Positions 1 to 64,000 of a DNA stretch of 64,000 nt are shown piece after piece; the stretch's first letter is position 1, and the number at the start of each line of letters is the position of its first letter. This DNA is from Thermoanaerobacterales bacterium. Its GTDB lineage: Bacteria; Bacillota; Desulfotomaculia; Desulfotomaculales; JASEER01. Below the pieces are notes generated by a model. The model was given only the letters and a program-made list of their open reading frames with translations. It was not told the DNA's origin and did no database searches. The position numbers were made by a program, and so were the translations under genes. The DNA lies in NCBI GenBank assembly GCA_030019475.1, contig JASEER010000003.1:1-64000 (forward strand), in the 5' to 3' direction.

Positions 1-268
1 GGCGCCCGGCGACCAGGAAGGGCAGGGCGTCCTTACTAAACTGTCTTTGTACGGCGTTTTCGGCCTGCAGGGCCGCCAGCTGCTGCCGGACCACCTCGTT
101 TTCATGCCGCAACTCGTTCAAGTGCTTCTCGAGGCGGTCGGCCACCTGTTGCTGGCTCTTGGCAATCGTGTCGTTCCCCAGAACCGCGCTGCCGATCAGG
201 ATGCCGATGCCCAGCGCCAGGAACACGGCCACCAGGGATACGATATGGTAACGCAGGTTGATAATCAT
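1..268 (-). CDS. SteB/MctB-like envelope protein (copper transporter family, DUF3186), 3' part outside window
   Basis: The ATG at 266-268 opens a frame that runs off the left edge of the window, so only about the first 89 residues are visible. They begin MIINLRYHIVSLVAVFLALG, one N-terminal membrane segment (residues about 8-30) followed by a charged, Gln/Glu-rich coiled-coil stretch. This is the typical start of the MctB/SteB family. In actinobacteria MctB is a copper-related envelope protein and SteB partners SteA at the division ring. The gene follows the SteA-like gene with a 9 bp gap, which supports the pairing. Function in this organism is inferred from family and neighbour only. Confidence 0.75.
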   Translation of the reverse strand, partial: MIINLRYHIVSLVAVFLALGIGILIGSAVLGNDTIAKSQQQVADRLEKHLNELRHENEVVRQQLAALQAENAVQRQFSKDALPFLVAGR

Positions 269-277
269 GCTTTCCCC

Positions 278-1402
278 TCACATGCCCAGTAGTACGCGAA
301 TCTGGATATAGAGCAGGTAAAGGAGTTCGCGGATCGGGGGCGAGAGGGCTACCACCACCGTTACGGGCAACAGCGCGGCGAGAACGATCTGGGCAATGTG
401 CCGGGGGCGTACCGGGTTACGGTAGAGCTGGGACACACCCCTGGCATCCACCAGGGCATTGCCTATCTTCAAGCGCACAAGGAAGGTCGAAGCCATGCCC
501 TTCCGCCCTTTCTCCAGAAAATCCAGCATGTTGGAATGCGTCCCTACGGCTACAATTAAACCGGCTCCCTTTTCGTAAGCCAGGAGCATGGCGATGTCTT
601 CGCTGGTGCCGGTGGCAGGAAAGACCTTGGCCGGCAGGCCCAGGCGTTGCACACGCTGGAGCCCCGGGGCCCGCCCGTCGGGATAAGCGTGAACAACTAT
701 CTCGCGCGCCTGGTGAAGGGCCTGATCACTGACGCTGTCCATGTCCCCGATGACGATATCCGGCTTAAAGCCAAACTCCAGGAGCGCGTCCGCCCCGCCG
801 TCCACCCCGATTAAAACCGGGTGGACTTCTTTGATATAGGACTGGATGGTCAAAAGATCCTCACGATAGTTGTGGCCGCGCACCACCACCAGGGCATGCC
901 GGCCGCGAAAGCTGGTCTGCAACACCGGCATACGAAGGTTGCCGGCGATCAAGCCGACCTCTTGCCGGGCATAGGTCAGGGTGTTCTCCACAAACCGCGC
1001 CAGCACCTCATCCATGCAGGCACGCGCCTTGTCCATCCCCTGCTGCACGAGTTCCGGGGTCAAGAACGTGCCTTCGGCGATACGCACCCCGTTCCGGTAG
1101 ACGCGATCGCCCACGATCTCCAGTTCGTCGCCTTCCCGGACGATATCGAGGATCGCCGGACCCACGTTGTCGATGAGCGTAATCCCCGCATCGAGTATCA
1201 GCCGGGGCCCGCTGTTCGGGTAATCCCGGCTGATCGACGGCAAGGCGTTGATGACCGCTTTTGCCCGGGCGGCGACCAGTCCTTCAGCCGCCAGGCGGTC
1301 GATTCCGTCATGGGCGATAACGGCGATTTCGTGCGGCTGCAGGCGCTTGACCAGGTTTTTGGTACGCCTGTCCACCCGTGCCCGCCCTTTAGTGACCGTC
1401 AT
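278..1402 (-). CDS. SteA-like cytokinetic ring protein (thiamine-pyrophosphokinase-like fold)
   Basis: The protein has 374 residues. The family start is the conserved DRRTKNLVKRL stretch close to the N terminus, so I chose the ATG at 1402, preceded by GGAGAG, over an upstream in-frame codon at 1465. The middle part (IGVDGGADALLEFGFKPDIV followed by GDMDSVSD) is the thiamine-pyrophosphokinase-like nucleotide-binding core. A single hydrophobic segment lies near the C terminus (IAQIVLAALLPVTVVVAL), so the protein is probably membrane-anchored. SteA was described at the cytokinetic ring of corynebacteria; firmicute homologues are uncharacterised. It sits between spo0A and the SteB-like gene, and the spo0A terminator separates it from spo0A. 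Confidence 0.8.
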   Translation of the reverse strand: MTVTKGRARVDRRTKNLVKRLQPHEIAVIAHDGIDRLAAEGLVAARAKAVINALPSISRDYPNSGPRLILDAGITLIDNVGPAILDIVREGDELEIVGDRVYRNGVRIAEGTFLTPELVQQGMDKARACMDEVLARFVENTLTYARQEVGLIAGNLRMPVLQTSFRGRHALVVVRGHNYREDLLTIQSYIKEVHPVLIGVDGGADALLEFGFKPDIVIGDMDSVSDQALHQAREIVVHAYPDGRAPGLQRVQRLGLPAKVFPATGTSEDIAMLLAYEKGAGLIVAVGTHSNMLDFLEKGRKGMASTFLVRLKIGNALVDARGVSQLYRNPVRPRHIAQIVLAALLPVTVVVALSPPIRELLYLLYIQIRVLLGM

Positions 1403-1485
1403 CTCTCCGGCCCCTTCCGGATTCTCATCCCTAAGTATAGTATGTTTATTCCAGGCAAGCAACAACGCCGCTCAGTGCCGGACAT

Positions 1486-1512
1486 AAAAAAACCCGGCCC
1501 AAAGCCGGGTTT
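1486..1512 (-). terminator. Rho-independent terminator of spo0A
   Basis: A perfect 9 bp stem (AAACCCGGC at 1490-1498, GCCGGGTTT at 1504-1512) with a 5-nt loop. Read on the minus strand it is followed by a run of T, and it lies 14 bp after the spo0A stop codon. Confidence 0.9.
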
Positions 1513-1526
1513 GAGGTTGCCTGTGC

Positions 1527-2297
1527 TTAGCTCACCTTGGCCTCGATCCGGAGCTTGTCAGCGATCATGGCAATGAACTCGGAGTTCGTGGGTTTACCGC
1601 GCTCAAGGTTGATCGTGTACCCGAAGAATTTGTTCATCATCTCCACATTACCGCGATCCCAGGCCAGCTCTATAGCGTGCCTGATAGCCCTCTCCACCCT
1701 GCTGGGTGTCGTATGATACTTCTGGGCGATCATGGGGTACAGTTCCTTGGTTACCGCTCCGAGCAGGTTAATCTCATTGATCACCATTAAAATTGCGTCA
1801 CGGAGGTAATGATACCCTTTAATGTGGGCCGGTACTCCCATCTCGTGAATGATGTTCGTGACCGCCACGTCAAGATTCCTTTCCTTTGCCGCCGAGACAT
1901 ACGGGGTCACGCTGATTCCGTGTGCGAGCTGTTTTACCCGGGTGGCCAACACGGTGAAGTCAAAGGGCTTTAAGATATAATAGTCGGCCCCCAGTTCTAC
2001 CGCCCGCTGTGTCATGCTTTCCTGGCCAAAAGCCGTCAGCATCACCACTTTGGGACGATGGTTGGCCAGGCCTGAGGCAAGTTTTTCCAGGACCCCGATC
2101 CCGTCCAAACGCGGCATAATTATGTCCAGGATGATTACGTCCGGTTTTTCCCGTTCGATAAGGTCCATGGCTTCGAGGCCGTTGTAAGCCACCCCCGCCA
2201 GTTCAAAGTCATCCTGCTGCTGAAAGAATTCTTTAAGGGTTTCGCAGAACTCGCGATTGTCATCCGCAATTAACATGCGGATTAACTTGTTCGGCAT
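1527..2297 (-). CDS. spo0A: Sporulation master response regulator Spo0A
   Basis: Spo0A is the phosphorelay-activated transcription factor that commits the cell to sporulation by binding 0A boxes. The product is 256 residues from the ATG at 2297, which has a G-rich ribosome binding site. An open frame continues 156 bases upstream, but that part has no family similarity. The receiver domain carries the acidic pair D12/D13, phospho-acceptor D58 ([13 protein letters not shown]) and the conserved lysine in ILKPFD. The C-terminal domain (from about residue 145, [20 protein letters not shown]) is the Spo0A-specific DNA-binding domain, with the recognition region at [17 protein letters not shown]. 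It lies downstream of spoIVB, the standard order in endospore formers. A degenerate 0A box lies upstream. Confidence 0.97.
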
Positions 2298-2342
2298 GAA
2301 ATCATCCGCCCCCCTAAGGTCTATTTCTTTGTTTGAATTAGC

Positions 2343-2349
2343 TTCGACG
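2343..2349 (-). promoter_or_regulatory. Possible 0A box upstream of spo0A
   Basis: On the minus strand CGTCGAA matches the Spo0A box TGTCGAA at six of seven positions, 46 bp upstream of the spo0A start. Autoregulation through 0A boxes is known in Bacillus. One short imperfect match is weak evidence. Confidence 0.3.
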
Positions 2350-2421
2350 GGGAGGCAAAGATTTCCTGCAGGCTCCGGAAGGAATTTTTCAATGTTCCTA
2401 ATTTTACCTGATCTGACAACT

Positions 2422-3774
2422 TTACGCCACTTCAGGGACGTTTTCAACGGCAAATCGATGCTTTACGCGGTCGTTCATCTCATTCCGAACTATATCGGAG
2501 CGCCGGAGACCGCACTCCTCCACCATCCACTCCACCGGCACGCCGTAACCTCGCGTCGGATTATTGATGAAGACGTGGGTTACGGCGCCAACGAGGCGGC
2601 CGTCCTGAATAATCGGGCTGCCGCTCATCCCCTGGATGATGCCGCCCGTCCGTTCCAGGAGCTTCGGGTCGGTGACCCGGATAACAAGCCCCTTACCGTC
2701 TTTCCGGGCCCCCGGCCGGACACGCTCGATTTCGATCTCGAACCTTTCGACCCGGTTCTCGTCCAGGACGGTCAGGATCTCCGCCTTTCCCGGCCTGATC
2801 TGTTCGGCCAGCGCCACCGGAATCGGGCGCCGATAAAAGCTCACCGACGGCAGGCTGCGCAGCATTCCGAAAATGCCGCATGTCGTGTTTTTCTGGATCG
2901 TGCCGGCAATGTCTCCTTCACCAGCAAAAACGCCGAGTTTCTCTCCGGGTTGGCCGCGCCGCCCCGGACGGACCCCCTCGATAACCGCGGCCACAATCTT
3001 CCCGTCCGCCAGTTCAATGGCCTGTGACGTCTGGGCATCGGCGATAACGTGGCCCAGCGCGCCGTAAGACCTCGTGTGCGGCTCATAGAAGGTTAGGGTG
3101 CCCACTCCCGCCGCGCTGTCCCGGACGAGCAAGCCTATCCGCCAGTGCGCGGTCTCCCCGCAATAGATCGGCGTAACCCGGGCTTGGAACGTCCGTTTTT
3201 GGCGACGCAACTCCAGCTTCAAGGAGCGGCCTCCTCGTCCCGCCTTGTTTACCAGTTCGCGTACATCAGATTCACTGATTACCTGACGACCGTTGATTTT
3301 CAGGAGTAGATCTCCCGGAGCGATCCCCGCTTCCCGCGCCGGGGAATGCTCCCGCCCTTTTGCATCACGTATCGGAGCCTGCCCCACCACAAGCACGCCC
3401 TGGGAGTGCAGAAGCACGCCAATGGCCTGGCCGCCGGGAACGACCTCCACCTCGGGCACGGCGGTCACCGTCAGGTAGCGGAGCGGGATGACCCCGAAAA
3501 GGCGAAGGCTGACCTGCAGTTCGCCGGGGTTGCGGACCAGCGGCCCGGTCCCGGACGGCGACGGTTCCAGCAGTTCCGGGTGATCGGTATGAAAGTCCAG
3601 GTTACGAAGAAGCGGCGGTGGCACATTAAGAAAGGATGATAATGATTCGCCGACAAGGACCTGACGGTGCGCCGGAGCGCCGAAAAAACTACGGCCTGCG
3701 GGCGTGCAACAGGCCGCGGCAACAAGAAAAGCAAAAAAAATAAAGCCGAGACGCTTCAAAAAAGACCGGGACAC
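2422..3774 (-). CDS. spoIVB: Stage IV sporulation serine protease SpoIVB
   Basis: SpoIVB (peptidase family S55) is secreted by the forespore into the intermembrane space and triggers pro-sigma-K processing in the mother cell. The product has 450 residues from a GTG at 3774 with AAAGGGGG upstream. It shows an N-terminal membrane anchor (residues about 8-24), a PDZ domain around residues 110-200 ([20 protein letters not shown]), the catalytic histidine in [10 protein letters not shown] and the catalytic serine in GMSGSP at about 382-387. Length and order match the family (about 425-450 residues). It is directly upstream of spo0A. Forespore (sigma-F/G) control is expected, but I could not identify that promoter with confidence. 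Confidence 0.96.
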
Positions 3775-3890
3775 TCCGATTTCCCCCTTTCAGAACTCAG
3801 AGTGCCCCGACAATAAAGTCTTTATAGCAGGTAAATAACGCAGGCGCTTTCAAGACCAAGCGTGACGGCGAAAACGAATTTTTGACAACA

Positions 3891-3915
3891 ATTATGGCGC
3901 TAAATGCGCCATAAT
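3891..3915. promoter_or_regulatory. Perfect 10-5-10 palindrome upstream of spoIVB (candidate operator)
   Basis: ATTATGGCGC and GCGCCATAAT form perfect arms around TAAAT, 117 bp upstream of the spoIVB start in the 277-bp interval 3775-4051. There is no T-run, so it is a poor terminator; the shape is that of a binding site for a dimeric repressor. The regulator is unknown. I see no convincing gene in the interval. Confidence 0.4.
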
Positions 3916-3968
3916 CGCCAATACACAGTCTAAATCGTAAGCACGCCAGCGGCCGGCTGTCAGCCGCG

Positions 3969-4044
3969 CCCACCTCAAGAGAGGTGGGAAGCGAGAAGTT
4001 AGAGGTGAGAGGCTTATTCTCACATCTCACGTCCCGCATCCCAT
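3969..4044. repeat. 8-bp hairpin plus heptad-periodic simple repeat after ligA
   Basis: A hairpin (CCCACCTC, loop AAGA, GAGGTGGG at 3969-3988) is followed by two runs with 7-base periodicity. On the plus strand these are units such as TCTCACA, TCTCACG, TCCCGCA and GTTAGAG, GTGAGAG. The block sits just beyond the ligA stop codon. It may serve as a weak 3' end for ligA mRNA, but no T-run is present. Confidence 0.5.
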
Positions 4045-4051
4045 TTGGCCG

Positions 4052-6945
<2,894 letters not shown>

Positions 6946-6988
6946 ACCTGAGTTTTCCCCTTAAAGCCGATTAGCATATGGATACCAT

Positions 6989-6997
6989 ATTATACCA
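6989..6997 (-). promoter_or_regulatory. Extended -10 promoter candidate for amj-ligA
   Basis: On the minus strand TGG followed by TATAAT (plus positions 6989-6994) is an extended -10 element immediately after the pcrA stop. No good -35 box is present at normal spacing, so this would be a TGn-type promoter giving amj and ligA expression independent of pcrA. Confidence 0.4.
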
Positions 6998-9160
6998 CTA
7001 ATTCATCCCGGCCAGCGGGGCGTACTTGACCAGCAGTTCCTTGACCCCCAGGCCCGGGAAGGCCACCGTCACCCGGGCCTCTTCGCCCTCGCCGGTCACC
7101 CGGACCACGGTCCCTTCACCCCACTTCTGGTGCCGGACCTTGTCCCCGATGCGGAAGGTCCGGCACGTCTCCCGCACCCCGCCCGCGGAGGAAGCGGCGG
7201 TCGGGCGCGGCAGATCTAAGGGTTCTCCGCGGTCGCCGCCCTCGACCCGCAGAAGGTCGGGCGGGATTTCATCGAGAAAGCGGGAAGGGGTGTTATAGCG
7301 TTCAACGCCGTAAAGCCGCCGGCGTTCGCAGCAGCTCAGAAACAGACGTTCCCGCGCCCGGGTCACCCCCACATAGCAGAGGCGCCGCTCCTCCTCCAGT
7401 TCGGCCGGTTCATCCAGGGCGCGGGAGTGCGGGAACACGCCCTCCTCCATTCCGGTGAGGAAGACCACCGGAAACTCCAGCCCTTTGGCGCTGTGCAGGG
7501 TCATCAGGGTCACCCGGTCGGCGCCCTCGTCGAGCTGGTCCAGGTCGGTGACCAGGGCCAGGTCCCCGAGGAATTCTGCCAGCGTGCCTCCCCGCGAAGC
7601 GTCGAACTCCGCGGTGACCGAAAGGAACTCGGCCAGGTTTTCGAGGCGCGTCTCGGCCTCCACCGACCGCTCCGCGGTCAATTCCGCCCGGTAACCGGTG
7701 CTCTCCAGGACCTCCCGCGCCAGCGCCGTGATCGCCCCGCCCTCGTCCCGGCGGGCACGCCAGGCGGCCAGCTTTTCTCCGAGTTCGGCCATGGCCCGCC
7801 GCACTCTGGAGGAAAGACCCTCGATTTCCTCCGCCCGCTCCAGAGCCAGCCCGGCCGGTATCATCCGCTCACGCACGAAGGCGAAGAACTTGAGCAGAGA
7901 AGCCTGCCCGACCCCCCGGCGGGGGACGTTAATGACGCGCGCCAGGCTCACCTCGTCGGCCGGGTTGACAATAAGCCGCAGGTAGGCCAGCAGGTCCTTG
8001 ATTTCCTTGCGCTCGTAAAACCGCAACCCCCCGACGATGGTGTAGGGGATACCGGAGCGCAGGAATACTTCTTCCAGGACGCGTGACTGGGCATGGGTGC
8101 GGTAAAGGACGGCGAAATCGTTGTAAGAGCGGTTCTCCGAGAAGTGCAGCCAGCGGATCCGTTCGGCCGTGGTGCGTGCTTCCTCGGCCTCGTCGGCGAG
8201 CCGAGCCAGACCGATCGGCTCCCCTTCGCCGGCGGCCGTCCAGAGGCGCTTGTCCTTACGTTCGCTGTTGTGGGCTATGATTTGGTTGGCGGCAGCCAGG
8301 ATACGGCCGGTGGAACGGTAGTTTTGTTCCAGCAGGATCACGGTCGCGTCGGGATAATCCCGTTCAAAATCCAGGATGTTGCGGATATCGGCCCCGCGCC
8401 ACTTGTAGATCGACTGGTCCGGGTCCCCGACCACGCTCAGGTTCCTGTGCTGCCGGGCAAGCATCCTCACCAGGGTGTACTGGGCATGGTTGGTGTCCTG
8501 GTACTCGTCGACCAGCAGGTGACGGAAGCGGTGCTGGTACCGCTCCAACACGGCGGGGGTCTCCTCGAAGAGGCGCACTGTGAGGCCCAGCAGGTCATCG
8601 AAGTCGAGGGCGTTGTTCGCCTCGAGGCGCTCCTGGTACCGGAAGTAGACCCGCGCGGTCAGCTCTTCGAAGTAATCGCCGGCCGCGGCGGAAAGCTGCG
8701 ACGGACCGACGAGCCGGTTCTTGTGCCAGGAGATGGCGTGCCGGAAGGCGCCCGGCGGGTAACGCTTGGGGTCAAGGTCCATCTCCCGCAGGCAGTCCTT
8801 GATGACCGTCAGGCTGTCATCCTGGTCGTAGATGACGAATTCAGCACTGTAACCCAGATGGCCGATCTCCCGCCGCAGGATGCGGAGACAGGCGGCGTGG
8901 AAGGTGAACACCCAGATCTCGGCGGCACGCTCCGGCAGAAGGCGGTCAATCCGCTCGCGCATCTCCCGCGCGGCCTTATTGGTAAAAGTTATGGCCAGGA
9001 TGCCGTAGGGGGGCACCCCTTGTTCACCGATCAGGTAGGCCACGCGGTGGGTCAGAACGCGGGTCTTGCCGCTGCCCGCCCCGGCCAGGACCAGCAGCGG
9101 CCCCCCGGGGTGCGTCACGGCCGCCGCCTGGGCCGGGTTCAGTCCTTCGAGCAGGCTCAA
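6998..9160 (-). CDS. pcrA: ATP-dependent 3'-5' DNA helicase PcrA/UvrD
   Basis: PcrA is the essential superfamily 1A helicase of Gram-positive bacteria, acting in repair, rolling-circle replication and removal of RecA or RNA polymerase. The 720-residue length is normal. Motifs in order: Q-motif region GLNPAQAAAVTHPGGP, Walker A AGAGSGKTR, motif Ia ITFTNKAAREMRERI, Walker B DEYQDTNHAQ, motif III GDPDQSIYKWRGAD, motif IV ILLEQNYRST, motif V TLMTLHSAKGLEFP and motif VI LCYVGVTRARERL. A C-terminal Tudor-like domain (VRHQKWGEGTVV) is typical of PcrA rather than Rep. First gene of the pcrA-amj-ligA group; hisIE ends 35 bp upstream. Confidence 0.97.
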   Translation of the reverse strand: MSLLEGLNPAQAAAVTHPGGPLLVLAGAGSGKTRVLTHRVAYLIGEQGVPPYGILAITFTNKAAREMRERIDRLLPERAAEIWVFTFHAACLRILRREIGHLGYSAEFVIYDQDDSLTVIKDCLREMDLDPKRYPPGAFRHAISWHKNRLVGPSQLSAAAGDYFEELTARVYFRYQERLEANNALDFDDLLGLTVRLFEETPAVLERYQHRFRHLLVDEYQDTNHAQYTLVRMLARQHRNLSVVGDPDQSIYKWRGADIRNILDFERDYPDATVILLEQNYRSTGRILAAANQIIAHNSERKDKRLWTAAGEGEPIGLARLADEAEEARTTAERIRWLHFSENRSYNDFAVLYRTHAQSRVLEEVFLRSGIPYTIVGGLRFYERKEIKDLLAYLRLIVNPADEVSLARVINVPRRGVGQASLLKFFAFVRERMIPAGLALERAEEIEGLSSRVRRAMAELGEKLAAWRARRDEGGAITALAREVLESTGYRAELTAERSVEAETRLENLAEFLSVTAEFDASRGGTLAEFLGDLALVTDLDQLDEGADRVTLMTLHSAKGLEFPVVFLTGMEEGVFPHSRALDEPAELEEERRLCYVGVTRARERLFLSCCERRRLYGVERYNTPSRFLDEIPPDLLRVEGGDRGEPLDLPRPTAASSAGGVRETCRTFRIGDKVRHQKWGEGTVVRVTGEGEEARVTVAFPGLGVKELLVKYAPLAGMN

Positions 9161-9195
9161 GAAAGGTCCTCCGTTTCCCCAAAAGGTTGATAATC

Positions 9196-9939
9196 CTACT
9201 TCCGGCGGCGCAGGAGTTCGGCCATTACGTCGCGCAGGTGGATGTTCTGCTCGGCCAGCAGGACCAGCACATGGTAGAACAGGTCGGCCACCTCGTAGAT
9301 GACCTCCTGGCGGAGGTGGTTTTTGGCCCCGATGATCAGCTCCGCGGTCTCCTCGCCGACCTTCTTGAGGATCTTGTCAAGCCCCTTATCGAAGAGGTAA
9401 CTGGTGTAAGCCCCCGGAGGCCTTTGCGCCTTACGGTCCGCGATGAGGTTATAAAGGTCCTCCATCACCCGGCAGCCGCTCGGGTCCTCGGGTGGGCATA
9501 CGGGCGGTTCGCCCTCTTTAACCTTCGGGGGCGGGAGCAGCGGCTGTTTCGCGTCCTTGCCGTAGACCTTGTTGGGGTCGAAGGCCAGGTCCCCGACGAC
9601 GGCCACCCCGCCGCTGGGGTCGAGGCGGTAGTGGAAACAGCTGAAATACCCCTCGTGGCAGGCGGCGCCGTGCTGCTCGACCTTGATCAGCAGGGTATCG
9701 GCGTCGCAGTCGAAGAAGATCTCCTCCACTTCCTGCGTGTGCCCGGACGTCTCGCCCTTGTGCCAGAGCTTCTGCCGGCTGCGGCTGTAAAACCAGGTCT
9801 GGCCGCTCTGCAGGGTCTTCTCCAGGGCTTCCTTGTTCATGTAGGCCATCATGAGCACCTGACCGCGGCGCGAGTCCTGGATGATGGCCGGTATCAGACC
9901 GTCGGCGTTGAACTTCAAATTCTCAAGCTTAAAAGCCAT
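9196..9939 (-). CDS. hisIE: Bifunctional phosphoribosyl-AMP cyclohydrolase / phosphoribosyl-ATP pyrophosphatase HisIE
   Basis: This fusion catalyses steps 2 and 3 of histidine synthesis. The N-terminal HisI domain (residues about 1-120) shows [31 protein letters not shown] and the zinc-binding DCDAD and HGAACH motifs. The C-terminal HisE domain (from about residue 158) shows [24 protein letters not shown] and [16 protein letters not shown] Pro-rich linker of about 35 residues, longer than in most HisIE fusions, joins them (around [20 protein letters not shown]). It is the last gene of the his operon, 27 bp after hisF. Confidence 0.96.
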
Positions 9940-9966
9940 TCTTTCTTCCCTCGCTCAAACCTGATT

Positions 9967-10725
9967 CTAAAGCCGGACCGGTATGCCGCGCCGGGCGAGA
10001 TACTCCTTAACCTCCCGGATGCGATAGGTGCCGAAGTGAAAGATCGAGGCCGCCAGGGCGGCGTCAGCCTTCCCTTCGGTCAGTCCCTCGGCGATGTGGT
10101 CCAGGGTGCCGACGCCGCCGGAGGCGATGACCGGCACCTCCACCGCTTCGGCAATAGCCCGCGTCAGCGCGATGTCGTAGCCGTCCTGGGTGCCGTCCCG
10201 GTCCATGCTCGTTAACAGTATCTCCCCCGCCCCCAGCGCCTCGGCGCGGCGCGCCCATTCCACGGCGTCGATGCCGGTTGGTGTCCGCCCCCCGTGGATG
10301 TAAACCTCCCAACGACCGGGGCCGACGTGCTTGGCGTCCAGGGCCAGGACGATACACTGGGCGCCGAACCGACCCGCCGCCTCGGCGATCAAGGACGGGT
10401 CCTTGACCGCCGCCGTATTCAGCGAAACCTTGTCGGCGCCGGCGGCCAGCATGGCGCGGATGTCGTCCACGCTGCGCAAACCCCCGCCGACGGTGAAAGG
10501 AATAAAGACCTCCTCCGCGGTGCGGCGCACAACATCCAGCATAATCCGCCGGTCTTCCGCCGAAGCCGTGATGTCGAGGAAGACCAGTTCGTCGGCGCCT
10601 TCCCGGTCGTAAAAGGCGGCCAACTCCACCGGGTCGCCGGCGTCCCGCAGGTTGACGAAGTTAACCCCCTTGACCACGCGCCCGCCCGTAACGTCAAGAC
10701 AGGGAATTATCCGCTTGGCAAGCAT
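9967..10725 (-). CDS. hisF: Imidazole glycerol phosphate synthase, cyclase subunit HisF
   Basis: HisF uses ammonia from HisH to turn PRFAR into imidazole glycerol phosphate and AICAR. The product has 252 residues, a complete (beta/alpha)8 barrel with the catalytic aspartate in [18 protein letters not shown] and the second in [13 protein letters not shown]. The phosphate loops GGGLRS and ASGGVGT are present. It lies between hisA (19-bp gap) and hisIE, and its partner hisH is two genes upstream. The AICAR released is a substrate of PurH, encoded 12 kb away. Confidence 0.97.
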
Positions 10726-10743
10726 GCGTTCAGGCGCCCTCCT

Positions 10744-11478
10744 TCATTCAGCTTCGCCCGCGGCCAGCCGCAGGGCGGCCTTCAGGTCGACCGCTCCCGT
10801 GTAGAGCGCCTTGCCGACGATGACCCCTTCGACGCCGGGCGGGTCGAGGTTGGCCAGGGCCCGGATATCATCCAGGGACGACACCCCGCCCGAGGCGATA
10901 ACCCGCATCGGGGTCCGGGCGACGACCTCCGCGACCGCCGCGATGTTCGACCCCTGCAGCATACCGTCGCGCCGGATATCGGTATAAATCACACGCCGTG
11001 CCCCGGCCGCGGCCAGCCGGTCCAGGAAGTCCATCAGGCCCAGGTTGGCCGTGCGCCCCCAGCCCTCGACGCAGACCTGCCCGTCACGGCAGTCGACGCC
11101 CACCGCGATCCGCTCCCCGAAGGCGTCAAGCGCCTCCCCGAGGAACGCCGGATCGGCGACCGCCGCCGTTCCGAGGACGACACGGCTCACCCCCATCTCC
11201 AGGTAGCGCCTGATGCCGGCCATCGTCCGGAGTCCCCCGCCGACCTGGACCGGGATCTTCACGGTCTGCAGGATGGCGCGGATGGCCTCCTCGTTCCGCG
11301 GCAAGCCGGCGAATGCGCCGTCCAGGTCCACGACGTGCAGCCAGGAGGCGCCCTGCGCCTCCCAACGCCGGGCCACCGCCGCCGGGTCGTTTCCGTAGAC
11401 CGTTTCCCGGTCCGGCCGGCCCTGCAGCAGCCGCACGCACCGTCCGCTGCGCAGATCAATCGCCGGGATGACGAGCAT
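10744..11478 (-). CDS. hisA: ProFAR isomerase HisA
   Basis: HisA isomerises ProFAR to PRFAR, step 4 of the pathway. It has 244 residues with the barrel signature VIPAIDLRSGRCVRL at the N terminus, the phosphate sites VGGGLRT and ASGGVSS, and the second catalytic aspartate in YTDIRRDGMLQGSN. The ATG at 11478 lies inside the 3' end of hisH (23-bp overlap), which implies translational coupling. Confidence 0.97.
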   Translation of the reverse strand: MLVIPAIDLRSGRCVRLLQGRPDRETVYGNDPAAVARRWEAQGASWLHVVDLDGAFAGLPRNEEAIRAILQTVKIPVQVGGGLRTMAGIRRYLEMGVSRVVLGTAAVADPAFLGEALDAFGERIAVGVDCRDGQVCVEGWGRTANLGLMDFLDRLAAAGARRVIYTDIRRDGMLQGSNIAAVAEVVARTPMRVIASGGVSSLDDIRALANLDPPGVEGVIVGKALYTGAVDLKAALRLAAGEAE

Positions 11479-12082
11479 CTTCCACCATCCTTCCGAAGTT
11501 CTCCAGGACCTTCAATCCCCAGTCGCTGCTCTTCTCGGGATGGAACTGGATCCCGAACACCCTTCCCCGTCCGACCGCCGAGGCAAAGCGCACCCCGTAA
11601 TCGGTCCGGCCGAGGACGATATCCTCTTCCACCGGGTCGACGTAGAAGGAGTGCACGAAGTAGAAGCGTGTGCGGTCGGGAACGCCGGCCAAGAGGGGCG
11701 AAGGGCGGGCGATCTCGACCTCGTTCCAACCCATGTGCGGGATCTTCCGCCCGGGAGGCAGACGGCGCACCGTCCCGCGGAATACCCCCAGTCCCCGGTG
11801 GACGCCCCATTCCTCGCTGCTCTCGAATAGGAGCTGCTGGCCCAGGCAGATGCCCAGGAACGGCCTTCCGGAAGCGATAACCTGCTGGATGGCCCTGTCC
11901 AGGCCGCGCTCCATCAGGTTGTCCATGGCGTCGGCGAAGGCGCCCACGCCCGGCAGGATCACGCCGTCGGCGGCCGTCACCGCCGCGGGCCCGTCAACGA
12001 TTTCCGCGGCGAAACCGACCTTTTCCAGCCCCTTCTGAACACTGCGCAGGTTGCCCATTCCGTAATCGATAACGGCAATCAA
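11456..12082 (-). CDS. hisH: Imidazole glycerol phosphate synthase, glutaminase subunit HisH
   Basis: HisH is a class I glutamine amidotransferase that feeds ammonia to HisF. It has 208 residues from a TTG at 12082 with GGGGG upstream. The nucleophile cysteine is in GICLGQQLLFESSEEWG, and the His and Glu of the triad are in FGIQFHPEKSS. The oxyanion strand MIAVIDYGMGNLRSVQ opens the protein. It overlaps hisA by 23 bp and follows hisB by 20 bp. Confidence 0.96.
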   Translation of the reverse strand: MIAVIDYGMGNLRSVQKGLEKVGFAAEIVDGPAAVTAADGVILPGVGAFADAMDNLMERGLDRAIQQVIASGRPFLGICLGQQLLFESSEEWGVHRGLGVFRGTVRRLPPGRKIPHMGWNEVEIARPSPLLAGVPDRTRFYFVHSFYVDPVEEDIVLGRTDYGVRFASAVGRGRVFGIQFHPEKSSDWGLKVLENFGRMVEDARHPGD

Positions 12083-12102
12083 CAGCTTTCAACCCCCGGC
12101 CC

Positions 12103-12687
12103 CTAGTTCACAACGCCCTTGGTGGACGGAATCCCTTTCATGCCCTCAAGGCGGACGGCCTCGTAGAGCGCCCGGCCCAGCCCCTTAAAAACGGCCTCGA
12201 TGATGTGGTGCGTGTTCCGCCCGGCCAGCACGCGGACGTGCAGGTTGAAACGGCCGTTGACGGCCAGGGCGTGCAGGAACTCGGGCACCAGCTCGGTGTC
12301 AAAGTCGCCCACCCGCGGGGCCGGCATCCGGGCCTCGAAGGCCAGGTAGCCGCGGCCCGAAAGGTCGACGGCCACCAGGGCGAGGGCCTCGTCCATGGGC
12401 ACGACGGCGTGCCCGAAGCGGTTAATCCCGCTCTTATCGCCCAGGGCCTCCACGAGGGCCTCCCCCAGGCAAATGCCCACGTCCTCCACCGTGTGGTGGG
12501 CGTCGACGTGCAGGTCCCCCCGTCCCTTGACCTTCAGGTCAAGGTTCCCGAACTTGGCCATTAAGGCCAGCATGTGCTCAAGAAAGGGTACCCCGATGTC
12601 CGCATCACACTCTCCCGCGCCGTCAACCACCAGGGCCACCGTGATCTCGGTCTCCCCGGTACGGCGCGCAACCTCACTCCGGCGCAA
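12103..12687 (-). CDS. hisB: Imidazoleglycerol-phosphate dehydratase HisB
   Basis: This is the monofunctional dehydratase (no phosphatase domain), 194 residues from a TTG at 12687 behind GGAGGGG. Both duplicated metal-binding signatures are present: DVDAHHTVEDVGICLGEAL and GRNTHHIIEAVFKGLGRAL. The phosphatase activity fused to HisB in enterobacteria must come from another gene not seen here. Confidence 0.96.
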   Translation of the reverse strand: MRRSEVARRTGETEITVALVVDGAGECDADIGVPFLEHMLALMAKFGNLDLKVKGRGDLHVDAHHTVEDVGICLGEALVEALGDKSGINRFGHAVVPMDEALALVAVDLSGRGYLAFEARMPAPRVGDFDTELVPEFLHALAVNGRFNLHVRVLAGRNTHHIIEAVFKGLGRALYEAVRLEGMKGIPSTKGVVN

Positions 12688-12723
12688 AACCGCTCCCCTC
12701 CTGTCCGCCCCCAGGGCGCGTAA

Positions 12724-13777
12724 TCAGGCGCTGCAAACCTCGCGCAGCGCTGTAATAAACAACCGGTTTTCCTCGGGCCGCCCGACCGTCACCCGCAAAA
12801 AGCGCGGGAGGTGGGGCCCGTCCATACTGCGGATCAGCACGCCGCGGGCCAGCAAGCCGTCGTAGACATCCCGCGCCGGCCGCGGGGTATTGAAGAGGAT
12901 GAAGTTGGCCCTTGAGGGCAAGGCGCACACTCCCGGCACCTCCCGCAGGGCCTCATAAAGGCGCTCCCGCTCCGCTCCAATCTCGGCGATCCGCCCCGCG
13001 AACAGCTCCCGGTGCCGCAACACCTGGACCGCCGCGAGCTGGGAGAAGGTGTTCACGTTAAAGGGCTGCTTCACCCGCCAGACCGCCCCGATCATTTCCG
13101 GCGCGCCCAGCATATAGCCCACACGCAGGCCGGCCAGGCCGAAGGCCTTGGAGAAGGTCCGCAACAGCACCAGGCGCGGGTACCGGTCCAGGAGCGGGAG
13201 CGCCGTATCACCCGCAAATTCGTAGTAGGCCTCGTCCACCACCACCACGGCCCCGGTTCGCTCGAGAACGGCCACCAGGGTGTCCCACGGCAGGAGATCC
13301 CCGGTCGGGTTGTTCGGCGAGCAAAGGATGACCATCGCCGCTCCCTCCGCGGCCCGCACCAGGGTCTCGGCATCGACCGGCAGCCCCAGCTCCCGCCGCG
13401 GCAGCAGGACCGGCTCCGCCCCGGCGATTACGGCGTGCAGGCGGTACATACCGAAGGTCGGCACCGGGATCACCACGCGCCGGCCCGTGCCGAAGGCCAG
13501 GAGAAGATCAAGGATCAGCTCGTCCGAACCGTTCCCGACCATGATTTGTTCGGGCCCGACGGAGGCGTAACCTGCCAGGGCCTCCCGCAGTTCCTCGGCC
13601 GCCGCATCGGGATAGCGGGTAAACAGGGCCGTTTCGACCGCTCCGAGGATCGCCTCCCGCACCGCCGGCGGAAAATCGTACGGGTTCTCGTTGGCGTCCA
13701 GCTTAACAACGCCCTTATGGACCGGAACCCGGTAGGGAACCAGCTCCCTTAACGTTTCGCGCAGCAGCGCCGTTACT

Positions 13778-13785
<8 letters not shown>
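12724..13785 (-). CDS. hisC: Histidinol-phosphate aminotransferase HisC
   Basis: HisC is a PLP-dependent class II aminotransferase that makes histidinol phosphate. I place the start at the GTG at 13785, within the sequence GTGAGTGA that also contains the hisD stop (8-bp overlap). Translation further upstream is out-of-frame hisD. The 353-residue product shows KLDANENPYDFP, the PLP-binding site CSPNNPTGDL, VVDEAYYEF and the Schiff-base lysine in LRTFSKAFGLAGLRVGY. Family members also act on aromatic amino acids; the his context settles the name. Confidence 0.95.
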
Positions 13786-15088
<1,303 letters not shown>

Positions 15089-15118
15089 AGCCATCCTCCT
15101 TCGGAAACTAATAGTATG

Positions 15119-15124
15119 ATTATA
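15119..15124 (-). promoter_or_regulatory. -10 box (TATAAT) of the his operon
   Basis: A perfect TATAAT on the minus strand lies 30 bp upstream of the hisD start and just after the preceding terminator. The -35 region overlaps the terminator T-run and is weak. No T-box, His leader peptide or other attenuator was seen in the roughly 25 nt leader that this promoter would give. Confidence 0.45.
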
Positions 15125-15137
15125 ATACAGCCGGGCC

Positions 15138-15160
15138 AAAAAAAAGTGCCCTGTCGGGCA
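15138..15160 (-). terminator. Terminator of the TauE operon
   Basis: A short stem TGCCC/GGGCA with a 4-nt loop is followed on the minus strand by C and eight T. It lies 63 bp after the last gene of the operon (stop at 15224) and separates it from the his operon. Confidence 0.7.
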
Positions 15161-15223
15161 AAAAGGTATGAAAGGTAAGTATAGAGAGTTGGATGGAGAA
15201 GGCTGGTGTCGGAGCACGCCCGG

Positions 15224-15676
15224 TCAGGACCAGGCGTACTTGTTCCCGTCCGGCTTTCTCTTCGTCGCCGGCAGAAGATCACGCAGGACCCCGGTGTACC
15301 ATCGGCGGACCAGGATGAGGGCGATGTACTGTTCCAGCATCAGCACATACAGCCCGTAACAGATCCCCATCAGGAAGAGCATGACGAAGCCCAGGGATAC
15401 GGGATACCATACCGTCTGCGGATCTTCGGGGGTGTAGACGTTGCCCTGACCGTCCTGCCACTCCAGTACCTCGCCGTTGCCGGCCTCTTCGACAATGGTG
15501 TGCCGCTGCGGGTCAAAATAGTGGGTAAAGACCGTGTCCTGGAGGATATACGCCACGCCCCAGAAGGTAACAAGGGCCAGGACCAGGAGCACCGCGGTGA
15601 TCCCCGCGCTGAAACGCCTTACCCTCTTCCTCTCGTCCGCCGACAGCCTTTCTTTCTTTTCCGTCAACGCTACCAC
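15224..15676 (-). CDS. Uncharacterised two-pass membrane protein of the TauE operon
   Basis: I do not recognise a named family. The product has 150 residues: a charged N terminus (about 25 residues), one membrane segment (about 26-46), an extracytoplasmic loop of about 45 residues rich in acidic and aromatic residues (YFDPQRHTIVEEAGNGEVLE), a second membrane segment (about 93-117) and a basic tail. It follows the TauE gene by 24 bp and precedes a terminator, so it is the last gene of that operon. The loop could be a sensing or accessory domain for the permease; that is inference. Confidence 0.7.
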   Translation of the reverse strand: MVALTEKKERLSADERKRVRRFSAGITAVLLVLALVTFWGVAYILQDTVFTHYFDPQRHTIVEEAGNGEVLEWQDGQGNVYTPEDPQTVWYPVSLGFVMLFLMGICYGLYVLMLEQYIALILVRRWYTGVLRDLLPATKRKPDGNKYAWS

Positions 15677-15700
15677 CCCTTCTAACCGGTAAGCTTTTCC

Positions 15701-16783
15701 TTACGACCGGGAACGTGCCGGAATGGCCTCCGGAGCCTTCCCCCTGGCCAGCGCCTGAACGATCCAGGTCAGGATCAGGAGCGTGCCGGCGCCGGCGCTG
15801 CCGTACAGGAGAACGTTCGCTCCCGTCTGCAGGGCGTTACCCAGCGCCGGAGACAGGCCGAGGTAGCCCAGGTCGGCCAGGTACCCGGGGATGACGATGG
15901 CGCGGCTGGCGGCAACCAGAGCGACCACCGTGACGATGACCAGCTTGATCTGCCCCTCGCGCACGGCCTTCGTGGCGATGGCCCCGACCTGAATCCCCAG
16001 CAGGGAGCCCAGGTAGAGCAGGAGCACCAGCCGGATGTCTACAAACCCGCCTTTGGCGTACATCAGGGCGCCATAGGCGCCGGAGAAGATGGCCATCCCG
16101 AGTTCCGTCCCGGCGGCGATCACGGTCCGCACCCCGAGGAGGTAGATCATCGCCGGCACCCCGATGAAACCGCCGACGCCGATCGTCCCCGCCAGGTAAC
16201 CGGTCGCCAGGCCGACCAGAAGCACCAGCCAGAGAGAGACCCGGGTGTTGGCCACGTGAAAACTGATCATCGGCGGCAGGTTCAGCTTCTGTATCCTCTC
16301 CATCAGGGAGGGGCCCGCCGTGGTGCGCGGCGCGCCCTCGTTCTTGAGATCGCGGTACATACCCCAGGCCACGATCGAGAGCAGAACGACGTAGACCGCG
16401 CTGATGTAGAGGTTCGACCCGGCCGTGCCGAGCATTTCAAAGACCCTGGTGTTGAGGGTCACCGCGATCTGCACCCCGCTCGTCAGGGCGACGAACATGA
16501 AAAGGACGAGCTTGATGTCCACGTTGCCCATCTCGCTGTGCTTGGCCGCACCGACCAGCGCCTTGCCGAACTTGTGGGTGATGTTCGCCCCCACGGCGGC
16601 GATGCCCGGGACCCCGAGCCCCATCATCCCCGGGGTCATGATGAAGGCGCCGCCCGTGCCGAAGAAGCCGCTCAGGAGACCCCCCACGAAACCAAGCCCG
16701 GCCAGGGCCAGAGCGCGAACCGGCGTGAGCTGGACAAAGGTCAGTGCTTCCGTTACTCCGGTGGGAGCAGCCAGACCGGCCAT
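15701..16783 (-). CDS. TauE/SafE family anion permease (putative sulfite/organosulfonate exporter)
   Basis: The 360-residue protein has about eight membrane segments in two repeated halves. Each half carries the family's Gly-rich signature: LSGFFGTGGAFIMTPGMMGL in the N-terminal half and LAGTIGVGGFIGVPAMIYLL in the C-terminal half. TauE/SafE members export sulfite, sulfoacetate or related anions; the substrate here is unknown. The ATG immediately follows the TGA of the upstream small membrane gene, so the two are translationally coupled. The whole unit lies downstream of a sigma-54 promoter and beside an NtrC-type two-component system, so expression is probably induced by the signal that system detects. 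Confidence 0.85.
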   Translation of the reverse strand: MAGLAAPTGVTEALTFVQLTPVRALALAGLGFVGGLLSGFFGTGGAFIMTPGMMGLGVPGIAAVGANITHKFGKALVGAAKHSEMGNVDIKLVLFMFVALTSGVQIAVTLNTRVFEMLGTAGSNLYISAVYVVLLSIVAWGMYRDLKNEGAPRTTAGPSLMERIQKLNLPPMISFHVANTRVSLWLVLLVGLATGYLAGTIGVGGFIGVPAMIYLLGVRTVIAAGTELGMAIFSGAYGALMYAKGGFVDIRLVLLLYLGSLLGIQVGAIATKAVREGQIKLVIVTVVALVAASRAIVIPGYLADLGYLGLSPALGNALQTGANVLLYGSAGAGTLLILTWIVQALARGKAPEAIPARSRS

Positions 16784-17068
16784 TCAGTGATGCCCCCTTT
16801 CCGTTCCGATGCCCAGGGCGTCTATCCTGGTCTCCAGCGGTTTAAGCAAACGGTAGACAACACCGCCGTACAGGAAGGCCACCAGGAGAACCGTAGGCAT
16901 CGTGATGCATGCCGCGTAAAACCCCCTGGTCAACCAGGGCTTGATCCATTGAAAGTCCAGAAAGATCAACGCATAGACGACGACCGTACCGCCTCCCAGC
17001 AGCAGGAGGCTCAAAAGGTGCTTGCCGTTTCCGTTCGTGTTGGTCTCAACCGTTGGGTTCCGTCTCAC
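16784..17068 (-). CDS. Small two-pass membrane protein preceding the TauE permease
   Basis: The product has 94 residues from a GTG at 17068, with GAGGGGG about 11 bases upstream. Two hydrophobic segments (about residues 18-38 and 52-72) are separated by a short loop, and the C terminus is polar and ends in GHH. No named family is recognised. The stop codon directly abuts the TauE start codon. It is the first gene behind the sigma-54 promoter at 17171-17186, so a role as small partner or regulator of the permease is likely but unproven. Confidence 0.75.
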   Translation of the reverse strand: MRRNPTVETNTNGNGKHLLSLLLLGGGTVVVYALIFLDFQWIKPWLTRGFYAACITMPTVLLVAFLYGGVVYRLLKPLETRIDALGIGTERGHH

Positions 17069-17170
17069 CGTGCGTCAACCCCCTCGAAGGTCTGAAAGTA
17101 AAGGTGCTTGGGAAGATCAAGGTTTAAAGTGTCACCCCCCTTGCCCTCGTTCCGTTCTGCCATAGTTAAA

Positions 17171-17186
17171 AGCAAGAAGCGTGCCA
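17171..17186 (-). promoter_or_regulatory. Sigma-54 (RpoN) promoter of the TauE operon
   Basis: On the minus strand TGGCACGCTTCTTGCT matches the sigma-54 consensus (TGGCAC-N5-TTGCT) at every conserved position, including GG at -24 and GC at -12. It lies about 103 bp upstream of the first gene (start 17068). A sigma-54-dependent activator gene is adjacent, and two palindromes lie upstream. Confidence 0.85.
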
Positions 17187-17202
17187 AAAGGGGCGGTGCG
17201 GG

Positions 17203-17237
17203 AAAAACAAGGCGGGGCGCCTATCAGGCACCCCGCC
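17203..17237 (-). terminator. Terminator of the histidine kinase/response regulator operon
   Basis: A GC-rich hairpin at 17211-17237 (arms GGCGGGG-x-GCC and GGC-x-CCCCGCC, loop TATCA) is followed on the minus strand by TTGTTTTT. It ends the transcript that reads through the response regulator (stop at 17300) and insulates the sigma-54 promoter just downstream. Confidence 0.85.
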
Positions 17238-17258
17238 GAAGCATGCGCCGCTGCTCCC

Positions 17259-17297
17259 GGTGGGCAATTCCTGCCCACCGCTGGGCGATTTTCGCCC
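17259..17297. promoter_or_regulatory. Tandem palindromes, candidate enhancer sites (UAS) for the sigma-54 activator
   Basis: GGGCAATTCCTGCCC (17262-17276; arms extend to 17259 and 17279) and GGGCGATTTTCGCCC (17283-17297) are similar 15-mer palindromes whose starts are 21 bp apart, two helical turns. They lie about 75-125 bp upstream of the -24/-12 promoter, right behind the activator gene's stop codon. This is the normal arrangement of NtrC-type enhancers. Confidence 0.65.
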
Positions 17298-17299
17298 CC

Positions 17300-18664
17300 C
17301 TACCGGTCCAGGCCGTATTCCTTGAGCTTGGCATAAAGGGAGCGGCGATTGATGCCGAGGGCCTCGGCCGCCCGGCTGCGGTTGCCGTTATGCTCCCGTA
17401 AGGCCCTCAGAATGACCGTCCGCTCCACATCGGCCACGATTTCCTTCAGGGTCTTGTTGTTCCACCGGCCGCCGGCCGTCGTTTCCCGTCCCTCCGGCCG
17501 CAGGTTGTAAGGCAGGTCTTCGGGCATGATGACCGGACCGGTGGCCATGACCATGACCCGCTCACAAACGTTTTTCAGCTCCCTCACGTTACCGGGCCAG
17601 TCGTACCCGGTCAGAAGGCTCATCGCCTCCGGGGAGAAGCCGGTGATTGTCTTGCCGGACGAGCGTTCGAGCGTCTTCAGGTAATGATCCACCAGCAGGG
17701 GAATGTCCTCCTTCCGCTCCCGCAGCGGGGGCACGCGGATGCTCACCACGTTCAGGCGGAAGTAAAGGTCCTCCCGGAAGAGCCCCTCGCGGACCAGTTC
17801 CTCCAGGTCCTTGTTCGTCGCCGCCAGAAGCCGCACATCGACGCGGATGCTTTTCGTTCCGCCCACCCGCTCAAACTCCCGCTCCTGCAAGACACGCAAA
17901 AGCTTGGCTTGCACCACCGGGGAGATCTCGCTCACCTCGTCCAGAAGGATCGTCCCGCCGTGGGCGATTTCAAACTTGCCGGACTTGCGGTTGACGGCCC
18001 CCGTGAAGGCCCCCCTCTCGTGGCCGAAGAGCTCGCTCTCCAGCAGGTTCTCGGGCAGCGCCGCGCAGTTGATCTTCACGAAAGGACCGTTACGGCGGGC
18101 GCTGTTCTGGTGGATGGCTCCGGCCACCAGTTCCTTCCCGGTCCCGCTCTCGCCGAGGATAAGGACCGTGGCGTTGGAGGCCGCCAGCCGGCCGATCTGC
18201 TTGTACAGTTCCTGCATTACCGGCGTGCGGCCGACCATAACCGGCGCCGGCGCACCGTCCCCCGCCAGTTCCCGGCGCAGGGCGGCCACCTCGCGGGCCA
18301 TCCGTTCCATCTCCACGGCCTTGCGCAAGGTGATCAGGAGTTCCTCAAGGTTGAAGGGCTTCAAAACGTAGTCAAAGGCCCCCAGCTTCATCGCCTGGAT
18401 GGCGGTCTCGGTCGTACCGTAGGCGGTCATCATGATGACCGGAAGCGTCAGGCCCGCCGCCTGCACGTGCTCGAGGAGCTGCATCCCGTCCACCTCGGGC
18501 ATGCGGATGTCGACCAGGGCGACGTCGAAGGGCTCCCGTTTCAGCTTTTCGAGGGCTTCCCGGCCGTCGCCCGCCGTTTCCGCCCGGTAACCCTCGTCGG
18601 CAAGGATATCGGAGAGCATCTGGCAGACGCTTTCCTCGTCGTCGACCACCAGGATCCTGGTCAT
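17300..18664 (-). CDS. Sigma-54-dependent response regulator (NtrC/AtoC type)
   Basis: This transcription activator remodels sigma-54 RNA polymerase after phosphorylation. The product has 454 residues: a receiver domain with D52 (ALVDIRMPEVDG) and K102; an AAA+ domain with Walker A GESGTGKE (171-178), the sigma-54 contact loop GAFTGA (218-223) and Walker B GGTILLDEVSEI; and a C-terminal Fis-type helix-turn-helix (NRSRAAEALGINRRSLYAKL). Its ATG overlaps the kinase stop codon (ATGA). The nearest sigma-54 promoter is that of the TauE operon, less than 130 bp past its stop, so that operon is the probable target. Confidence 0.93.
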   Translation of the reverse strand: MTRILVVDDEESVCQMLSDILADEGYRAETAGDGREALEKLKREPFDVALVDIRMPEVDGMQLLEHVQAAGLTLPVIMMTAYGTTETAIQAMKLGAFDYVLKPFNLEELLITLRKAVEMERMAREVAALRRELAGDGAPAPVMVGRTPVMQELYKQIGRLAASNATVLILGESGTGKELVAGAIHQNSARRNGPFVKINCAALPENLLESELFGHERGAFTGAVNRKSGKFEIAHGGTILLDEVSEISPVVQAKLLRVLQEREFERVGGTKSIRVDVRLLAATNKDLEELVREGLFREDLYFRLNVVSIRVPPLRERKEDIPLLVDHYLKTLERSSGKTITGFSPEAMSLLTGYDWPGNVRELKNVCERVMVMATGPVIMPEDLPYNLRPEGRETTAGGRWNNKTLKEIVADVERTVILRALREHNGNRSRAAEALGINRRSLYAKLKEYGLDR

Positions 18665-20505
18665 GACGTTCTCTCCTCCTCCTCATCCTCTTCGGCGCGG
18701 TAGCGCGGCAGGTATACGGTGAATGTCGTCCCCTCGGAAACACGGCTCCGGACCTCGATATGTCCGCCGTGGACACCGACGATCTCGTGCACCAGGGCCA
18801 ACCCGAGGCCGCTGCCCCGGGCGCGGGTGGTAAAGAAGGGATCGAAGATCTTCGAGAGGTTTTCCTCCGGGATGCCGCACCCGGTATCGCCGACCTCCAG
18901 CGTCACCATATCGATTTCCCGGCGGTAGCCGGTGGCCACGGTGAGGGTGCCCCCGTCGGGCATCGCCTGGACGGCGTTGTAGAGCATATTGACCAGCACC
19001 TGCTGGATCTGTTCGGGATCCATCCGCACCGCGGGCAGGTCCGGGGACAGGTCCTTGACGATGCGCACCTTTTCGTCGTGCATGGTGATGAAGAACTGCA
19101 GCGCCCGCTCCACCAGCCGGTTCAGATCGTGCCTGCCGACCTTGCTCTCGCCCGGGCGCGCGAAGGTCAGGAGCTTGTCGACGATGGCGTTAAGGCGCAT
19201 CACCTCCCGGCAGACCGTCGCGACGGCCCGGGCCGAGGGGGTGTTGTTCCTCTGCCAGTGCTGGATGTAGCCGCTGATCGAGGTCAGCGGGTTACGGATC
19301 TCATGCGCCACACCCGCGACGAACTTGCCCAGGGAGGCCAGCTTCTCCTGGCGCCGCATGCGTTCCTCCAGGCGGTTCTTCTCTGTGACGTCCTTGCAGG
19401 TGAGAACCACGCCGACTGCCTCCTGGCGGGCGTTGAACAAAAGGCCGGTCGTGCAGACCAGGTCCTTGACCTCCCCTCCGGGGGTCGTCCATTGTGCGCT
19501 ATGCTCCTTTACCGTCTCCCCGCCGTCCAGGGCACGGGCGATGAGTTCGCGGGCCGGGGAGCCGGCCGGGAGAACGGCCCGGAAGTCCTGCTCCAGGTCT
19601 TCGTCGGTCAGACCGAAGATCCGGGTCGCCGACGGGTTGGCGGTCATCAGCCGGCCGTCCATGTCCACGGCGACGATACCGGCGTCGATGCTGTCCAGGA
19701 TGATCTCGTTGTAGCTCTGAACCTCTCCCAGGCGTGCCGCCAGATGGTTCACCGCGTTGGCGATTTCCCCCAGCTCTCCGACCGCCGGAGGCAAGCGGTA
19801 GCCCAGGTCGTTCTCCAGGTGCCGCAGTCCGTCCTTGACCTCGATCGTCATCCGGAGGAAACGGTTCAGGATGAAAAAGAACCCTCCCACGCCGACCAGA
19901 ACGCCGACCATGATCACCACGTAGGCCTCGGTTCGTACGCGGCTCAAGCGCTTGTAAATGGCATTCATGTTCTCCCGCGCCAGGACCAGGCCGATGACCT
20001 CTCCGTTCCGCTCCAGGGGCATGTAGGCCTCCAGCAGGCCCGTCTCGCCCAGGCCGACGACGTTGATCACCGGCTTCCTGTTCTCCAGCGAGCGCAGCAT
20101 GTCGTCCTTGCGCCGGGAGGAAAAGTTAACGTCATAGGACTCGGGGTTGCCGTCCAGGATGACGTCCAGGTCCCTGGCGTAAAACCCCAGTTCCATCCCG
20201 GGGTAGGACGAGGACACGTCGGCGATGATCGGCCGCAGGGTGGTGTTCAGCACGCGCACCTTGGTATGCAGGCGCGCGTCGTCCGGCACACCCCGGCGGT
20301 CCAGGATGTCCTGGAAGGTTCCGTGGAGGCGCGCGTCCAGCATAAGCATGGCCTGCCCCATCTTCGCCCGGTCGTTGGCCACCAGGGCCTGCTCGGCGCG
20401 GCTGATGGTATGCAGCATATAGAAGGTCAGGAGACAGGGAAGGACCAGGAGCACGATGGTGAACAGCAAGAGCTGGCGGGCAAAACCGAAACGCACGTTG
20501 AACAA
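18661..20505 (-). CDS. Membrane sensor histidine kinase with extracytoplasmic, HAMP and PAS domains
   Basis: The cognate kinase of the downstream sigma-54 activator, 614 residues. Visible: membrane segment 1 (about 10-32); an extracytoplasmic sensor of about 160 residues, possibly Cache-like (YPGMELGFYARDLDVILDG); membrane segment 2 (about 195-214); HAMP; PAS (about 262-375); HisKA with phospho-acceptor H401 in AHEIRNPLTS; and a HATPase with N box (LVNMLYNAVQAMPDGG), G1 DTGCGIPEE and G2 GSGLGLALVHEI. The start is a TTG at 20505 with GAGGGG upstream; a GTG at 20496 is an alternative. The ligand is unknown. The TauE target suggests a sulfur oxyanion or sulfonate, as inference only. Confidence 0.92.
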   Translation of the reverse strand: MFNVRFGFARQLLLFTIVLLVLPCLLTFYMLHTISRAEQALVANDRAKMGQAMLMLDARLHGTFQDILDRRGVPDDARLHTKVRVLNTTLRPIIADVSSSYPGMELGFYARDLDVILDGNPESYDVNFSSRRKDDMLRSLENRKPVINVVGLGETGLLEAYMPLERNGEVIGLVLARENMNAIYKRLSRVRTEAYVVIMVGVLVGVGGFFFILNRFLRMTIEVKDGLRHLENDLGYRLPPAVGELGEIANAVNHLAARLGEVQSYNEIILDSIDAGIVAVDMDGRLMTANPSATRIFGLTDEDLEQDFRAVLPAGSPARELIARALDGGETVKEHSAQWTTPGGEVKDLVCTTGLLFNARQEAVGVVLTCKDVTEKNRLEERMRRQEKLASLGKFVAGVAHEIRNPLTSISGYIQHWQRNNTPSARAVATVCREVMRLNAIVDKLLTFARPGESKVGRHDLNRLVERALQFFITMHDEKVRIVKDLSPDLPAVRMDPEQIQQVLVNMLYNAVQAMPDGGTLTVATGYRREIDMVTLEVGDTGCGIPEENLSKIFDPFFTTRARGSGLGLALVHEIVGVHGGHIEVRSRVSEGTTFTVYLPRYRAEEDEEEERTS

Positions 20506-20524
20506 CCTTTTCCCCTCTTCCCCG

Positions 20525-21025
20525 CTACCCGGAAATCAACGACTCAATGACCGGGAAGATATCAATGGTGCGAACGATGCCCACCGTCCGCCCCTTATCC
20601 GCCACCGTCACCCAGTTTACGCGGTGGGCGAGAAACCGCAGGGCGGTCTCGAGCACCCCGTCCCGGGCGCCGACCGTGACCAGGTCCATGGGGCGCATCA
20701 GGTCCCGCACGCGGACGCCGGTTCCCTCGCGCAGTTTACGGATATAGTACCAGCCCCAGGTCTCGGCCTTCTGCCAGGCGTCCTCCTCCAGGTCCTTGAT
20801 GGCCACGGCCCCGAGCATGTTGCCGAGGCTCAGCATGCCCACCACCCGGCCGCCGCGGTCGATCACGGCCAGGGCATGCGGCCCCCGCCAGGCCGCGCCG
20901 TTCTTGTGGAAGGAACTGCGCAAGGCGGCAATGGCCTCCCGGACCGTCGCGTCCTCGGCCACGGTCGGGTATTCGCCGATGGGGACCATAATGTCCCGCG
21001 CCAGAATCGCCCCTGGGCCGGCCAT
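20525..21025 (-). CDS. CBS-pair protein (second of a tandem pair)
   Basis: The product has about 166 residues from the ATG at 21025, which has AGGAGGT upstream at somewhat long spacing (a GTG at 21064 is the alternative). It has two CBS motifs: RDIMVPIGEYPTVAEDATVR with VIDRGGRVVGMLSLGNML, and RDLMRPMDLVTVG with VGIVRTIDIF. CBS pairs bind adenosine nucleotides or related ligands. It resembles the adjacent upstream CBS protein along its length, pointing to a gene duplication. It ends 19 bp before the histidine kinase, so it is probably co-transcribed with the two-component system. Confidence 0.85.
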   Translation of the reverse strand: MAGPGAILARDIMVPIGEYPTVAEDATVREAIAALRSSFHKNGAAWRGPHALAVIDRGGRVVGMLSLGNMLGAVAIKDLEEDAWQKAETWGWYYIRKLREGTGVRVRDLMRPMDLVTVGARDGVLETALRFLAHRVNWVTVADKGRTVGIVRTIDIFPVIESLISG

Positions 21026-21044
21026 GCCCGTCCCGCTACCTCCT

Positions 21045-21539
21045 TCACTCCTCGAGGAGTTCACTGATCCACCAGAAGACGTCGATCGAGCGGACGATGC
21101 CCACCGGCCGTCGCCGCTCGACCACCGGGAGGGAATTGATCCGGTTCCTGGCCATCTTCAGGGCGGCATCCCAAACGCTGTCATCCGGGCTGACGGCGAT
21201 CAAAGTCGCCGGCCGCATGACCTCGCGCACCCTCGGCCCGCCCTGGCGCCTGACATCCCGCAGCATAAAGCCCCCCCAGGACGATCCCTCCACCGCCGGA
21301 TCACCCTTGCCGGCGGCGTAAAGAACGGCGCGCAGGACGGTGCGCAGGGTGAGCACGCCTATCACCCCGCCGCCGTCATCGACCACCATGACCGAACGGA
21401 ACCCGTGCCAGACTCCCTCGTCACGCTTGAGGTAAACGTTGATCATCGCCGCCGCCTCGTACAGCGAGGCCTCGGCGCGTACCGTGGGGTAGTCCCGGAT
21501 GGGGACCATGATATCCCTGACACGCCGTTCTCTGCCCAT
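21045..21539 (-). CDS. CBS-pair protein (first of a tandem pair)
   Basis: The product has 164 residues from the ATG at 21539, with GGGAGGGG seven bases upstream. It holds two CBS motifs, RDIMVPIRDYPTVRAEASLY with VVDDGGGVIGVLTLRTVL and REVMRPATLIAV with VGIVRSIDVF, and is a paralogue of the next gene. The insert between the two CBS motifs ends SSWGGFMLRDVR, matching ETWGWYYIRKLR in the sister protein. It is the first gene of a CBS-CBS-kinase-regulator operon. A role as intracellular energy or nucleotide sensor for the module is inferred. Confidence 0.85.
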   Translation of the reverse strand: MGRERRVRDIMVPIRDYPTVRAEASLYEAAAMINVYLKRDEGVWHGFRSVMVVDDGGGVIGVLTLRTVLRAVLYAAGKGDPAVEGSSWGGFMLRDVRRQGGPRVREVMRPATLIAVSPDDSVWDAALKMARNRINSLPVVERRRPVGIVRSIDVFWWISELLEE

Positions 21540-21606
21540 TCTCCTACCCCTCCCGGGTGACAAAGGGAGTGCCCGACACATGATATTCGTCACTACACTA
21601 CCTTTT

Positions 21607-21635
21607 CCTTTAGAGGGTACCTTCCACGGAGTCAA
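21607..21635 (-). promoter_or_regulatory. Weak sigma-A promoter candidate for the CBS/kinase operon
   Basis: TTGACT (plus 21630-21635) and TAAAGG (21607-21612) are separated by 17 bp on the minus strand. The -35 is good but the -10 is poor. It lies about 70 bp upstream of the first CBS gene and beyond the purD terminator. Confidence 0.35.
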
Positions 21636-21658
21636 AGCCCGGCCCCGGCCGGAACAAC

Positions 21659-21685
21659 AAAAAAGGGGGCCCGATCAGGGCCCCC
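21659..21685 (-). terminator. Terminator of the purine operon
   Basis: A perfect 8-bp stem GGGGGCCC/GGGCCCCC with loop GATCA is followed on the minus strand by six T. It lies 30 bp beyond the purD stop. Confidence 0.92.
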
Positions 21686-21714
21686 AGGAAACTGCCGGAG
21701 CTATAACGTTAACA

Positions 21715-22980
21715 CTACAGCCGCAACCCCTTCCGCCCAATATCGCGGCGGAAGTGTATCCCCTCGAAATGGATTTTTCCGACCGCCCGGTAGGCCCGGT
21801 CGATGGCCTCCGCCAGGTCGGCGCCGCGCGCCGTGACTCCGAGCACTCGCCCGCCGGCGGTTACCAGGCGGCCGTCCCGGCGACGGGTGCCGGCGTGGAA
21901 GACCAGTGCCTCCCGCGCCGCCTCGTCCAGGCCCTCGATGGCGTCCCCTTTCGGGTAGGCGCCCGGGTAACCCGAAGCGGCCAGGACGACGCAGACGGCC
22001 GCTCCCGGCTCCCAGGACAGCTCGATCTCGTCCAGCCGCCCCTCTATGACCGCTTCCATCACGTCAATCAGGTCGCTCTTTACCAGGGCCAGCAAAGGCT
22101 GCGCCTCCGGGTCCCCGAAACGGGCGTTGAACTCCAGGACTTTCGGCCCCGCAGAGGTGATCATCAGCCCGGCGTAGAGGACCCCGCGGTACGTAATGCC
22201 CTCCTCCCGCAGCGCCTGCACGGTCGGCACCAGGATCTCGTCCTGTACCCGGCGCAATATCTCGGGCGTGCAGACCGGCGCCGGCGCGTAGGCGCCCATG
22301 CCGCCGGTGTTCGGTCCCCGGTCGTCATCGAAGACCGGCTTGTGATCTTGTGCCGGGAGCAGCAGCCTGACGGTTTCCCCGTCGGTGAAGGCCAGGACGC
22401 TGGCCTCTTCGCCCACCAGCCGCTCCTCGACCAGCACCCGCCGGCCGGCCTCACCGAAGGCGCCCTTGGTCATCATGTCCTCCAGGGCCTGCCGGGCCTC
22501 CACCGGCCGTTCGGCGATGATCACGCCCTTGCCTGCCGCCAGGCCGTCGGCCTTGACCACGCACGGGCTGTCCAGCCGCCGGACATAGGCGTCGGCGGCG
22601 ACGTAGTCCGTGAACTCACGGTACTCCGCCGTCGGCACCCCCGCCCGGGCCATGATCCGCTTGGCGAAGGCCTTGGACCCCTCCATCCGCGCCCCCCTGG
22701 CGTCCGGGCCGAAGACCCTCAGGCCCTCCGCCTTGAAGGCGTCGGCCAGACCGGCCACCAGGGGCGCCTCCGGCCCGACCACCGTCAGGCCTATGCCTTC
22801 CTGGCGGGCCAGGGACACCAGACCCCGGATGTCCTCGGCACCGATGGGTATACAGGTCGCCAATCCCTCCATCCCCGGGTTCCCTGGAGCGGCGAAGATC
22901 TTCTTCACCCGCGGGCTCTGGGCGATCTTCCAGACCAGGGCATGCTCCCTGCCGCCCCCGCCGACGACCAGGATTTTCAT
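21715..22980 (-). CDS. purD: Phosphoribosylamine-glycine ligase PurD
   Basis: PurD (GAR synthetase) is an ATP-grasp enzyme. The start is the ATG at 22980 with AGGAGG upstream; it opens with MKILVVGGGGREHALVWKIA, the family N terminus. The product has 421 residues. Typical blocks: GPEAPLVAGLADAF, KADGLAAGKGVIIA, LVEERLVGEEASVLAFTDG, DDRGPNTGGMGAYAPAP and GPKVLEFNARFGDPEAQ. It is the last gene of the purine operon, 22 bp after purH. Confidence 0.97.
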   Translation of the reverse strand: MKILVVGGGGREHALVWKIAQSPRVKKIFAAPGNPGMEGLATCIPIGAEDIRGLVSLARQEGIGLTVVGPEAPLVAGLADAFKAEGLRVFGPDARGARMEGSKAFAKRIMARAGVPTAEYREFTDYVAADAYVRRLDSPCVVKADGLAAGKGVIIAERPVEARQALEDMMTKGAFGEAGRRVLVEERLVGEEASVLAFTDGETVRLLLPAQDHKPVFDDDRGPNTGGMGAYAPAPVCTPEILRRVQDEILVPTVQALREEGITYRGVLYAGLMITSAGPKVLEFNARFGDPEAQPLLALVKSDLIDVMEAVIEGRLDEIELSWEPGAAVCVVLAASGYPGAYPKGDAIEGLDEAAREALVFHAGTRRRDGRLVTAGGRVLGVTARGADLAEAIDRAYRAVGKIHFEGIHFRRDIGRKGLRL

Positions 22981-23002
22981 AGGTGCTGAACCTCCTGCCA
23001 CT

Positions 23003-24547
23003 TTAATGCCGGAAGTGCCGCATCCCCGTGAACAGCATGGCGATACCGTGGGCGTCGGCCGCCTTGATCGACTCCTCGTCGCGGACCGAGCCGCCGGGCT
23101 GCACGATGGCCGCGATCCCGGCCCGCGCCGCCTCCTCGACGGTGTCCGGGAACGGAAAGAAGGCATCGGATGCCAGTACCGCCCCCCGGGCCTTTTCGCC
23201 GGCCTGTTCCAGCGCGATCCGCGCCGCCCCGACGCGGTTCATCTGCCCGGCGCCCACCCCCAGGAGCATGCGGTCCCCGGTCACCACGATGGCGTTCGAC
23301 TTGACGTGCTTCACAATGGCAAAGGCGAAGGCCAGCTCCGCGATCTGCTCCTCGGTGGGCCTTTTCGCCGTGACCACCTTCAGGTCGCCCTCGCGGAAGA
23401 GGGCGCGGTCGGCTTCCTGTACCAGGAGCCCCCCGTTGACCTTCCGCAGCTGCAGCCAGTCCCCCGTGCCCCGCTCCACCGGGCCGGTGGCCAGCAAACG
23501 CAGGTTGGCCTTTTTCGTGAGGATTTCCAGCGCTTCCGGGGTGAAGTCGGGGGCGATCACCGCTTCCAGGAAGATCCCGGCCATCTCCTCCGCCGCCGCT
23601 CCGTCCACCGGCCGGTTGCAGGCCACGATCCCCCCGAAGGCCGACACCGGGTCGCCGGTGTACGCCAGGCGGTAGGCCTCGGCGAGGTCCGGCCGGCTGC
23701 TCACGCCGCACGGGTTGTTGTGCTTGACGATGACCGCCGTCGGTTCAGCGAATTCACACACCAGTTCTAAGGCGGCGTTGGCGTCGAGGATGTTGTTGTA
23801 GGAAAGCTCCTTGCCATGAATCTGCCGCGCCGTGGCCACCGAGGCCCCGCGGGCGTTGAGGTCACGGTAAAACGCCGCCCGCTGGTGCGGGTTCTCGCCG
23901 TAGCGGAGGATCTGCACCCGTTCAAAGGGGAAGGTCGCCTCCGCCGGGAAGGTGTCCACCCCTACCGGGAAGCCGGCCAGGTAGGTGGCGATGGCGGCAT
24001 CGTAGTGGGCCGTGTGGGCAAAAGCCTCTTGCGCCAGGGCCAGGCGCCGCTCGGCGTCCACGTCCCCGTCCCGCCGGAGCGCCTCGACAATCTCCGCGTA
24101 CCGCCCCGGGTTGACGACCACGACGACGTGGGCGTGGTTCTTGGCCGCCGCCCGGATCATGGCCGGGCCGCCGATGTCGATGTTTTCAACAGCCTCGGCC
24201 AGGGGGACGCCATCCCGGGCGACCGTCTGCTTGAACGGATAAAGGTTCACAGCCACGAGGTCGATGGGCCGGATGCCGAACTCGCCGATCTGGTTCAGGT
24301 GCTCGGGTTTCCTTTCGGCCAGGATCCCGGCGTGAATGGCCGGGTGCAGGGTCTTCACTCTTCCCCCCAGGATCTCCGGGAAACCGGTCACTTCCGCCAC
24401 CAGGGTCACCCGGACCCCGGCTTCCCGCAGGATCCGCGCCGTGCCCCCGGTGGAAAGGACCTCGACCCCGATTTCCTCGAGGGCCCGCGCGAACTCGACC
24501 ACCCCGGTCTTGTCCGAAACGCTGACCAGTGCCCGTTTAACCGGCAT
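23003..24547 (-). CDS. purH: Bifunctional AICAR transformylase / IMP cyclohydrolase PurH
   Basis: PurH carries out the last two steps to IMP. The ATG at 24547 has GAGGGTGG at good spacing; a GTG at 24565 is an alternative. The product has 514 residues. The cyclohydrolase domain shows [31 protein letters not shown] and [15 protein letters not shown]. The transformylase domain shows the catalytic [20 protein letters not shown] and [12 protein letters not shown]. It also recycles AICAR made by the His pathway (HisF). Confidence 0.97.
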
Positions 24548-24604
24548 TACCCCACCCTCTTTCACGTTTTCGCATCAAATGCCTTGGAGGCCATACTCTT
24601 TGGT

Positions 24605-25216
24605 CTAATCGGCAATTATTACCTTGCGCCCGCGGGTCGAGAGGCGCCCCTCGATAAACAACCTGATGGCCTCGGGATAGATGCGGTGCTCCTCGGCCAG
24701 GACCCTCGCCGCCAGGGTTTCTTCGGTATCGTCCTGGTATACGGGCACCACAGCCTGCAGGATAATCGGCCCCGTATCCACGCCGTGGTCCACAAAATGT
24801 ACCGTGCAGCCCGAATAGCGTACCCCGTAGTCCAGCACCTGCCGGTGGGCATGCAGTCCGGGAAAGGCCGGGAGCAGGGTGGGGTGGATGTTGAGGATAC
24901 GGTTCGGAAAAGCATCCAGCACCAGCGGGCCGACGATACGCATGTAACCGGCCAGGCAGACCAGTTCCACCCCGTGAGCCTTTAACAGGGAAACGATCTC
25001 CCGCTCGTAGGATTCTATGTCGGGGTGGCCCCCAAGGTCCACGAAATGGGCCGGGATGCCGCGGGCACGCGCCCGCTCCAGGGCCAGGGCCCGGGAATTG
25101 TCACTGATCACCACCGCCACGCGGGCGTTCAGGCGCCCCTGGTCAATGGCGTCCAGGATGGCCTGCAGGTTGGAACCCCGCCCCGAAGCTAAGACCCCAA
25201 TGGTTAAGGCGCCCAC
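24605..25216 (-). CDS. purN: GAR transformylase PurN (10-formyl-THF dependent)
   Basis: PurN formylates GAR using 10-formyltetrahydrofolate. The start is a GTG at 25216 with GGAGG five bases upstream; an open frame upstream of it is out-of-frame purM. The 203-residue product opens with IGVLASGRGSNLQAILDAI and carries the catalytic motif ILNIHPTLLPAFPG (Asn and His) and HFVDHGVDTGPII (Asp). It lies 14 bp after purM. No formate-dependent PurT was seen. Confidence 0.96.
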   Translation of the reverse strand: MGALTIGVLASGRGSNLQAILDAIDQGRLNARVAVVISDNSRALALERARARGIPAHFVDLGGHPDIESYEREIVSLLKAHGVELVCLAGYMRIVGPLVLDAFPNRILNIHPTLLPAFPGLHAHRQVLDYGVRYSGCTVHFVDHGVDTGPIILQAVVPVYQDDTEETLAARVLAEEHRIYPEAIRLFIEGRLSTRGRKVIIAD

Positions 25217-25230
25217 GGCATCCTCCCCCT

Positions 25231-26280
25231 TTACTCCTCGGCATAGGTTACGCCCGCGCCGCGGATGGTCTCCCCGACCAGGTAGGCCGTTTCTCCCATC
25301 CGCGCCAGGTCGGCGATGACCGCGTCCGCCTGCTCCCCCGGTACCACCAGGACGAGGCCCAGACCCATATTGAAGGTGCGGTACATCTCCGGCTCGGCCA
25401 CGTTCCCCATTTCCTGGATCAGGCGGAATACGGGCGGGACCGGCCATGAGCCCTTCTTCAGGCGCGCCCCCACCCCGCGGGGCAGAATGCGCGGGACGTT
25501 CTCCGTCAGGCCGCCCCCGGTGATGTGGGCCATGCCGTACACCTTAAAGCGGTCAAGGAGCGGCAATATCGCGCGGACGTAGATCCGCGTAGGGATGAGC
25601 AGTTCCTCTCCGACCGTCCGTCCCAGGGCATGATGGTAGCTGTCAAGGTCGAGCCGCCCCATATCCAGCAGGGCCAAACGGGCCAGGGAAAAACCGTTGG
25701 AATGCAGCCCGGAGGAGACCAGGCCGATAAGGGCGTCCCCCGCCCGCACCGACGTGCCGTCGATGATTTTCTCCCGTTCGACCACACCCACGGCGAAGCC
25801 CGCCAGGTCGTATTCCTCCCGGCCGTAGAATCCCGGCATCTCGGCCGTTTCCCCGCCGATAAGGGCGCACCCGGCCTGCCGGCAGCCCTCGGCGATGCCG
25901 CCGACGATGGCCGCCACGCACTCCGGATCGAGCTTGCCCACGGCCAGGTAGTCCAGGAAAAAGAGGGGCTCCGCGCCCTGGACCAGGATATCGTTCACGC
26001 ACATGGCCACCAGGTCGACACCGACCGTGTCGTGTACATCCAGAGCGAAGGCCACTTTCAGCTTCGTGCCCACGCCGTCGGTGCCGGCCACCAGAACGGG
26101 GTTCCGGTATTTCGCCGCGTTAAGGGCGAAAAGGCCCCCGAACCCCCCCAGGTCCCCGAGGACCTCGGGCCGGGCCGTGCGCCGGACGGCCTCGCGTATC
26201 AACTCTACGGCGCGGTTGGCGGCCTGGATGTCCACCCCCGCGCCGGCATAGGTCAGGCTTACCCGCTTGTCCTTCTCCAC
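25231..26280 (-). CDS. purM: AIR synthetase PurM
   Basis: PurM cyclises FGAM to AIR with ATP. The product has 349 residues from a GTG at 26280, only 5 bp after the purF stop. Typical motifs: [61 protein letters not shown] and [17 protein letters not shown]. It belongs to the same fold family as HypE, also found in this window. Confidence 0.97.
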
Positions 26281-26285
26281 CTTCG

Positions 26286-27704
26286 TCAGACCCCCACCTT
26301 TTCGAGGGTGAACTTCCCGGCGTTATCGGGCCGCGCGATTTCCACCGGGTAGCACCCGCTGAAACAGGCCGTGCAGAAGTTCTCCCGGTAATCGCCGAAC
26401 ACGCTCAAGAGCCCGTCCAGGCTAAGGTAATACAGGCTGTCGGCACCGGTGAACCGCCGGATCTCCTCCAGCGGCTTTTCGGCGGCGATCAACTCCTTTT
26501 CGTTCGAGGTGTCGATCCCGAAGAAGCAGGAACGGATAATCGGCGGCGAACTGAGGCAGAGGTGCACCTCGGCCGCCCCCGCGTCCCGCAGCATGTGCAC
26601 GATTTTCCCGCTGGTCGTACCCCGGACAAGGGAATCATCCACCAGCACGACCCGCCGCCCTTCCAGGACCTCCCGGATGGGATTCAGCTTCAGGCGTACC
26701 CCGAGGTCACGCATGTTTTGCGCGGGCTGGATGAATGTCCGCCCGATGTAGCGGTTCTTCATCATGCCTTCGGCGAAGGGCAGGCCGGACTCCTCGGCAT
26801 AGCCGTGGGCGGCCGGGATGCCCGAGTCGGGCACGGGCAGGACCAGGTCGGCCTCGACGCGAAACTCCCGCGCCAGCTGCCGGCCCAGTTCCCGCCGGAT
26901 GTGATTGACGTTGAACCCGTCCAGCCGGCTGTCGGCCCGGGCGAAATAGATGTATTCAAAAATGCAGTGGGCCCGCGGGGCGCGGCTCAATGTGTGGAAG
27001 GACTTTGTGCCGTGCTCGTCCAGGACGACGATCTCCCCCGGCTCGACGTCGCGGATGAACTCCGCGCCTACGGTGTCCAGCGCGCAGGACTCCGAGGCCA
27101 CCACGTAGGCCGGCCCGAGCTTGCCCAGGCAAAGGGGGCGGAAGCCCAGTGGGTCGCGGACGGCCAGAATCCGGTTTTCGGTGATCAGGACAAGGGAATA
27201 CGCACCCCGCACGTCAATCATAGCTTTCATCAGGGCTTCTTCCAGGGTGGACTGGCTGTATCGGGCGATGAGGTTCACCAGGATTTCGCTGTCCGTGGTG
27301 GTTTGAAAGACGGCGCCCATAGCCGAAAGCTGCCGTCTGAGTTCCGCGGCGTTGGTCAGGTTGCCGTTATGGGCGAGGCCGATCTGCCCTTTGGCGTAGC
27401 GGAACACCAGGGGCTGGGCGTTGATCGGGTGGCTGGCCCCGGTGGTGGAGTAGCGGACGTGGCCGATGGCCAGGTCGCCCTTTAATTCATCCAGGGTGCG
27501 GCCGGCAAAGACCTCCGGCACCAGGCCCATGCCCTTGTGCAGGGTTATTTCGCTGCCGTCGGCGACGGCGATCCCGGCGCTCTCCTGGCCCCGGTGCTGC
27601 AGGGCGAAAAGGCCGTAGAACGTCAGGCGGGCCACATCCTGCCCCGGCCCGTAGATGCCGAAAACCCCGCATTCCTCGTGCAGCTTGTCGGCTACGTCGT
27701 ACAC
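26286..27704 (-). CDS. purF: Amidophosphoribosyltransferase PurF
   Basis: PurF makes phosphoribosylamine from PRPP and glutamine, the first committed step. An ATG exists at 27731 without a ribosome binding site. The GTG at 27704 has GGAAGGAAGG eight bases upstream and leaves a short propeptide ending in an acidic pair before the catalytic Cys12 ([10 protein letters not shown]), as in Bacillus; I take that start (472 residues). PRPP loop: [17 protein letters not shown]. The cysteines of the [4Fe-4S] cluster found in the Bacillus-type enzyme are present (CFFGID and CTACFSGC). Upstream lies palindromic element A. Confidence 0.95.
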
Positions 27705-27739
27705 AGCGCCAGCCTTCCTTCCATGAGCCATACTGTCTG

Positions 27740-27893
27740 CAAGGAGCGGGGGTTCTCCCCCCTACGCTCGGTGCTACGCTTCGACCCCGCACTCAACTTT
27801 GGGGGTGCAAATCTCTGTAGCCAAGCACCAAGGTTGAATGCTGGGTTCCCGAAGCTCCGCAAGTCGCTTGGGGCGAGAGCCCCCGCCCCCGGT
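27740..27893. repeat. Palindromic element A, between purC and purF
   Basis: A roughly 154-bp GC-rich imperfect palindrome. The ends pair: AGCGGGGGTTCTC at the left with GAGAGCCCCCGCC at the right. Internal arms also pair (CACTCAACTTT...GGTGC with GCACC...GGTTGAATG). The outer segments CGGTGCT-ACGCTTCGAC and CGAAGCTCCGCAAGTCG are also found, slightly changed, in element B at 42381-42633, so the two are copies of one family. No coding capacity. In the purine mRNA it would form a long hairpin between purC and purF. Confidence 0.7.
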
Positions 27894-27907
27894 GTACAAC
27901 GTCACAC

Positions 27908-28618
27908 TTACTCCAGCACGCGCCGCAGGACCTCGGCGTAGGCCTGTTCCACCCCGCCCAGGTCGCGGCGGAAACGGTCCTTGTCCAGCCGGTCCTTGGT
28001 CGCGCTGTCCCAGAGCCGGCAGGTATCGGGCGAGATCTCGTCGGCCAGGAGGATCTCCCCGCTCTCGGGAACGGTTCCGAATTCAAGCTTAAAGTCCACC
28101 AACTCCAGGCCGCGCTCGGCGAGGTAGGCGCGCAGGACCGTGTTGACCTTCAAAGCGGTCTCCCGCAGGTATTCCTGCTGTTCCGGCGCGGCCAGGCCGA
28201 GGGCGCGGATGTGCCCGCAGTTGACCAGCGGGTCCCCCAGGGCGTCGTTCTTGTAGTAGAACTCCACCACCGGCGCCGGCAGGGCGGTTCCCTCTTCCAG
28301 CCCCAGGCGCTTGGCCAGGCTGCCGGCCACGATGTTCCGCACGACGACCTCCAGGGGGATGATCCGCACGGCGCGGACCAGCATCTGCCGCTTGCTCAGC
28401 TGCTCGATGAAGTGTGTTCGGATGCCCTCGCGTTCCAGGAGCTGAAAGAGCTGCGCCGACATGCGGTTGTTGACCGCGCCCTTGCCGGCAATGGTCCCCT
28501 TCTTGGCCCCGTTGAAGGCCGTGGCGTCATCCTTGAACTCCACGACGTAACGGTCCGGCTGGTCGGTGGTATAGACCTGCTTGGCCTTGCCCTCATACAA
28601 AAGTTCGCGTTTTTCCAC
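27908..28618 (-). CDS. purC: SAICAR synthetase PurC
   Basis: PurC condenses CAIR with aspartate. The GTG at 28618 has GGAGGGG six bases upstream. The product has 236 residues with [48 protein letters not shown] and LVDFKLEFG followed by [14 protein letters not shown]. It follows purB by 24 bp; 203 bp containing element A separate it from purF. Confidence 0.97.
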
Positions 28619-28642
28619 GACCGGCCCCTCCTTATAGTTTGA

Positions 28643-29935
<1,293 letters not shown>

Positions 29936-29960
29936 GGCCTGTCGCCTCCGTCCTTGCTGC

Positions 29961-30497
29961 CTACTTCTTCTTCTCCATGCGGCGCAGGTATTCCTCTAAC
30001 CCCAGCGCCGTCAACTGCTCATCCTTGGCCTGTACCTGCAAGGCCTGCCGGCGTTTGAACTCCGCCACCCGTTCGCGCACACCCGGGTCGCCGGCCCCGA
30101 TAACCTGCGCCGCCAGGAGGGCGGCGTTCCTCGCCCCGTCAACCCCGACGGTGGCCACCGGCACCCCGGGAGGCATCTGCACCGTGGCCAGCAGGGCGTC
30201 CAATCCCCCGAGGCCCCCCGTCCCAATCGGCAGGCCGATCACCGGCAGGGGGGTCTCGGCGGCGAGCACCCCGGCCAGGTGGGCCGCTCCTCCCGCGGCG
30301 GCGATAAGCACCGCCAGGCCGCGCCCCGCGGCCTCCCGCGCGTAGTCCCGCGCCCGTTCCGGCGTGCGGTGGGCGGAAATGATCCGCATTTCATACGGAA
30401 TCCCAAGCTCGTCCAGCGTCCGCGCTGCGGACGCCACAACCGGCAGGTCGGAGTCACTGCCCATCACCATCCCCACCAGGGGTTTTTGCTCAGCCAT
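29961..30497 (-). CDS. purE: N5-CAIR mutase PurE
   Basis: The ATG at 30497 gives 178 residues: [45 protein letters not shown] and LPVIGLPI. Class I PurE uses N5-CAIR from PurK, but no purK is present in the window, so whether it is supplied elsewhere is unknown. It lies 19 bp after guaA. Confidence 0.95.
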
Positions 30498-30516
30498 TCT
30501 TCCCGTCGCGCTCCTT

Positions 30517-32058
30517 CTACTCCCACTCAATGGTCGCCGGGGGCTTGGATGTTATGTCGTAAACCACGCGGTTGACTTCCTTTATCTCGTTCACCAGGCG
30601 GTTCGATATCCTTTCCAGCACTTCGTAGGGCAGGCGCACCCAGTCCGCCGTCATCCCGTCCTTGCTGTCGACGGCGCGGACGGCGATGGTATAGGCGTAG
30701 GTCCGTTCATCGCCCATTACCCCCACACTGCGCACGGCGGGCAGGATGGCAAAGGACTGCCAGATGCTCCGGTAAAGGCCCGCCCGGCGGATCTCCTCCA
30801 CGACAATGGCGTCCGCCTCCCGCAGGATGGCCAGCCTCTCCTGCGTGACGGGGCCCAGGATACGCACGGCGAGCCCCGGCCCGGGGAAGGGCTGGCGCCA
30901 GACGATGTCCTCCGGCAGGCCCAACTGCTCACCCAGCACCCGCACCTCGTCCTTGAACAGCCAGCGCAGCGGCTCGATCAGCTTCAGGCGCATCTTCTCC
31001 GGCAGGCCGCCGACGTTATGGTGCGACTTGATGACCGTCGCCGTCGCCGTCCCGCTCTCGACCACGTCGGGGTACAGCGTTCCCTGGACCAGGAAGTCCA
31101 CCGGCCCGAGCTTGGCGGCCTCTTCCTCGAAGACCCGGATAAACTCCTCGCCGATGGTCTTGCGCTTGGCCTCGGGATCATCCACCCCTTCGAGGCGGGC
31201 CAGGAACCTGTCCGCGGCGTCCACGTGCACCAGCCGCATCTGGAACTGCTCGCGGAAGATCCGCACGACCTCCGCCGCCTCCCCTTTGCGCAGCAGGCCG
31301 TGGTCTACGAAGACACAGGTCAGCCGGTCACCGACGGCACGGTGCACCAGCGTGGCGGCCACCGCCGAGTCGACGCCGCCGCTCAAGGCGCAGAGCACCT
31401 GGCCGTCACCGACCTCCTCCCGCACCTGGGCCACCGCGCTTTCGAGAAACGAAGACATCGTCCAGTCACCGCGGCAGCCGCAGATATCATAAAGGAAGTG
31501 TTCCAGGATTTCTTTTCCCCGCGGGGTGTGCACCACCTCGGGATGGAACTGGACGGCGTACAGGCGCCGGCCGGGGTCGGCCATCGCCGCCACCGGGGAC
31601 TTGCCGGTCCGCGCCGTCACCGTAAACCCCGGGGGCGGCGTTTCCACGCGGTCCCCGTGGCTCATCCAGCACTGCTGCCGGGGCCCCATCCCGGCAAAAA
31701 GGCGGTCGCCCGCCACGAGTTCAAGGGTCGTCTTGCCGTACTCGCGGTGGTCCGCCGCCACGACCCTCCCCCCAAGCTGGAGGGCCATCAACTGCATACC
31801 GTAGCAAATGCCGAGGATCGGGATACCCGCCTCGTAAACGGCGGGGTCGACGGCAGGCGCCCCCTCCTGGTAGACGCTGGAAGGACCGCCCGAAAAAACA
31901 ATTCCCCGTGGCCGACGAGCCACGAGGTCCTCAACTGGCGTATGATAAGGGAGAATCTCGCAGTAAACCCGGCACTCCCGGATTCGCCGGGCGATCAACT
32001 GGGTGTATTGCCCGCCGAAGTCCAGGACAATGACCGTTTCGGTTGTCGGGGCCCGCAA
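30517..32058 (-). CDS. guaA: GMP synthase (glutamine-hydrolysing) GuaA
   Basis: GuaA converts XMP to GMP. The product has 513 residues from a TTG at 32058 behind GGAGGAGG. The N-terminal glutaminase domain has the nucleophile in [17 protein letters not shown] and the partner His/Glu in [13 protein letters not shown]. The ATP pyrophosphatase domain has the P-loop [14 protein letters not shown], and the C-terminal dimerisation domain ends in KPPATIEWE, the usual GuaA end. Second gene of the purine operon. Confidence 0.97.
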
Positions 32059-32076
32059 ATCTCCCGCCTCCTCCCC

Positions 32077-32619
32077 TTAACTCTTGTAGATTTCGGGCTT
32101 TAAAACACACACATCGCGGAGATTACGGTAGTGCTCACCGTAGTCCAGCCCGTACCCGACAACGAACTCGTCGGGGATCGTAAATCCCAGATAGTCCAGC
32201 GGAACGGAAGCCTTACGCCGCGACGGCTTGTCCAGCAGCGCGCAAATCCGGAGCGAAGCCGGCTTCCGGGCCAGGAGATTTTCGCGCAGGTAATTCAAGG
32301 TCAGTCCGGTATCCACAATGTCCTCGACGATGAGAACGTGCCGACCCTCGATACTCTCCTCCAGATCCTTTAAAATACGGACCACCCCCGAAGAGGTGGT
32401 GGAATGGCCGTAACTGGAGATGGCGACGAAGTCGAGGGCCACCGTGAGGTCGACCGCGCGCACCAGGTCGGCCAGAAAAATCGTCGAGCCCTTCAAAATG
32501 CCTACCACAAGAAGTTCGCGGCCCTGGTAATCGGCCATGATTTGCGCGCCGAGTTCATCCACCCGCCGGGCGATCGCGGATGCCGGAACAAGGACACGCT
32601 CGACATGCGGGTGCGTCAT
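32077..32619 (-). CDS. hpt: Hypoxanthine phosphoribosyltransferase Hpt
   Basis: This purine salvage enzyme has 180 residues from the ATG at 32619, the family length. The PRPP-binding motif is VLIVEDIVDTGLTLNYL; other conserved blocks are LLVVGILKGSTIFLADL and DFVAISSYGHSTTSSG. It is the first gene of the purine operon, so salvage and de novo synthesis share one promoter. In many Firmicutes hpt is next to tilS/ftsH; here it leads the pur cluster. Confidence 0.95.
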   Translation of the reverse strand: MTHPHVERVLVPASAIARRVDELGAQIMADYQGRELLVVGILKGSTIFLADLVRAVDLTVALDFVAISSYGHSTTSSGVVRILKDLEESIEGRHVLIVEDIVDTGLTLNYLRENLLARKPASLRICALLDKPSRRKASVPLDYLGFTIPDEFVVGYGLDYGEHYRNLRDVCVLKPEIYKS

Positions 32620-32665
32620 CGCTCCCTCTCGCTCTCCCTCTGTGGGGCCTTCCGAAATCTGGCCC

Positions 32666-32695
32666 ATTATATCAGGAAGCGGCGATTCCTGTCAA
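32666..32695 (-). promoter_or_regulatory. Consensus sigma-A promoter of the purine operon
   Basis: A perfect TTGACA (plus 32690-32695) and a perfect TATAAT (32666-32671) are separated by 18 bp on the minus strand. The leader to the hpt start is about 40 nt. I see neither a purine riboswitch nor a PurR-like palindrome in it. Confidence 0.9.
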
Positions 32696-32790
32696 TTCGC
32701 TCTCGTTATCACACGGCGCCCTTCCTCACCTTTCTCCGCCCTCTTTCATAACTTGATTCCAAAAAGCGGGAACAGAGGAAGGTGACGGCT

Positions 32791-33801
32791 TTGTTAGTTT
32801 ACTTTCAGGCCCTGGCCGATCATCGCCGGCGCATTATGCACCTGCCCGGCGTCCTCGGGGTCGGCATCGGCTACAAGGTAACCGGGGGGAACCGGACGGA
32901 CCGCCTCGCCCTGGCCGTCTTCGTCGCCCAAAAGCGCCCTCTCAGCGAGTTGCGGCCCGCCGAGCGTATCCCGCCGGCCGTCGGAGGCGTGCCCACCGAC
33001 GTCGTGGCCGTGGGAGAGTTCACCGCCTTCTCCCGGCGCACGGCGCGCTGGCGCCCGGCGATGCCCGGGGTGAGTATCGGCCACTACCGTTCCACCGCGG
33101 GGACCTTCGGCGCCGTCGTTTACGACGCCGCCACCCGTGAGCCTCTCATCCTTTCCAACAACCACATCCTGGCCAACGCCACCGACGGAAAGGACGGACG
33201 GGCACAGGCCGGCGACTCCGTCCTGCAGCCCGGGCCGTATGACGGGGGGCGCGATGGCCCGGACACCATCGGCCGGCTCGCGCGGTTCGTCCCCATATCC
33301 TTCCGTACCGCCGCGCCCACCTGCCCCATTGCCCGCCGCTTCGAGCGCGGCCTGAACAACCTGCTCGCCGCCTTTCGCCCCCAGTACAGCGTCCGCCTCG
33401 TCCGGCGCAGCGGCGGTCTGAACCTGGTCGACGCCGCCGTCGCCGCCCCGGTGAAACCGTCCGCGGTCCGGCCCGAGATCCTCGAACTCGGCCCGGTACG
33501 CGGGACAAAAGAAAAGGTCGAGCTGGGGGACACGGTGAAAATCAGCGGGCGCACCAGCGGGGTCTCGACGGGCACCGTAACCTACATCAACGCCACCGTC
33601 ACCGTCGCCTACACCGGAAACCGGACCGCCGTCTTCGAGGACCAGGTCCTGGCCGGCGACTTGAGTGATCAAGGCGACAGCGGATCGCTTGTCGTCGACA
33701 CGTCCAACCGTGCCGTCGGCCTGCTCTTCGCCGGCTCGGCAACGGCCACCGTCTTCAACCCCATCGCCCACGTCACCCGTTTGCTCGGGGTGGACTTTTA
33801 G
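32791..33801 (+). CDS. Chymotrypsin-fold serine protease homologue (trypsin-like/Nal1-like)
   Basis: The product has about 336 residues without a signal peptide. A catalytic triad is visible: His near residue 125 (LSNNHILAN), Asp near 214 (NLVDAAVA) and Ser near 297 (QGDSGSLVV). AGGAAGGTGA is a near-perfect Shine-Dalgarno five bases before the TTG at 32791; a GTG at 32782 lies inside it, so I favour the TTG. The N-terminal block GVLGVGIGYKVTGG is common in this bacterial family. It is probably a cytoplasmic protease; the substrate is unknown. It is transcribed away from hpt, and its stop codon overlaps the end of the convergent regulator gene by 4 bp. Confidence 0.8.
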   Translation: MLVYFQALADHRRRIMHLPGVLGVGIGYKVTGGNRTDRLALAVFVAQKRPLSELRPAERIPPAVGGVPTDVVAVGEFTAFSRRTARWRPAMPGVSIGHYRSTAGTFGAVVYDAATREPLILSNNHILANATDGKDGRAQAGDSVLQPGPYDGGRDGPDTIGRLARFVPISFRTAAPTCPIARRFERGLNNLLAAFRPQYSVRLVRRSGGLNLVDAAVAAPVKPSAVRPEILELGPVRGTKEKVELGDTVKISGRTSGVSTGTVTYINATVTVAYTGNRTAVFEDQVLAGDLSDQGDSGSLVVDTSNRAVGLLFAGSATATVFNPIAHVTRLLGVDF

Positions 33802-34580
33802 GGGGTGAAGCGGTAGCCCACCCCGCGCACGGTTTTAATAAACACCGGGCGGGCCGGGTCGGGCTCGATCTTCCGGCGCAGGTGGTGGATATGCGCCGCA
33901 ACCGTCTGGTCTCCGTAAGAATAGCCCCAAACGGCCTGCAGCAGTTCCCGCCGGGAAAAGACCCTGCCCGGATGGGAAGCGAGAAACCAGAGGAGGCGCG
34001 ACTCCATAGGCGAGAGCTTGACCGGCCTGCCGTACACCTTTACCAGCCCGCTTGCACGGTCCAATATCAGCCCGGCGCGGTTGAGGGTGTCGCCGGGCCC
34101 GTGAGCGCCTGGAAGACCGTCCGTCCCTTTGTCCGTCGCCGGGGGGACGCCGGCCGGGCGGAAGCAGAAAACGGACAAAGGCAGGCCGGCGATGGCCTGG
34201 ATGACTTTCTCCCTTACCGGCCAGCTCAGGCCGTACGGCCCCCGTTCCCCCGGCGGGTATTCCACCTCAACCAGGGCGGCGCCCGTTCGCCCCTCGGCCA
34301 GGGCCCCGCGGGCGATCGCCTCCGCGTTGCGCCTTACCAGATACGGCTCACCGGCATACCAGACACGGTATTCCTCGAGCACAAGGAAAAACAGCCGGCG
34401 GTTGACGATCTCCCCGAACTCTCCCGCCAGCGCGCGGCTTAACGGCTCCGGTATGCAACAGATAACCTTCCGGTCGGCCAGGCACACATGCTTGATCAGC
34501 CCGGCCAGTTGACGGTGAAGATGGACCGGATCCCCGTAGACAAGGACCATGTAGGTGTTCGGGAGTTTAAAGAAGACCAT
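33798..34580 (-). CDS. Orphan winged-helix regulator with MEDS-like N-terminal domain (copy 1)
   Basis: The product has 260 residues. The C-terminal about 95 residues form an OmpR/PhoB-type winged helix (KLSPMESRLLWFLASHPGRV, then TVAAHIHHLRRKIEPDP and TVRGVGYRF). There is no receiver domain. The N-terminal about 125 residues (LVYGDPVHLHRQLAGLIKHV) resemble the MEDS/DcmR sensory fold, a tentative call. About 110 bp upstream is the paralogous regulator at 34689-35438. Targets are unknown; the adjacent protease gene or the riboswitch operon are candidates by position only. Confidence 0.75.
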   Translation of the reverse strand: MVFFKLPNTYMVLVYGDPVHLHRQLAGLIKHVCLADRKVICCIPEPLSRALAGEFGEIVNRRLFFLVLEEYRVWYAGEPYLVRRNAEAIARGALAEGRTGAALVEVEYPPGERGPYGLSWPVREKVIQAIAGLPLSVFCFRPAGVPPATDKGTDGLPGAHGPGDTLNRAGLILDRASGLVKVYGRPVKLSPMESRLLWFLASHPGRVFSRRELLQAVWGYSYGDQTVAAHIHHLRRKIEPDPARPVFIKTVRGVGYRFTP

Positions 34581-34688
34581 GGCGGTCCCCCTCCGTTGAA
34601 CCGCGCCAGCGAGGCCGAGAAAAAACAGCCTCCGGACATTTCACGCCCGCCCGGCATTTTCCACGGAGGGGCCTATTCGCCCGGGACC

Positions 34689-35438
34689 CTACGGCAGGGC
34701 AAACCGGTAGCCGACCCCGCGCACCGTTTTGACCAGGGCGGGATGGGCAGGGTCGGGCTCGATCTTCTTCCGCAGGTTATAGATGTGTGCAGCTAGAGTC
34801 CTCCGCCCGGCGCCACCCCGGGTCCCAATCTGCAATTCCCCGTAGCGTACCACACGCCCGGGAATCCGGGCCAACAGCAGGAGCAGGTCAAATTCCGCCG
34901 GGGAAAGGTCGACCGGACGCCCCAGCACCTCGACCTCCCAGGAGTCCCGGTCCATATATAGGACCGGCCGCAAATCGAGGCGCTTCTGGACCGCTAAAGA
35001 GAGTGACAGTTTCGAAGCGCCCAGGACCCCCAAGAAAGAAAAGAAGCTGAGCCGTCCACCGAGCGCCAGGCCACCGGTCTCGATAGTCGCAAGCCGGTCC
35101 TGCATCCCGGTGTAGTCGGCGTCTATGATTACCGTCAGTCCCTGCCACCCTTCCCGCAAGGCATCCGAGACCGCCTGCTCCAGCGCCCGCCGCGTTGCCC
35201 CGGATTCACAACCCCACCAGCGGCGAAAATCCTCGGGGGCCATTAGAACGGGTCGCCCGCCGCACAGGCGAAGGCACTGGTCAAACACCAGGCCCGCCAC
35301 CGAGTGGGGAACGCTGCAGATTATCCTGTGGTTGCCGACTACCGAATGGGCCACAACCGCGCGGACCTGGCGCCGAAGGTCACCGTAATCGTTAAAGTAG
35401 CTGTAGGCCCAAACACCTGCGGCCCCGGTCAGATCCAT
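34689..35438 (-). CDS. Orphan winged-helix regulator with MEDS-like N-terminal domain (copy 2)
   Basis: The product has 249 residues and the same layout as the next gene: an N-terminal domain (AYSYFNDYGDLRRQVRAVVA; RIICSVPHSVAG) and a C-terminal winged helix (LSPAEFDLLLLLARIPGRVV; LAAHIYNLRRK-type recognition helix; KTVRGVGYRFALP). The two C-terminal ends are nearly identical (KIEPDPA and KTVRGVGYRF), so they are paralogues. No phospho-acceptor domain is present. It is divergent from the c-di-GMP riboswitch operon across a 400-bp intergenic region. Confidence 0.75.
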   Translation of the reverse strand: MDLTGAAGVWAYSYFNDYGDLRRQVRAVVAHSVVGNHRIICSVPHSVAGLVFDQCLRLCGGRPVLMAPEDFRRWWGCESGATRRALEQAVSDALREGWQGLTVIIDADYTGMQDRLATIETGGLALGGRLSFFSFLGVLGASKLSLSLAVQKRLDLRPVLYMDRDSWEVEVLGRPVDLSPAEFDLLLLLARIPGRVVRYGELQIGTRGGAGRRTLAAHIYNLRKKIEPDPAHPALVKTVRGVGYRFALP

Positions 35439-35530
35439 CGCTCTCCCGAATCTTTCCCCTGCGCACCCTTACTCATCTACTAAAGTCTACCTGCACCGAT
35501 AGTTCCATGCCACGGGTTATTCCCGTTTTA

Positions 35531-35558
35531 TTGACGTTCTTCCCAAAATTTATAGAAT
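35531..35558 (+). promoter_or_regulatory. Sigma-A promoter candidate for the riboswitch operon
   Basis: TTGACG (35531-35536) and TAGAAT (35553-35558) are 16 bp apart on the plus strand, about 95 bp before the aptamer. This lies in the 400-bp interval 35439-35838, which otherwise holds a 0A-box match, the riboswitch and its terminator, and no gene. Confidence 0.5.
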
Positions 35559-35569
35559 AGTTCATTAAT

Positions 35570-35576
35570 TTCGACA
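35570..35576 (-). promoter_or_regulatory. Perfect 0A box near the predicted transcription start
   Basis: TTCGACA on the plus strand is the exact reverse complement of the Spo0A box TGTCGAA. It lies 12 bp after the -10 box of the candidate promoter at 35531-35558, where Spo0A~P would block or modulate initiation. A 7-mer match can occur by chance several times in 64 kb. Confidence 0.4.
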
Positions 35577-35654
35577 TAATTCCCGTTGTTATAACCTGAG
35601 CACTATGGTTAGATTGGCACAGATTTTCCATTTGTCCCCTATCCTTTTCGCAGT

Positions 35655-35751
35655 TCCGATCAAGGGCAAAGCCACTTAAAGGTGGCGGCGCAAAGCTAAA
35701 GGGGCTAAGGCGGAATACCGCTATGCCAGCCAGTTGCCGGGTTGCGTGCCG
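35655..35751 (+). promoter_or_regulatory. Cyclic-di-GMP-I (GEMM) riboswitch aptamer
   Basis: The sequence carries the GEMM-I core: AAGGGCAAAGCC, a stem GCCAC/GTGGC, the conserved CGGCGCAAAGC, GGGGCTAAGGCGG with a GCGG-AATA-CCGC stem, and TATGCCAGCCAGTTGCCGG. The final CGTGCCG (35745-35751) can pair with CGGCACG (35789-35795), which overlaps the right arm of the following terminator, so an antiterminator/terminator switch is possible. It lies about 90 nt before the HD-domain gene, with no other gene in between. Recognition is from memory of the motif; no covariance model was run. Confidence 0.85.
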
Positions 35752-35775
35752 TCCATGTGCATCTTTTGAGCACCG

Positions 35776-35804
35776 GACCCGTCCTGACCGGCACGGGTCT
35801 TTTT
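35776..35804 (+). terminator. Intrinsic terminator, expression platform of the c-di-GMP riboswitch
   Basis: GACCCGT and ACGGGTC form a 7-bp stem followed by TTTTT, 25 nt after the aptamer and 35 nt before the start of the HD-domain gene. The upstream segment CGTGCCG competes for the right arm. If ligand binding sequesters that segment the switch would be OFF with c-di-GMP; the direction is not certain from sequence. Confidence 0.8.
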
Positions 35805-35838
35805 ATCTTAAATTCTGCGCCGTTAAGAGGAGGTCCCC

Positions 35839-36519
35839 ATGCTCTCGTCCGCCATGCAGCCCAACCTTGCACTGGCCCGCCTGTTTTTCCCCGACCGTAC
35901 CCTGGAAGAACGCCTGCGGTCCATCCCGGAATACACGGACGAATACCAGCCCCATACCGGTGAAATCGTCATTACCGGCGTCATCGCCGACGGCTGTTAC
36001 CAGCACGTCGTCAACTGCCTGCACCTTCTGGCCGATCTCGATCAGCAGGGCATCCCGGCGCTGGTCGGGGTTAAGCGGAAATCCCTTGTCGAAACATTGG
36101 TCTTTCACGATATGGGGAAGATCCAACCGCGGCTGGCGGTCGAAGACCGTGTGCGCCCCGCCGACGTCTTCGAGGACGGCCGGCGGCATGCCGCCCGCAG
36201 CGCAGCCTTCGCCGCTCGTGACTACCGCATCAGCGATACCGTCGCCACTCTGATCCGTTACCACCACCATGAGGAAGAGGAGCTTCCCGCCACCTTCCCG
36301 GCTCAACTCAAACCCGCTTACCGCCTCGTCCGGCTGGTGGACGGGCTTTCAGCCGCCATTACCCGGCGCGGCGCCTGTGTTCGCCTGGAGGTGCGGGGGT
36401 ATGAAATCATCGTCTGCGAGAAGAACGGGCACCCGGGTTACGACGGCTGCCGCGTGGTCGATCTTCTGTCGGGCATCGTCCGGGCCGCCGAGGGTAAACG
36501 CGGAAAGGAAGGGAGGTGA
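35839..36519 (+). CDS. HD-domain phosphohydrolase-like protein under c-di-GMP riboswitch control
   Basis: The product has 226 residues from the ATG at 35839 with AGAGGAGG upstream. HD-domain metal ligands are visible: His in YQHVVNCLHLL, the HD pair in LVFHDMGKIQPRL and further histidines in RRHAARSAAFAARDY and YHHHEEEELP. It lacks the HD-GYP signature, so it is not clearly a c-di-GMP phosphodiesterase; substrate unknown. Its stop overlaps the cheW start (GTGA). Riboswitch control and co-transcription with cheW and a chemoreceptor suggest a signalling role. Confidence 0.8.
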   Translation: MLSSAMQPNLALARLFFPDRTLEERLRSIPEYTDEYQPHTGEIVITGVIADGCYQHVVNCLHLLADLDQQGIPALVGVKRKSLVETLVFHDMGKIQPRLAVEDRVRPADVFEDGRRHAARSAAFAARDYRISDTVATLIRYHHHEEEELPATFPAQLKPAYRLVRLVDGLSAAITRRGACVRLEVRGYEIIVCEKNGHPGYDGCRVVDLLSGIVRAAEGKRGKEGR

Positions 36520-36935
36520 TTCAACTGTCCGAGGCGCAACTGGTTATCTTTGAAGTGGGCGATAACTGCTACGCGCTGGACATCGCCGATGTCCATGAGA
36601 TCCTGAGGGTTACCGAAATAACGCCTCTCCCCCAAATGCCCCCGTACATGGAGGGGGTCATCAACCTTCGGGGCAAGGTGCTGCCCGTCCTGAATCTGCG
36701 CCGCCGCCTTGGTTTGGACAGGATCCCCGTGGACCAGCATACCCGGATCATCCTGGTCAAGTCCATGGACAAGCTCTTCGGCCTGATCGTCGACCGTGTC
36801 CTGGAAGTCAACACCTACACCGAACAGGAAATGGAGGGGCCGGAGGCGGCGGGGCTGAACGGCAACATACTGCGGGGCATCGTCAAGAAGCCCGGGGCGA
36901 TATGGCTCGTCATCGACCTCGAGCATGTGGCGTAA
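36516..36935 (+). CDS. cheW: Chemotaxis coupling protein CheW
   Basis: CheW links chemoreceptors to the kinase CheA. The product has 139 residues, a single CheW domain: VIFEVGDNCYALDIADVHEI, PPYMEGVINLRGKVLPVLNL and ILVKSMDKLFGLIVDRVLEV. The GTG at 36516 lies in GGGAGGTGATT and overlaps the preceding stop. It is followed by a chemoreceptor gene after 36 bp. cheA is not in the window; its partners must be elsewhere. Confidence 0.94.
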   Translation: MIQLSEAQLVIFEVGDNCYALDIADVHEILRVTEITPLPQMPPYMEGVINLRGKVLPVLNLRRRLGLDRIPVDQHTRIILVKSMDKLFGLIVDRVLEVNTYTEQEMEGPEAAGLNGNILRGIVKKPGAIWLVIDLEHVA

Positions 36936-36971
36936 GGGTTTGGTTTCAAATGAAGATGAGGAGGAGACGGG

Positions 36972-38531
36972 ATGAAGCTATCCGTAGGCATGAAAATCGG
37001 TGGGGGATTCTTTGTTGTACTGCTGCTCCTGTGCGTCGTGGCCGTCCAGTCCGCCCTGGTCATGAACCAAACGATTTCAGATTCCGGAGAGGTGGAGCAG
37101 AGGGTGGTGCGGCTGAGCCTCGACTACCAGATTGCCGATGCTTTCAAGGAAGCATCAAGAGATTTACGTGCTTACCTGCTATGGGGTGACCAGAAATACG
37201 CTGAAGAGTTTGAAGAGGACATCAAGAACACCCAGACGTTACTGGAAAAGCGCCTTAACAACTGTTCCACCCAGGCCAGGCCCAAGCTGGAGGAAGTGCT
37301 CAGCAAGGTTACCGAATACGACCGTCATATTGACAGTGAGGTGTTGCCCCTTGCCGTGGAAGGGAAATATGCGGAAGCCAGTGCCGCCGCTCAAAGCGTA
37401 AACGCGTACGGCACCGAAGTGAATCAGCTCTTGACCGAACTGGTGGCGGAGAATGAGACGAAGACCGGGAAGGTGGTAGACAATATGCGGAACGCCGCCG
37501 CGATGAGCCGCTCCACCATCATCCTGGTCAGTAGCGTCGCCCTGCTGATCGGCCTGTTCCTGGCGCTTTTCATCACCCGGATGATCACCCGGCCGATCCT
37601 GGCCACCGTCCGCGAGGCGGGCCGTATCGCCGACGGCGACCTCACGGGCGAGGAACTGGTGGTGCGCACCCGGGACGAGATCGCCCGCCTGGCCGAGGCC
37701 TTTAACCATATGCGTGCCAACCTGCGGGAGATCGTCGGTAACATGACCCGGACCTCCCGGCAGGTGGCCGAGTCGGCCTCCCAGCTCGCCTCCCAGGCCG
37801 AGCAGACCGCCGCCGGAGCGAACGAAACAGCCTCCACCATGAGCGAGATGGCCTCCACTGTGGAGCAGGTGACCCAAAACGCCCAGACGGTGTCGGAGGC
37901 GTCCGAACAGGCTGCGGGCAAGGCCGCGGAAGGCGCAAAGGGCGTCGAACAGGTCATCGGGCAGATGAAGACCATTGAAAAGGCCACGAACGAAACGGCC
38001 GAGGTCATCAACACCCTGCACCAAACGTCCGGCCAGATCACCCAGATCGTGGACCTGATCACCCACATCGCCGACCAGACCAACCTCCTGGCCTTAAACG
38101 CCGCGATCGAGGCCGCCCGCGCCGGGGAGCAGGGCCGGGGCTTCGCCGTCGTCGCCGAGGAGGTGCGTAAGCTGGCCGAGCAGTCGGCCAACGCCGCCAA
38201 GGAGATCTACGGGCTGATCACCACCGTCCAGAGCGAATCCAAGAAGGCCGTGGAGGTTATGGCCGCCGGAGCGGCGGAGGTCACCGCCGGGAGCAAGGTG
38301 ATCAACGAGGTCGGGGCCAATATCAAGGCCATCACCGCCGCCATCGAAGACCTTGCCCGCCAGGTCCAGGAGGTGGCCGCCGCCGCCGAGGAGATGTCGG
38401 CCGGCGTCCAGAACGTCGCCGGGACGACCGAGGAGCAGACGGCGGCGATGGAGGAGGTCTCGGCCGCCACCGAAGAGCTGACCGCCCTGGCGGGCGAGCT
38501 GGATAAGCTCGCGGCCCGGTTCCGGGTTTAG
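36972..38531 (+). CDS. Methyl-accepting chemotaxis protein
   Basis: The product has 519 residues: membrane segment 1 (about 10-30), an extracytoplasmic four-helix-bundle type sensor (about 31-185), membrane segment 2 (about 182-204), HAMP (about 205-260) and a long signalling coiled coil with the highly conserved hairpin tip around [20 protein letters not shown] and [20 protein letters not shown]. No C-terminal CheR-docking pentapeptide is evident. The ligand is unknown. It is the third gene of the riboswitch operon, which makes receptor level depend on c-di-GMP. Confidence 0.94.
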
Positions 38532-38546
38532 CGTCTGCACATACGT

Positions 38547-38568
38547 GGGGGTGGCTTCCGCCACCCCC
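38547..38568 (+). terminator. Hairpin between convergent genes after the mcp gene
   Basis: A 9-bp stem GGGGGTGGC/GCCACCCCC with loop TTCC lies 16 bp after the chemoreceptor stop and 5 bp before the convergent gene's stop. The downstream plus-strand sequence TCATTTATC is only moderately T-rich. It may act in both directions. Confidence 0.6.
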
Positions 38569-38572
38569 TCAT

Positions 38573-39253
38573 TTATCTCGGCGCTTCGATCCTGATGTCC
38601 TTATCGAAGTCCCAGAACGCGATGTCGATGACCAGCTTCTGCTTTTCGTTCTCGCGGCTGGTCGCCTCCATGTGGACCTTCGTGATGAGCTTCTTTTTCG
38701 GGTCGACCGCGATGCGGTAACGGTGGTCGGTGAACAGCGTTTCGAGATAGGGATTCTGCACCACCGGACGGATCTCCAGGATGACGTTCTTCTTCTCTTT
38801 CCCCTTGTAATTCATCTCGGGGACATCCTTGAAATTCAGGACGGCCAGCGGGGTGATCTCGTTCACGAAGAGCTCGGTCTGGGCGAGGCGGTTGCCTTTA
38901 AAGTTGATCCATCCTCCGGTGACCTGGTCCTTCAGGTAGCTCTCATCCCCGACCTGCACCAGTTCGAAGGCGCTGTTCAATAAGGTCCCCTTGACGTGCA
39001 CGCGGTCGCCCGCCTGCTCACCGGTGACCCGGCTCATATAGTTGGCGCCGTCCTCGCCGGCGAGCCGGGAATCGATACGGTAGCGGTAGCTCTTGCTGGC
39101 CTTCGTCTTCTCGATGGCCTGGCCGAGCAGGTTCTCCCGCTCCAGGCTGACGTTCTGCGCATGGCTTTTCAGCCCGAGATACGCGAGAAACAGCAGGGCC
39201 AGGACGGCCACGGCAATGGTCATGGGCTTCCGGGGCAAGATATACGAACGCAT
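38573..39253 (-). CDS. Exported or membrane-anchored protein, LolA-like fold possible
   Basis: The product has 226 residues: one N-terminal membrane segment (MTIAVAVLALLFLAYLGL, about 11-28) without a lipobox cysteine, then about 190 extracytoplasmic residues with alternating beta-type strands (SYRYRIDSRLAGEDGANYMS, TGEQAGDRVHVKGTLLNSAF, YRIAVDPKKKLITKVHM). This pattern resembles LolA/LppX-like lipid-binding folds seen in clostridial lipoproteins, but I cannot assign a family. It is a single gene, convergent with the chemoreceptor and divergent from the MazG-like gene. Confidence 0.7.
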   Translation of the reverse strand: MRSYILPRKPMTIAVAVLALLFLAYLGLKSHAQNVSLERENLLGQAIEKTKASKSYRYRIDSRLAGEDGANYMSRVTGEQAGDRVHVKGTLLNSAFELVQVGDESYLKDQVTGGWINFKGNRLAQTELFVNEITPLAVLNFKDVPEMNYKGKEKKNVILEIRPVVQNPYLETLFTDHRYRIAVDPKKKLITKVHMEATSRENEKQKLVIDIAFWDFDKDIRIEAPR

Positions 39254-39309
39254 CCCATTGCCTCCTCCGGGCAGACTTGCTCAATCTTACGCACCGGTCC
39301 CGGCCGATA

Positions 39310-39318
39310 TGCTAAAAT
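39310..39318 (+). promoter_or_regulatory. Extended -10 promoter of the MazG-like gene
   Basis: TGCTAAAAT (TG at 39310-39311, TAAAAT at 39313-39318) is an extended -10 box without a clear -35. Transcription would begin about 39325, which makes the ATG at 39317 unusable and supports the GTG start at 39356. Confidence 0.4.
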
Positions 39319-39355
39319 GGAGGAGGTTTGGATACGAAAGGAGCGGCTTTCAAAG

Positions 39356-39673
39356 GTGGAAATCAGTGAGATGCAGGCGGTGGTGGACCGCTACATCGAC
39401 CAGTATGAAGAGGGCTATTTCCACCCCCTGACGATGCTCGCCCGCCTGGCTGAAGAGGTCGGGGAACTCGCCCGCGAAGTCAACCACCGCTTCGGGCAAA
39501 AACCGAAGAAGCCGGGCGAGCCTCCCGGAGACCTGGCCCTGGAGCTGGCCGACATCCTGTTCATCATCGCCTGTTTCGCCAACGCCCAGGGGATCAACCT
39601 GGAAGAAGCCTTCAAGCGCACCATGGACAAGTACCGCACGCGTGACCACGACCGCTGGACGCCCAGGTTTTAA
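39356..39673 (+). CDS. MazG-like nucleotide pyrophosphohydrolase (YpjD type)
   Basis: All-alpha NTP pyrophosphohydrolases of this type hydrolyse (d)NTPs to monophosphates. From the GTG at 39356 the product has 105 residues (118 if the ATG at 39317 were used). It shows MQAVVDRYIDQYEEGYFHPL, the metal-binding EExxE helix in ARLAEEVGELAREVNH, and ELADILFIIACFANAQGINL with the second ExxD motif. The shape matches Bacillus YpjD. The stop codon lies inside a REP-like palindrome. Confidence 0.85.
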   Translation: MEISEMQAVVDRYIDQYEEGYFHPLTMLARLAEEVGELAREVNHRFGQKPKKPGEPPGDLALELADILFIIACFANAQGINLEEAFKRTMDKYRTRDHDRWTPRF

Positions 39674-39735
39674 GTTAGGGGTCAGACCCCTAACTTAAAA
39701 AACTTAAAAGTGGGGTCTGACCCCCAACTTAAAAC
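39668..39735. repeat. REP-like palindromes (two adjacent copies) at the mazG-like stop codon
   Basis: TTTTAAGTTAGGGGTC and GACCCCTAACTTAAAA (16-base perfect arms around a single A, 39668-39700) are followed by an imperfect copy built on AAAGTGGGGTC-T-GACCCCC (39707-39735). The stop TAA of the upstream gene lies in the left arm. The GGGGTCAGACCCC core recurs at 41036-41068, 52117-52157 and, degenerate, at 47291-47320. Confidence 0.8.
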
Positions 39736-39760
39736 CAGGCATTGGAGGAGGAGCAACACC

Positions 39761-41041
39761 TTGGCCACCATCGTCCCGCTATGCGGGCTACGCTACAACC
39801 CCGAACTGATCCCCGGTCTTGCCGCCGTCGTCACCCCGCCCTACGACGTAATCGGGCCCGAGGCCCAGGAACGTTACTATGACCGGAGCCCCCACAACAT
39901 CATCCGCCTCGAATACGGCAAAACCTTCCCCGGTGATAATGAGGACAACAACCGCTACACCCGCGCCCGCGACACGCTGGCCGCCTGGCAACAGGAAGGC
40001 GTCCTGCTCCGTGAGCACCGCCCGGCGATCTACCTTTACGAACAGGAGTTCACGGTCGCCGGCCGCGTTTACCGGCGCCGGGGCTTCTTCTGCGGCGTCG
40101 CGCTCACCCCTTTCAGCGAGGGGCAGGTCCTGCCCCACGAAGAGACACTGCCGAAGGCCAAGGAAGACCGCTTAAATCTCCTGCGCGCCTGCCGCGCCAA
40201 CTTCAGCCCGGTCTTCGGCCTCTACACCGACGAATCCATGGCCACGGACCGGATTCTCCGGGAGGCGGCCGCCGCGGAACCCGACACCGTCTTCACCGAT
40301 GAAGAGGGCCATGTCCACCGGCTGTGGGTGATCTCCGCGCCGGAGCCGATCAACCGCCTGGTATCGGCCCTGCGCCCCCGGCGGATCTACATCGCCGACG
40401 GTCACCACCGCTATGAAACGGCCCTGGCCTACGCGCAGGAACACCCGGAACCGGGGCTCCACCATAACGTCCTGATGGTCCTCGTCAACCTCTATGACCC
40501 GGGGCTGGTCATTCTGCCCACGCACCGCCTCGCGCGCGCCGTGCGGACATGCCCGTCGCCGGACCTCCTGGCCGCCCTGGCGCCCCTCTTCACGGTCGAA
40601 AGCTTCGCCGGCAAACCGGCGGAGTTCTTCCGCCGGCTGCGCGAGCTGGGCCGCCACTCCTTCGGCCTCTACGCGGGAGCAGGCAACCTGTACTACCTGA
40701 CCCTGCGCCCCGGGGCGGACCTGCGCGCCCTGATGCCGGCCGGCCGTTCTCCGGCCTGGCAGCAGCTGGATGTCGCCATCCTGCATCACCTGATCCTTGA
40801 GCCGCACCTGGGCATCGGCGCCGGGGAACGGGCCCGCCAGGGCGGTCCCATCACCTACACCCGCGAGGAAGAGCAGGCCCTGGCCCGCGTCGACCGTGGC
40901 GAGTATACCCACGCTTTCTTCCTCAACCCGACCAGCGTCCAGGAGATGGTCGACGTCGCCGAGGCCGGGGACAGGATGCCCCAGAAGTCCACCTACTTCT
41001 ACCCCAAGCTGATCACCGGCCTCGTCATCAACGCCTTTTAA
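39761..41041 (+). CDS. DUF1015 family protein
   Basis: The product has 426 residues from the TTG at 39761 with GGAGGAGG eight bases upstream. It is cytosolic, with the family's conserved stretches: LCGLRYNPE near the start, VVTPPYDVIG, NIIRLEYGK, GFFCGVAL, LPHEETLPKAKEDRLNLLRA, SPVFGLY, YIADGHHRYETALAY and HAFFLNPTSVQEM. DUF1015 proteins are widespread in Clostridia and often lie near serine biosynthesis genes; their activity is not established as far as I know. The gene stands alone, with REP-like palindromes immediately before and after it. Confidence 0.85.
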   Translation: MATIVPLCGLRYNPELIPGLAAVVTPPYDVIGPEAQERYYDRSPHNIIRLEYGKTFPGDNEDNNRYTRARDTLAAWQQEGVLLREHRPAIYLYEQEFTVAGRVYRRRGFFCGVALTPFSEGQVLPHEETLPKAKEDRLNLLRACRANFSPVFGLYTDESMATDRILREAAAAEPDTVFTDEEGHVHRLWVISAPEPINRLVSALRPRRIYIADGHHRYETALAYAQEHPEPGLHHNVLMVLVNLYDPGLVILPTHRLARAVRTCPSPDLLAALAPLFTVESFAGKPAEFFRRLRELGRHSFGLYAGAGNLYYLTLRPGADLRALMPAGRSPAWQQLDVAILHHLILEPHLGIGAGERARQGGPITYTREEEQALARVDRGEYTHAFFLNPTSVQEMVDVAEAGDRMPQKSTYFYPKLITGLVINAF

Positions 41042-41068
41042 GTAAGGGGTCAGGCCCCTAACTTAAAA
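41036..41068. repeat. REP-like palindrome at the DUF1015 stop codon
   Basis: Arms TTTTAAGTAAGGGGTC and GGCCCCTAACTTAAAA around A, with two mismatches to perfect symmetry. The stop codon TAA of the DUF1015 gene lies inside the left arm. Confidence 0.75.
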
Positions 41069-41075
41069 AACAGAG

Positions 41076-41097
41076 AGCCCCGGGGGAAACCCGGGCT
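41076..41097 (+). terminator. Terminator after the DUF1015 gene
   Basis: AGCCC-c-GGG pairs with CCCGGGCT, with one bulged base, followed by ATCTATTCTTCTTTAT, a T-rich but interrupted tract. Confidence 0.6.
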
Positions 41098-41099
41098 AT

Positions 41100-41228
41100 C
41101 TATTCTTCTTTATCCATGGTAATAAACAGGTACGGGATCATGCCCCGTTTTGCATCACCTCCTCTCATTGCTGCCCGCAGACGGACGGTTATCTCGTTGA
41201 TCTTTTCCACCAGCAAAAACGGGCGCAC
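41100..41228 (-). CDS. Possible small protein of 42 residues downstream of hypE
   Basis: A GTG at 41228 with AGAGGTG nine bases upstream opens a 42-residue frame that begins MRPFLLVEKINEITVRLRAA and ends in MDKEE before a TAG. Codon choice (ATC AAC GAG, CGT CTG CGG) looks coding. A strong AGGAGGTGAT lies inside it, so a shorter product is also possible. It is not recognised and is separated from hypE by a hairpin. Could be a real small protein or chance. Confidence 0.3.
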   Translation of the reverse strand: MRPFLLVEKINEITVRLRAAMRGGDAKRGMIPYLFITMDKEE

Positions 41229-41235
41229 ATAATAA

Positions 41236-41261
41236 GGCACCTCTGAGAAACCAGAGGTGCC
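41236..41261 (-). terminator. Hairpin downstream of hypE
   Basis: A perfect 10-bp stem GGCACCTCTG/CAGAGGTGCC with a 6-nt loop, followed on the minus strand by TTATTATG. It lies 50 bp after the hypE stop and is a probable end of the hyp transcript. Confidence 0.55.
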
Positions 41262-41311
41262 TGTCAAGAAACCGTTACCGGGCCTTTACTGTGTTCTTGC
41301 CGGCAAATACT

Positions 41312-42340
41312 TTAGCAGATGCGCGGCAGGGGGGCGCCGGCCAGCAGGTCCAGGTGCTTGGTCCCCCCGAGAGCGGTGCGCAGGTAGACCTGCCCCGTCC
41401 CTTCATCCACCTCGCCGATGACGGCCGCCTGGCGCCCGAACTCGTGGCCGCGCATCAGCTCCAGGGCCTGATTCACCCGTTCCGCGGCCACGACGGCCAT
41501 AAGCTTGCCCTCGTTCGCCAGGTAGAAGGGATCCAGCCCGAGCATCTCCGCCGCGCCCCGGACGTGCCTGCCGACGGGAACGGCCTCTTCCTCCAGCCGG
41601 ATATCCCGCCCGGCACTGACCGCGATTTCCTTCACCGCGGTCGCCAGGCCGCCCCGCGTCAGGTCCCGCATCAGTCGCAGGCCGTCCCCAAGGCCCTCGA
41701 CCAGCAGCCGGGCCAGTCCGTCAAGCGGGGCGCAGTCGCTGACCAGTTCGTGCTCGAAGCCGAAATCCTCGCGCGCGGCCAGGATGGCCATGCCGTGGTC
41801 GCCCATCGTCCCGTTGACCAGCACCCGGTCACCGGGCTGCAGGCGGTGGTAGCCCAGGTCCACCCCCTCCGGGATGATGCCCACCCCGGTGGTGTTGATG
41901 AAGATCCGGTCCAGCTGTCCGCGGGCCACGACCTTCGTGTCCCCGGCCACGACCCGCACCCCGGCCCGGGCGCAGGCGACGGCCATCGAGGCCACGATCT
42001 TCTCCAGGTCGGCGACCGGCAGGCCCTCTTCGATCAAAAAGGACGCCGTAAGGTAGCGCGGGCGCGCCCCGCTGACCGCCAGGTCGTTGACCGTCCCGCA
42101 GACCGCGAGCTTGCCGATGTCGCCGCCCGGGAAAAAGGGCGGGTTGATGACGAAGGAGTCCGTTGTCAGGGCGATCATTCCCTCCTCAACGGGCAGGGCG
42201 GCGGCGTCGGTCAGCTGTACCAGGGTCTCGTTGCCCAGGTGGCGGAAGAAAAGCTCGGTCACCAGTTCGTGCGTCAGCCGGCCCCCGTCGCCGTGGGCCA
42301 GGAGGATCACGTTGCTCTCCGCATGGTTTCTATCCGGCAT
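41312..42340 (-). CDS. hypE: Hydrogenase maturation protein HypE
   Basis: HypE dehydrates the thiocarboxamide on its C-terminal cysteine to thiocyanate, the source of the CN ligands of the NiFe site. The ATG at 42340 has GGAGGG seven bases upstream; 342 residues. It has the PurM-like ATP fold (LLAHGDGGRLTHELV, TTDSFVINPPFFPGGDIGKL, VAGDTKVV, GTMGDHGMAIL, MRDLTRGGLATAVKEIA) and the obligatory C-terminal PRIC. It is the last gene of the hyp cluster. Palindromic element B separates it from hypD by 313 bp. Confidence 0.97.
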   Translation of the reverse strand: MPDRNHAESNVILLAHGDGGRLTHELVTELFFRHLGNETLVQLTDAAALPVEEGMIALTTDSFVINPPFFPGGDIGKLAVCGTVNDLAVSGARPRYLTASFLIEEGLPVADLEKIVASMAVACARAGVRVVAGDTKVVARGQLDRIFINTTGVGIIPEGVDLGYHRLQPGDRVLVNGTMGDHGMAILAAREDFGFEHELVSDCAPLDGLARLLVEGLGDGLRLMRDLTRGGLATAVKEIAVSAGRDIRLEEEAVPVGRHVRGAAEMLGLDPFYLANEGKLMAVVAAERVNQALELMRGHEFGRQAAVIGEVDEGTGQVYLRTALGGTKHLDLLAGAPLPRIC

Positions 42341-42380
42341 AAGAACGCCCTCCGAAAACTTACATTTCAAACTGTTGCAC

Positions 42381-42633
42381 ACTGGGGGCCGGGGGTCTCC
42401 CCCTTCACTTCCCGGTGCTTCGCGTCGACGACTCTAGTCTCGTCGCGGACCGTTTCCAGTCCTCCTGCGGATTGTTCACGGGCGCTTTTGTTAGGGACGC
42501 GGCCATGCCGCGTCCGTTGCTTTCGGAAACGCCCGTTCACGTCCTCGTCGGACGGAAACGGGTACCGCTCCTTCGCCAAGAGTCGTTACCGACGCTCCGC
42601 AAGCCGTTCCGGTGGAGACCCCCGGCCCCCGGT
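42381..42633. repeat. Palindromic element B, between hypD and hypE
   Basis: A 253-bp element with nearly perfect 20-bp terminal arms: GGGGGCCGGGGGTCTCC (42384-42400) is the exact reverse complement of 42614-42630. A 9-bp hairpin GGACGCGGC-CAT-GCCGCGTCC lies at the exact centre (42495-42515). Other arms pair between the halves (ACGACTCT with AGAGTCGT; CCGTTTCC with GGAAACGG). Outer segments match element A at 27740-27893 (CGGTGCTTCGCGTCGAC; CTCCGCAAGCCG). No coding capacity. It fills the 313-bp gap between hypE and hypD. Confidence 0.75.
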
Positions 42634-42653
42634 AAATATTTGCCGATGAAAAG

Positions 42654-43766
42654 CTACCGCTGCTCGTACTGGTAATAGGCCGCGCAGGCCCCTTCCGACG
42701 AAACCATGCAGGGCCCCACCGGGTGGGTGGGGGTGCAGGCCGTCCCGAACAGCCGGCAGTCCCGCGGCGTGAGCAGGCCCTTCATCAGGGCGCCGCAGAG
42801 GCAGCCCTTCGGGATGCGTGGCGGCGGTACCTCCAGGGTGAAGCGGCGCGCGGCGTCGAAGTCGGCCAGCTCATCCTTGAGATACATTCCGCTCCCGGGG
42901 ATCACGCCGATCCCCCGCCAGGAGGCGTCCCCGATGGCGAAGACCTCGGCCATGACGGCCTGGGCGCGCCGGTTGCCCTCCTCGCGCACCACGCGGGTGT
43001 AGCTGTTCTCCACCCGCGCCTCGCCCTGCAGCACCTGCGTCAGCAGCCGGTGCAGGGTGTCGACGATGTCCACCGCCTCGAAGCCGCAGACCACGGCCGG
43101 CAGGCCGTATTCGGCGGCGATGAAGTCGAAGGCCCGCCGCCCGATGATGGCGCTGACGTGCCCCGGAAGGATAAAGCCGTCCAGGGCCAGTTCCGGGTCG
43201 GCGACCAGGGCGCGCATGGCCGGCGGCACGACCTTGTGCGCCGAGAAGACGCTGTAGTTCTTAACTCCTTTCGCGCGGGCCATGGCCACGCTCAGGGCGA
43301 CCGTCGGCGCCGTGGTCTCGAAGCCCACGCCGAGGAAGACCACCTGCTTCTCCGGATGGGCCGCCGCCCAGTCAACGGCGTCGGCCGGGGAGTAGAAGAC
43401 GCGCACGTCGGCGCCCCGCGCCTTCTCCCGCTCCAGGGAGGCAAGGCTCCCGGGGACGCGGACCATGTCGCCGAAGGTGCCGACGGTGATCCCCGGCTCC
43501 CGGGCGAAGGCCACCATGCGGTCGATGTCTTCATAATCCGTGACGCAGACCGGGCAGCCGGGACCGCTGCGCAGGTCCACGTAGTCGCTCAGAAGGCTGC
43601 GCAGGCCGGCCCTGGAGATAGCCACGGTGTGGGTGCCGCAGACCTCCATGAACACAGCCCGCCGGCCCAGCTTCTCCGCCGCCTGCTCGGCCAGGGCGGT
43701 GACTTTCGCCAGAAGCCCCCGGCTGATGGCGGGATCACGCAGTTCCTCAAGCACCCGGCTGGGCAT
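42654..43766 (-). CDS. hypD: Hydrogenase maturation protein HypD
   Basis: HypD is the iron-sulfur scaffold on which Fe(CN)2CO is assembled with HypC. The product has 370 residues from an ATG at 43766 inside hypC (20-bp overlap). Conserved motifs: FMEVCGTHTVAISRAGLRSLL, SGPGCPVCVT, FLGVGFETTAPTVAL, SAHKVVPPAM, LPGHVSAIIG and the C-terminal cysteine-rich GCLCGALMKGLLTPRDCRLF with CTPTHPVGPCMVSSEGAC. Confidence 0.97.
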   Translation of the reverse strand: MPSRVLEELRDPAISRGLLAKVTALAEQAAEKLGRRAVFMEVCGTHTVAISRAGLRSLLSDYVDLRSGPGCPVCVTDYEDIDRMVAFAREPGITVGTFGDMVRVPGSLASLEREKARGADVRVFYSPADAVDWAAAHPEKQVVFLGVGFETTAPTVALSVAMARAKGVKNYSVFSAHKVVPPAMRALVADPELALDGFILPGHVSAIIGRRAFDFIAAEYGLPAVVCGFEAVDIVDTLHRLLTQVLQGEARVENSYTRVVREEGNRRAQAVMAEVFAIGDASWRGIGVIPGSGMYLKDELADFDAARRFTLEVPPPRIPKGCLCGALMKGLLTPRDCRLFGTACTPTHPVGPCMVSSEGACAAYYQYEQR

Positions 43767-43983
43767 CGGCCAGGATCTCCTTCCAGAGCTTCAGGCGCTC
43801 CTGCGCCTCTTCCACGTCCACCTTCTCGATGGCGAAGCCGGTGTGCACCATCAGGTACTCTCCGAGCTTCACCTCGCCCACCAGAAGGGTGTTCACCTTG
43901 CGCCGAACCCCGAAAACATCGGTTACTGCGGTGTTCGTTTCCGGATCAACTTCAACAACCAACCCCGGAATTCCCAGACACAT
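43747..43983 (-). CDS. hypC: Hydrogenase maturation chaperone HypC
   Basis: The product has 78 residues, starting MCLGIPGLVVEVD with the essential N-terminal Cys2. The ATG at 43983 is behind GGAGGTG. An upstream in-frame start would bury Cys2 and is rejected. HypC carries the Fe ligand precursor and docks to the hydrogenase large subunit. It overlaps hypF (32 bp) and hypD (20 bp). Confidence 0.95.
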   Translation of the reverse strand: MCLGIPGLVVEVDPETNTAVTDVFGVRRKVNTLLVGEVKLGEYLMVHTGFAIEKVDVEEAQERLKLWKEILADAQPGA

Positions 43984-46291
43984 CCCTCTCCCACCTCCGA
44001 TAGGCAATCACGGCCTGTCCCAGGCAGAGCCCGCCGTCGTTGGCCGGCACCCGCCGGTGGCACAGGACCTCAAAGCCGTCTTTGGGTAACAGCGCCCGTG
44101 CGGCGCTCAACAAGTATCTATTCTGCCACGTTCCGCCGCTCAGCGCAACCTGCGAAAGCCCGGTCGCCGCCGCAGCACGGCGGACGCCTTCCCGGACCAT
44201 CTCCAGGACGGTGTTGTGGAAGCGCACGGCGATGGTCTCCCGCGTGACGCCGCGATCCAAGTCATCCAACAGGCCCGCCACCACCCCGGCCGGGTCGATG
44301 ACCTCCCCCTGGATCGCAAAGGGATAGGAGCCTTGCCGCAGGCCGTCCTTCGGGTCGTCCCAGACCAGTTCCGCCAGCTCAACGGCCGCCTGGCCCTCGT
44401 AGGTCGCCCGCCCGTGGAAGCCCAGGAGCGCCGCCGCGGCGTCGAAGAACCGCCCGCAGCCGGAACTCGGCGGGGCGTTGAAACCCCGCTCCACCAGCTT
44501 CAGGACGATGTCCAGGTCCCGCCCGCGGTCGGCGAAGAGCCGCCGCGCGGCGCGCTCTCCATCGGCGGGGCCCAGGTGCGTCACCAGGTAGGCTACCGCC
44601 GTCCGCCACGGGTGGCGCACCGCCTGCTCGCCCCCCGGCAGAGGAACCGGAGCCAGGTGCAGGGCCCGCTTGAACCCGGCGTCGTCCCCGGTCAGGATCT
44701 CGAACCCCCACAGCGTCCCGTCGGTGCCGTAACCCGTACCGTCCAGGATCGCCCCGATGGCCGGCCCGGTACGGCCGTGCTCGGCCAGGCAGGAGAGCAT
44801 ATGGGCGTGGTGGTGCTGGACCGCGTAACGCGCCCGCGCCGCGATCCGCCCCGCCAGGCGCGAGGAGCGGTAGTCGGGGTGCATGTCATAGCCGACGACC
44901 TCCGGCTCGACGCCGATCAGGCGCTGAAAGTTCAGGAGCGAGGAGAAGAGGTTCTCCTCCCCCTCGACGCTGTCCAGTTCGCCGATGTGCTGGCTGACGA
45001 AGGCCTGGTCCTTCTTCAACAGGCAGAAGGTGTTCTTCATTTCCCCGCCGATCCCCAGGACCACGGGGCCGCCGGCCACCGGGACCCTCACCGGCTGGGG
45101 CACGTAGCCGCGGGAACGGCGCAGGAGCTGCACCCCGCCGTCCACGACCATCGCCAGGGAGTCGTCGCAGCGGTTGACGATCCCGCGGTTGTGCCAGACG
45201 AACAGGTCGGCGATGTCGCCCAGCTCCTCCAGGGCGGCCTCGTTGTCCTTGGCCAGCGGCAGCTCGCTGTAGTTGCCGCTGGTCATGACCAGCAGGGTGA
45301 AGGGACCCTGGAAAAGCAGGAAATGTAAAGGGGTATAAGGCAGCATTACCCCCAGGGTCTTAAGTCCCGGGGCCAGTTCATCGGGCAGTATCGCCTCCGG
45401 CCGCCGCTGCAGGACGACGATCGGCGCCTGCGGGGACGCCAGGAGTTCGGCCTCCCCTTCGCTCACGAAACAGTATTCCCGCACCGTCTCCAGGTCGCGG
45501 GCCATCACGGCGAAGGGCTTGGCGTCGCGGCCCTTGCGCCGTCTGAGTTCCCGCAGGGCCTCCGGGTTGCGGGCGTCGCAGACCAGGTGGAAGCCGCCCA
45601 GGCTTTTGAAGGCCACGATACGGCCCGCGGCCAGGGCCTCCCACGTCAGGGTGTCCCAGGGCCCGTCCACCGGGCGGCCGTCGCGGTCCACGACCTCGAT
45701 GTGCGGCCCGCAAGCCGGGCAGGCCACCGGCTGGGCGTGGAAGCGCCGGTCACCGGGGTCGTGGTACTCCCGGGCGCAGTCCGGGCACATCGGGAACTCG
45801 GCCATCGAAGTCTTCGGCCGGTCGTAGGGCAGGTCCCGGACGATAGTGAACCGCGGCCCGCAGTTGGTGCAGTTCGTAAACGGGTAGCGGTAATGGCGGT
45901 CGTTCGGGTCGAAGGTCTCCCGTGCGCAGTCCGGGCAAAGGGCGACGTCCGGAGGCACGAGGGCCTCCTTTTCGGCCGTGTCCTCGCTGGTAATGATGGA
46001 GAAATCGGTGTAGCCGGCCGGCGGCAGGGTTTCCCATTGCAGGCCGGTGATCCGCGCCAGGCGTGGCGGGCGCTCCCGCACGGCGGAAAGGAAGGCCTCG
46101 GCGGCCGCAGGCTCCCCTTCGGCCTCGATGACCACGCCCTGGCTGGCGTTCAGCACGGTGCCCCTCAGGCCGTACGCCCGCGCCAGGTTATAGACGAAGG
46201 GGCGGAAACCGACGCCCTGGACCGTGCCCTTGATTGTTACCCGGTACCGGACCGGGCCCCGTTCTTCCGCCTTACCTGTTCCTGCAGCCAA
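43952..46291 (-). CDS. hypF: Carbamoyltransferase HypF
   Basis: HypF activates carbamoyl phosphate and transfers the carbamoyl group to HypE. The product has 779 residues from a TTG at 46291: acylphosphatase domain (KGTVQGVGFRPFVYNLA), two four-cysteine zinc fingers (CPDC...CTNCG and CPDC...CPACG), a YrdC-like domain (KPFAVMARDLETVR; TLGVMLPYTPLHFLLF) and a Kae1-like domain with VQHHHAHMLSCLAEHG and GILDGTGYG-type motif (GAILDGTGYGTDG). It overlaps hypB by 55 bp. Confidence 0.97.
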   Translation of the reverse strand: MAAGTGKAEERGPVRYRVTIKGTVQGVGFRPFVYNLARAYGLRGTVLNASQGVVIEAEGEPAAAEAFLSAVRERPPRLARITGLQWETLPPAGYTDFSIITSEDTAEKEALVPPDVALCPDCARETFDPNDRHYRYPFTNCTNCGPRFTIVRDLPYDRPKTSMAEFPMCPDCAREYHDPGDRRFHAQPVACPACGPHIEVVDRDGRPVDGPWDTLTWEALAAGRIVAFKSLGGFHLVCDARNPEALRELRRRKGRDAKPFAVMARDLETVREYCFVSEGEAELLASPQAPIVVLQRRPEAILPDELAPGLKTLGVMLPYTPLHFLLFQGPFTLLVMTSGNYSELPLAKDNEAALEELGDIADLFVWHNRGIVNRCDDSLAMVVDGGVQLLRRSRGYVPQPVRVPVAGGPVVLGIGGEMKNTFCLLKKDQAFVSQHIGELDSVEGEENLFSSLLNFQRLIGVEPEVVGYDMHPDYRSSRLAGRIAARARYAVQHHHAHMLSCLAEHGRTGPAIGAILDGTGYGTDGTLWGFEILTGDDAGFKRALHLAPVPLPGGEQAVRHPWRTAVAYLVTHLGPADGERAARRLFADRGRDLDIVLKLVERGFNAPPSSGCGRFFDAAAALLGFHGRATYEGQAAVELAELVWDDPKDGLRQGSYPFAIQGEVIDPAGVVAGLLDDLDRGVTRETIAVRFHNTVLEMVREGVRRAAAATGLSQVALSGGTWQNRYLLSAARALLPKDGFEVLCHRRVPANDGGLCLGQAVIAYRRWERDVSGNSGVGC

Positions 46292-46905
46292 TTAAGCCAC
46301 GCCTCCATCCCCTCACCCATCCGCACCGAGGCAACGAAGATCTCGAGGTCGGGATTGATGGTCTTCAGTTCGTCCTGTACCGCCGGGAGGTCAAAATCGC
46401 TCAGGGCCAGGAGGTCGACCTTGTTGATCACCGCCGCGCGCGCCTGCTGAAAGACGAGCGGGTATTTCGCAGGCTTGTCCCCGCCCTCGGCCACGCTCAG
46501 GACGGCCACCTTGCAGTCCTCGCCCAGGTCGAACTCGGCCGGGCAGACCAGGTTGCCCACGTTTTCGATGAACAGAAGGTCCACCGCCTCCAGGTCGACC
46601 TGGTCCAGCGCCCGCGACACCATGTTCGCATCCAGGTGGCAGAGGCCCCGGGTGTTGATCTGCACCACGTCCACCCCCTGGCCGGCGATCCGCTCGGCGT
46701 CGCGGGTGGTGTAAATGTCTCCCTCCAGGACGGCCATGCGCAGCCTGTCTTTCAGGCCTGCCAGGGTCTTTTCCAGGAGCGTCGTCTTCCCGGCCCCCGG
46801 GGAACTGATCAGGTTGACCGTCAAGACATTGCGCAGGCGCTCGCGGTTCTCACGCGCCACCTGGTCGTTGGCCCGCAGTATGCGCTGCGCCATCACGACT
46901 TTCAT
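46237..46905 (-). CDS. hypB: Nickel-insertion GTPase HypB
   Basis: HypB works with HypA to deliver nickel. The ATG at 46905 has AAGGTG six bases upstream; 222 residues. G1 SSPGAGKTTLLEKTL, G2/switch EGDIYTTRDAERI, G3 ENVGNLVCP and G4 NKVDLL. The conserved Cys in NLVCPAEFDLGE is the metal site in the GTPase domain. The N terminus has no CCCG-type or His-rich nickel-storage motif. It overlaps hypA by 56 bp. Confidence 0.96.
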   Translation of the reverse strand: MKVVMAQRILRANDQVARENRERLRNVLTVNLISSPGAGKTTLLEKTLAGLKDRLRMAVLEGDIYTTRDAERIAGQGVDVVQINTRGLCHLDANMVSRALDQVDLEAVDLLFIENVGNLVCPAEFDLGEDCKVAVLSVAEGGDKPAKYPLVFQQARAAVINKVDLLALSDFDLPAVQDELKTINPDLEIFVASVRMGEGMEAWLNWLQEQVRRKNGARSGTG

Positions 46906-47266
46906 CGTTCTCACCTTCTCCCGTTCCGTCGTCACCCTCGAAGTAGTCGATATAAAGCTCGGTCCCTTTTACCACTCGCGCCCGCGCCCCGCACTCGGGG
47001 CAGAAATAGGCGATCTCAGACACCACCGACTCGGCGCCGCAGCGCGGGCAGGACAGTGTAACGTCCACCGGCTCGATTTCCAGGGCCGCCCCCTCAAAGA
47101 TGGTCCCGGGGCTCAGGACCGAAAAGGCGAACTCCAGGGCGTCGGGGATGGCGCCGTTCATCTTCCCGACCACCAGCCTCACCTTGTTGACGCGGGTGAT
47201 ACCGTTGGCCTCGGCGGCTTTTGTTATTTCATCGATAACGGCCTGGATGAGGCCGATCTCATGCAC
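46850..47266 (-). CDS. hypA: Nickel metallochaperone HypA
   Basis: The GTG start gives MHEIGLIQAVIDEI, with the conserved nickel ligand His2 right after the start codon; GGGGAGGG lies six bases upstream. The zinc site is two CxxC pairs, CPRCG and CPECG. The product has 138 residues, about 20 more than usual, from an acidic tail rich in Gly, Asp and Glu that is encoded where the gene overlaps hypB. Confidence 0.95.
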   Translation of the reverse strand: MHEIGLIQAVIDEITKAAEANGITRVNKVRLVVGKMNGAIPDALEFAFSVLSPGTIFEGAALEIEPVDVTLSCPRCGAESVVSEIAYFCPECGARARVVKGTELYIDYFEGDDGTGEGENDESRDGAAHTAGQRPGGA

Positions 47267-47290
47267 GGCTTTCCCTCCCCGGAGCGAAAA

Positions 47291-47320
47291 CTCATTTTGG
47301 TGTCTGACCCTCAATTAACT
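47291..47320. repeat. Degenerate REP-like sequence at the protease 3' end
   Basis: The plus sequence TTTTGGTGTCTGACCCTCAA, followed by TTAACTT, resembles the GTGGGGTCTGACCCCCAACTT repeat at 39707-39735. It supplies the last codons and the stop of the hydrogenase protease (tail ...LIEGQTPK). Confidence 0.45.
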
Positions 47321-47804
47321 TCTTGACTGCGACGGCGGCGGCGGGAACGGCCCCGGCCACCGCGGGCGTCAGCCCCATGTGCCAGCGCTCGGTGCCGGCC
47401 ACGGTGATCCCGACCACCGCCACGCGCGAAGGCATCTGCTCGGGAAGCGTGCGCCTGCCGAAAGCCAGGGTATCCCGGATGCCGATGTCGTGCACCGACA
47501 GCGCCGCCGTTTTTTTCGCCGGCAGGTCGCCCTCCTCCCACTGGAGCACCCGGCCCGGCTCGCCCTTCGGATCCATGACGGCGTCGACGATGATCGCCGT
47601 GTCGTAGCCGTACATCAACTCCAGAAGTCCGAACCCGGGCGCGCCGGCCTCGACCAACTCCACCCTGTCCGGCAGCTCCCCGGTTTCTCTCAAGGCTTGC
47701 AGGACTTCCAGGCCGACGCCGTCGTCCCCCGCGAAGGGGTTGCCGCACCCGAGGACGACGACACGGCGCTCAAGCTTGCCCTTCATTGTATTATCATCCC
47801 TCAT
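47292..47804 (-). CDS. Hydrogenase maturation endopeptidase (HyaD/HycI family)
   Basis: This protease removes the C-terminal extension of the NiFe large subunit after metal insertion. The product has about 170 residues with VVVLGCGNPFAGDDGVGLEV at the start, AGAPGFGLLELMYGYDTAII and SVHDIGIRDTLAF, including the Asp and His nickel-sensing ligands. Start candidates are ATG 47804 (AAAGGG seven bases upstream) and ATG 47786. Its substrate is surely MvhA, encoded just upstream and carrying a 25-residue extension. The last nine codons derive from a degenerate REP-like sequence. Confidence 0.92.
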   Translation of the reverse strand: MRDDNTMKGKLERRVVVLGCGNPFAGDDGVGLEVLQALRETGELPDRVELVEAGAPGFGLLELMYGYDTAIIVDAVMDPKGEPGRVLQWEEGDLPAKKTAALSVHDIGIRDTLAFGRRTLPEQMPSRVAVVGITVAGTERWHMGLTPAVAGAVPAAAVAVKKLIEGQTPK

Positions 47805-47897
47805 TGTAACGCCCTTTGTGATAATACTTAAGCGACCCATCGCCTTTCAGGTTATTCGGCGGCCGTCGACGTTATCCTCCAGGGCGTTTGTGGCTCC

Positions 47898-47929
47898 AAA
47901 ACTAAGCCCTCCCGGCGAACCGGGAGGGC
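47898..47929 (-). terminator. Hairpin between mvhA and the maturation genes
   Basis: A perfect 10-bp stem GCCCTCCCGG/CCGGGAGGGC with loop CGAA (47906-47929) is followed on the minus strand by TTAGTTTTGG. It lies 22 bp after the mvhA stop. It would reduce read-through into the protease and hyp genes, so structural genes are expressed above maturation genes. Confidence 0.7.
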
Positions 47930-47951
47930 CTGGCTTACAGAGCGCAAACCA

Positions 47952-49412
47952 CTAACGGCTCAGGGTCTTGTAAAGCTCGCCCTTGCCGTCGTAGATGTTG
48001 ATTGTCAGCGGCATCTCGCCCAGGATGGCGTGGGTGGCGCAACTGAAACACGGGTCGTAGGACCTGAAGGCCATCTCGACCATGTTCAGGAGGCCGTTGG
48101 TGATCTCCATGCCGGGCTTGATGACGGCCATCGCGGCCTTCTTGATGGCCATGCTGATCGGGGCGTTGTTGTTCGTCGTGCCGACGATCAGGTTGGCCTT
48201 GGTCACGATGCCCTTCTCGTCCGTGCAGTAGTGGTGGGTCAGGGTGCCGCGCGGCGCCTCCAGGATGCCCACGCCTTCCTTCGGCACGCCGGTCGGGATG
48301 TTGCGGATGTCCGGGTTGGTGATTTCCGGATCCTGCGCGTACATCAGCAACTCCTCCGCGGCCTGCAGGAGCTCGACCAGCCGCGCCCAGTGGGTCGCCA
48401 GGACGGCGTGCACCGGCCGGCCGCCCAGGGTCGAGAAGAACTTCTCGTAGGCTTCCTGGGCCAGCGGGGTCTTCATGCCGGCGCAGGCGTTGATGCGGCC
48501 CAGCGGCGCCGCCTGGTAAATCGCCGTGCCCGGGCCCTCGACGAAGCCCTTCCACCCGAACTTCTTCAGGTACGGGTACTTCAGGTAGGAGAAGGGCTCG
48601 ACGTGCTCGGCCACGTAGTCCACGTACTCCCGCGGCGAGTACTTGAAGAGTTCGTTGCCCTCGGTGTCCACGATCCGGACCTTGCCGTCATAGAAGTCCA
48701 TCTTGTTGTTCTCGTCGACGAGGCCCATGTAGTTGGTGACCAGCTTGTAGCCGTCGCTCAGGATCAGGTCTACGTAGGCGCCGTTCTTCAGGACGACGTC
48801 TTCGAAGAGCTTCAGGGAGAACTTGGCGAACTCGACCTCGAACTTCGCCATCTCCTCGATCTCCTTGCGTTCGTCCTCAGTCAGGCCCTTGCTCACGCCG
48901 CCCGGGAGCGTCCAGGCCGGGTGCGTGGCCTTGCCGCCCAGCATGGCCTGGATCTTTTGCCCGAAGGCGCGGGCCTTGATGACCTGCCCGCCGATCTCCA
49001 CGCCCACCTTGCCGACGATGCCGAGGATGTTCCGCACCGCCGGGTCGGCGTCCGGACCCATCACAAAGTCCGGGGCCGCGAGGGCGTAGAAATGAGCGAT
49101 GTGGCTGTGGATGAAGTGCGCGCTGTAGAACAACCTGCGGAGCTTGACCGCCGTGGGGGTCGGCTCCACGCCGAAGACCGCGTCCATGGCCTTACCCGAG
49201 GCCAAATGATGGGCGCTGGGTCAGACGCCGCAGATGCGGCTGACGATCTGCGGCACCTGCTCGGCCGGACGGCCTTCGCAGAACTTCTCAAAGCCGCGCA
49301 GTTCGGGGATCTGGAAGTAGACGTTGTCCACCCCGCCGGCGTCGTTGAGGAAGATTTCGATCTTACCATGGCCCTCCAGCCTGGTGATGGGATCGATGCT
49401 GATCCGTTTCAT
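47952..49412 (-). CDS. mvhA: [NiFe] hydrogenase large subunit MvhA, probable selenoprotein (in-frame UGA, Sec64)
   Basis: Group 3c hydrogenase large subunit holding the NiFe site. An in-frame TGA at 49221-49223 interrupts a continuous 486-codon frame. Before it the protein reads MKRISIDPITRLEGHGKIEI and ends SRICGV; after it comes PSAHHLASGKAMD. The family has RxCGxCxxxHH here, so the UGA replaces the second cysteine of the N-terminal Ni/Fe motif (C61, then position 64). The C-terminal motif is intact (D453-P-C455-F-S-C458-A-T-H461) with a 25-residue cleavable extension. A stem-loop follows the UGA at bSECIS distance. Spacing to mvhG is 3 bp. The neighbouring mvhD has the same kind of UGA. 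Sec decoding is inferred; read as a stop, the gene would be dead. Confidence 0.88.
49187..49223 (-). promoter_or_regulatory. UGA codon plus candidate bacterial SECIS element of mvhA
   Basis: The TGA is at 49221-49223. Sixteen nucleotides later on the minus strand begins a 6-bp stem TGGCCT/AGGCCA (plus 49187-49204) with apical loop CGGGTA, a G being at the second loop position. Distance and loop fit the bacterial SECIS rule (loop about 16-37 nt after the UGA with a G near its 5' side). Confidence 0.65.
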
Positions 49413-49415
49413 TCC

Positions 49416-50372
49416 CTACTTCGCCCTCCTTAACAGCGAGCCGGGCAGACCGTAACGGTAGAAGGTACCGGCCGGATCGGCGATCTCGCTGATGATCTTG
49501 TCGATTTCCTCGGGCGTGTCGGCATCTACGATGGAGGCGAGGGCGCTGATGAACTTCGCCCCCTGGTCCACCACGCCGTCGGGCGGCCCGTAGCAGCCGG
49601 TGCAGGGCTGGTTGGCGTTGGTGCACCGGTTGCCGCAACCCGCCCGGGTCACCGGACCCATGCAGACAATGCCCTGCTCCAGGAGACAGCGGTTCGGGTC
49701 GGGAATAATCTCAAACGTACGGTAGAACTTCTTGACCTTCTTGTCGGTGCGTATCCGGGGGCACTCATCGCATTTCGTCTTATTCGAGGCCCCCACCACC
49801 GAGCCCTTCGGCGGCAGGTTACCGGAAACGATCGCCCCGATCACGGCCCAGATCTGGTCCGGCACCGGCGGACAGCCGGGCATGAAGTAGTCGACGTCCA
49901 CCACGTCGGCCAGGGTCTTGACGTCCTTGTAAAATGCGGGCAGCTCCAGCACGCCTTCCGCGACGCTGGTCTCGGTCTGCGGGAAGACCTTCTCCGGGTT
50001 CTGGGTGGACTGGCTTTCAAGATAAACACGGTTCAGGATGTCGTCCCGTTTCTTGAAGTTCGCGAGGCCGGGGATACCGCCGGCTACCGCGCAGGAGCCG
50101 AAAGCGACCATAACCTTGGCCTTTTGGCGCAGGAGCCTGGCGACGTGCTCGTTCTCGGAGTTCCGGATGGCGCCGTGGAAGAGGCAGACATCGATATAGC
50201 CGTCAGGGTAGTTCTCGACGTCCTTGTACTTGAAGTCCGTGGCGATCGGCCAGAAGACGATGTCGGCCAGAGCGGCGACATCGAGGATCTTTTCATGGAT
50301 GTCAAGGATGGCGACGTCGCAGCCGCCGCAGGCCGCAGCCCAGTAGGAGGCCAGTTTCAGCTTCTCACCCAT
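49416..50372 (-). CDS. mvhG: [NiFe] hydrogenase small subunit MvhG
   Basis: The small subunit carries the electron-transfer clusters. The product has 318 residues. The proximal-cluster motif is SYWAAACGGCDVAILD near the N terminus, with AFGSCAVAGGIPG and MPGCPPVPDQIW. The C-terminal part holds further cysteines (TKCDECPRIR, NRCLLEQGIVCMGPVTRAGC and CTGCYGPPDGVVDQG), consistent with three clusters. No Tat signal, so it is cytoplasmic as expected for group 3. It is 3 bp from both mvhD and mvhA. Confidence 0.95.
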   Translation of the reverse strand: MGEKLKLASYWAAACGGCDVAILDIHEKILDVAALADIVFWPIATDFKYKDVENYPDGYIDVCLFHGAIRNSENEHVARLLRQKAKVMVAFGSCAVAGGIPGLANFKKRDDILNRVYLESQSTQNPEKVFPQTETSVAEGVLELPAFYKDVKTLADVVDVDYFMPGCPPVPDQIWAVIGAIVSGNLPPKGSVVGASNKTKCDECPRIRTDKKVKKFYRTFEIIPDPNRCLLEQGIVCMGPVTRAGCGNRCTNANQPCTGCYGPPDGVVDQGAKFISALASIVDADTPEEIDKIISEIADPAGTFYRYGLPGSLLRRAK

Positions 50373-50375
50373 GCT

Positions 50376-50813
50376 TTAACCCTCCCCCCCGGCGGCGACC
50401 GGCGCCTTTTCCTTGAAGGGACCGAGCTGCCGAATCTGTTCCGTGAATTCCGCGATCAATTGGGCAAACTGGGCCCCTTCGGAAGCGGAAACCCATTCCA
50501 GCCGTACTCTTTCTTTCTCGACACCCAGCTGCTCCAGGACCTTGGACATCAACTGGAAACGGCGCATCGTGCGGTAATTGCCACTAACATAGTGGCAGTC
50601 GCCGGGGTGTCAACCAGAGATTAGGACGCCGTCCGCGCCCTCGCTCAGGGCCTTGAACACGAACTGCGGGTCGATACGCCCGGAACACATCACCCGGATA
50701 ATCCGTACATTGGGTGGATACTGGAGCCGGGAGACACCCGCCAGGTCGGCCCCGGCGTAGCTGCACCAGTTACACAGAAAGCCGATAATTTTCGGTTCAA
50801 ATGCTTTCTCCAT
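50376..50813 (-). CDS. mvhD: Mvh hydrogenase delta subunit MvhD, selenoprotein (in-frame UGA, Sec68)
   Basis: MvhD passes electrons between the hydrogenase and heterodisulfide reductase HdrA through a [2Fe-2S] cluster. The frame has 145 codons with one TGA at 50610-50612. Before it: [18 protein letters not shown] (C14, C17), VMCSGRID (C43), GVLISG. After it: [20 protein letters not shown]. Other MvhD proteins have Cys or Sec right before HPGDCHY, and Sec is known there in methanogen VhuD, so position 68 is selenocysteine. A strong stem-loop follows the UGA. It is the first gene of the hydrogenase operon. No hdrABC is present in the window. Confidence 0.92.
50579..50612 (-). promoter_or_regulatory. 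UGA codon plus candidate bacterial SECIS element of mvhD
   Basis: The TGA is at 50610-50612. Twelve nucleotides later on the minus strand an 8-bp perfect stem TGCCACTA/TAGTGGCA (plus 50579-50597) closes a loop of TGT, or ATGTT if the last pair is open. Position and G in the loop fit a bacterial SECIS element. Confidence 0.75.
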
Positions 50814-51027
50814 TCCCGCCCCTTCTTTCTTAAAGACTTTGCGAGGTTGGAAACCGAACCGCTACCCTTTTCTACCACCTCCGCAGAAACAAACTTCATA
50901 GCGTTATTCAAAAGGGCGAAAACGCCGTTACAGGCCTGCCGCCAGTCAATTAACCAGACAAGGAAAAAGCCCCCGTAAACCGCCTTCGGCCACTCACCGC
51001 CAACCGCTTGTCCGAATATTTTTTCTT
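50814..51027 (-). other. Long untranslated leader of the hydrogenase operon
   Basis: About 208 nt separate the predicted transcription start (about 51021) from the mvhD start. I see no known riboswitch. An overlapping open frame reads [15 protein letters not shown] but has no ribosome binding site. The interval 51057-51238, up to the next gene's stop, is GC-rich and shows nothing I can name. Confidence 0.35.
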
Positions 51028-51056
51028 ATTCTAACAAAGCAACCAGTCCATTTCAA
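51028..51056 (-). promoter_or_regulatory. Sigma-A promoter of the mvhDGA operon
   Basis: TTGAAA (plus 51051-51056) and TAGAAT (51028-51033) are separated by exactly 17 bp on the minus strand. Each box has one mismatch to consensus. An A/T-rich stretch follows the -10 box. Confidence 0.75.
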
Positions 51057-51238
51057 GCACCACATCCCCGAACAGGCCCCGGGCCGTCCGCTTCGGCCGC
51101 CGGTCTTCCAGGCCCGGCAAGGGCCCCGGGGAAAGGGTGATGTGCCGGTACTTCGTCAAGCGAGAGCGGAAATCCTGCCATAACACAAGCGAAAGTCATA
51201 AAAGAAACATTTCCCAAAGTCATCGCCGGCAGGTCCTT

Positions 51239-52051
51239 CTACCGGACAACCAGGCGCCGCATCAGGTACAGCGGCAGCGGCGCCAAGACGACCGCCACAA
51301 GTAAGAGCCACGCAAAGTCCCCCGCCAGGTACGGTCCGACTTGACCCAGCACCAGCCCGCGGGTCAGGTTTACGACGTGGTACAGCGGGCTTGCCCAGGC
51401 CAGGGCCTGCACGGCCGGCGGCAGGTCGGTAAGCGGGAAGAAGACCCCGGAAAACAGGAACAGCGGTGTGATAACCAAGGACCAGAAGTAGTTGAAGTTA
51501 TCAATATTCGGAACCAGCCCCACCCAGACCATGGCCAGGATCCCGAAGAGCAGGCCCGCCGCCGCCAGGACCGGCGGGACCAGGAGCGCCCAGGGCGACT
51601 GCACCAGGCCCAGGAGGAAGATCACCAGGAGAATCACCGTCCCGTAGAGGACGCTCTTGAAGGTTCCATAAAGGATCTCCCCCACCGTCACGTCGTCCAT
51701 GCCCACCGGGGTCGCCACCATAGCCTGAAAGGTCTTTTGGTACTCCATCCGGATGAAGGTCCCGTAGGTGTTCTCGTAGGTGGTGGCAAACATGGCGGAG
51801 GAGGCGATCAGCCCCGGGGCGAGGAACTGCAGGTAGCTCATCCCCTCGATCCGCTGCACGTAAGCGCCAAGGCCCACCCCCAGCGCCGTCAGGTAAAGCA
51901 GAGGCTCGATGAAATTAAAGGTCAGGTTGACCTTCCAGTTGCGCCGGAAGACGACCAGGTGGCGGCGAAAAACCGCCCAGGTCGCCGCCGGCGCCAGGTC
52001 CACCCGTAGAAACTCACTCCTCAAACCATCCACCCCCCACCGTTTAAGCAA
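51239..52051 (-). CDS. ABC-2 type exporter permease (NodJ-like)
   Basis: The product has 270 residues with six membrane segments and the ABC-2 signature around SPLYHVVNLTRGLVLG near the C terminus. The N-terminal cytoplasmic part (WAVFRRHLVVFRRNWKVNL) and YLQFLAPGLIASSAMFATTY match NodJ/DrrB-like permeases. It forms one transporter with the ATPase encoded 96 bp upstream. The substrate is unknown: polysaccharide, lipid or drug are all possible for this family. Confidence 0.88.
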   Translation of the reverse strand: MLKRWGVDGLRSEFLRVDLAPAATWAVFRRHLVVFRRNWKVNLTFNFIEPLLYLTALGVGLGAYVQRIEGMSYLQFLAPGLIASSAMFATTYENTYGTFIRMEYQKTFQAMVATPVGMDDVTVGEILYGTFKSVLYGTVILLVIFLLGLVQSPWALLVPPVLAAAGLLFGILAMVWVGLVPNIDNFNYFWSLVITPLFLFSGVFFPLTDLPPAVQALAWASPLYHVVNLTRGLVLGQVGPYLAGDFAWLLLVAVVLAPLPLYLMRRLVVR

Positions 52052-52065
52052 AGACTCAGTTTTAA

Positions 52066-52157
52066 GTTTTAAGTAAAGGGTCAGGCACTTTTCTTAAAGG
52101 TACTTTTATAATCAAACGACTTTTAAGTAAGGGGCCTGACCCCTTACTTAAAAGTCG
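52066..52157. repeat. REP-like palindromes at the stop codon of the ABC ATPase gene
   Basis: A perfect 18-bp palindrome CGACTTTTAAGTAAGGGG/CCCCTTACTTAAAAGTCG with loop CCTGA lies at 52117-52157. A degenerate copy (TTTTAAGTAAAGGGTCAGGC) is at about 52073-52106. The stop codon of the ATPase gene (52148-52150) lies in the right arm. Same family as the repeats at 39668 and 41036. Confidence 0.8.
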
Positions 52158-53077
52158 TCGGACAGGCCCCTGCCGGTCAGTTTCAGGAAGACGTCCTCCA
52201 GGGTGGCCGGGCGAAGGAGCTGGTGGCCGAAACGCCACGGCAGGGCCTGAACGGCGTTTAACAACACCTTCCCCTCGTGCGGATAGAGCACCAGGTTCTC
52301 CCCGACCACCTGGTACCCCCGCACCAGGCTCTCCAGGGCCGCCGCCACCGGCGCCGGGTCACGGCCCCCAAGGCCCAGCTCGAGCACCTCGGCCCCGATA
52401 TGCCGGGAGACCATTTCCGCAGGCGCCCCCTCCTCGAGAATGCGTCCCCGGTCCATGATCACCAGGCGGTCGCAGAGCTGGGCGGCCTCGTCAAGGTAGT
52501 GGGTCGTCAGGACAAGGGTCACACCCCGCTCCTTGAGCCGCCGCAGCTTCTGCCAGACGAGGTGGCGCGCCTGGGGGTCCAGGCCGGTCGTCGGCTCGTC
52601 GAGGATCACGATCGCCGGATCGTTGATCAGCGCCCGGGCGATGATCAGCCGCCTTTTCATGCCGCCGGAGAGCTTATCCACCTTTACCCCGGCCTTCCCC
52701 TCCAGGCCGAAGAAGGCCAGTAGTTCGCGTGCCTTCGCGGCGGCCAGGGCGCGGGGCAGGCCGAAGAAACCGGCGTACACCAGGAGATTGTCCAGGACTT
52801 TGAGGTCCGGGTCCAGGTTGTTCTCCTGCGGCACCACGCCGAGGCGCCTCTTGATCTCCCGCGGACGGGTGCGAACGTCCATCCCCAGGACCGTGAGCTT
52901 CCCCGCCGTCACCGGAGAAAAGGCGTAAATCATCCGTACCGTGGAGGTCTTCCCGGCCCCGTTGGGCCCCAGCAAGCCGAAACACTCCCGGGCCCGTACG
53001 GCGAAATCGATCCCGGCCACGGCCCGCAGACCGTTATACTCCTTTACAAGGTTCTCAGCTATGATGACATTTTCCAT
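52148..53077 (-). CDS. ABC exporter ATP-binding protein (NodI/DrrA-like)
   Basis: The product has 309 residues: Walker A GPNGAGKTSTVRMIY, Q-loop VVPQENNLDPDL, signature KLSGGMKRRLIIARAL, Walker B AIVILDEPTTGLDPQ, and H-loop LTTHYLDEA. A C-terminal domain of about 90 residues is usual for NodI/DrrA-type ATPases. It pairs with the permease at 51239-52051; a REP-like cluster lies between them, so the two genes may be partly uncoupled. Confidence 0.93.
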   Translation of the reverse strand: MENVIIAENLVKEYNGLRAVAGIDFAVRARECFGLLGPNGAGKTSTVRMIYAFSPVTAGKLTVLGMDVRTRPREIKRRLGVVPQENNLDPDLKVLDNLLVYAGFFGLPRALAAAKARELLAFFGLEGKAGVKVDKLSGGMKRRLIIARALINDPAIVILDEPTTGLDPQARHLVWQKLRRLKERGVTLVLTTHYLDEAAQLCDRLVIMDRGRILEEGAPAEMVSRHIGAEVLELGLGGRDPAPVAAALESLVRGYQVVGENLVLYPHEGKVLLNAVQALPWRFGHQLLRPATLEDVFLKLTGRGLSDDF

Positions 53078-53135
53078 TCAACATCACCGCCCGGCCCTGT
53101 CCGCCGGTCAAACCACCCTTAAAACCACAATCAGC

Positions 53136-53161
53136 AATTTCCAATTTCTAATTTCCAAATT
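53136..53161. repeat. Heptad-periodic AT-rich repeat at the DMT permease stop codon
   Basis: AATTTCC, AATTTCT, AATTTCC and AAATT give 7-base periodicity; the permease stop codon (53160-53162) lies at its edge. Such heptads resemble the run at 3989-4044 in period but not in sequence. Confidence 0.5.
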
Positions 53162-54065
53162 ACTCCCTCGCCTGCAGGAAAACCCCCGCCAGGATGAGAA
53201 CCCCTCCGGCCGTCTGAAACGCGGTAAGAGTCTCCCCCAGCAGCCAGAACCCCAGCAACGCCGTCACCGCCGGCTCCAGGGTGGCAATGATCGAGGCGCG
53301 GGAGGCGCCAATGAGGGCTATCCCTTTGAACATCGCCCCCAAGGCAAGGGCCGTAGCCACCAGGCCGAGATAGACAAGCCAGCCCCAGGTGGCCGGGGAC
53401 ACCGAACCCCAGAGTTCCCCGGTCAGCAGGCCCAGGCCCAGGAAGAACACCGCCGCAAAAGAGACCACGTAGGTGTTCAAGACCACCACCGGCACGTCCC
53501 GCACCAGGCGCGCCCCGGCGACATAGAAGCCGGCGTTGAACAGGGCGGCGGCAACGGCGAACATCACCCCACGTGTGTCCAGGCCGTCAAAGGGCAGACC
53601 AAGGATCACCGCCGCACCGCCGAAGGTCAGGGCCAGGGCGGCGCCCTTGCGCCAGGTCAGGGGTTCATGCAGAAAGGCGGCGGCCAGCAGGGTCACAATC
53701 GCGGGATAGAGATAGAGCAGGAGAACGGCCATCCCGGCCGTGATGTAGCGGAAAGCGTAAAAAAGAGCCAGTACGGTCGTCACGTGCCCGGCCAGCGCGA
53801 GGGCCAGGATCAGCGCCGCCTGGCGGCGGGGCAGCCGCCAGGCCGTGCGCCGGATGCCGACGGCCGCCCAAAAGGCCAGGGCGGCCACCAGGTAGCGCAC
53901 GGCGAGCGCCATAATGACCGTCGCCCCACCGCCGTAGGCCAGTTTGGCGGCAATGGCCTCCGTGGAAAAAGCGACCGTGGCCGCTATCGTCAACAGAATC
54001 CCGATGCGGACGTCGGAAGAGTTGTCTGTGCCCTGATCCATCACGGGGTAACGGCTCGCCTCCAC
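53160..54065 (-). CDS. EamA/DMT-family transporter
   Basis: The product has 301 residues with ten membrane segments as two EamA repeats: TIAATVAFSTEAIAAKLAYG...ALAVRYLVAALAFWA in the first half, FAVAAALFNAGFYVAGARLV...ASRASIIATLEPAVTALLGF in the second half. ATLEPAVTALLG and LGETLTAFQTAGGVLILAGV are the family's C-terminal signature. Substrate unknown; relatives export amino acids or metabolites. The start is a GTG at 54065 with a weak ribosome binding site; an ATG at 54041 is possible. Confidence 0.9.
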   Translation of the reverse strand: MEASRYPVMDQGTDNSSDVRIGILLTIAATVAFSTEAIAAKLAYGGGATVIMALAVRYLVAALAFWAAVGIRRTAWRLPRRQAALILALALAGHVTTVLALFYAFRYITAGMAVLLLYLYPAIVTLLAAAFLHEPLTWRKGAALALTFGGAAVILGLPFDGLDTRGVMFAVAAALFNAGFYVAGARLVRDVPVVVLNTYVVSFAAVFFLGLGLLTGELWGSVSPATWGWLVYLGLVATALALGAMFKGIALIGASRASIIATLEPAVTALLGFWLLGETLTAFQTAGGVLILAGVFLQARE

Positions 54066-54077
54066 TTCTCGGCACGC

Positions 54078-54105
54078 AAAGGCAGCCTGCGCGCGGCAGG
54101 CTGCC
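54078..54105 (-). terminator. Terminator of the flagellar/chemotaxis operon
   Basis: A perfect 10-bp stem GGCAGCCTGC/GCAGGCTGCC with loop GCGCG is followed on the minus strand by TTTGCGTG. It lies 33 bp after the fliY stop. The T-run is short. Confidence 0.6.
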
Positions 54106-54138
54106 TTCAGTATAAACCATATGTCAATTATAAACTAC

Positions 54139-55269
54139 TCATCGTCCAAGGTGCTGTACACGTTCCTGGGGGCTGATGATACTGGTGATGCGCACCCCGA
54201 AGTTCTCGTTGACGACCACAACCTCACCATGAGCGACCGGGATGCCGTTCACCAGGATCTCTACCGGCTCGTCCACCATGGCCGAAAGCTCCACGACGGC
54301 CCCCGGCGTCAGGCCCAGGACCTCCTTGATCGGACGCCGGGTGCGTCCGAGCACAACGGTAACCTTCAACGGGATGTCCAGGAGCATCTGCAGCTTTTCC
54401 TGCTCGGCCGGCGACAGCCCGGCGGCCGCCGCCGACAGCCCCACTGATGCAGCGCCGGTTACCGCGGAGACGCCCTTGCCTTCCCCCGCCGGCGGGCCGG
54501 CGGCCGCCGCGGGCGCAGGGGTCTCCCCCGCCGGGGCGGGCGGGGTTTCGACCGCCGCCGATTCCCCGGCGAAGAGGTTCTCCATGCCGCCCAGGAGGAA
54601 GGCCGCCTCTTCGCGCGCCGTGGCGATGCTCAGGACCTCCATGATCTCGGTGTCCAGGATCTCGCCGACCGTCATGCGGAAGCGGATGACGACGACCGGT
54701 TCCCCGACCTCGGAGGAAAGGTCATCGTCGCTCTTGAGCACCCGCACTTTCGGCGGCGAGATGGATACCGTACACCCGAAGATGGTGGACATCGCCGTTG
54801 CCGCCGAGCCCATCATCTGGTTCATGGCCTCCGCGGTGGCGCTGATTTCCAGCTCGGAGAGTTCTTCAGCCGGGGACGAACCGTCATTGCCCATCATAAG
54901 GTCGGCGATAATCGCCGCGTCCCGGGTCTTGATCACCAGCAGGTTGGATCCCTGCAGCCCCTCCGTGAAACGAACCTCGATCAGCAGGTAGGGGACGTTG
55001 AACTCCTTCATCAACTCCCGCTGGCTGGTAACGTCGACCCGCGGACTGGTGATGTTTACCCTGTGGTTCAAGAGGGTGGAAAGGGTGGTCGCCGCCGAGC
55101 CCATGGCGATGTTGGCGATCTCGCCGAGGGCGTCCTTCTCCATGGGAGTAACCGCGTTCTCCGGAGATTCCGGCGTGCTCGACGGTGCAACGGGCTGCCC
55201 GCGGGAGGCGCCGAGCAGGGCATCGATCTCTTCCTGATTTAATATCGTAGGATCATGCTGGTCGGCCAC
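54139..55269 (-). CDS. fliY: Flagellar motor switch phosphatase FliY
   Basis: FliY is the Gram-positive FliN-type switch protein with CheY-P phosphatase activity. The product has 376 residues from a GTG at 55269: an N-terminal CheY-P binding peptide (ILNQEEIDALLG), a CheC-like domain with two active-site helices (DALGEIANIAMGSAATTLS and ISATAEAMNQMMGSAATAMS), a Pro/Ala-rich linker (about residues 238-275) and a C-terminal SpoA/FliN domain (LDIPLKVTVVLGRTRRPIKE, ILVNGIPVAHGEVVVVNENF). It follows fliM by 2 bp. Confidence 0.95.
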   Translation of the reverse strand: MADQHDPTILNQEEIDALLGASRGQPVAPSSTPESPENAVTPMEKDALGEIANIAMGSAATTLSTLLNHRVNITSPRVDVTSQRELMKEFNVPYLLIEVRFTEGLQGSNLLVIKTRDAAIIADLMMGNDGSSPAEELSELEISATAEAMNQMMGSAATAMSTIFGCTVSISPPKVRVLKSDDDLSSEVGEPVVVIRFRMTVGEILDTEIMEVLSIATAREEAAFLLGGMENLFAGESAAVETPPAPAGETPAPAAAAGPPAGEGKGVSAVTGAASVGLSAAAAGLSPAEQEKLQMLLDIPLKVTVVLGRTRRPIKEVLGLTPGAVVELSAMVDEPVEILVNGIPVAHGEVVVVNENFGVRITSIISPQERVQHLGR

Positions 55270-55271
55270 GA

Positions 55272-56258
55272 CTAGTCACCTGCTTCTGCCAGGCTCGTGA
55301 TCTGGACCGCCATGAAGCGGCCGAGGATCCCGGCCTGGACCTTGTATTTCAGTTCATCCTCAATGAAGAGGTCCAAGTCCTGTTTGAAACGGCGGCCCAG
55401 CGGCAGCACGTCTCCCTCCTGCAGTTGCACGAAATCTCGCACGGTGATCACCGTCTCGCCCACGACCACACTCAGGTTCACGGTCGCGCCCTGGAGCCAA
55501 TCGGCCACCTGTTCCCGCTCCATCTCCCCGCTTTCAAGCGCGACACCGTACTGCCGGTAGCTGGTAAGGTTGGCCAGAACGGGCTCAAGGAGGCTGTGCG
55601 GCAGGCAAAGGTTGATCGGCCCGGCGGCGGCGTTATTCAGGCTGGACTGGAAGGTGATGACCGCCACCACATCCCCCGGGGAGATAATCCGCTGCAAGCG
55701 GGGGTTGGTCTCTATCGATTCGACCGCCGGCTCAACCCGGTAGATATCGTGCCATGCCAGGCGCAGGCTTTCCAGGAGCTTCCCGGAGAACTTGCGCGCC
55801 AGGGCCAGTTCGATTTCCGTCAATTCCCGAACCTTTTCGGGCAACGCGCCCGGCCCGCCGAGCAACAGATCAATGATGGGAAAAAGAAACTCGGCGTTGG
55901 TCTCAAGTACCGCCACGCCCTTCAGGGGTTTCAAGGAGAAGACGGTGAGCACCGTCGGCGTGGGCACCGAGCGCATGAACTCGTCAAAGGTATACTGTTC
56001 GACCGAACTCGCGTGAACCGCGACGGTCGCCCGCAGGTAGCCCGAAAGATAGCTGGAGAGTATGCGGGCAAAATTGTCGTGCAGGGTCTGCAGGTGTTTC
56101 AACTGGTCTTTCGAGAACTTGTTCGGCCGGCGAAAGTCGTAGACCTTGTGCTTTCCGGCCTGCCGCGTCTCACGCATTTCCTCCACGGTGACCTCGCCGG
56201 AGGAGAAAGCGCTCAGCAGCCGATCGATTTCTTCCTGCGAGAGGATCTCTTTAGACAA
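55272..56258 (-). CDS. fliM: Flagellar motor switch protein FliM
   Basis: FliM binds CheY-P and sets the rotation sense. The product has 328 residues from a TTG at 56258. It shows the N-terminal CheY-binding segment (ILSQEEIDRLLSAF), the middle CheC-like domain (NFARILSSYLSGYLRATVAV; FPIIDLLLGGPG) and the C-terminal SpoA domain (VNLSVVVGETVITVRDFVQL; GDVLPLGRRF). Confidence 0.96.
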   Translation of the reverse strand: MSKEILSQEEIDRLLSAFSSGEVTVEEMRETRQAGKHKVYDFRRPNKFSKDQLKHLQTLHDNFARILSSYLSGYLRATVAVHASSVEQYTFDEFMRSVPTPTVLTVFSLKPLKGVAVLETNAEFLFPIIDLLLGGPGALPEKVRELTEIELALARKFSGKLLESLRLAWHDIYRVEPAVESIETNPRLQRIISPGDVVAVITFQSSLNNAAAGPINLCLPHSLLEPVLANLTSYRQYGVALESGEMEREQVADWLQGATVNLSVVVGETVITVRDFVQLQEGDVLPLGRRFKQDLDLFIEDELKYKVQAGILGRFMAVQITSLAEAGD

Positions 56259-56278
56259 TCCGGGTTTCTCCCTCTCCT

Positions 56279-56647
56279 TTAGCTTTGTCCCAGGACGCGC
56301 TCGATGGCCTGGAGCATGCGCTCCTGCTGGAAGGGCTTGACGATGAAGTCTTTCGCCCCGGCCTGGATGGCCTCCATGACCATGCTCTGCTGCCCCATGG
56401 CGCTGACCATAATAATGTTGGCGTTGGGGTCGATCTGGCGAATGGCCTTGACCCCTTCGATGCCGTCGACGTCGGGCATCGTGATGTCCATGGTCACCAG
56501 GTCGGGCTGGGTTTCCTTGTACAGTTGGGCGGCGGCAGCGCCGTTCTCCGCCTCGCCGACGACCTCGTAGCCCGATTTCACGAGTATGTTCTTAATCATC
56601 ATCCGCATAAAGGCCGCGTCGTCGGCGATGAGGATCCTCTTCCCCAC
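56279..56647 (-). CDS. cheY: Chemotaxis response regulator CheY
   Basis: A single receiver domain of 122 residues from a GTG at 56647. Acid pocket D9/D10 (LIADDAAFMRMM), phospho-acceptor D54 (VTMDITMPDVDG), switch Ser in VSAMGQQ and Lys in IVKPF. It lies between cheC and fliM, so it is CheY rather than Spo0F. It follows cheC by 42 bp. Confidence 0.95.
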   Translation of the reverse strand: MGKRILIADDAAFMRMMIKNILVKSGYEVVGEAENGAAAAQLYKETQPDLVTMDITMPDVDGIEGVKAIRQIDPNANIIMVSAMGQQSMVMEAIQAGAKDFIVKPFQQERMLQAIERVLGQS

Positions 56648-56689
56648 GTTCGTCTCCCTCCTGTAACCTCTCCGGTATCTTTCAGTACT

Positions 56690-57310
56690 TCAAATGGCTA
56701 TTCCCAGGGCCTTCAAGAGCACGGCCAGGGAATTTATCTCCGTCAGCAGTAAAAAGTGGCTTTGGATAGCCTCGGCGTCGCCTTCCGAGAAAACGGTGTC
56801 GACCAGCAGGATATTGTCTTCGGCGTAACCGCTGGCGGCCAGGCCCGCGCTCAGCACGGCGCCCAGCATGTCGCAGGCCAGCATCGGCACCCCGGGCTTC
56901 AGTTCCAGCCCGGTCAAGGTGCCGATGGCGCTGGCAAAGTTGCCCGTGAGAATGTTCCCGGCCTCCATCAGGACGGAACGGCCCATTTCGTCCAGTTCGG
57001 TGGTTTCGCCCGGAACGCGGCCGAGAAGCAGGTCCACCAGGCGCAGAGCGCTGGCCTCACTGAACAGGTAGACGATAGCGCCCTGGATGTCCCCGGTCAC
57101 CCGCAACTGGACGCAGGCCACAGACTCCTCCATTCCCCCGACGTAGTCGAGCACCTCGTCCAGGGGCAGAAAGGCGGCCTTCGGCACGCTGATGTTCACC
57201 CGCGCGCCCAGCAGGCTCGCGAGGGCGGTGGCCGCGTTGCCGGCGCCGATGTTGCCTATTTCCTGGAGCACGTCCAACTGCATGGCGGAAAACGCCTTGG
57301 AACTCTCCAT
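56690..57310 (-). CDS. cheC: CheY-P phosphatase CheC
   Basis: CheC dephosphorylates CheY-P and is activated by CheD. The product has 206 residues with both active-site helices: LDVLQEIGNIGAGNAATALA and MGRSVLMEAGNILTGNFASA (E..N pairs). It resembles FliY's central domain, so the cell has two CheY-P phosphatases encoded in one operon, as in Bacillus. Confidence 0.94.
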   Translation of the reverse strand: MESSKAFSAMQLDVLQEIGNIGAGNAATALASLLGARVNISVPKAAFLPLDEVLDYVGGMEESVACVQLRVTGDIQGAIVYLFSEASALRLVDLLLGRVPGETTELDEMGRSVLMEAGNILTGNFASAIGTLTGLELKPGVPMLACDMLGAVLSAGLAASGYAEDNILLVDTVFSEGDAEAIQSHFLLLTEINSLAVLLKALGIAI

Positions 57311-57320
57311 AACTCAACCC

Positions 57321-58088
57321 CTACCTCTTTATATAAAACGACATCGCCACCCGCTCGAATCCCAGCTCACGGTACTCGAAGATGCTCTCGCTCGCCCCCA
57401 GGAAGAGCACGCCTCCCGGGTTGAGGGCCCGGGCGAAACCGCTGTTGATCCGGTACTGCGCCTCGCGCGTGAAGTAGATCTGGACGTTACGGCAAACGAT
57501 CAAGTCATAACCCGTCCCATAGGCGTCTGTCAGGAGGTCATGGCGGCGGAAATTGACCCGCCGCTTGATATCTTCGACAACGGCAAAGGTGCCGTTTTCG
57601 GCCCGGAAGTATTTCGTCCGCCGGGCGGGACTGACGTTACGCAGAAGGTCGGCGGCATAGCGGCCTGCCGTGGCCACCTGCAGGATGCGGGTGTCGATAT
57701 CGGTGGCCTCGATCCGGTGCCGGCGCCCCGGGCTCAACTCGTCGAGCAGGATGGTCACCGAGTAGGGTTCGGCCCCGTTGGAACAGGCGGCACTCCAGAC
57801 CTTGAGAACGGGCTTTCCGGCCAGCAGCCGCGGCAGCACGTCCTTCTCCAGGGTGGCGAAGGCGCGCGGGTCACGAAAAAACTCCGTCACATTGATGGTT
57901 ATGTAGTCGAAAAATTCGCTGCGCGCCTGGGCATCCCCTTCCAGCAGCCGGAAATAAACGGCAAAATCAGTGATATTCCGCCGGCCCATCAGGCTCATGA
58001 TGCGGCGCTGGAGCTGCTTTTCCTTGTAGCTCTCCAGGTCGAGGTTAAACCTGGCCTTGACGCGCTGTTTGAAGGCGGTGAAGTCCAT
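57321..58088 (-). CDS. cheR: Chemoreceptor methyltransferase CheR
   Basis: CheR methylates receptor glutamates with SAM. The product has 255 residues: an N-terminal helical domain (FKQRVKARFNLDLESYKEKQ), then ITINVTEFFRDPRAF, the SAM motif VWSAACSNGAEPYSVTILL, DLIVCRNVQIYF and GGVLFLGASES. The ATG at 58088 overlaps the cheD stop by 1 bp (TAATG). Confidence 0.96.
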   Translation of the reverse strand: MDFTAFKQRVKARFNLDLESYKEKQLQRRIMSLMGRRNITDFAVYFRLLEGDAQARSEFFDYITINVTEFFRDPRAFATLEKDVLPRLLAGKPVLKVWSAACSNGAEPYSVTILLDELSPGRRHRIEATDIDTRILQVATAGRYAADLLRNVSPARRTKYFRAENGTFAVVEDIKRRVNFRRHDLLTDAYGTGYDLIVCRNVQIYFTREAQYRINSGFARALNPGGVLFLGASESIFEYRELGFERVAMSFYIKR

Positions 58089-58606
58089 TACAGCGTACGC
58101 GTCCCCTGTCCCAGACTGCGGATGGTCACCAGGCCGGTCGCGGTATCCAGGTACATCGTCCGGCCGACGTTCCCGCCCACCTCTTCACCCTTCACGCGAA
58201 GCTTGAGGCGGGCCAGCATCAGCCGGACCATCTCCACGTTGCGCTGCCCGATGTTCAGGATGAACTGGCGGTCGGCCCCGCTGAACATCTGCGCGCCGCC
58301 GGCCAGTTTGGCCTCCAGTCGCTCCCGGCGGGCACCGAGCTTCTTTAGTTCGTCCAGCAGCATCGGCACGCCCAGGTCGGCGTAGCGCGCCGGCTTGTTA
58401 ATCCGGCTGTAGGCGGTGCTGTCCGGCAGCATGACGTGCAGCAGCCCGCCACACTTCATCACCGGGTCATACAGGGTCACCCCGACGCAGGACCCCAGGC
58501 CGAGGGTCACCAGGACATGCGGCGCGAAGGCGATCTTGTACTCGCCGATCCCGACGTGGATCTGCTCGGGCTCCTGCGCCTTGACGGCGGAAAGTTCTTT
58601 CGACAC
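58088..58606 (-). CDS. cheD: Receptor deamidase CheD
   Basis: CheD deamidates receptor glutamines and binds CheC. The product has 172 residues from a GTG at 58606. The catalytic Cys and His are in LGLGSCVGVTLYDP and GGLLHVMLPDS; AKLAGGAQMF and IGQRNVEMVRLML are family blocks. The cheD-cheR-cheC-cheY order gives a compact adaptation module; cheA and cheB are not in the window. Confidence 0.95.
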   Translation of the reverse strand: MSKELSAVKAQEPEQIHVGIGEYKIAFAPHVLVTLGLGSCVGVTLYDPVMKCGGLLHVMLPDSTAYSRINKPARYADLGVPMLLDELKKLGARRERLEAKLAGGAQMFSGADRQFILNIGQRNVEMVRLMLARLKLRVKGEEVGGNVGRTMYLDTATGLVTIRSLGQGTRTL

Positions 58607-58625
58607 TCTAACCTTCCCTTACTTC

Positions 58626-59405
58626 TTAATCGCGGAGGCGGTTGGCCTGACCCCACATATCGTCACTGGTCTGGACCATCCGGGCGTTCACCTGGAAGGC
58701 GCGGTAGGCCTCGATAAGGGTGACCATCTCCGCCGCCAGGTCGACGTTGGATGATTCCAGGCGGCCGGAACGCAGGGTACCCATACCATCCTCGCCGGGC
58801 AGGCCTTCGGTCGCCTCCCCGCCGGCCGCGGTGGCGGCGAACAGGTTCCCGCCGCGGGCCTCCAGGCCGCCGGGGTTCGGGAAGGTGTACAGGTTAAGCC
58901 GGCCCAGCTCCTCGGGTTCGCCCTCGGCGCCCAGGGCCGTCACCGTCCCGTCGGGACGCACGCTCACCTCCAGGGCGCCTTCCGGGACCTGGATCCCCGG
59001 CGCCACCGGGTCCCCGCCGGCCGTCACAAGGTTCCCCTCGGCGTCAATGTAGAAGGTGCCGTCCCGGGTGTAGAGGCGCTCCTCGCCGTCCGCGCGGTCC
59101 ACGGCGAAAAAGCCCTCGCCCTCGATGGCCAGGTCCAGCGGACGGCCGGTCTCCAGGGGCATGCCGGGAGCGAAATCCCGCAGCGTGGCCGTAAGGCCCG
59201 CGCCGGCGCCGACCTGCGCCTGGGCCGCGCCGCCGTCCAGCGGAACGATCTCTTTCTCCAGACGGCCGGAGAGGAGATCACCGAAGCTGGCGCGGCCGGC
59301 CTTGAAGCCGGTGGTCTGGACATTGGCGACGTTGTTCGCCGCTATATCCACCCGTATTTGCTGGGCCAGCAGGCCCGCGGTGCTGCTCGACAGGGCACGT
59401 AACAT
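58626..59405 (-). CDS. flgG: Flagellar hook-basal body rod protein, FlgG/FlhP-like
   Basis: The product has 259 residues. The N terminus (MLRALSSSTAGLLAQQIRVD, then ANNVANVQTTGFKAGR) has the rod-protein signature ANNxANxxTxGFK, and the C-terminal coiled coil reads SNVDLAAEMVTLIEAYRAFQ. LAIEGEGFFAVD and LYTRDGTFYIDAEGNLV are FlgG-type core motifs. Bacillus has the same tandem pair, flhO-flhP; which of the two is distal rod FlgG is decided here only by the C-terminal end. Confidence 0.88.
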   Translation of the reverse strand: MLRALSSSTAGLLAQQIRVDIAANNVANVQTTGFKAGRASFGDLLSGRLEKEIVPLDGGAAQAQVGAGAGLTATLRDFAPGMPLETGRPLDLAIEGEGFFAVDRADGEERLYTRDGTFYIDAEGNLVTAGGDPVAPGIQVPEGALEVSVRPDGTVTALGAEGEPEELGRLNLYTFPNPGGLEARGGNLFAATAAGGEATEGLPGEDGMGTLRSGRLESSNVDLAAEMVTLIEAYRAFQVNARMVQTSDDMWGQANRLRD

Positions 59406-59422
59406 GCTATCCCCCCTTGCTC

Positions 59423-60169
59423 TTAGCGGACGCCGCCGACCTGGCTGATGGCCCGTTCCGCCAGCTGGTCGTGCGCCCGGACGAGGCGTTGGGCCGCCTC
59501 GTAGGCGCGGGTCGCCTTTATCATCCCGGCCATTTCGACGGCCAGGTCAACATTGGCCGCCTCCAGGGTTCCCGGCAGGACGCGGAAGTTCTGGGCGTCT
59601 TCCCCGCCCGCCGCGGCGGGTGCCAGGAAGCGGCCGGCCCCGTCCCTTGTCAGGGCACCCGGATCGGTGAAGGTCGTCACCCGCAGGCGGTCCACCACCT
59701 CGCCCGCGGCGTCGATGACCTCGCCCGCTTCGTTGAGGGTAAAGGCACCGGTGACCTGGACCGGGCCGCCCTCACCGAGGACGCGGTCCCCCGCCGCCGT
59801 CACCAGGTAGCCCTCGGGATCTACCGTCAACTGGCCGTCGCGGGTATAGGCCTCCTCCCCGCCGGCGGTCTCAACGGCGAAAAAGCCTTCCCCCTCCAGA
59901 GCGATATCGGTAGGCCGCCCGGTAAACTTTAGCGGCCCCGCCCCAAGATCGGGGGTGAAAAGGTCCACGGCCACGCCGTAATCGGTTTGGCCGATAGGCG
60001 TGGAGGCCCCGTCCTGCCGCGTGACGGCGTGGGTCAGGTAAGGGGCGAAGGCCACCACATCCCGCTTGTAACCGGGGGTCGAGAGGTTCGCCAGATTATG
60101 GGCCAGAGCCTCGGCCCTTGCCTGGTTCGCGTCCATCCCCGCGCCGGCGATGTACAGCCCGCGCAGCAT
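59423..60169 (-). CDS. flgF: Flagellar basal-body rod protein, FlgF/FlhO-like
   Basis: The product has 248 residues from the ATG at 60169, six bases after GGGAGGG; an ATG two codons earlier abuts the Shine-Dalgarno. It has the rod signature (LAHNLANLSTPGYKRDVVAF), the core IALEGEGFFAVET with YTRDGQLTVDPEGYLV, and the C-terminal NVDLAVEMAGMIKATRAYEA. It is a paralogue of the following gene, 17 bp downstream. Confidence 0.86.
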   Translation of the reverse strand: MLRGLYIAGAGMDANQARAEALAHNLANLSTPGYKRDVVAFAPYLTHAVTRQDGASTPIGQTDYGVAVDLFTPDLGAGPLKFTGRPTDIALEGEGFFAVETAGGEEAYTRDGQLTVDPEGYLVTAAGDRVLGEGGPVQVTGAFTLNEAGEVIDAAGEVVDRLRVTTFTDPGALTRDGAGRFLAPAAAGGEDAQNFRVLPGTLEAANVDLAVEMAGMIKATRAYEAAQRLVRAHDQLAERAISQVGGVR

Positions 60170-60188
60170 AACCATCCCTCCCTAAAAA

Positions 60189-60737
60189 TCAGTCGGACTC
60201 TCTCCCGTCGGTGCCCGTGGCGCGGCGCAGGTTAATGATCAGCTCGATCTCCCCTTTTCCGCGGCCGGATTCCCGCGCCAGGTCCGTAATCGTCTTACCC
60301 TGCTTGAAGCCGTGATAGACCCGCTCTCTCAGGTTCAGGGGCGGAGGCGAAGGACCGTCATCGGCAGCGGCTGAAACGGGCGGGCCCGGAGAAGCCTCCC
60401 GGTGAACCAAGACCAGGTTCCGGTAACGCCGGAGGGGTTCCGCCTGGTCCGCGGCCGGCCCGTCCGCCGCCGGCCGGGCGTGGGCGGCGGTTTCCGCCTC
60501 CCTCTCCGCGTCCGACCGCGCCCACAGCGCGTCGACCTTCGCCTCGAGGCGGGCCAGCCGCTCTTCCCAGTCCCGCCCTTCCGTCCCTTCCTCACCGCCC
60601 AGGGCGCCGGCCAGCAGGTCCTCGAAGTTCGCCCGGCGGTAGCGGCCGGCGAGGTACCAGATCACGGCCGCCAGGACGGCCAGCGTCCCGGCGATCAGGC
60701 CCAGGTAGAGGATCGTGAACGTCCAGATGTCACCCAT
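60189..60737 (-). CDS. SwrB/YlxL-like motility protein (DUF6115)
   Basis: The product has 182 residues: an N-terminal membrane segment (about 6-30), a charged coiled-coil segment (EERLARLEAKVDALWARSDA), a Pro/Ala-rich region and a C-terminal helix-turn-helix-like end (VYHGFKQGKTITDLARESGR). The layout and position right after sigD match Bacillus SwrB (YlxL), which promotes type III export and hook completion. Sequence similarity to SwrB is confined to the ends, so function is inferred. It overlaps the sigD stop by 1 bp. Confidence 0.75.
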   Translation of the reverse strand: MGDIWTFTILYLGLIAGTLAVLAAVIWYLAGRYRRANFEDLLAGALGGEEGTEGRDWEERLARLEAKVDALWARSDAEREAETAAHARPAADGPAADQAEPLRRYRNLVLVHREASPGPPVSAAADDGPSPPPLNLRERVYHGFKQGKTITDLARESGRGKGEIELIINLRRATGTDGRESD

Positions 60738-61525
60738 TAACTCCTTCCGCCCTCCTTCCCTTCCCCGCCCTCTTCCAGGGCGCGAATGCGCTCCCGCAAC
60801 CTGGCGACGGCCTTTCCGTGGAGCTGACAGACCCGCGACTCGGAAACACCCAGGACCCGGCCGATTTCCTTCAAAGTCATCTCCTCCTGGTAATAGAGCG
60901 CCAGTACCAACCGGTCCTTCTCGTTAAGGCTTTCGATCGCACGGGCGAGAATGTTTTCATCCTCCGCGGCGACAATCGTTTCCAGGGGGTCCGGGGACGA
61001 GGGGTCCTGCACTATCCCGCTGACGCCCACGACTTCGCCCTCCTGCAGGGTCATGACCTCGTCCAGGGAGGCCAGCGACAGGGACTGGAAGTGGCTTGTC
61101 AGCCGGCTGTACTCCTCGAGGGAGCAACCCAGGGCTTCGGCCATCACGGCGTCGCTCACCGGCCCCTGGCACTCCCCCTCGAGACGCTCGCGCAAAGCGT
61201 TGACCTGCTGCAGTCTCTGCCACAGCTGGCGGGGCACCCAGGACAGCCGGCGTAATTCGTCAAGCATCGCCCCCCGCACGCGGCGGTAGGCGTAGGTCTG
61301 AAAATCAACCCCCAGCGACGGGTCGTATTTTTCGATGGCCTCGATCAGGCCGAAGACGCCGTACCCCTCCAGGTCCTCCTGGCTGAGAAAGGCCGGCAGG
61401 CGTACGGCGATGCGCCCGGCCAGGTGCCGCACCAGTGGCAGGTAGGCCATGACGAGCCGGTTACGAACTTCCCGGTCGCGGGTGTCCCGGTATTCCACCC
61501 ACAACTCCTTGGCCGCGGCCACCAT
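60737..61525 (-). CDS. sigD: Flagellar sigma factor SigD/FliA (sigma-28)
   Basis: The product has 262 residues. Region 2: NRLVMAYLPLVRHLAGRIAV, EDLEGYGVFGLIEAIEKYDP and FQTYAYRRVRGAMLDELRRL. Region 3: VSDAVMAEALGCSLEEYSRL. Region 4 with helix-turn-helix: MTLKEIGRVLGVSESRVCQL. It lies between the PilZ gene and the SwrB-like gene. AGGAGGTGG precedes the ATG at 61525. Confidence 0.96.
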   Translation of the reverse strand: MVAAAKELWVEYRDTRDREVRNRLVMAYLPLVRHLAGRIAVRLPAFLSQEDLEGYGVFGLIEAIEKYDPSLGVDFQTYAYRRVRGAMLDELRRLSWVPRQLWQRLQQVNALRERLEGECQGPVSDAVMAEALGCSLEEYSRLTSHFQSLSLASLDEVMTLQEGEVVGVSGIVQDPSSPDPLETIVAAEDENILARAIESLNEKDRLVLALYYQEEMTLKEIGRVLGVSESRVCQLHGKAVARLRERIRALEEGGEGKEGGRS

Positions 61526-61533
61526 ACCACCTC

Positions 61534-62208
61534 CTAGGTAACCCGTCTGTTTTCGGCCATCTTCCAGAAGATGAAAGACATAATCTCGTCCTGGCGGCGC
61601 ACCGGCAGGTCCAGAAATTCCAGGCCGTAACGGCGGATGGGCTTGCTTTTCGTGCCCGGCGGCGGGTCCTCGGTTTCCTTCCGCACCACCCGCGCCTGCG
61701 TCTCGATCTCCAGGGTCCGCTGGCGCAGGGGCAGCGCGAACCTGAGCATCAGCAGCGTCCCGGTGTCATATACGCGGTCGGTTTGCAGCTTCAGCCCGCC
61801 GGCGCTGATGTCCACCGCCCGCCCCTTGTGCCAGGCCGGCGTCTTGGAACCGGACGGCGCTTCGGCGAACTCGACGTCAAGCAGGCAGCCCAGGCGGACG
61901 TGGCGGCGAAGCTGCTTGCGTTCAACTTCCTGCGGCCAGGCCAGCCCGTAGAGCGGGATTTCATCCTCCCGCACCCGGGTCACAGAGGTGCGAAAGAAAT
62001 AGGATGCATCTTCTTTGGTAAACCTGACCTGCAGGTTCTCGCCGCGGGACAGGACAAGGGACAGGCTGCGTGACATGGGCATGCCGATAAAGATTGCGTT
62101 CTTGTCTATGTCCTGGACGGAGGACACATAAAAGTCGTCTTCCCCCTCGCGGGCGACGAAGACTTTCAGGTGGACCTTCAGTAATTCGCGGATGTCGTCG
62201 TCAGGCAA
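61534..62208 (-). CDS. PilZ-domain c-di-GMP receptor (YcgR/DgrA-like flagellar brake)
   Basis: The product has 224 residues from a TTG at 62208. The N-terminal YcgR-type domain (about 1-95) leads to a PilZ domain whose c-di-GMP binding motifs are visible: RxxxR in RKQLRRHVRL and DISAGGLKL in place of the usual (D/N)xSxxG. YcgR-type proteins slow or stop the flagellar motor when c-di-GMP is high. Position between flhG and sigD agrees with that. Together with the c-di-GMP riboswitch at 35.7 kb it indicates a working c-di-GMP network. Confidence 0.9.
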   Translation of the reverse strand: MPDDDIRELLKVHLKVFVAREGEDDFYVSSVQDIDKNAIFIGMPMSRSLSLVLSRGENLQVRFTKEDASYFFRTSVTRVREDEIPLYGLAWPQEVERKQLRRHVRLGCLLDVEFAEAPSGSKTPAWHKGRAVDISAGGLKLQTDRVYDTGTLLMLRFALPLRQRTLEIETQARVVRKETEDPPPGTKSKPIRRYGLEFLDLPVRRQDEIMSFIFWKMAENRRVT

Positions 62209-62228
62209 AACGGCTGATCCCTCTCCCT

Positions 62229-63116
62229 CTACCCAAGGCGAAAAATGCGCGCCAGCCGCTGGATAAAACCGTTCCCAGGGCCGGGGTCCCTACCGCCGGG
62301 CACGGCGCCTGTTTCCCCTGCCAGCCGCCCGGCAACCAGTTCCAGGCAGCGGGCGGCAGGCGCCTCAGGGAAGGCCACGACCAGCGGCTCCTGCACGCGC
62401 ACCGCACGCCCGACGGCCGGGTCGTCGTAAACATAACCCAGGTAGTTCACCCTAAAGTTTAGAAACCGCCCCACCGCCGTCTCCATCCTCCGGGCCGTCT
62501 CCAGCCCCTCTTCCCCGGAGGCTACGCGGTTGACCACCAGGGAGACTCCGGGGACGACCCCGTGGCGGGCCAGGACCTTGATCAGGGCGTAGGCGTCGGT
62601 CATGGAGGTCGGCTCCGGGGTCACCACCACGATCACGTCCCCCGCCGCCGCCAGAAACCCGATTACGTTCCGGCTGATTCCCGCCCCGGTATCAATAAAG
62701 ATGAAGTCCGCTATGTCGCCCAGGCCCTGGAGCATTCCCAGGACCCGCGCCCGCTGGGAGGCGTCCAGGTTGGCCATTTCCGTGAAGCCCGAGCCCCCTG
62801 AGATGATCCGCAGCCCGTAAGGGGTCCGCACCACCACGTCGGCCAGCGTCCTGTCCCCGAAGAGGACGTCCCGCAGGGTGTGGCGGGGAGCGATATTCAG
62901 CAGCACCTCGACGTTGGCCAGCCCGACGTCGGCGTCCAGGAGAAGCACCCGCCAGCCCAGGCGCGTCAACAGGATGCCCAGGTTCACGGCGATGTTTGTT
63001 TTGCCCACCCCGCCCTTGCCGCTGCTGACGGCGACCACGCGCAGGTCGCGCGCCGCCGGACGGACCGGCGGCACCTGCTGGGCCAGGAACCTCAAGCGGA
63101 AGGCCTGGTCAGGCAT
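62229..63116 (-). CDS. flhG: Flagellar-number ATPase FlhG (MinD-like)
   Basis: FlhG (YlxH) is a ParA/MinD-type ATPase that regulates FlhF and flagellar number. The ATG at 63116 overlaps the flhF stop by 8 bp; 295 residues. Deviant Walker A VAVSSGKGGVGKTNIAVNLG, VLLLDADVGLANVEVLL, FIDTGAG and VTPEPTSMTDAYALIK. A short C-terminal hydrophobic/basic helix (GFIQRLARIFRLG) may bind membrane. Confidence 0.94.
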   Translation of the reverse strand: MPDQAFRLRFLAQQVPPVRPAARDLRVVAVSSGKGGVGKTNIAVNLGILLTRLGWRVLLLDADVGLANVEVLLNIAPRHTLRDVLFGDRTLADVVVRTPYGLRIISGGSGFTEMANLDASQRARVLGMLQGLGDIADFIFIDTGAGISRNVIGFLAAAGDVIVVVTPEPTSMTDAYALIKVLARHGVVPGVSLVVNRVASGEEGLETARRMETAVGRFLNFRVNYLGYVYDDPAVGRAVRVQEPLVVAFPEAPAARCLELVAGRLAGETGAVPGGRDPGPGNGFIQRLARIFRLG

Positions 63117-64000
63117 TGTTCCCCACCCTCTCGACGACCATCCGGACCAATCTCTGAGGATCGACGGCGCGGATATCGTAGGGCACGTTCTGCCCGTTGG
63201 TGATATAGACCACCGGCCGGCCGACCTCGTGCACGACATTGATCAGGCATCCCAGGGTCTCGGTTTCGTCGACCTTGGTGAAGACCAGCTTGGCGTAATC
63301 AAGTACCTGAAAGTCGCTGGTAATGCGGCCCAGGTCGCGCATCTTGGTGTTGGAACTGAGCACCAGCAGGACGTCGAAGGGACGGTCGATGAGCTGTAAG
63401 AAGCCCTGCAGTTCCCTGACCTGTTCCCGGTTCTTCGACGGCCGCCCGGCGGTGTCGACCAGGATATAGTCGGCGTCGGCGTGCCGCGCCAGGGCCTGCG
63501 CCAGGTCCCCGGGCGTCAGGGCGACCTCCAGGGGCAGGTCCATGATCTCGGCGTAGGTCCTTAACTGTTCCACCGCGCCCAGGCGGTAGGTGTCGATCGT
63601 CACCATGGCCACCCGCCGGTGCTCGATGAGGGCCAACTGCGCGGCCAGTTTGGCCAGGGTGGTCGTCTTGCCCACCCCGGTGGGGCCGACGAAGACCAGA
63701 ACCGATTTCAGGTCCTCGCCGGTGTAGGCCGGCGCTAGAATCTCCTCCAGGCCCTCGATGATGAGGTCCCTGGCCCGGCCGTCTGTGTCGGCGGGGGACC
63801 GGACGTTCTGACGCAGCCGGTCAAGCAGCCGTTCCACGATCGTGATGTCGATATCCATCTCGGCCAGCAGGCGCCGCCATTGCTGCAGGAAGGGCTCGTC
63901 GGCGCCCGGCGGCCCCTGGCGCTCCAGCAGCCGGCCCAGCATCCGCTTCAGGTCGGCCAGTTCCCGCCGGAGCGGTTCCGCCACCCGGGGGGACTCATCC
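63109..64000 (-). CDS. flhF: Flagellar SRP-type GTPase FlhF, 5' end outside window
   Basis: FlhF sets the place and number of flagella. The frame is open to the right edge (no stop before 64000), so the N terminus is missing; a GTG at 63984 would leave only 291 residues, short of the usual 370-400. The GTPase NG domain is complete: G1 VFVGPTGVGKTTTLAKLAAQ, VTIDTYRLGAVEQLRTYAEI, G3 VDTAGRPSKN, G4 TKVDETETLG and VYITNGQNVPYDI. The N-terminal B domain is only partly seen. Confidence 0.95.
   Translation of the reverse strand, partial: DESPRVAEPLRRELADLKRMLGRLLERQGPPGADEPFLQQWRRLLAEMDIDITIVERLLDRLRQNVRSPADTDGRARDLIIEGLEEILAPAYTGEDLKSVLVFVGPTGVGKTTTLAKLAAQLALIEHRRVAMVTIDTYRLGAVEQLRTYAEIMDLPLEVALTPGDLAQALARHADADYILVDTAGRPSKNREQVRELQGFLQLIDRPFDVLLVLSSNTKMRDLGRITSDFQVLDYAKLVFTKVDETETLGCLINVVHEVGRPVVYITNGQNVPYDIRAVDPQRLVRMVVERVGNNA

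Follow-up and report, generated by a model that had tools for sequence, protein, structure and literature searches.

A class I c-di-GMP riboswitch precedes genes for an HD-domain protein, CheW and a chemoreceptor within the window, the whole 64,000-nucleotide stretch of DNA that we analyzed. We propose that this riboswitch is an OFF switch controlling the three genes, that the HD protein hydrolyzes c-di-GMP or a close relative, and that the two form a double-negative loop, a reading that we consider evenly poised between right and wrong. It builds on the aptamer, its terminator, the competing complementarities, the gene order, the ligand residues of the HD protein and the recurrent c-di-GMP context of its family, all of which are apparent from the sequences. 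The riboswitch and the intrinsic terminator would control the three genes as one operon. When c-di-GMP is bound, the P1 helix would close, the antiterminator would be disfavored, and the terminator would form and turn the operon off; when c-di-GMP is low, the P1 3′ strand and the stretch that follows it would be available for the antiterminator, and transcription would continue into the operon. The HD protein would act on c-di-GMP or on a relative (pGpG or another cyclic dinucleotide), and c-di-GMP would repress the receptors along with its own degradation. Interest lies with the HD family rather than with the riboswitch, which is an ordinary one.

The aptamer (35655-35741, + strand) matches RF01051 at 75.4 bits (E = 5.6e-13, gathering score 35) across the full model, positions 1-87, and is the sole Rfam match in the window at the gathering threshold, which bears out the c-di-GMP-I riboswitch named in the preliminary description. 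The terminator that had been placed behind it is also present, at 35776-35804 (+), where GACCCGU (35776-35782) pairs with ACGGGUC (35793-35799) ahead of UUUUU (35800-35804); folded alone, this hairpin has a free energy of -13.4 kcal/mol. The P1 5′ strand (35649-35658, +) pairs UCCG 35655-35658 with 35738-35741 and, in our folds, extends outward by pairing CGCA 35649-35652 with UGCG 35743-35746. Within the P1 3′ strand and its extension (35735-35746, +), UGCCGG 35735-35740 is complementary to CCGGCA 35788-35793 in the terminator region. A second candidate is CGTGCCG (35745-35751, +), the antiterminator arm of the preliminary description, whose complementarity to CGGCACG (35789-35795) is exact and located as that description had it.

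In stepwise folding from position 35647, P1 is present and extended by CGCA/UGCG up to 35783; between 35786 and 35798 the fold is without P1 and contains neither the CGUGCCG pairing nor the P1-strand antiterminator; and at 35801-35804 the minimum free energy (MFE) fold holds P1 and the terminator together. The pairing of the P1 strand with CCGGCA is absent from all window MFE folds examined, and enforcing it costs 5.5 kcal/mol compared to the terminator fold (-53.2 versus -58.7 kcal/mol). With -52.2 kcal/mol for the enforced CGUGCCG pairing, the two antiterminators are equally stable in the window, so the CGUGCCG version may form in this copy. The terminator's probability in the window leader is 0.986 when P1 is enforced, 0.917 when the P1 5′ strand is blocked and 0.745 when the leader folds freely. 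An equilibrium switch was dropped for this leader, as the terminator survives the blocking of P1; equilibrium folding favors the terminator and any switch would therefore be co-transcriptional. We also abandoned the P1-strand antiterminator as a general rule, since it does not appear in the window MFE folds and is no more stable than its competitor.

From this folding analysis, c-di-GMP is predicted to turn the operon OFF, because P1 can form alongside the terminator, an arrangement also published for the Cd1 OFF-switch. In the portion of PMC9262584 that we consulted, the Cd1 terminator is compatible with the aptamer and its antiterminator uses the aptamer-closing strand; class I c-di-GMP switches of Clostridioides difficile are described as uniformly OFF in the excerpted text of PMC6366702. 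The CGUGCCG arm allows a different possibility, which we judge clearly unlikely: the riboswitch would be an ON switch, or would respond too weakly to matter, through an arm mostly outside of P1. The arm begins 4 nt 3′ of the Rfam aptamer and could pair while the P1 core remains intact, its enforced stability equals that of the P1-strand version, and six of its seven pairs appear in the MFE fold of a 175-nt transcript beginning at 35655. However, P1 is unformed in that same 175-nt fold, which again points to OFF. The extended P1 also takes UGCG 35743-35746 and shares two bases with CGUGCCG, the MFE fold at 35801-35804 combines P1 and terminator, and two paralogous leaders of the same genome, C22 and C26, are without the arm and use the P1 strand instead. 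The antiterminator proposed earlier thus exists as a pairing, but it is particular to the window copy.

The organism's own genome (G000, 2.28 Mb in 87 contigs) contains four RF01051 matches. The C22 leader precedes an HD gene whose product is 87% identical to the window's, followed by a Cache-domain protein that is cut by the contig end. The C26 leader (loci L002 and L025) runs straight into the start of a cheW gene, which is broken off near the contig end in a sequence that we take to be an IS21-type end from its appearance. The fourth copy (L026, about 8015-8105, which is G000:C3:80015-80105, - strand) is flanked by flgC and a gene judged by eye to be fliE-like, within a flagellar operon, and has a terminator of its own. 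Within the MFE folds, the terminator region pairs with all six bases of the P1 3′ UGCCGG in C22 and with five of six in C26. The terminator's probability is 1.0 (C26) or 0.40 (C22) with P1 enforced and 0.011 or 0.0, respectively, once the P1 5′ strand is blocked.

We then scored the complementarity between the P1 3′ strand and the terminator against 500 shuffles in each of 13 leaders. Shuffles as good or better numbered 60 for the window, 12 for C22, 34 for C26 and 90 for the flagellar copy; 77, 34 and 37 for leaders from genomes G022, G007 and G051; and 44 for L098, 15 for L099b, 51 for L096, 5 for L108 and 59 for L020. The complementarity is therefore matched by at most 20% of shuffles in 12 of the 13 leaders, with a Fisher p of 7e-4 across nine leaders, one per lineage. 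The exception is L099a, which has no such complementarity (272 of 500 shuffles as good).

Behind the riboswitch, Pfam recovers the gene row that the preliminary description had read. The HD protein (35839-36519, +; 226 aa) matches PF01966 at 25.7 bits (cut-off 22; E = 1.5e-5), its sole Pfam match at E ≤ 0.1. Next come cheW (36516-36935, +; PF01584, 1.6e-37) and the chemoreceptor (36972-38531, +; 4HB_MCP_1, HAMP and MCPsignal domains). The GTG start of cheW at 36516 overlaps the HD stop by 4 nt and sits inside a Shine-Dalgarno-like AGGGAGGTGATT. The cheW start may instead be CTG 36525, because the C26 copy has TTG at that position and its own GTG is followed by a TAG in frame; judged from this arrangement, translational coupling of the HD gene and cheW is plausible with either start. 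On the other side of the leader, transcribed away from the operon, lie genes for two similar proteins with an OmpR-type DNA-binding C-terminus (33798-34580 and 34689-35438, both -), for which Pfam recognizes no N-terminal domain.

The cassette also occurs in a decayed form. Three genomes from a single genus (G007, G022 and G051; loci L023, L022 and L024) have kept the riboswitch, while an internal deletion has collapsed HD and cheW into one short frame of 70-116 aa, joining 39 residues of the HD N-terminus to the CheW C-terminus. A receptor gene lies directly beyond this frame in G007 and G051, and the contig ends there in G022. In these decayed leaders the terminator's probability is at least 0.996 in every state, and each genome's leader carries a run of G (8 to 15).

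The operon may additionally be under sporulation control, as suggested by a short sequence motif upstream of the aptamer. TGTCGAA at 35571-35577 (-; TTCGACA on the plus strand) resembles the Spo0A box consensus. Of 14 leaders examined, four (window, C22, C26 and G009) have the motif no more than 100 nt ahead of the aptamer and one (L096) has it at -150; the remaining 9 are without it over 250 nt. As controls, 1 of 26 other riboswitch leaders has it (26 of the 29 loci L028-L056, leaving aside L028, L050 and L052), and across 115 kb of the own genome its frequency is 0.011 per 100 nt. The window also encodes spo0A (1527-2453, -; Spo0A_C, 158 bits), and because this gene adjoins one for a SpoIVB-like serine peptidase (2422-3774, -; by eye), the organism is probably a spore former.

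The preliminary description had suggested that the HD protein, which it noted to be without a GYP motif, might define a new signaling protein. The motif is indeed missing from the window protein, as it is from all 26 aligned members of its family, but the protein is no one-off: its domain is the output part of a large Bacillota family that is often fused to CBS or PAS sensors. A first relatedness search of genome contigs returned one relative only, and the family was then traced by profile search (E ≤ 1e-10), which found the domain in 6 of 113 genomes of the organism's own class and in 48 of 398 genomes sampled across the phylum; 43 of the 54 matches listed in the phylum-wide search fall below 1e-85. 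Among ten members scanned, all have the HD domain and seven also have CBS and/or PAS domains (those of L073 below the cut-off); L058, L020 and the C22 paralogue have HD alone. The window protein and its 87%-identical paralogue are thus family members without sensor domains. In a tree of the 26 domains, every row with riboswitch or GGDEF context falls into a single 14-row set (99/96), apart from the window pair, whose long branch is of uncertain position; the other groups make up a 10-row set (95/95). A literature search, with thin coverage of subscription journals, found no account of an HD family without GYP that is connected with c-di-GMP riboswitches, CheW, CBS/PAS domains or feedback, and the family apparently goes unnamed.

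Conservation across the family is consistent with a metal-dependent enzyme of the HD type. All 26 aligned members share H56, H90, D91, K94, H117, H142-H144, E146, P150, D168, S171, R176 and R177, and the metal set H..HD..H..HH..D is complete in each; HD phosphodiesterases use the same ligand order, according to the consulted part of PMC8177086. Aligned by hhalign with five HD-GYP proteins from these loci (probability 95.8, E = 6.7e-9), the family profile superposes HD on HD, H117 on the third His, H142-H143 on HH and D168 on the last Asp, while H56, lying outside the aligned stretch, is matched to its HD-GYP ligand by order only. Controls with single sequences weakly reproduce the profile's ranking of HD-GYP over PgpH (one HD-GYP sequence, probability 29, E = 5.9e-4; the PgpH HD domain of the own genome, probability 2.8, E = 0.016). 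Yet the protein is not classed as HD-GYP, because two defining features, the GYP motif and the HD_5 match, are missing: it has no HD_5 (PF13487) match up to E = 0.1 and is not among the 11 HD_5 matches of its own genome. By these residues and contexts, the HD protein is most likely a binuclear phosphohydrolase of c-di-GMP signaling.

To describe these contexts, we collected 49 full-length family genes with their flanks: the window, C22, L005, L018, L019, L020, L058, 20 genes in L096-L114 (two of them from L099) and 22 in L129-L150. The set leaves aside the truncated L021 and L151, fragments in G428, G404, G222 and G266, second short matches in G270 and G462, and L095, which repeats L005. Neighbors were called by a crude longest-ORF script with motif patterns, and Pfam confirmed all ten GGDEF neighbors and part of the rest; absent neighbors mean little at several loci because these end at contig ends. 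A class I c-di-GMP riboswitch (RF01051 or RF03167) leads the gene or its row in 7 of 49 cases (window, C22, L020, L096, L098, L099a and L108), or in 5 of 47 without the own genome's two copies. At rates that we assumed, 5-15 riboswitches per 2,500 genes, chance predicts 0.1-0.3 cases in a set of 49, and the probability of 5 in 47 is 1e-5 or less. The seven do not include L099b, which follows a riboswitch-receptor pair. Its locus in genome G365, L099, has two convergent family HD genes, of which one is led by a riboswitch and the other lies behind that pair on the opposite strand. Two further flank scans returned no class I element and a single class II element, a c-di-GMP-II-GAG riboswitch in L148 (6348-6431, +), located about 0.7 kb downstream of a GGDEF-HD gene pair. 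A GGDEF gene is adjacent or one gene away in 10 of 49 (L058, L100, L101, L103, L105, L113, L129, L131, L138 and L148), and 32 of the 49 have neither a class I leader nor a GGDEF neighbor.

CheW and/or receptor genes adjoin L005, L096, L097, L099, L100, L101, L103, L113, L129 and L131 (Pfam-confirmed for the first four), and STAS/HATPase (RsbT-like) genes accompany several members, some in rows with GGDEF (called by motif, partly by Pfam). The CheW and receptor neighbors, together with the fused CBS/PAS domains typical of signaling proteins, would also suit an HD protein that is a catalytically silent receptor or scaffold, whose nucleotide binding couples c-di-GMP to the CheW-receptor array. 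We regard this as quite improbable, as metal ligands and an HDxxK lysine that are invariant in 26 of 26 members would be unusual for a dead enzyme.

Which substrate the enzyme would act on is a separate question, and the fold does not choose, because many HD enzymes are near-tied in Z. The AlphaFold2 model (two-sequence input; pLDDT 86.2, pTM 0.85) aligned by VIA-align 2 with a CCA-type tRNA enzyme (Z = 10.2), SAMHD1 (9.7), exopolyphosphatase (9.7), YhaM (9.5), PhnZ (9.2) and PgpH (8.4). Foldseek on the PDB returned nothing at E ≤ 0.001, its best match being YhaM at E = 0.026; a second look at Foldseek's own list, with 50 VIA-align 2 rows listed, showed no HD-GYP among them, which excludes nothing. 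In PDB sequence searches, the single HD protein had 15 matches, all with E of at least 0.21 and none named as an HD protein; the 26-row profile had just two, and these were other HD proteins (E = 0.087 and 0.14).

These near-ties favor a reading that we find somewhat improbable, though a real contender, in which the protein is another kind of HD phosphohydrolase (with RNA ends, dNTPs or alarmones as possible substrates) and merely shares the motility regulation of its neighbors. The family is missing both GYP and an equivalent of PmGH D308, a position that reads as Ser in all 26 members by the hhalign alignment. In the available part of PMC4159591, alanine changes in the GYP of PmGH left activity not greatly reduced and loss of D308 impaired it; an HDOD protein without GYP failed to cleave c-di-GMP, per the excerpt of PMC4114195. 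One clade adjoins pilus or SHMT genes, two groups of neighbors (by eye) without a riboswitch or GGDEF link. The own genome has 12 GGDEF and 11 HD_5 matches; c-di-GMP turnover is therefore expected in it, and because those 11 are already there it needs no further phosphodiesterase, which counts against a phosphodiesterase here. Against a substrate outside of c-di-GMP signaling, riboswitch and GGDEF neighbors occur far above chance at the rates we assumed, and the HHxx ligand pair is that of phosphodiesterases in the consulted text of PMC8177086.

If the HD protein hydrolyzes c-di-GMP or a relative, the double-negative loop would sharpen the decision between motile and sessile states. A broader version of this proposal is tentative, and the balance is distinctly against it: the HHHxExxLP family would be an unrecognized, GYP-less class of cyclic-dinucleotide phosphodiesterases in Bacillota; in this genome the OFF riboswitch would have taken the place of the protein sensors, and the resulting double-negative loop would render the motile state bistable. 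If true, the family would be the hydrolase counterpart to the diguanylate cyclases linked to stressosomes and chemoreceptors. With a conserved putative hydrolase family that recurs after such riboswitches or next to GGDEF genes, Gram-positive c-di-GMP signaling would gain an enzyme class it has lacked, and a single circuit would connect riboswitches with chemosensory arrays and stressosome-like modules.

Compared to known systems, the window family resembles HD-GYP phosphodiesterases such as PmGH in its H..HD..H..HH..D ligands and HDxxK (as described in parts of PMC4159591 and PMC8177086). Unlike them, it has HHHxExx(L/V)Pxx(F/Y)P in place of the GYP loop (HHExxDGxGYP), a Gly (26/26) rather than a Glu four residues before the first His, and the Ser at the D308 position, and the window protein has no HD_5 match. 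It shares an HD fold with PgpH, the c-di-AMP enzyme that a section of PMC8177086 describes as a dinuclear HD phosphodiesterase; in contrast to PgpH, the window protein consists of HD only, without the membrane part or 7TM region, and the own genome's PgpH is a separate gene. The riboswitch belongs to the same aptamer family, RF01051, as Cd1 of C. difficile, which precedes the flgB operon, and in our predicted folds the C22 and C26 antiterminators use the aptamer-closing strand while the terminator is compatible with the aptamer, as in the Cd1 account excerpted from PMC9262584. It differs from Cd1 in preceding HD-cheW-receptor genes rather than a flagellar operon, and in that its P1-strand antiterminator merely equals the CGUGCCG arm, neither being the MFE fold of the full leader. 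Finally, the Moorella thermoacetica stressosome controls a diguanylate cyclase, as cited in the consulted part of PMC4976288; several family genes stand in STAS-HATPase-GGDEF rows that recall this module, but stressosome genes are absent from the window operon, and the CBS/PAS part from its HD protein.
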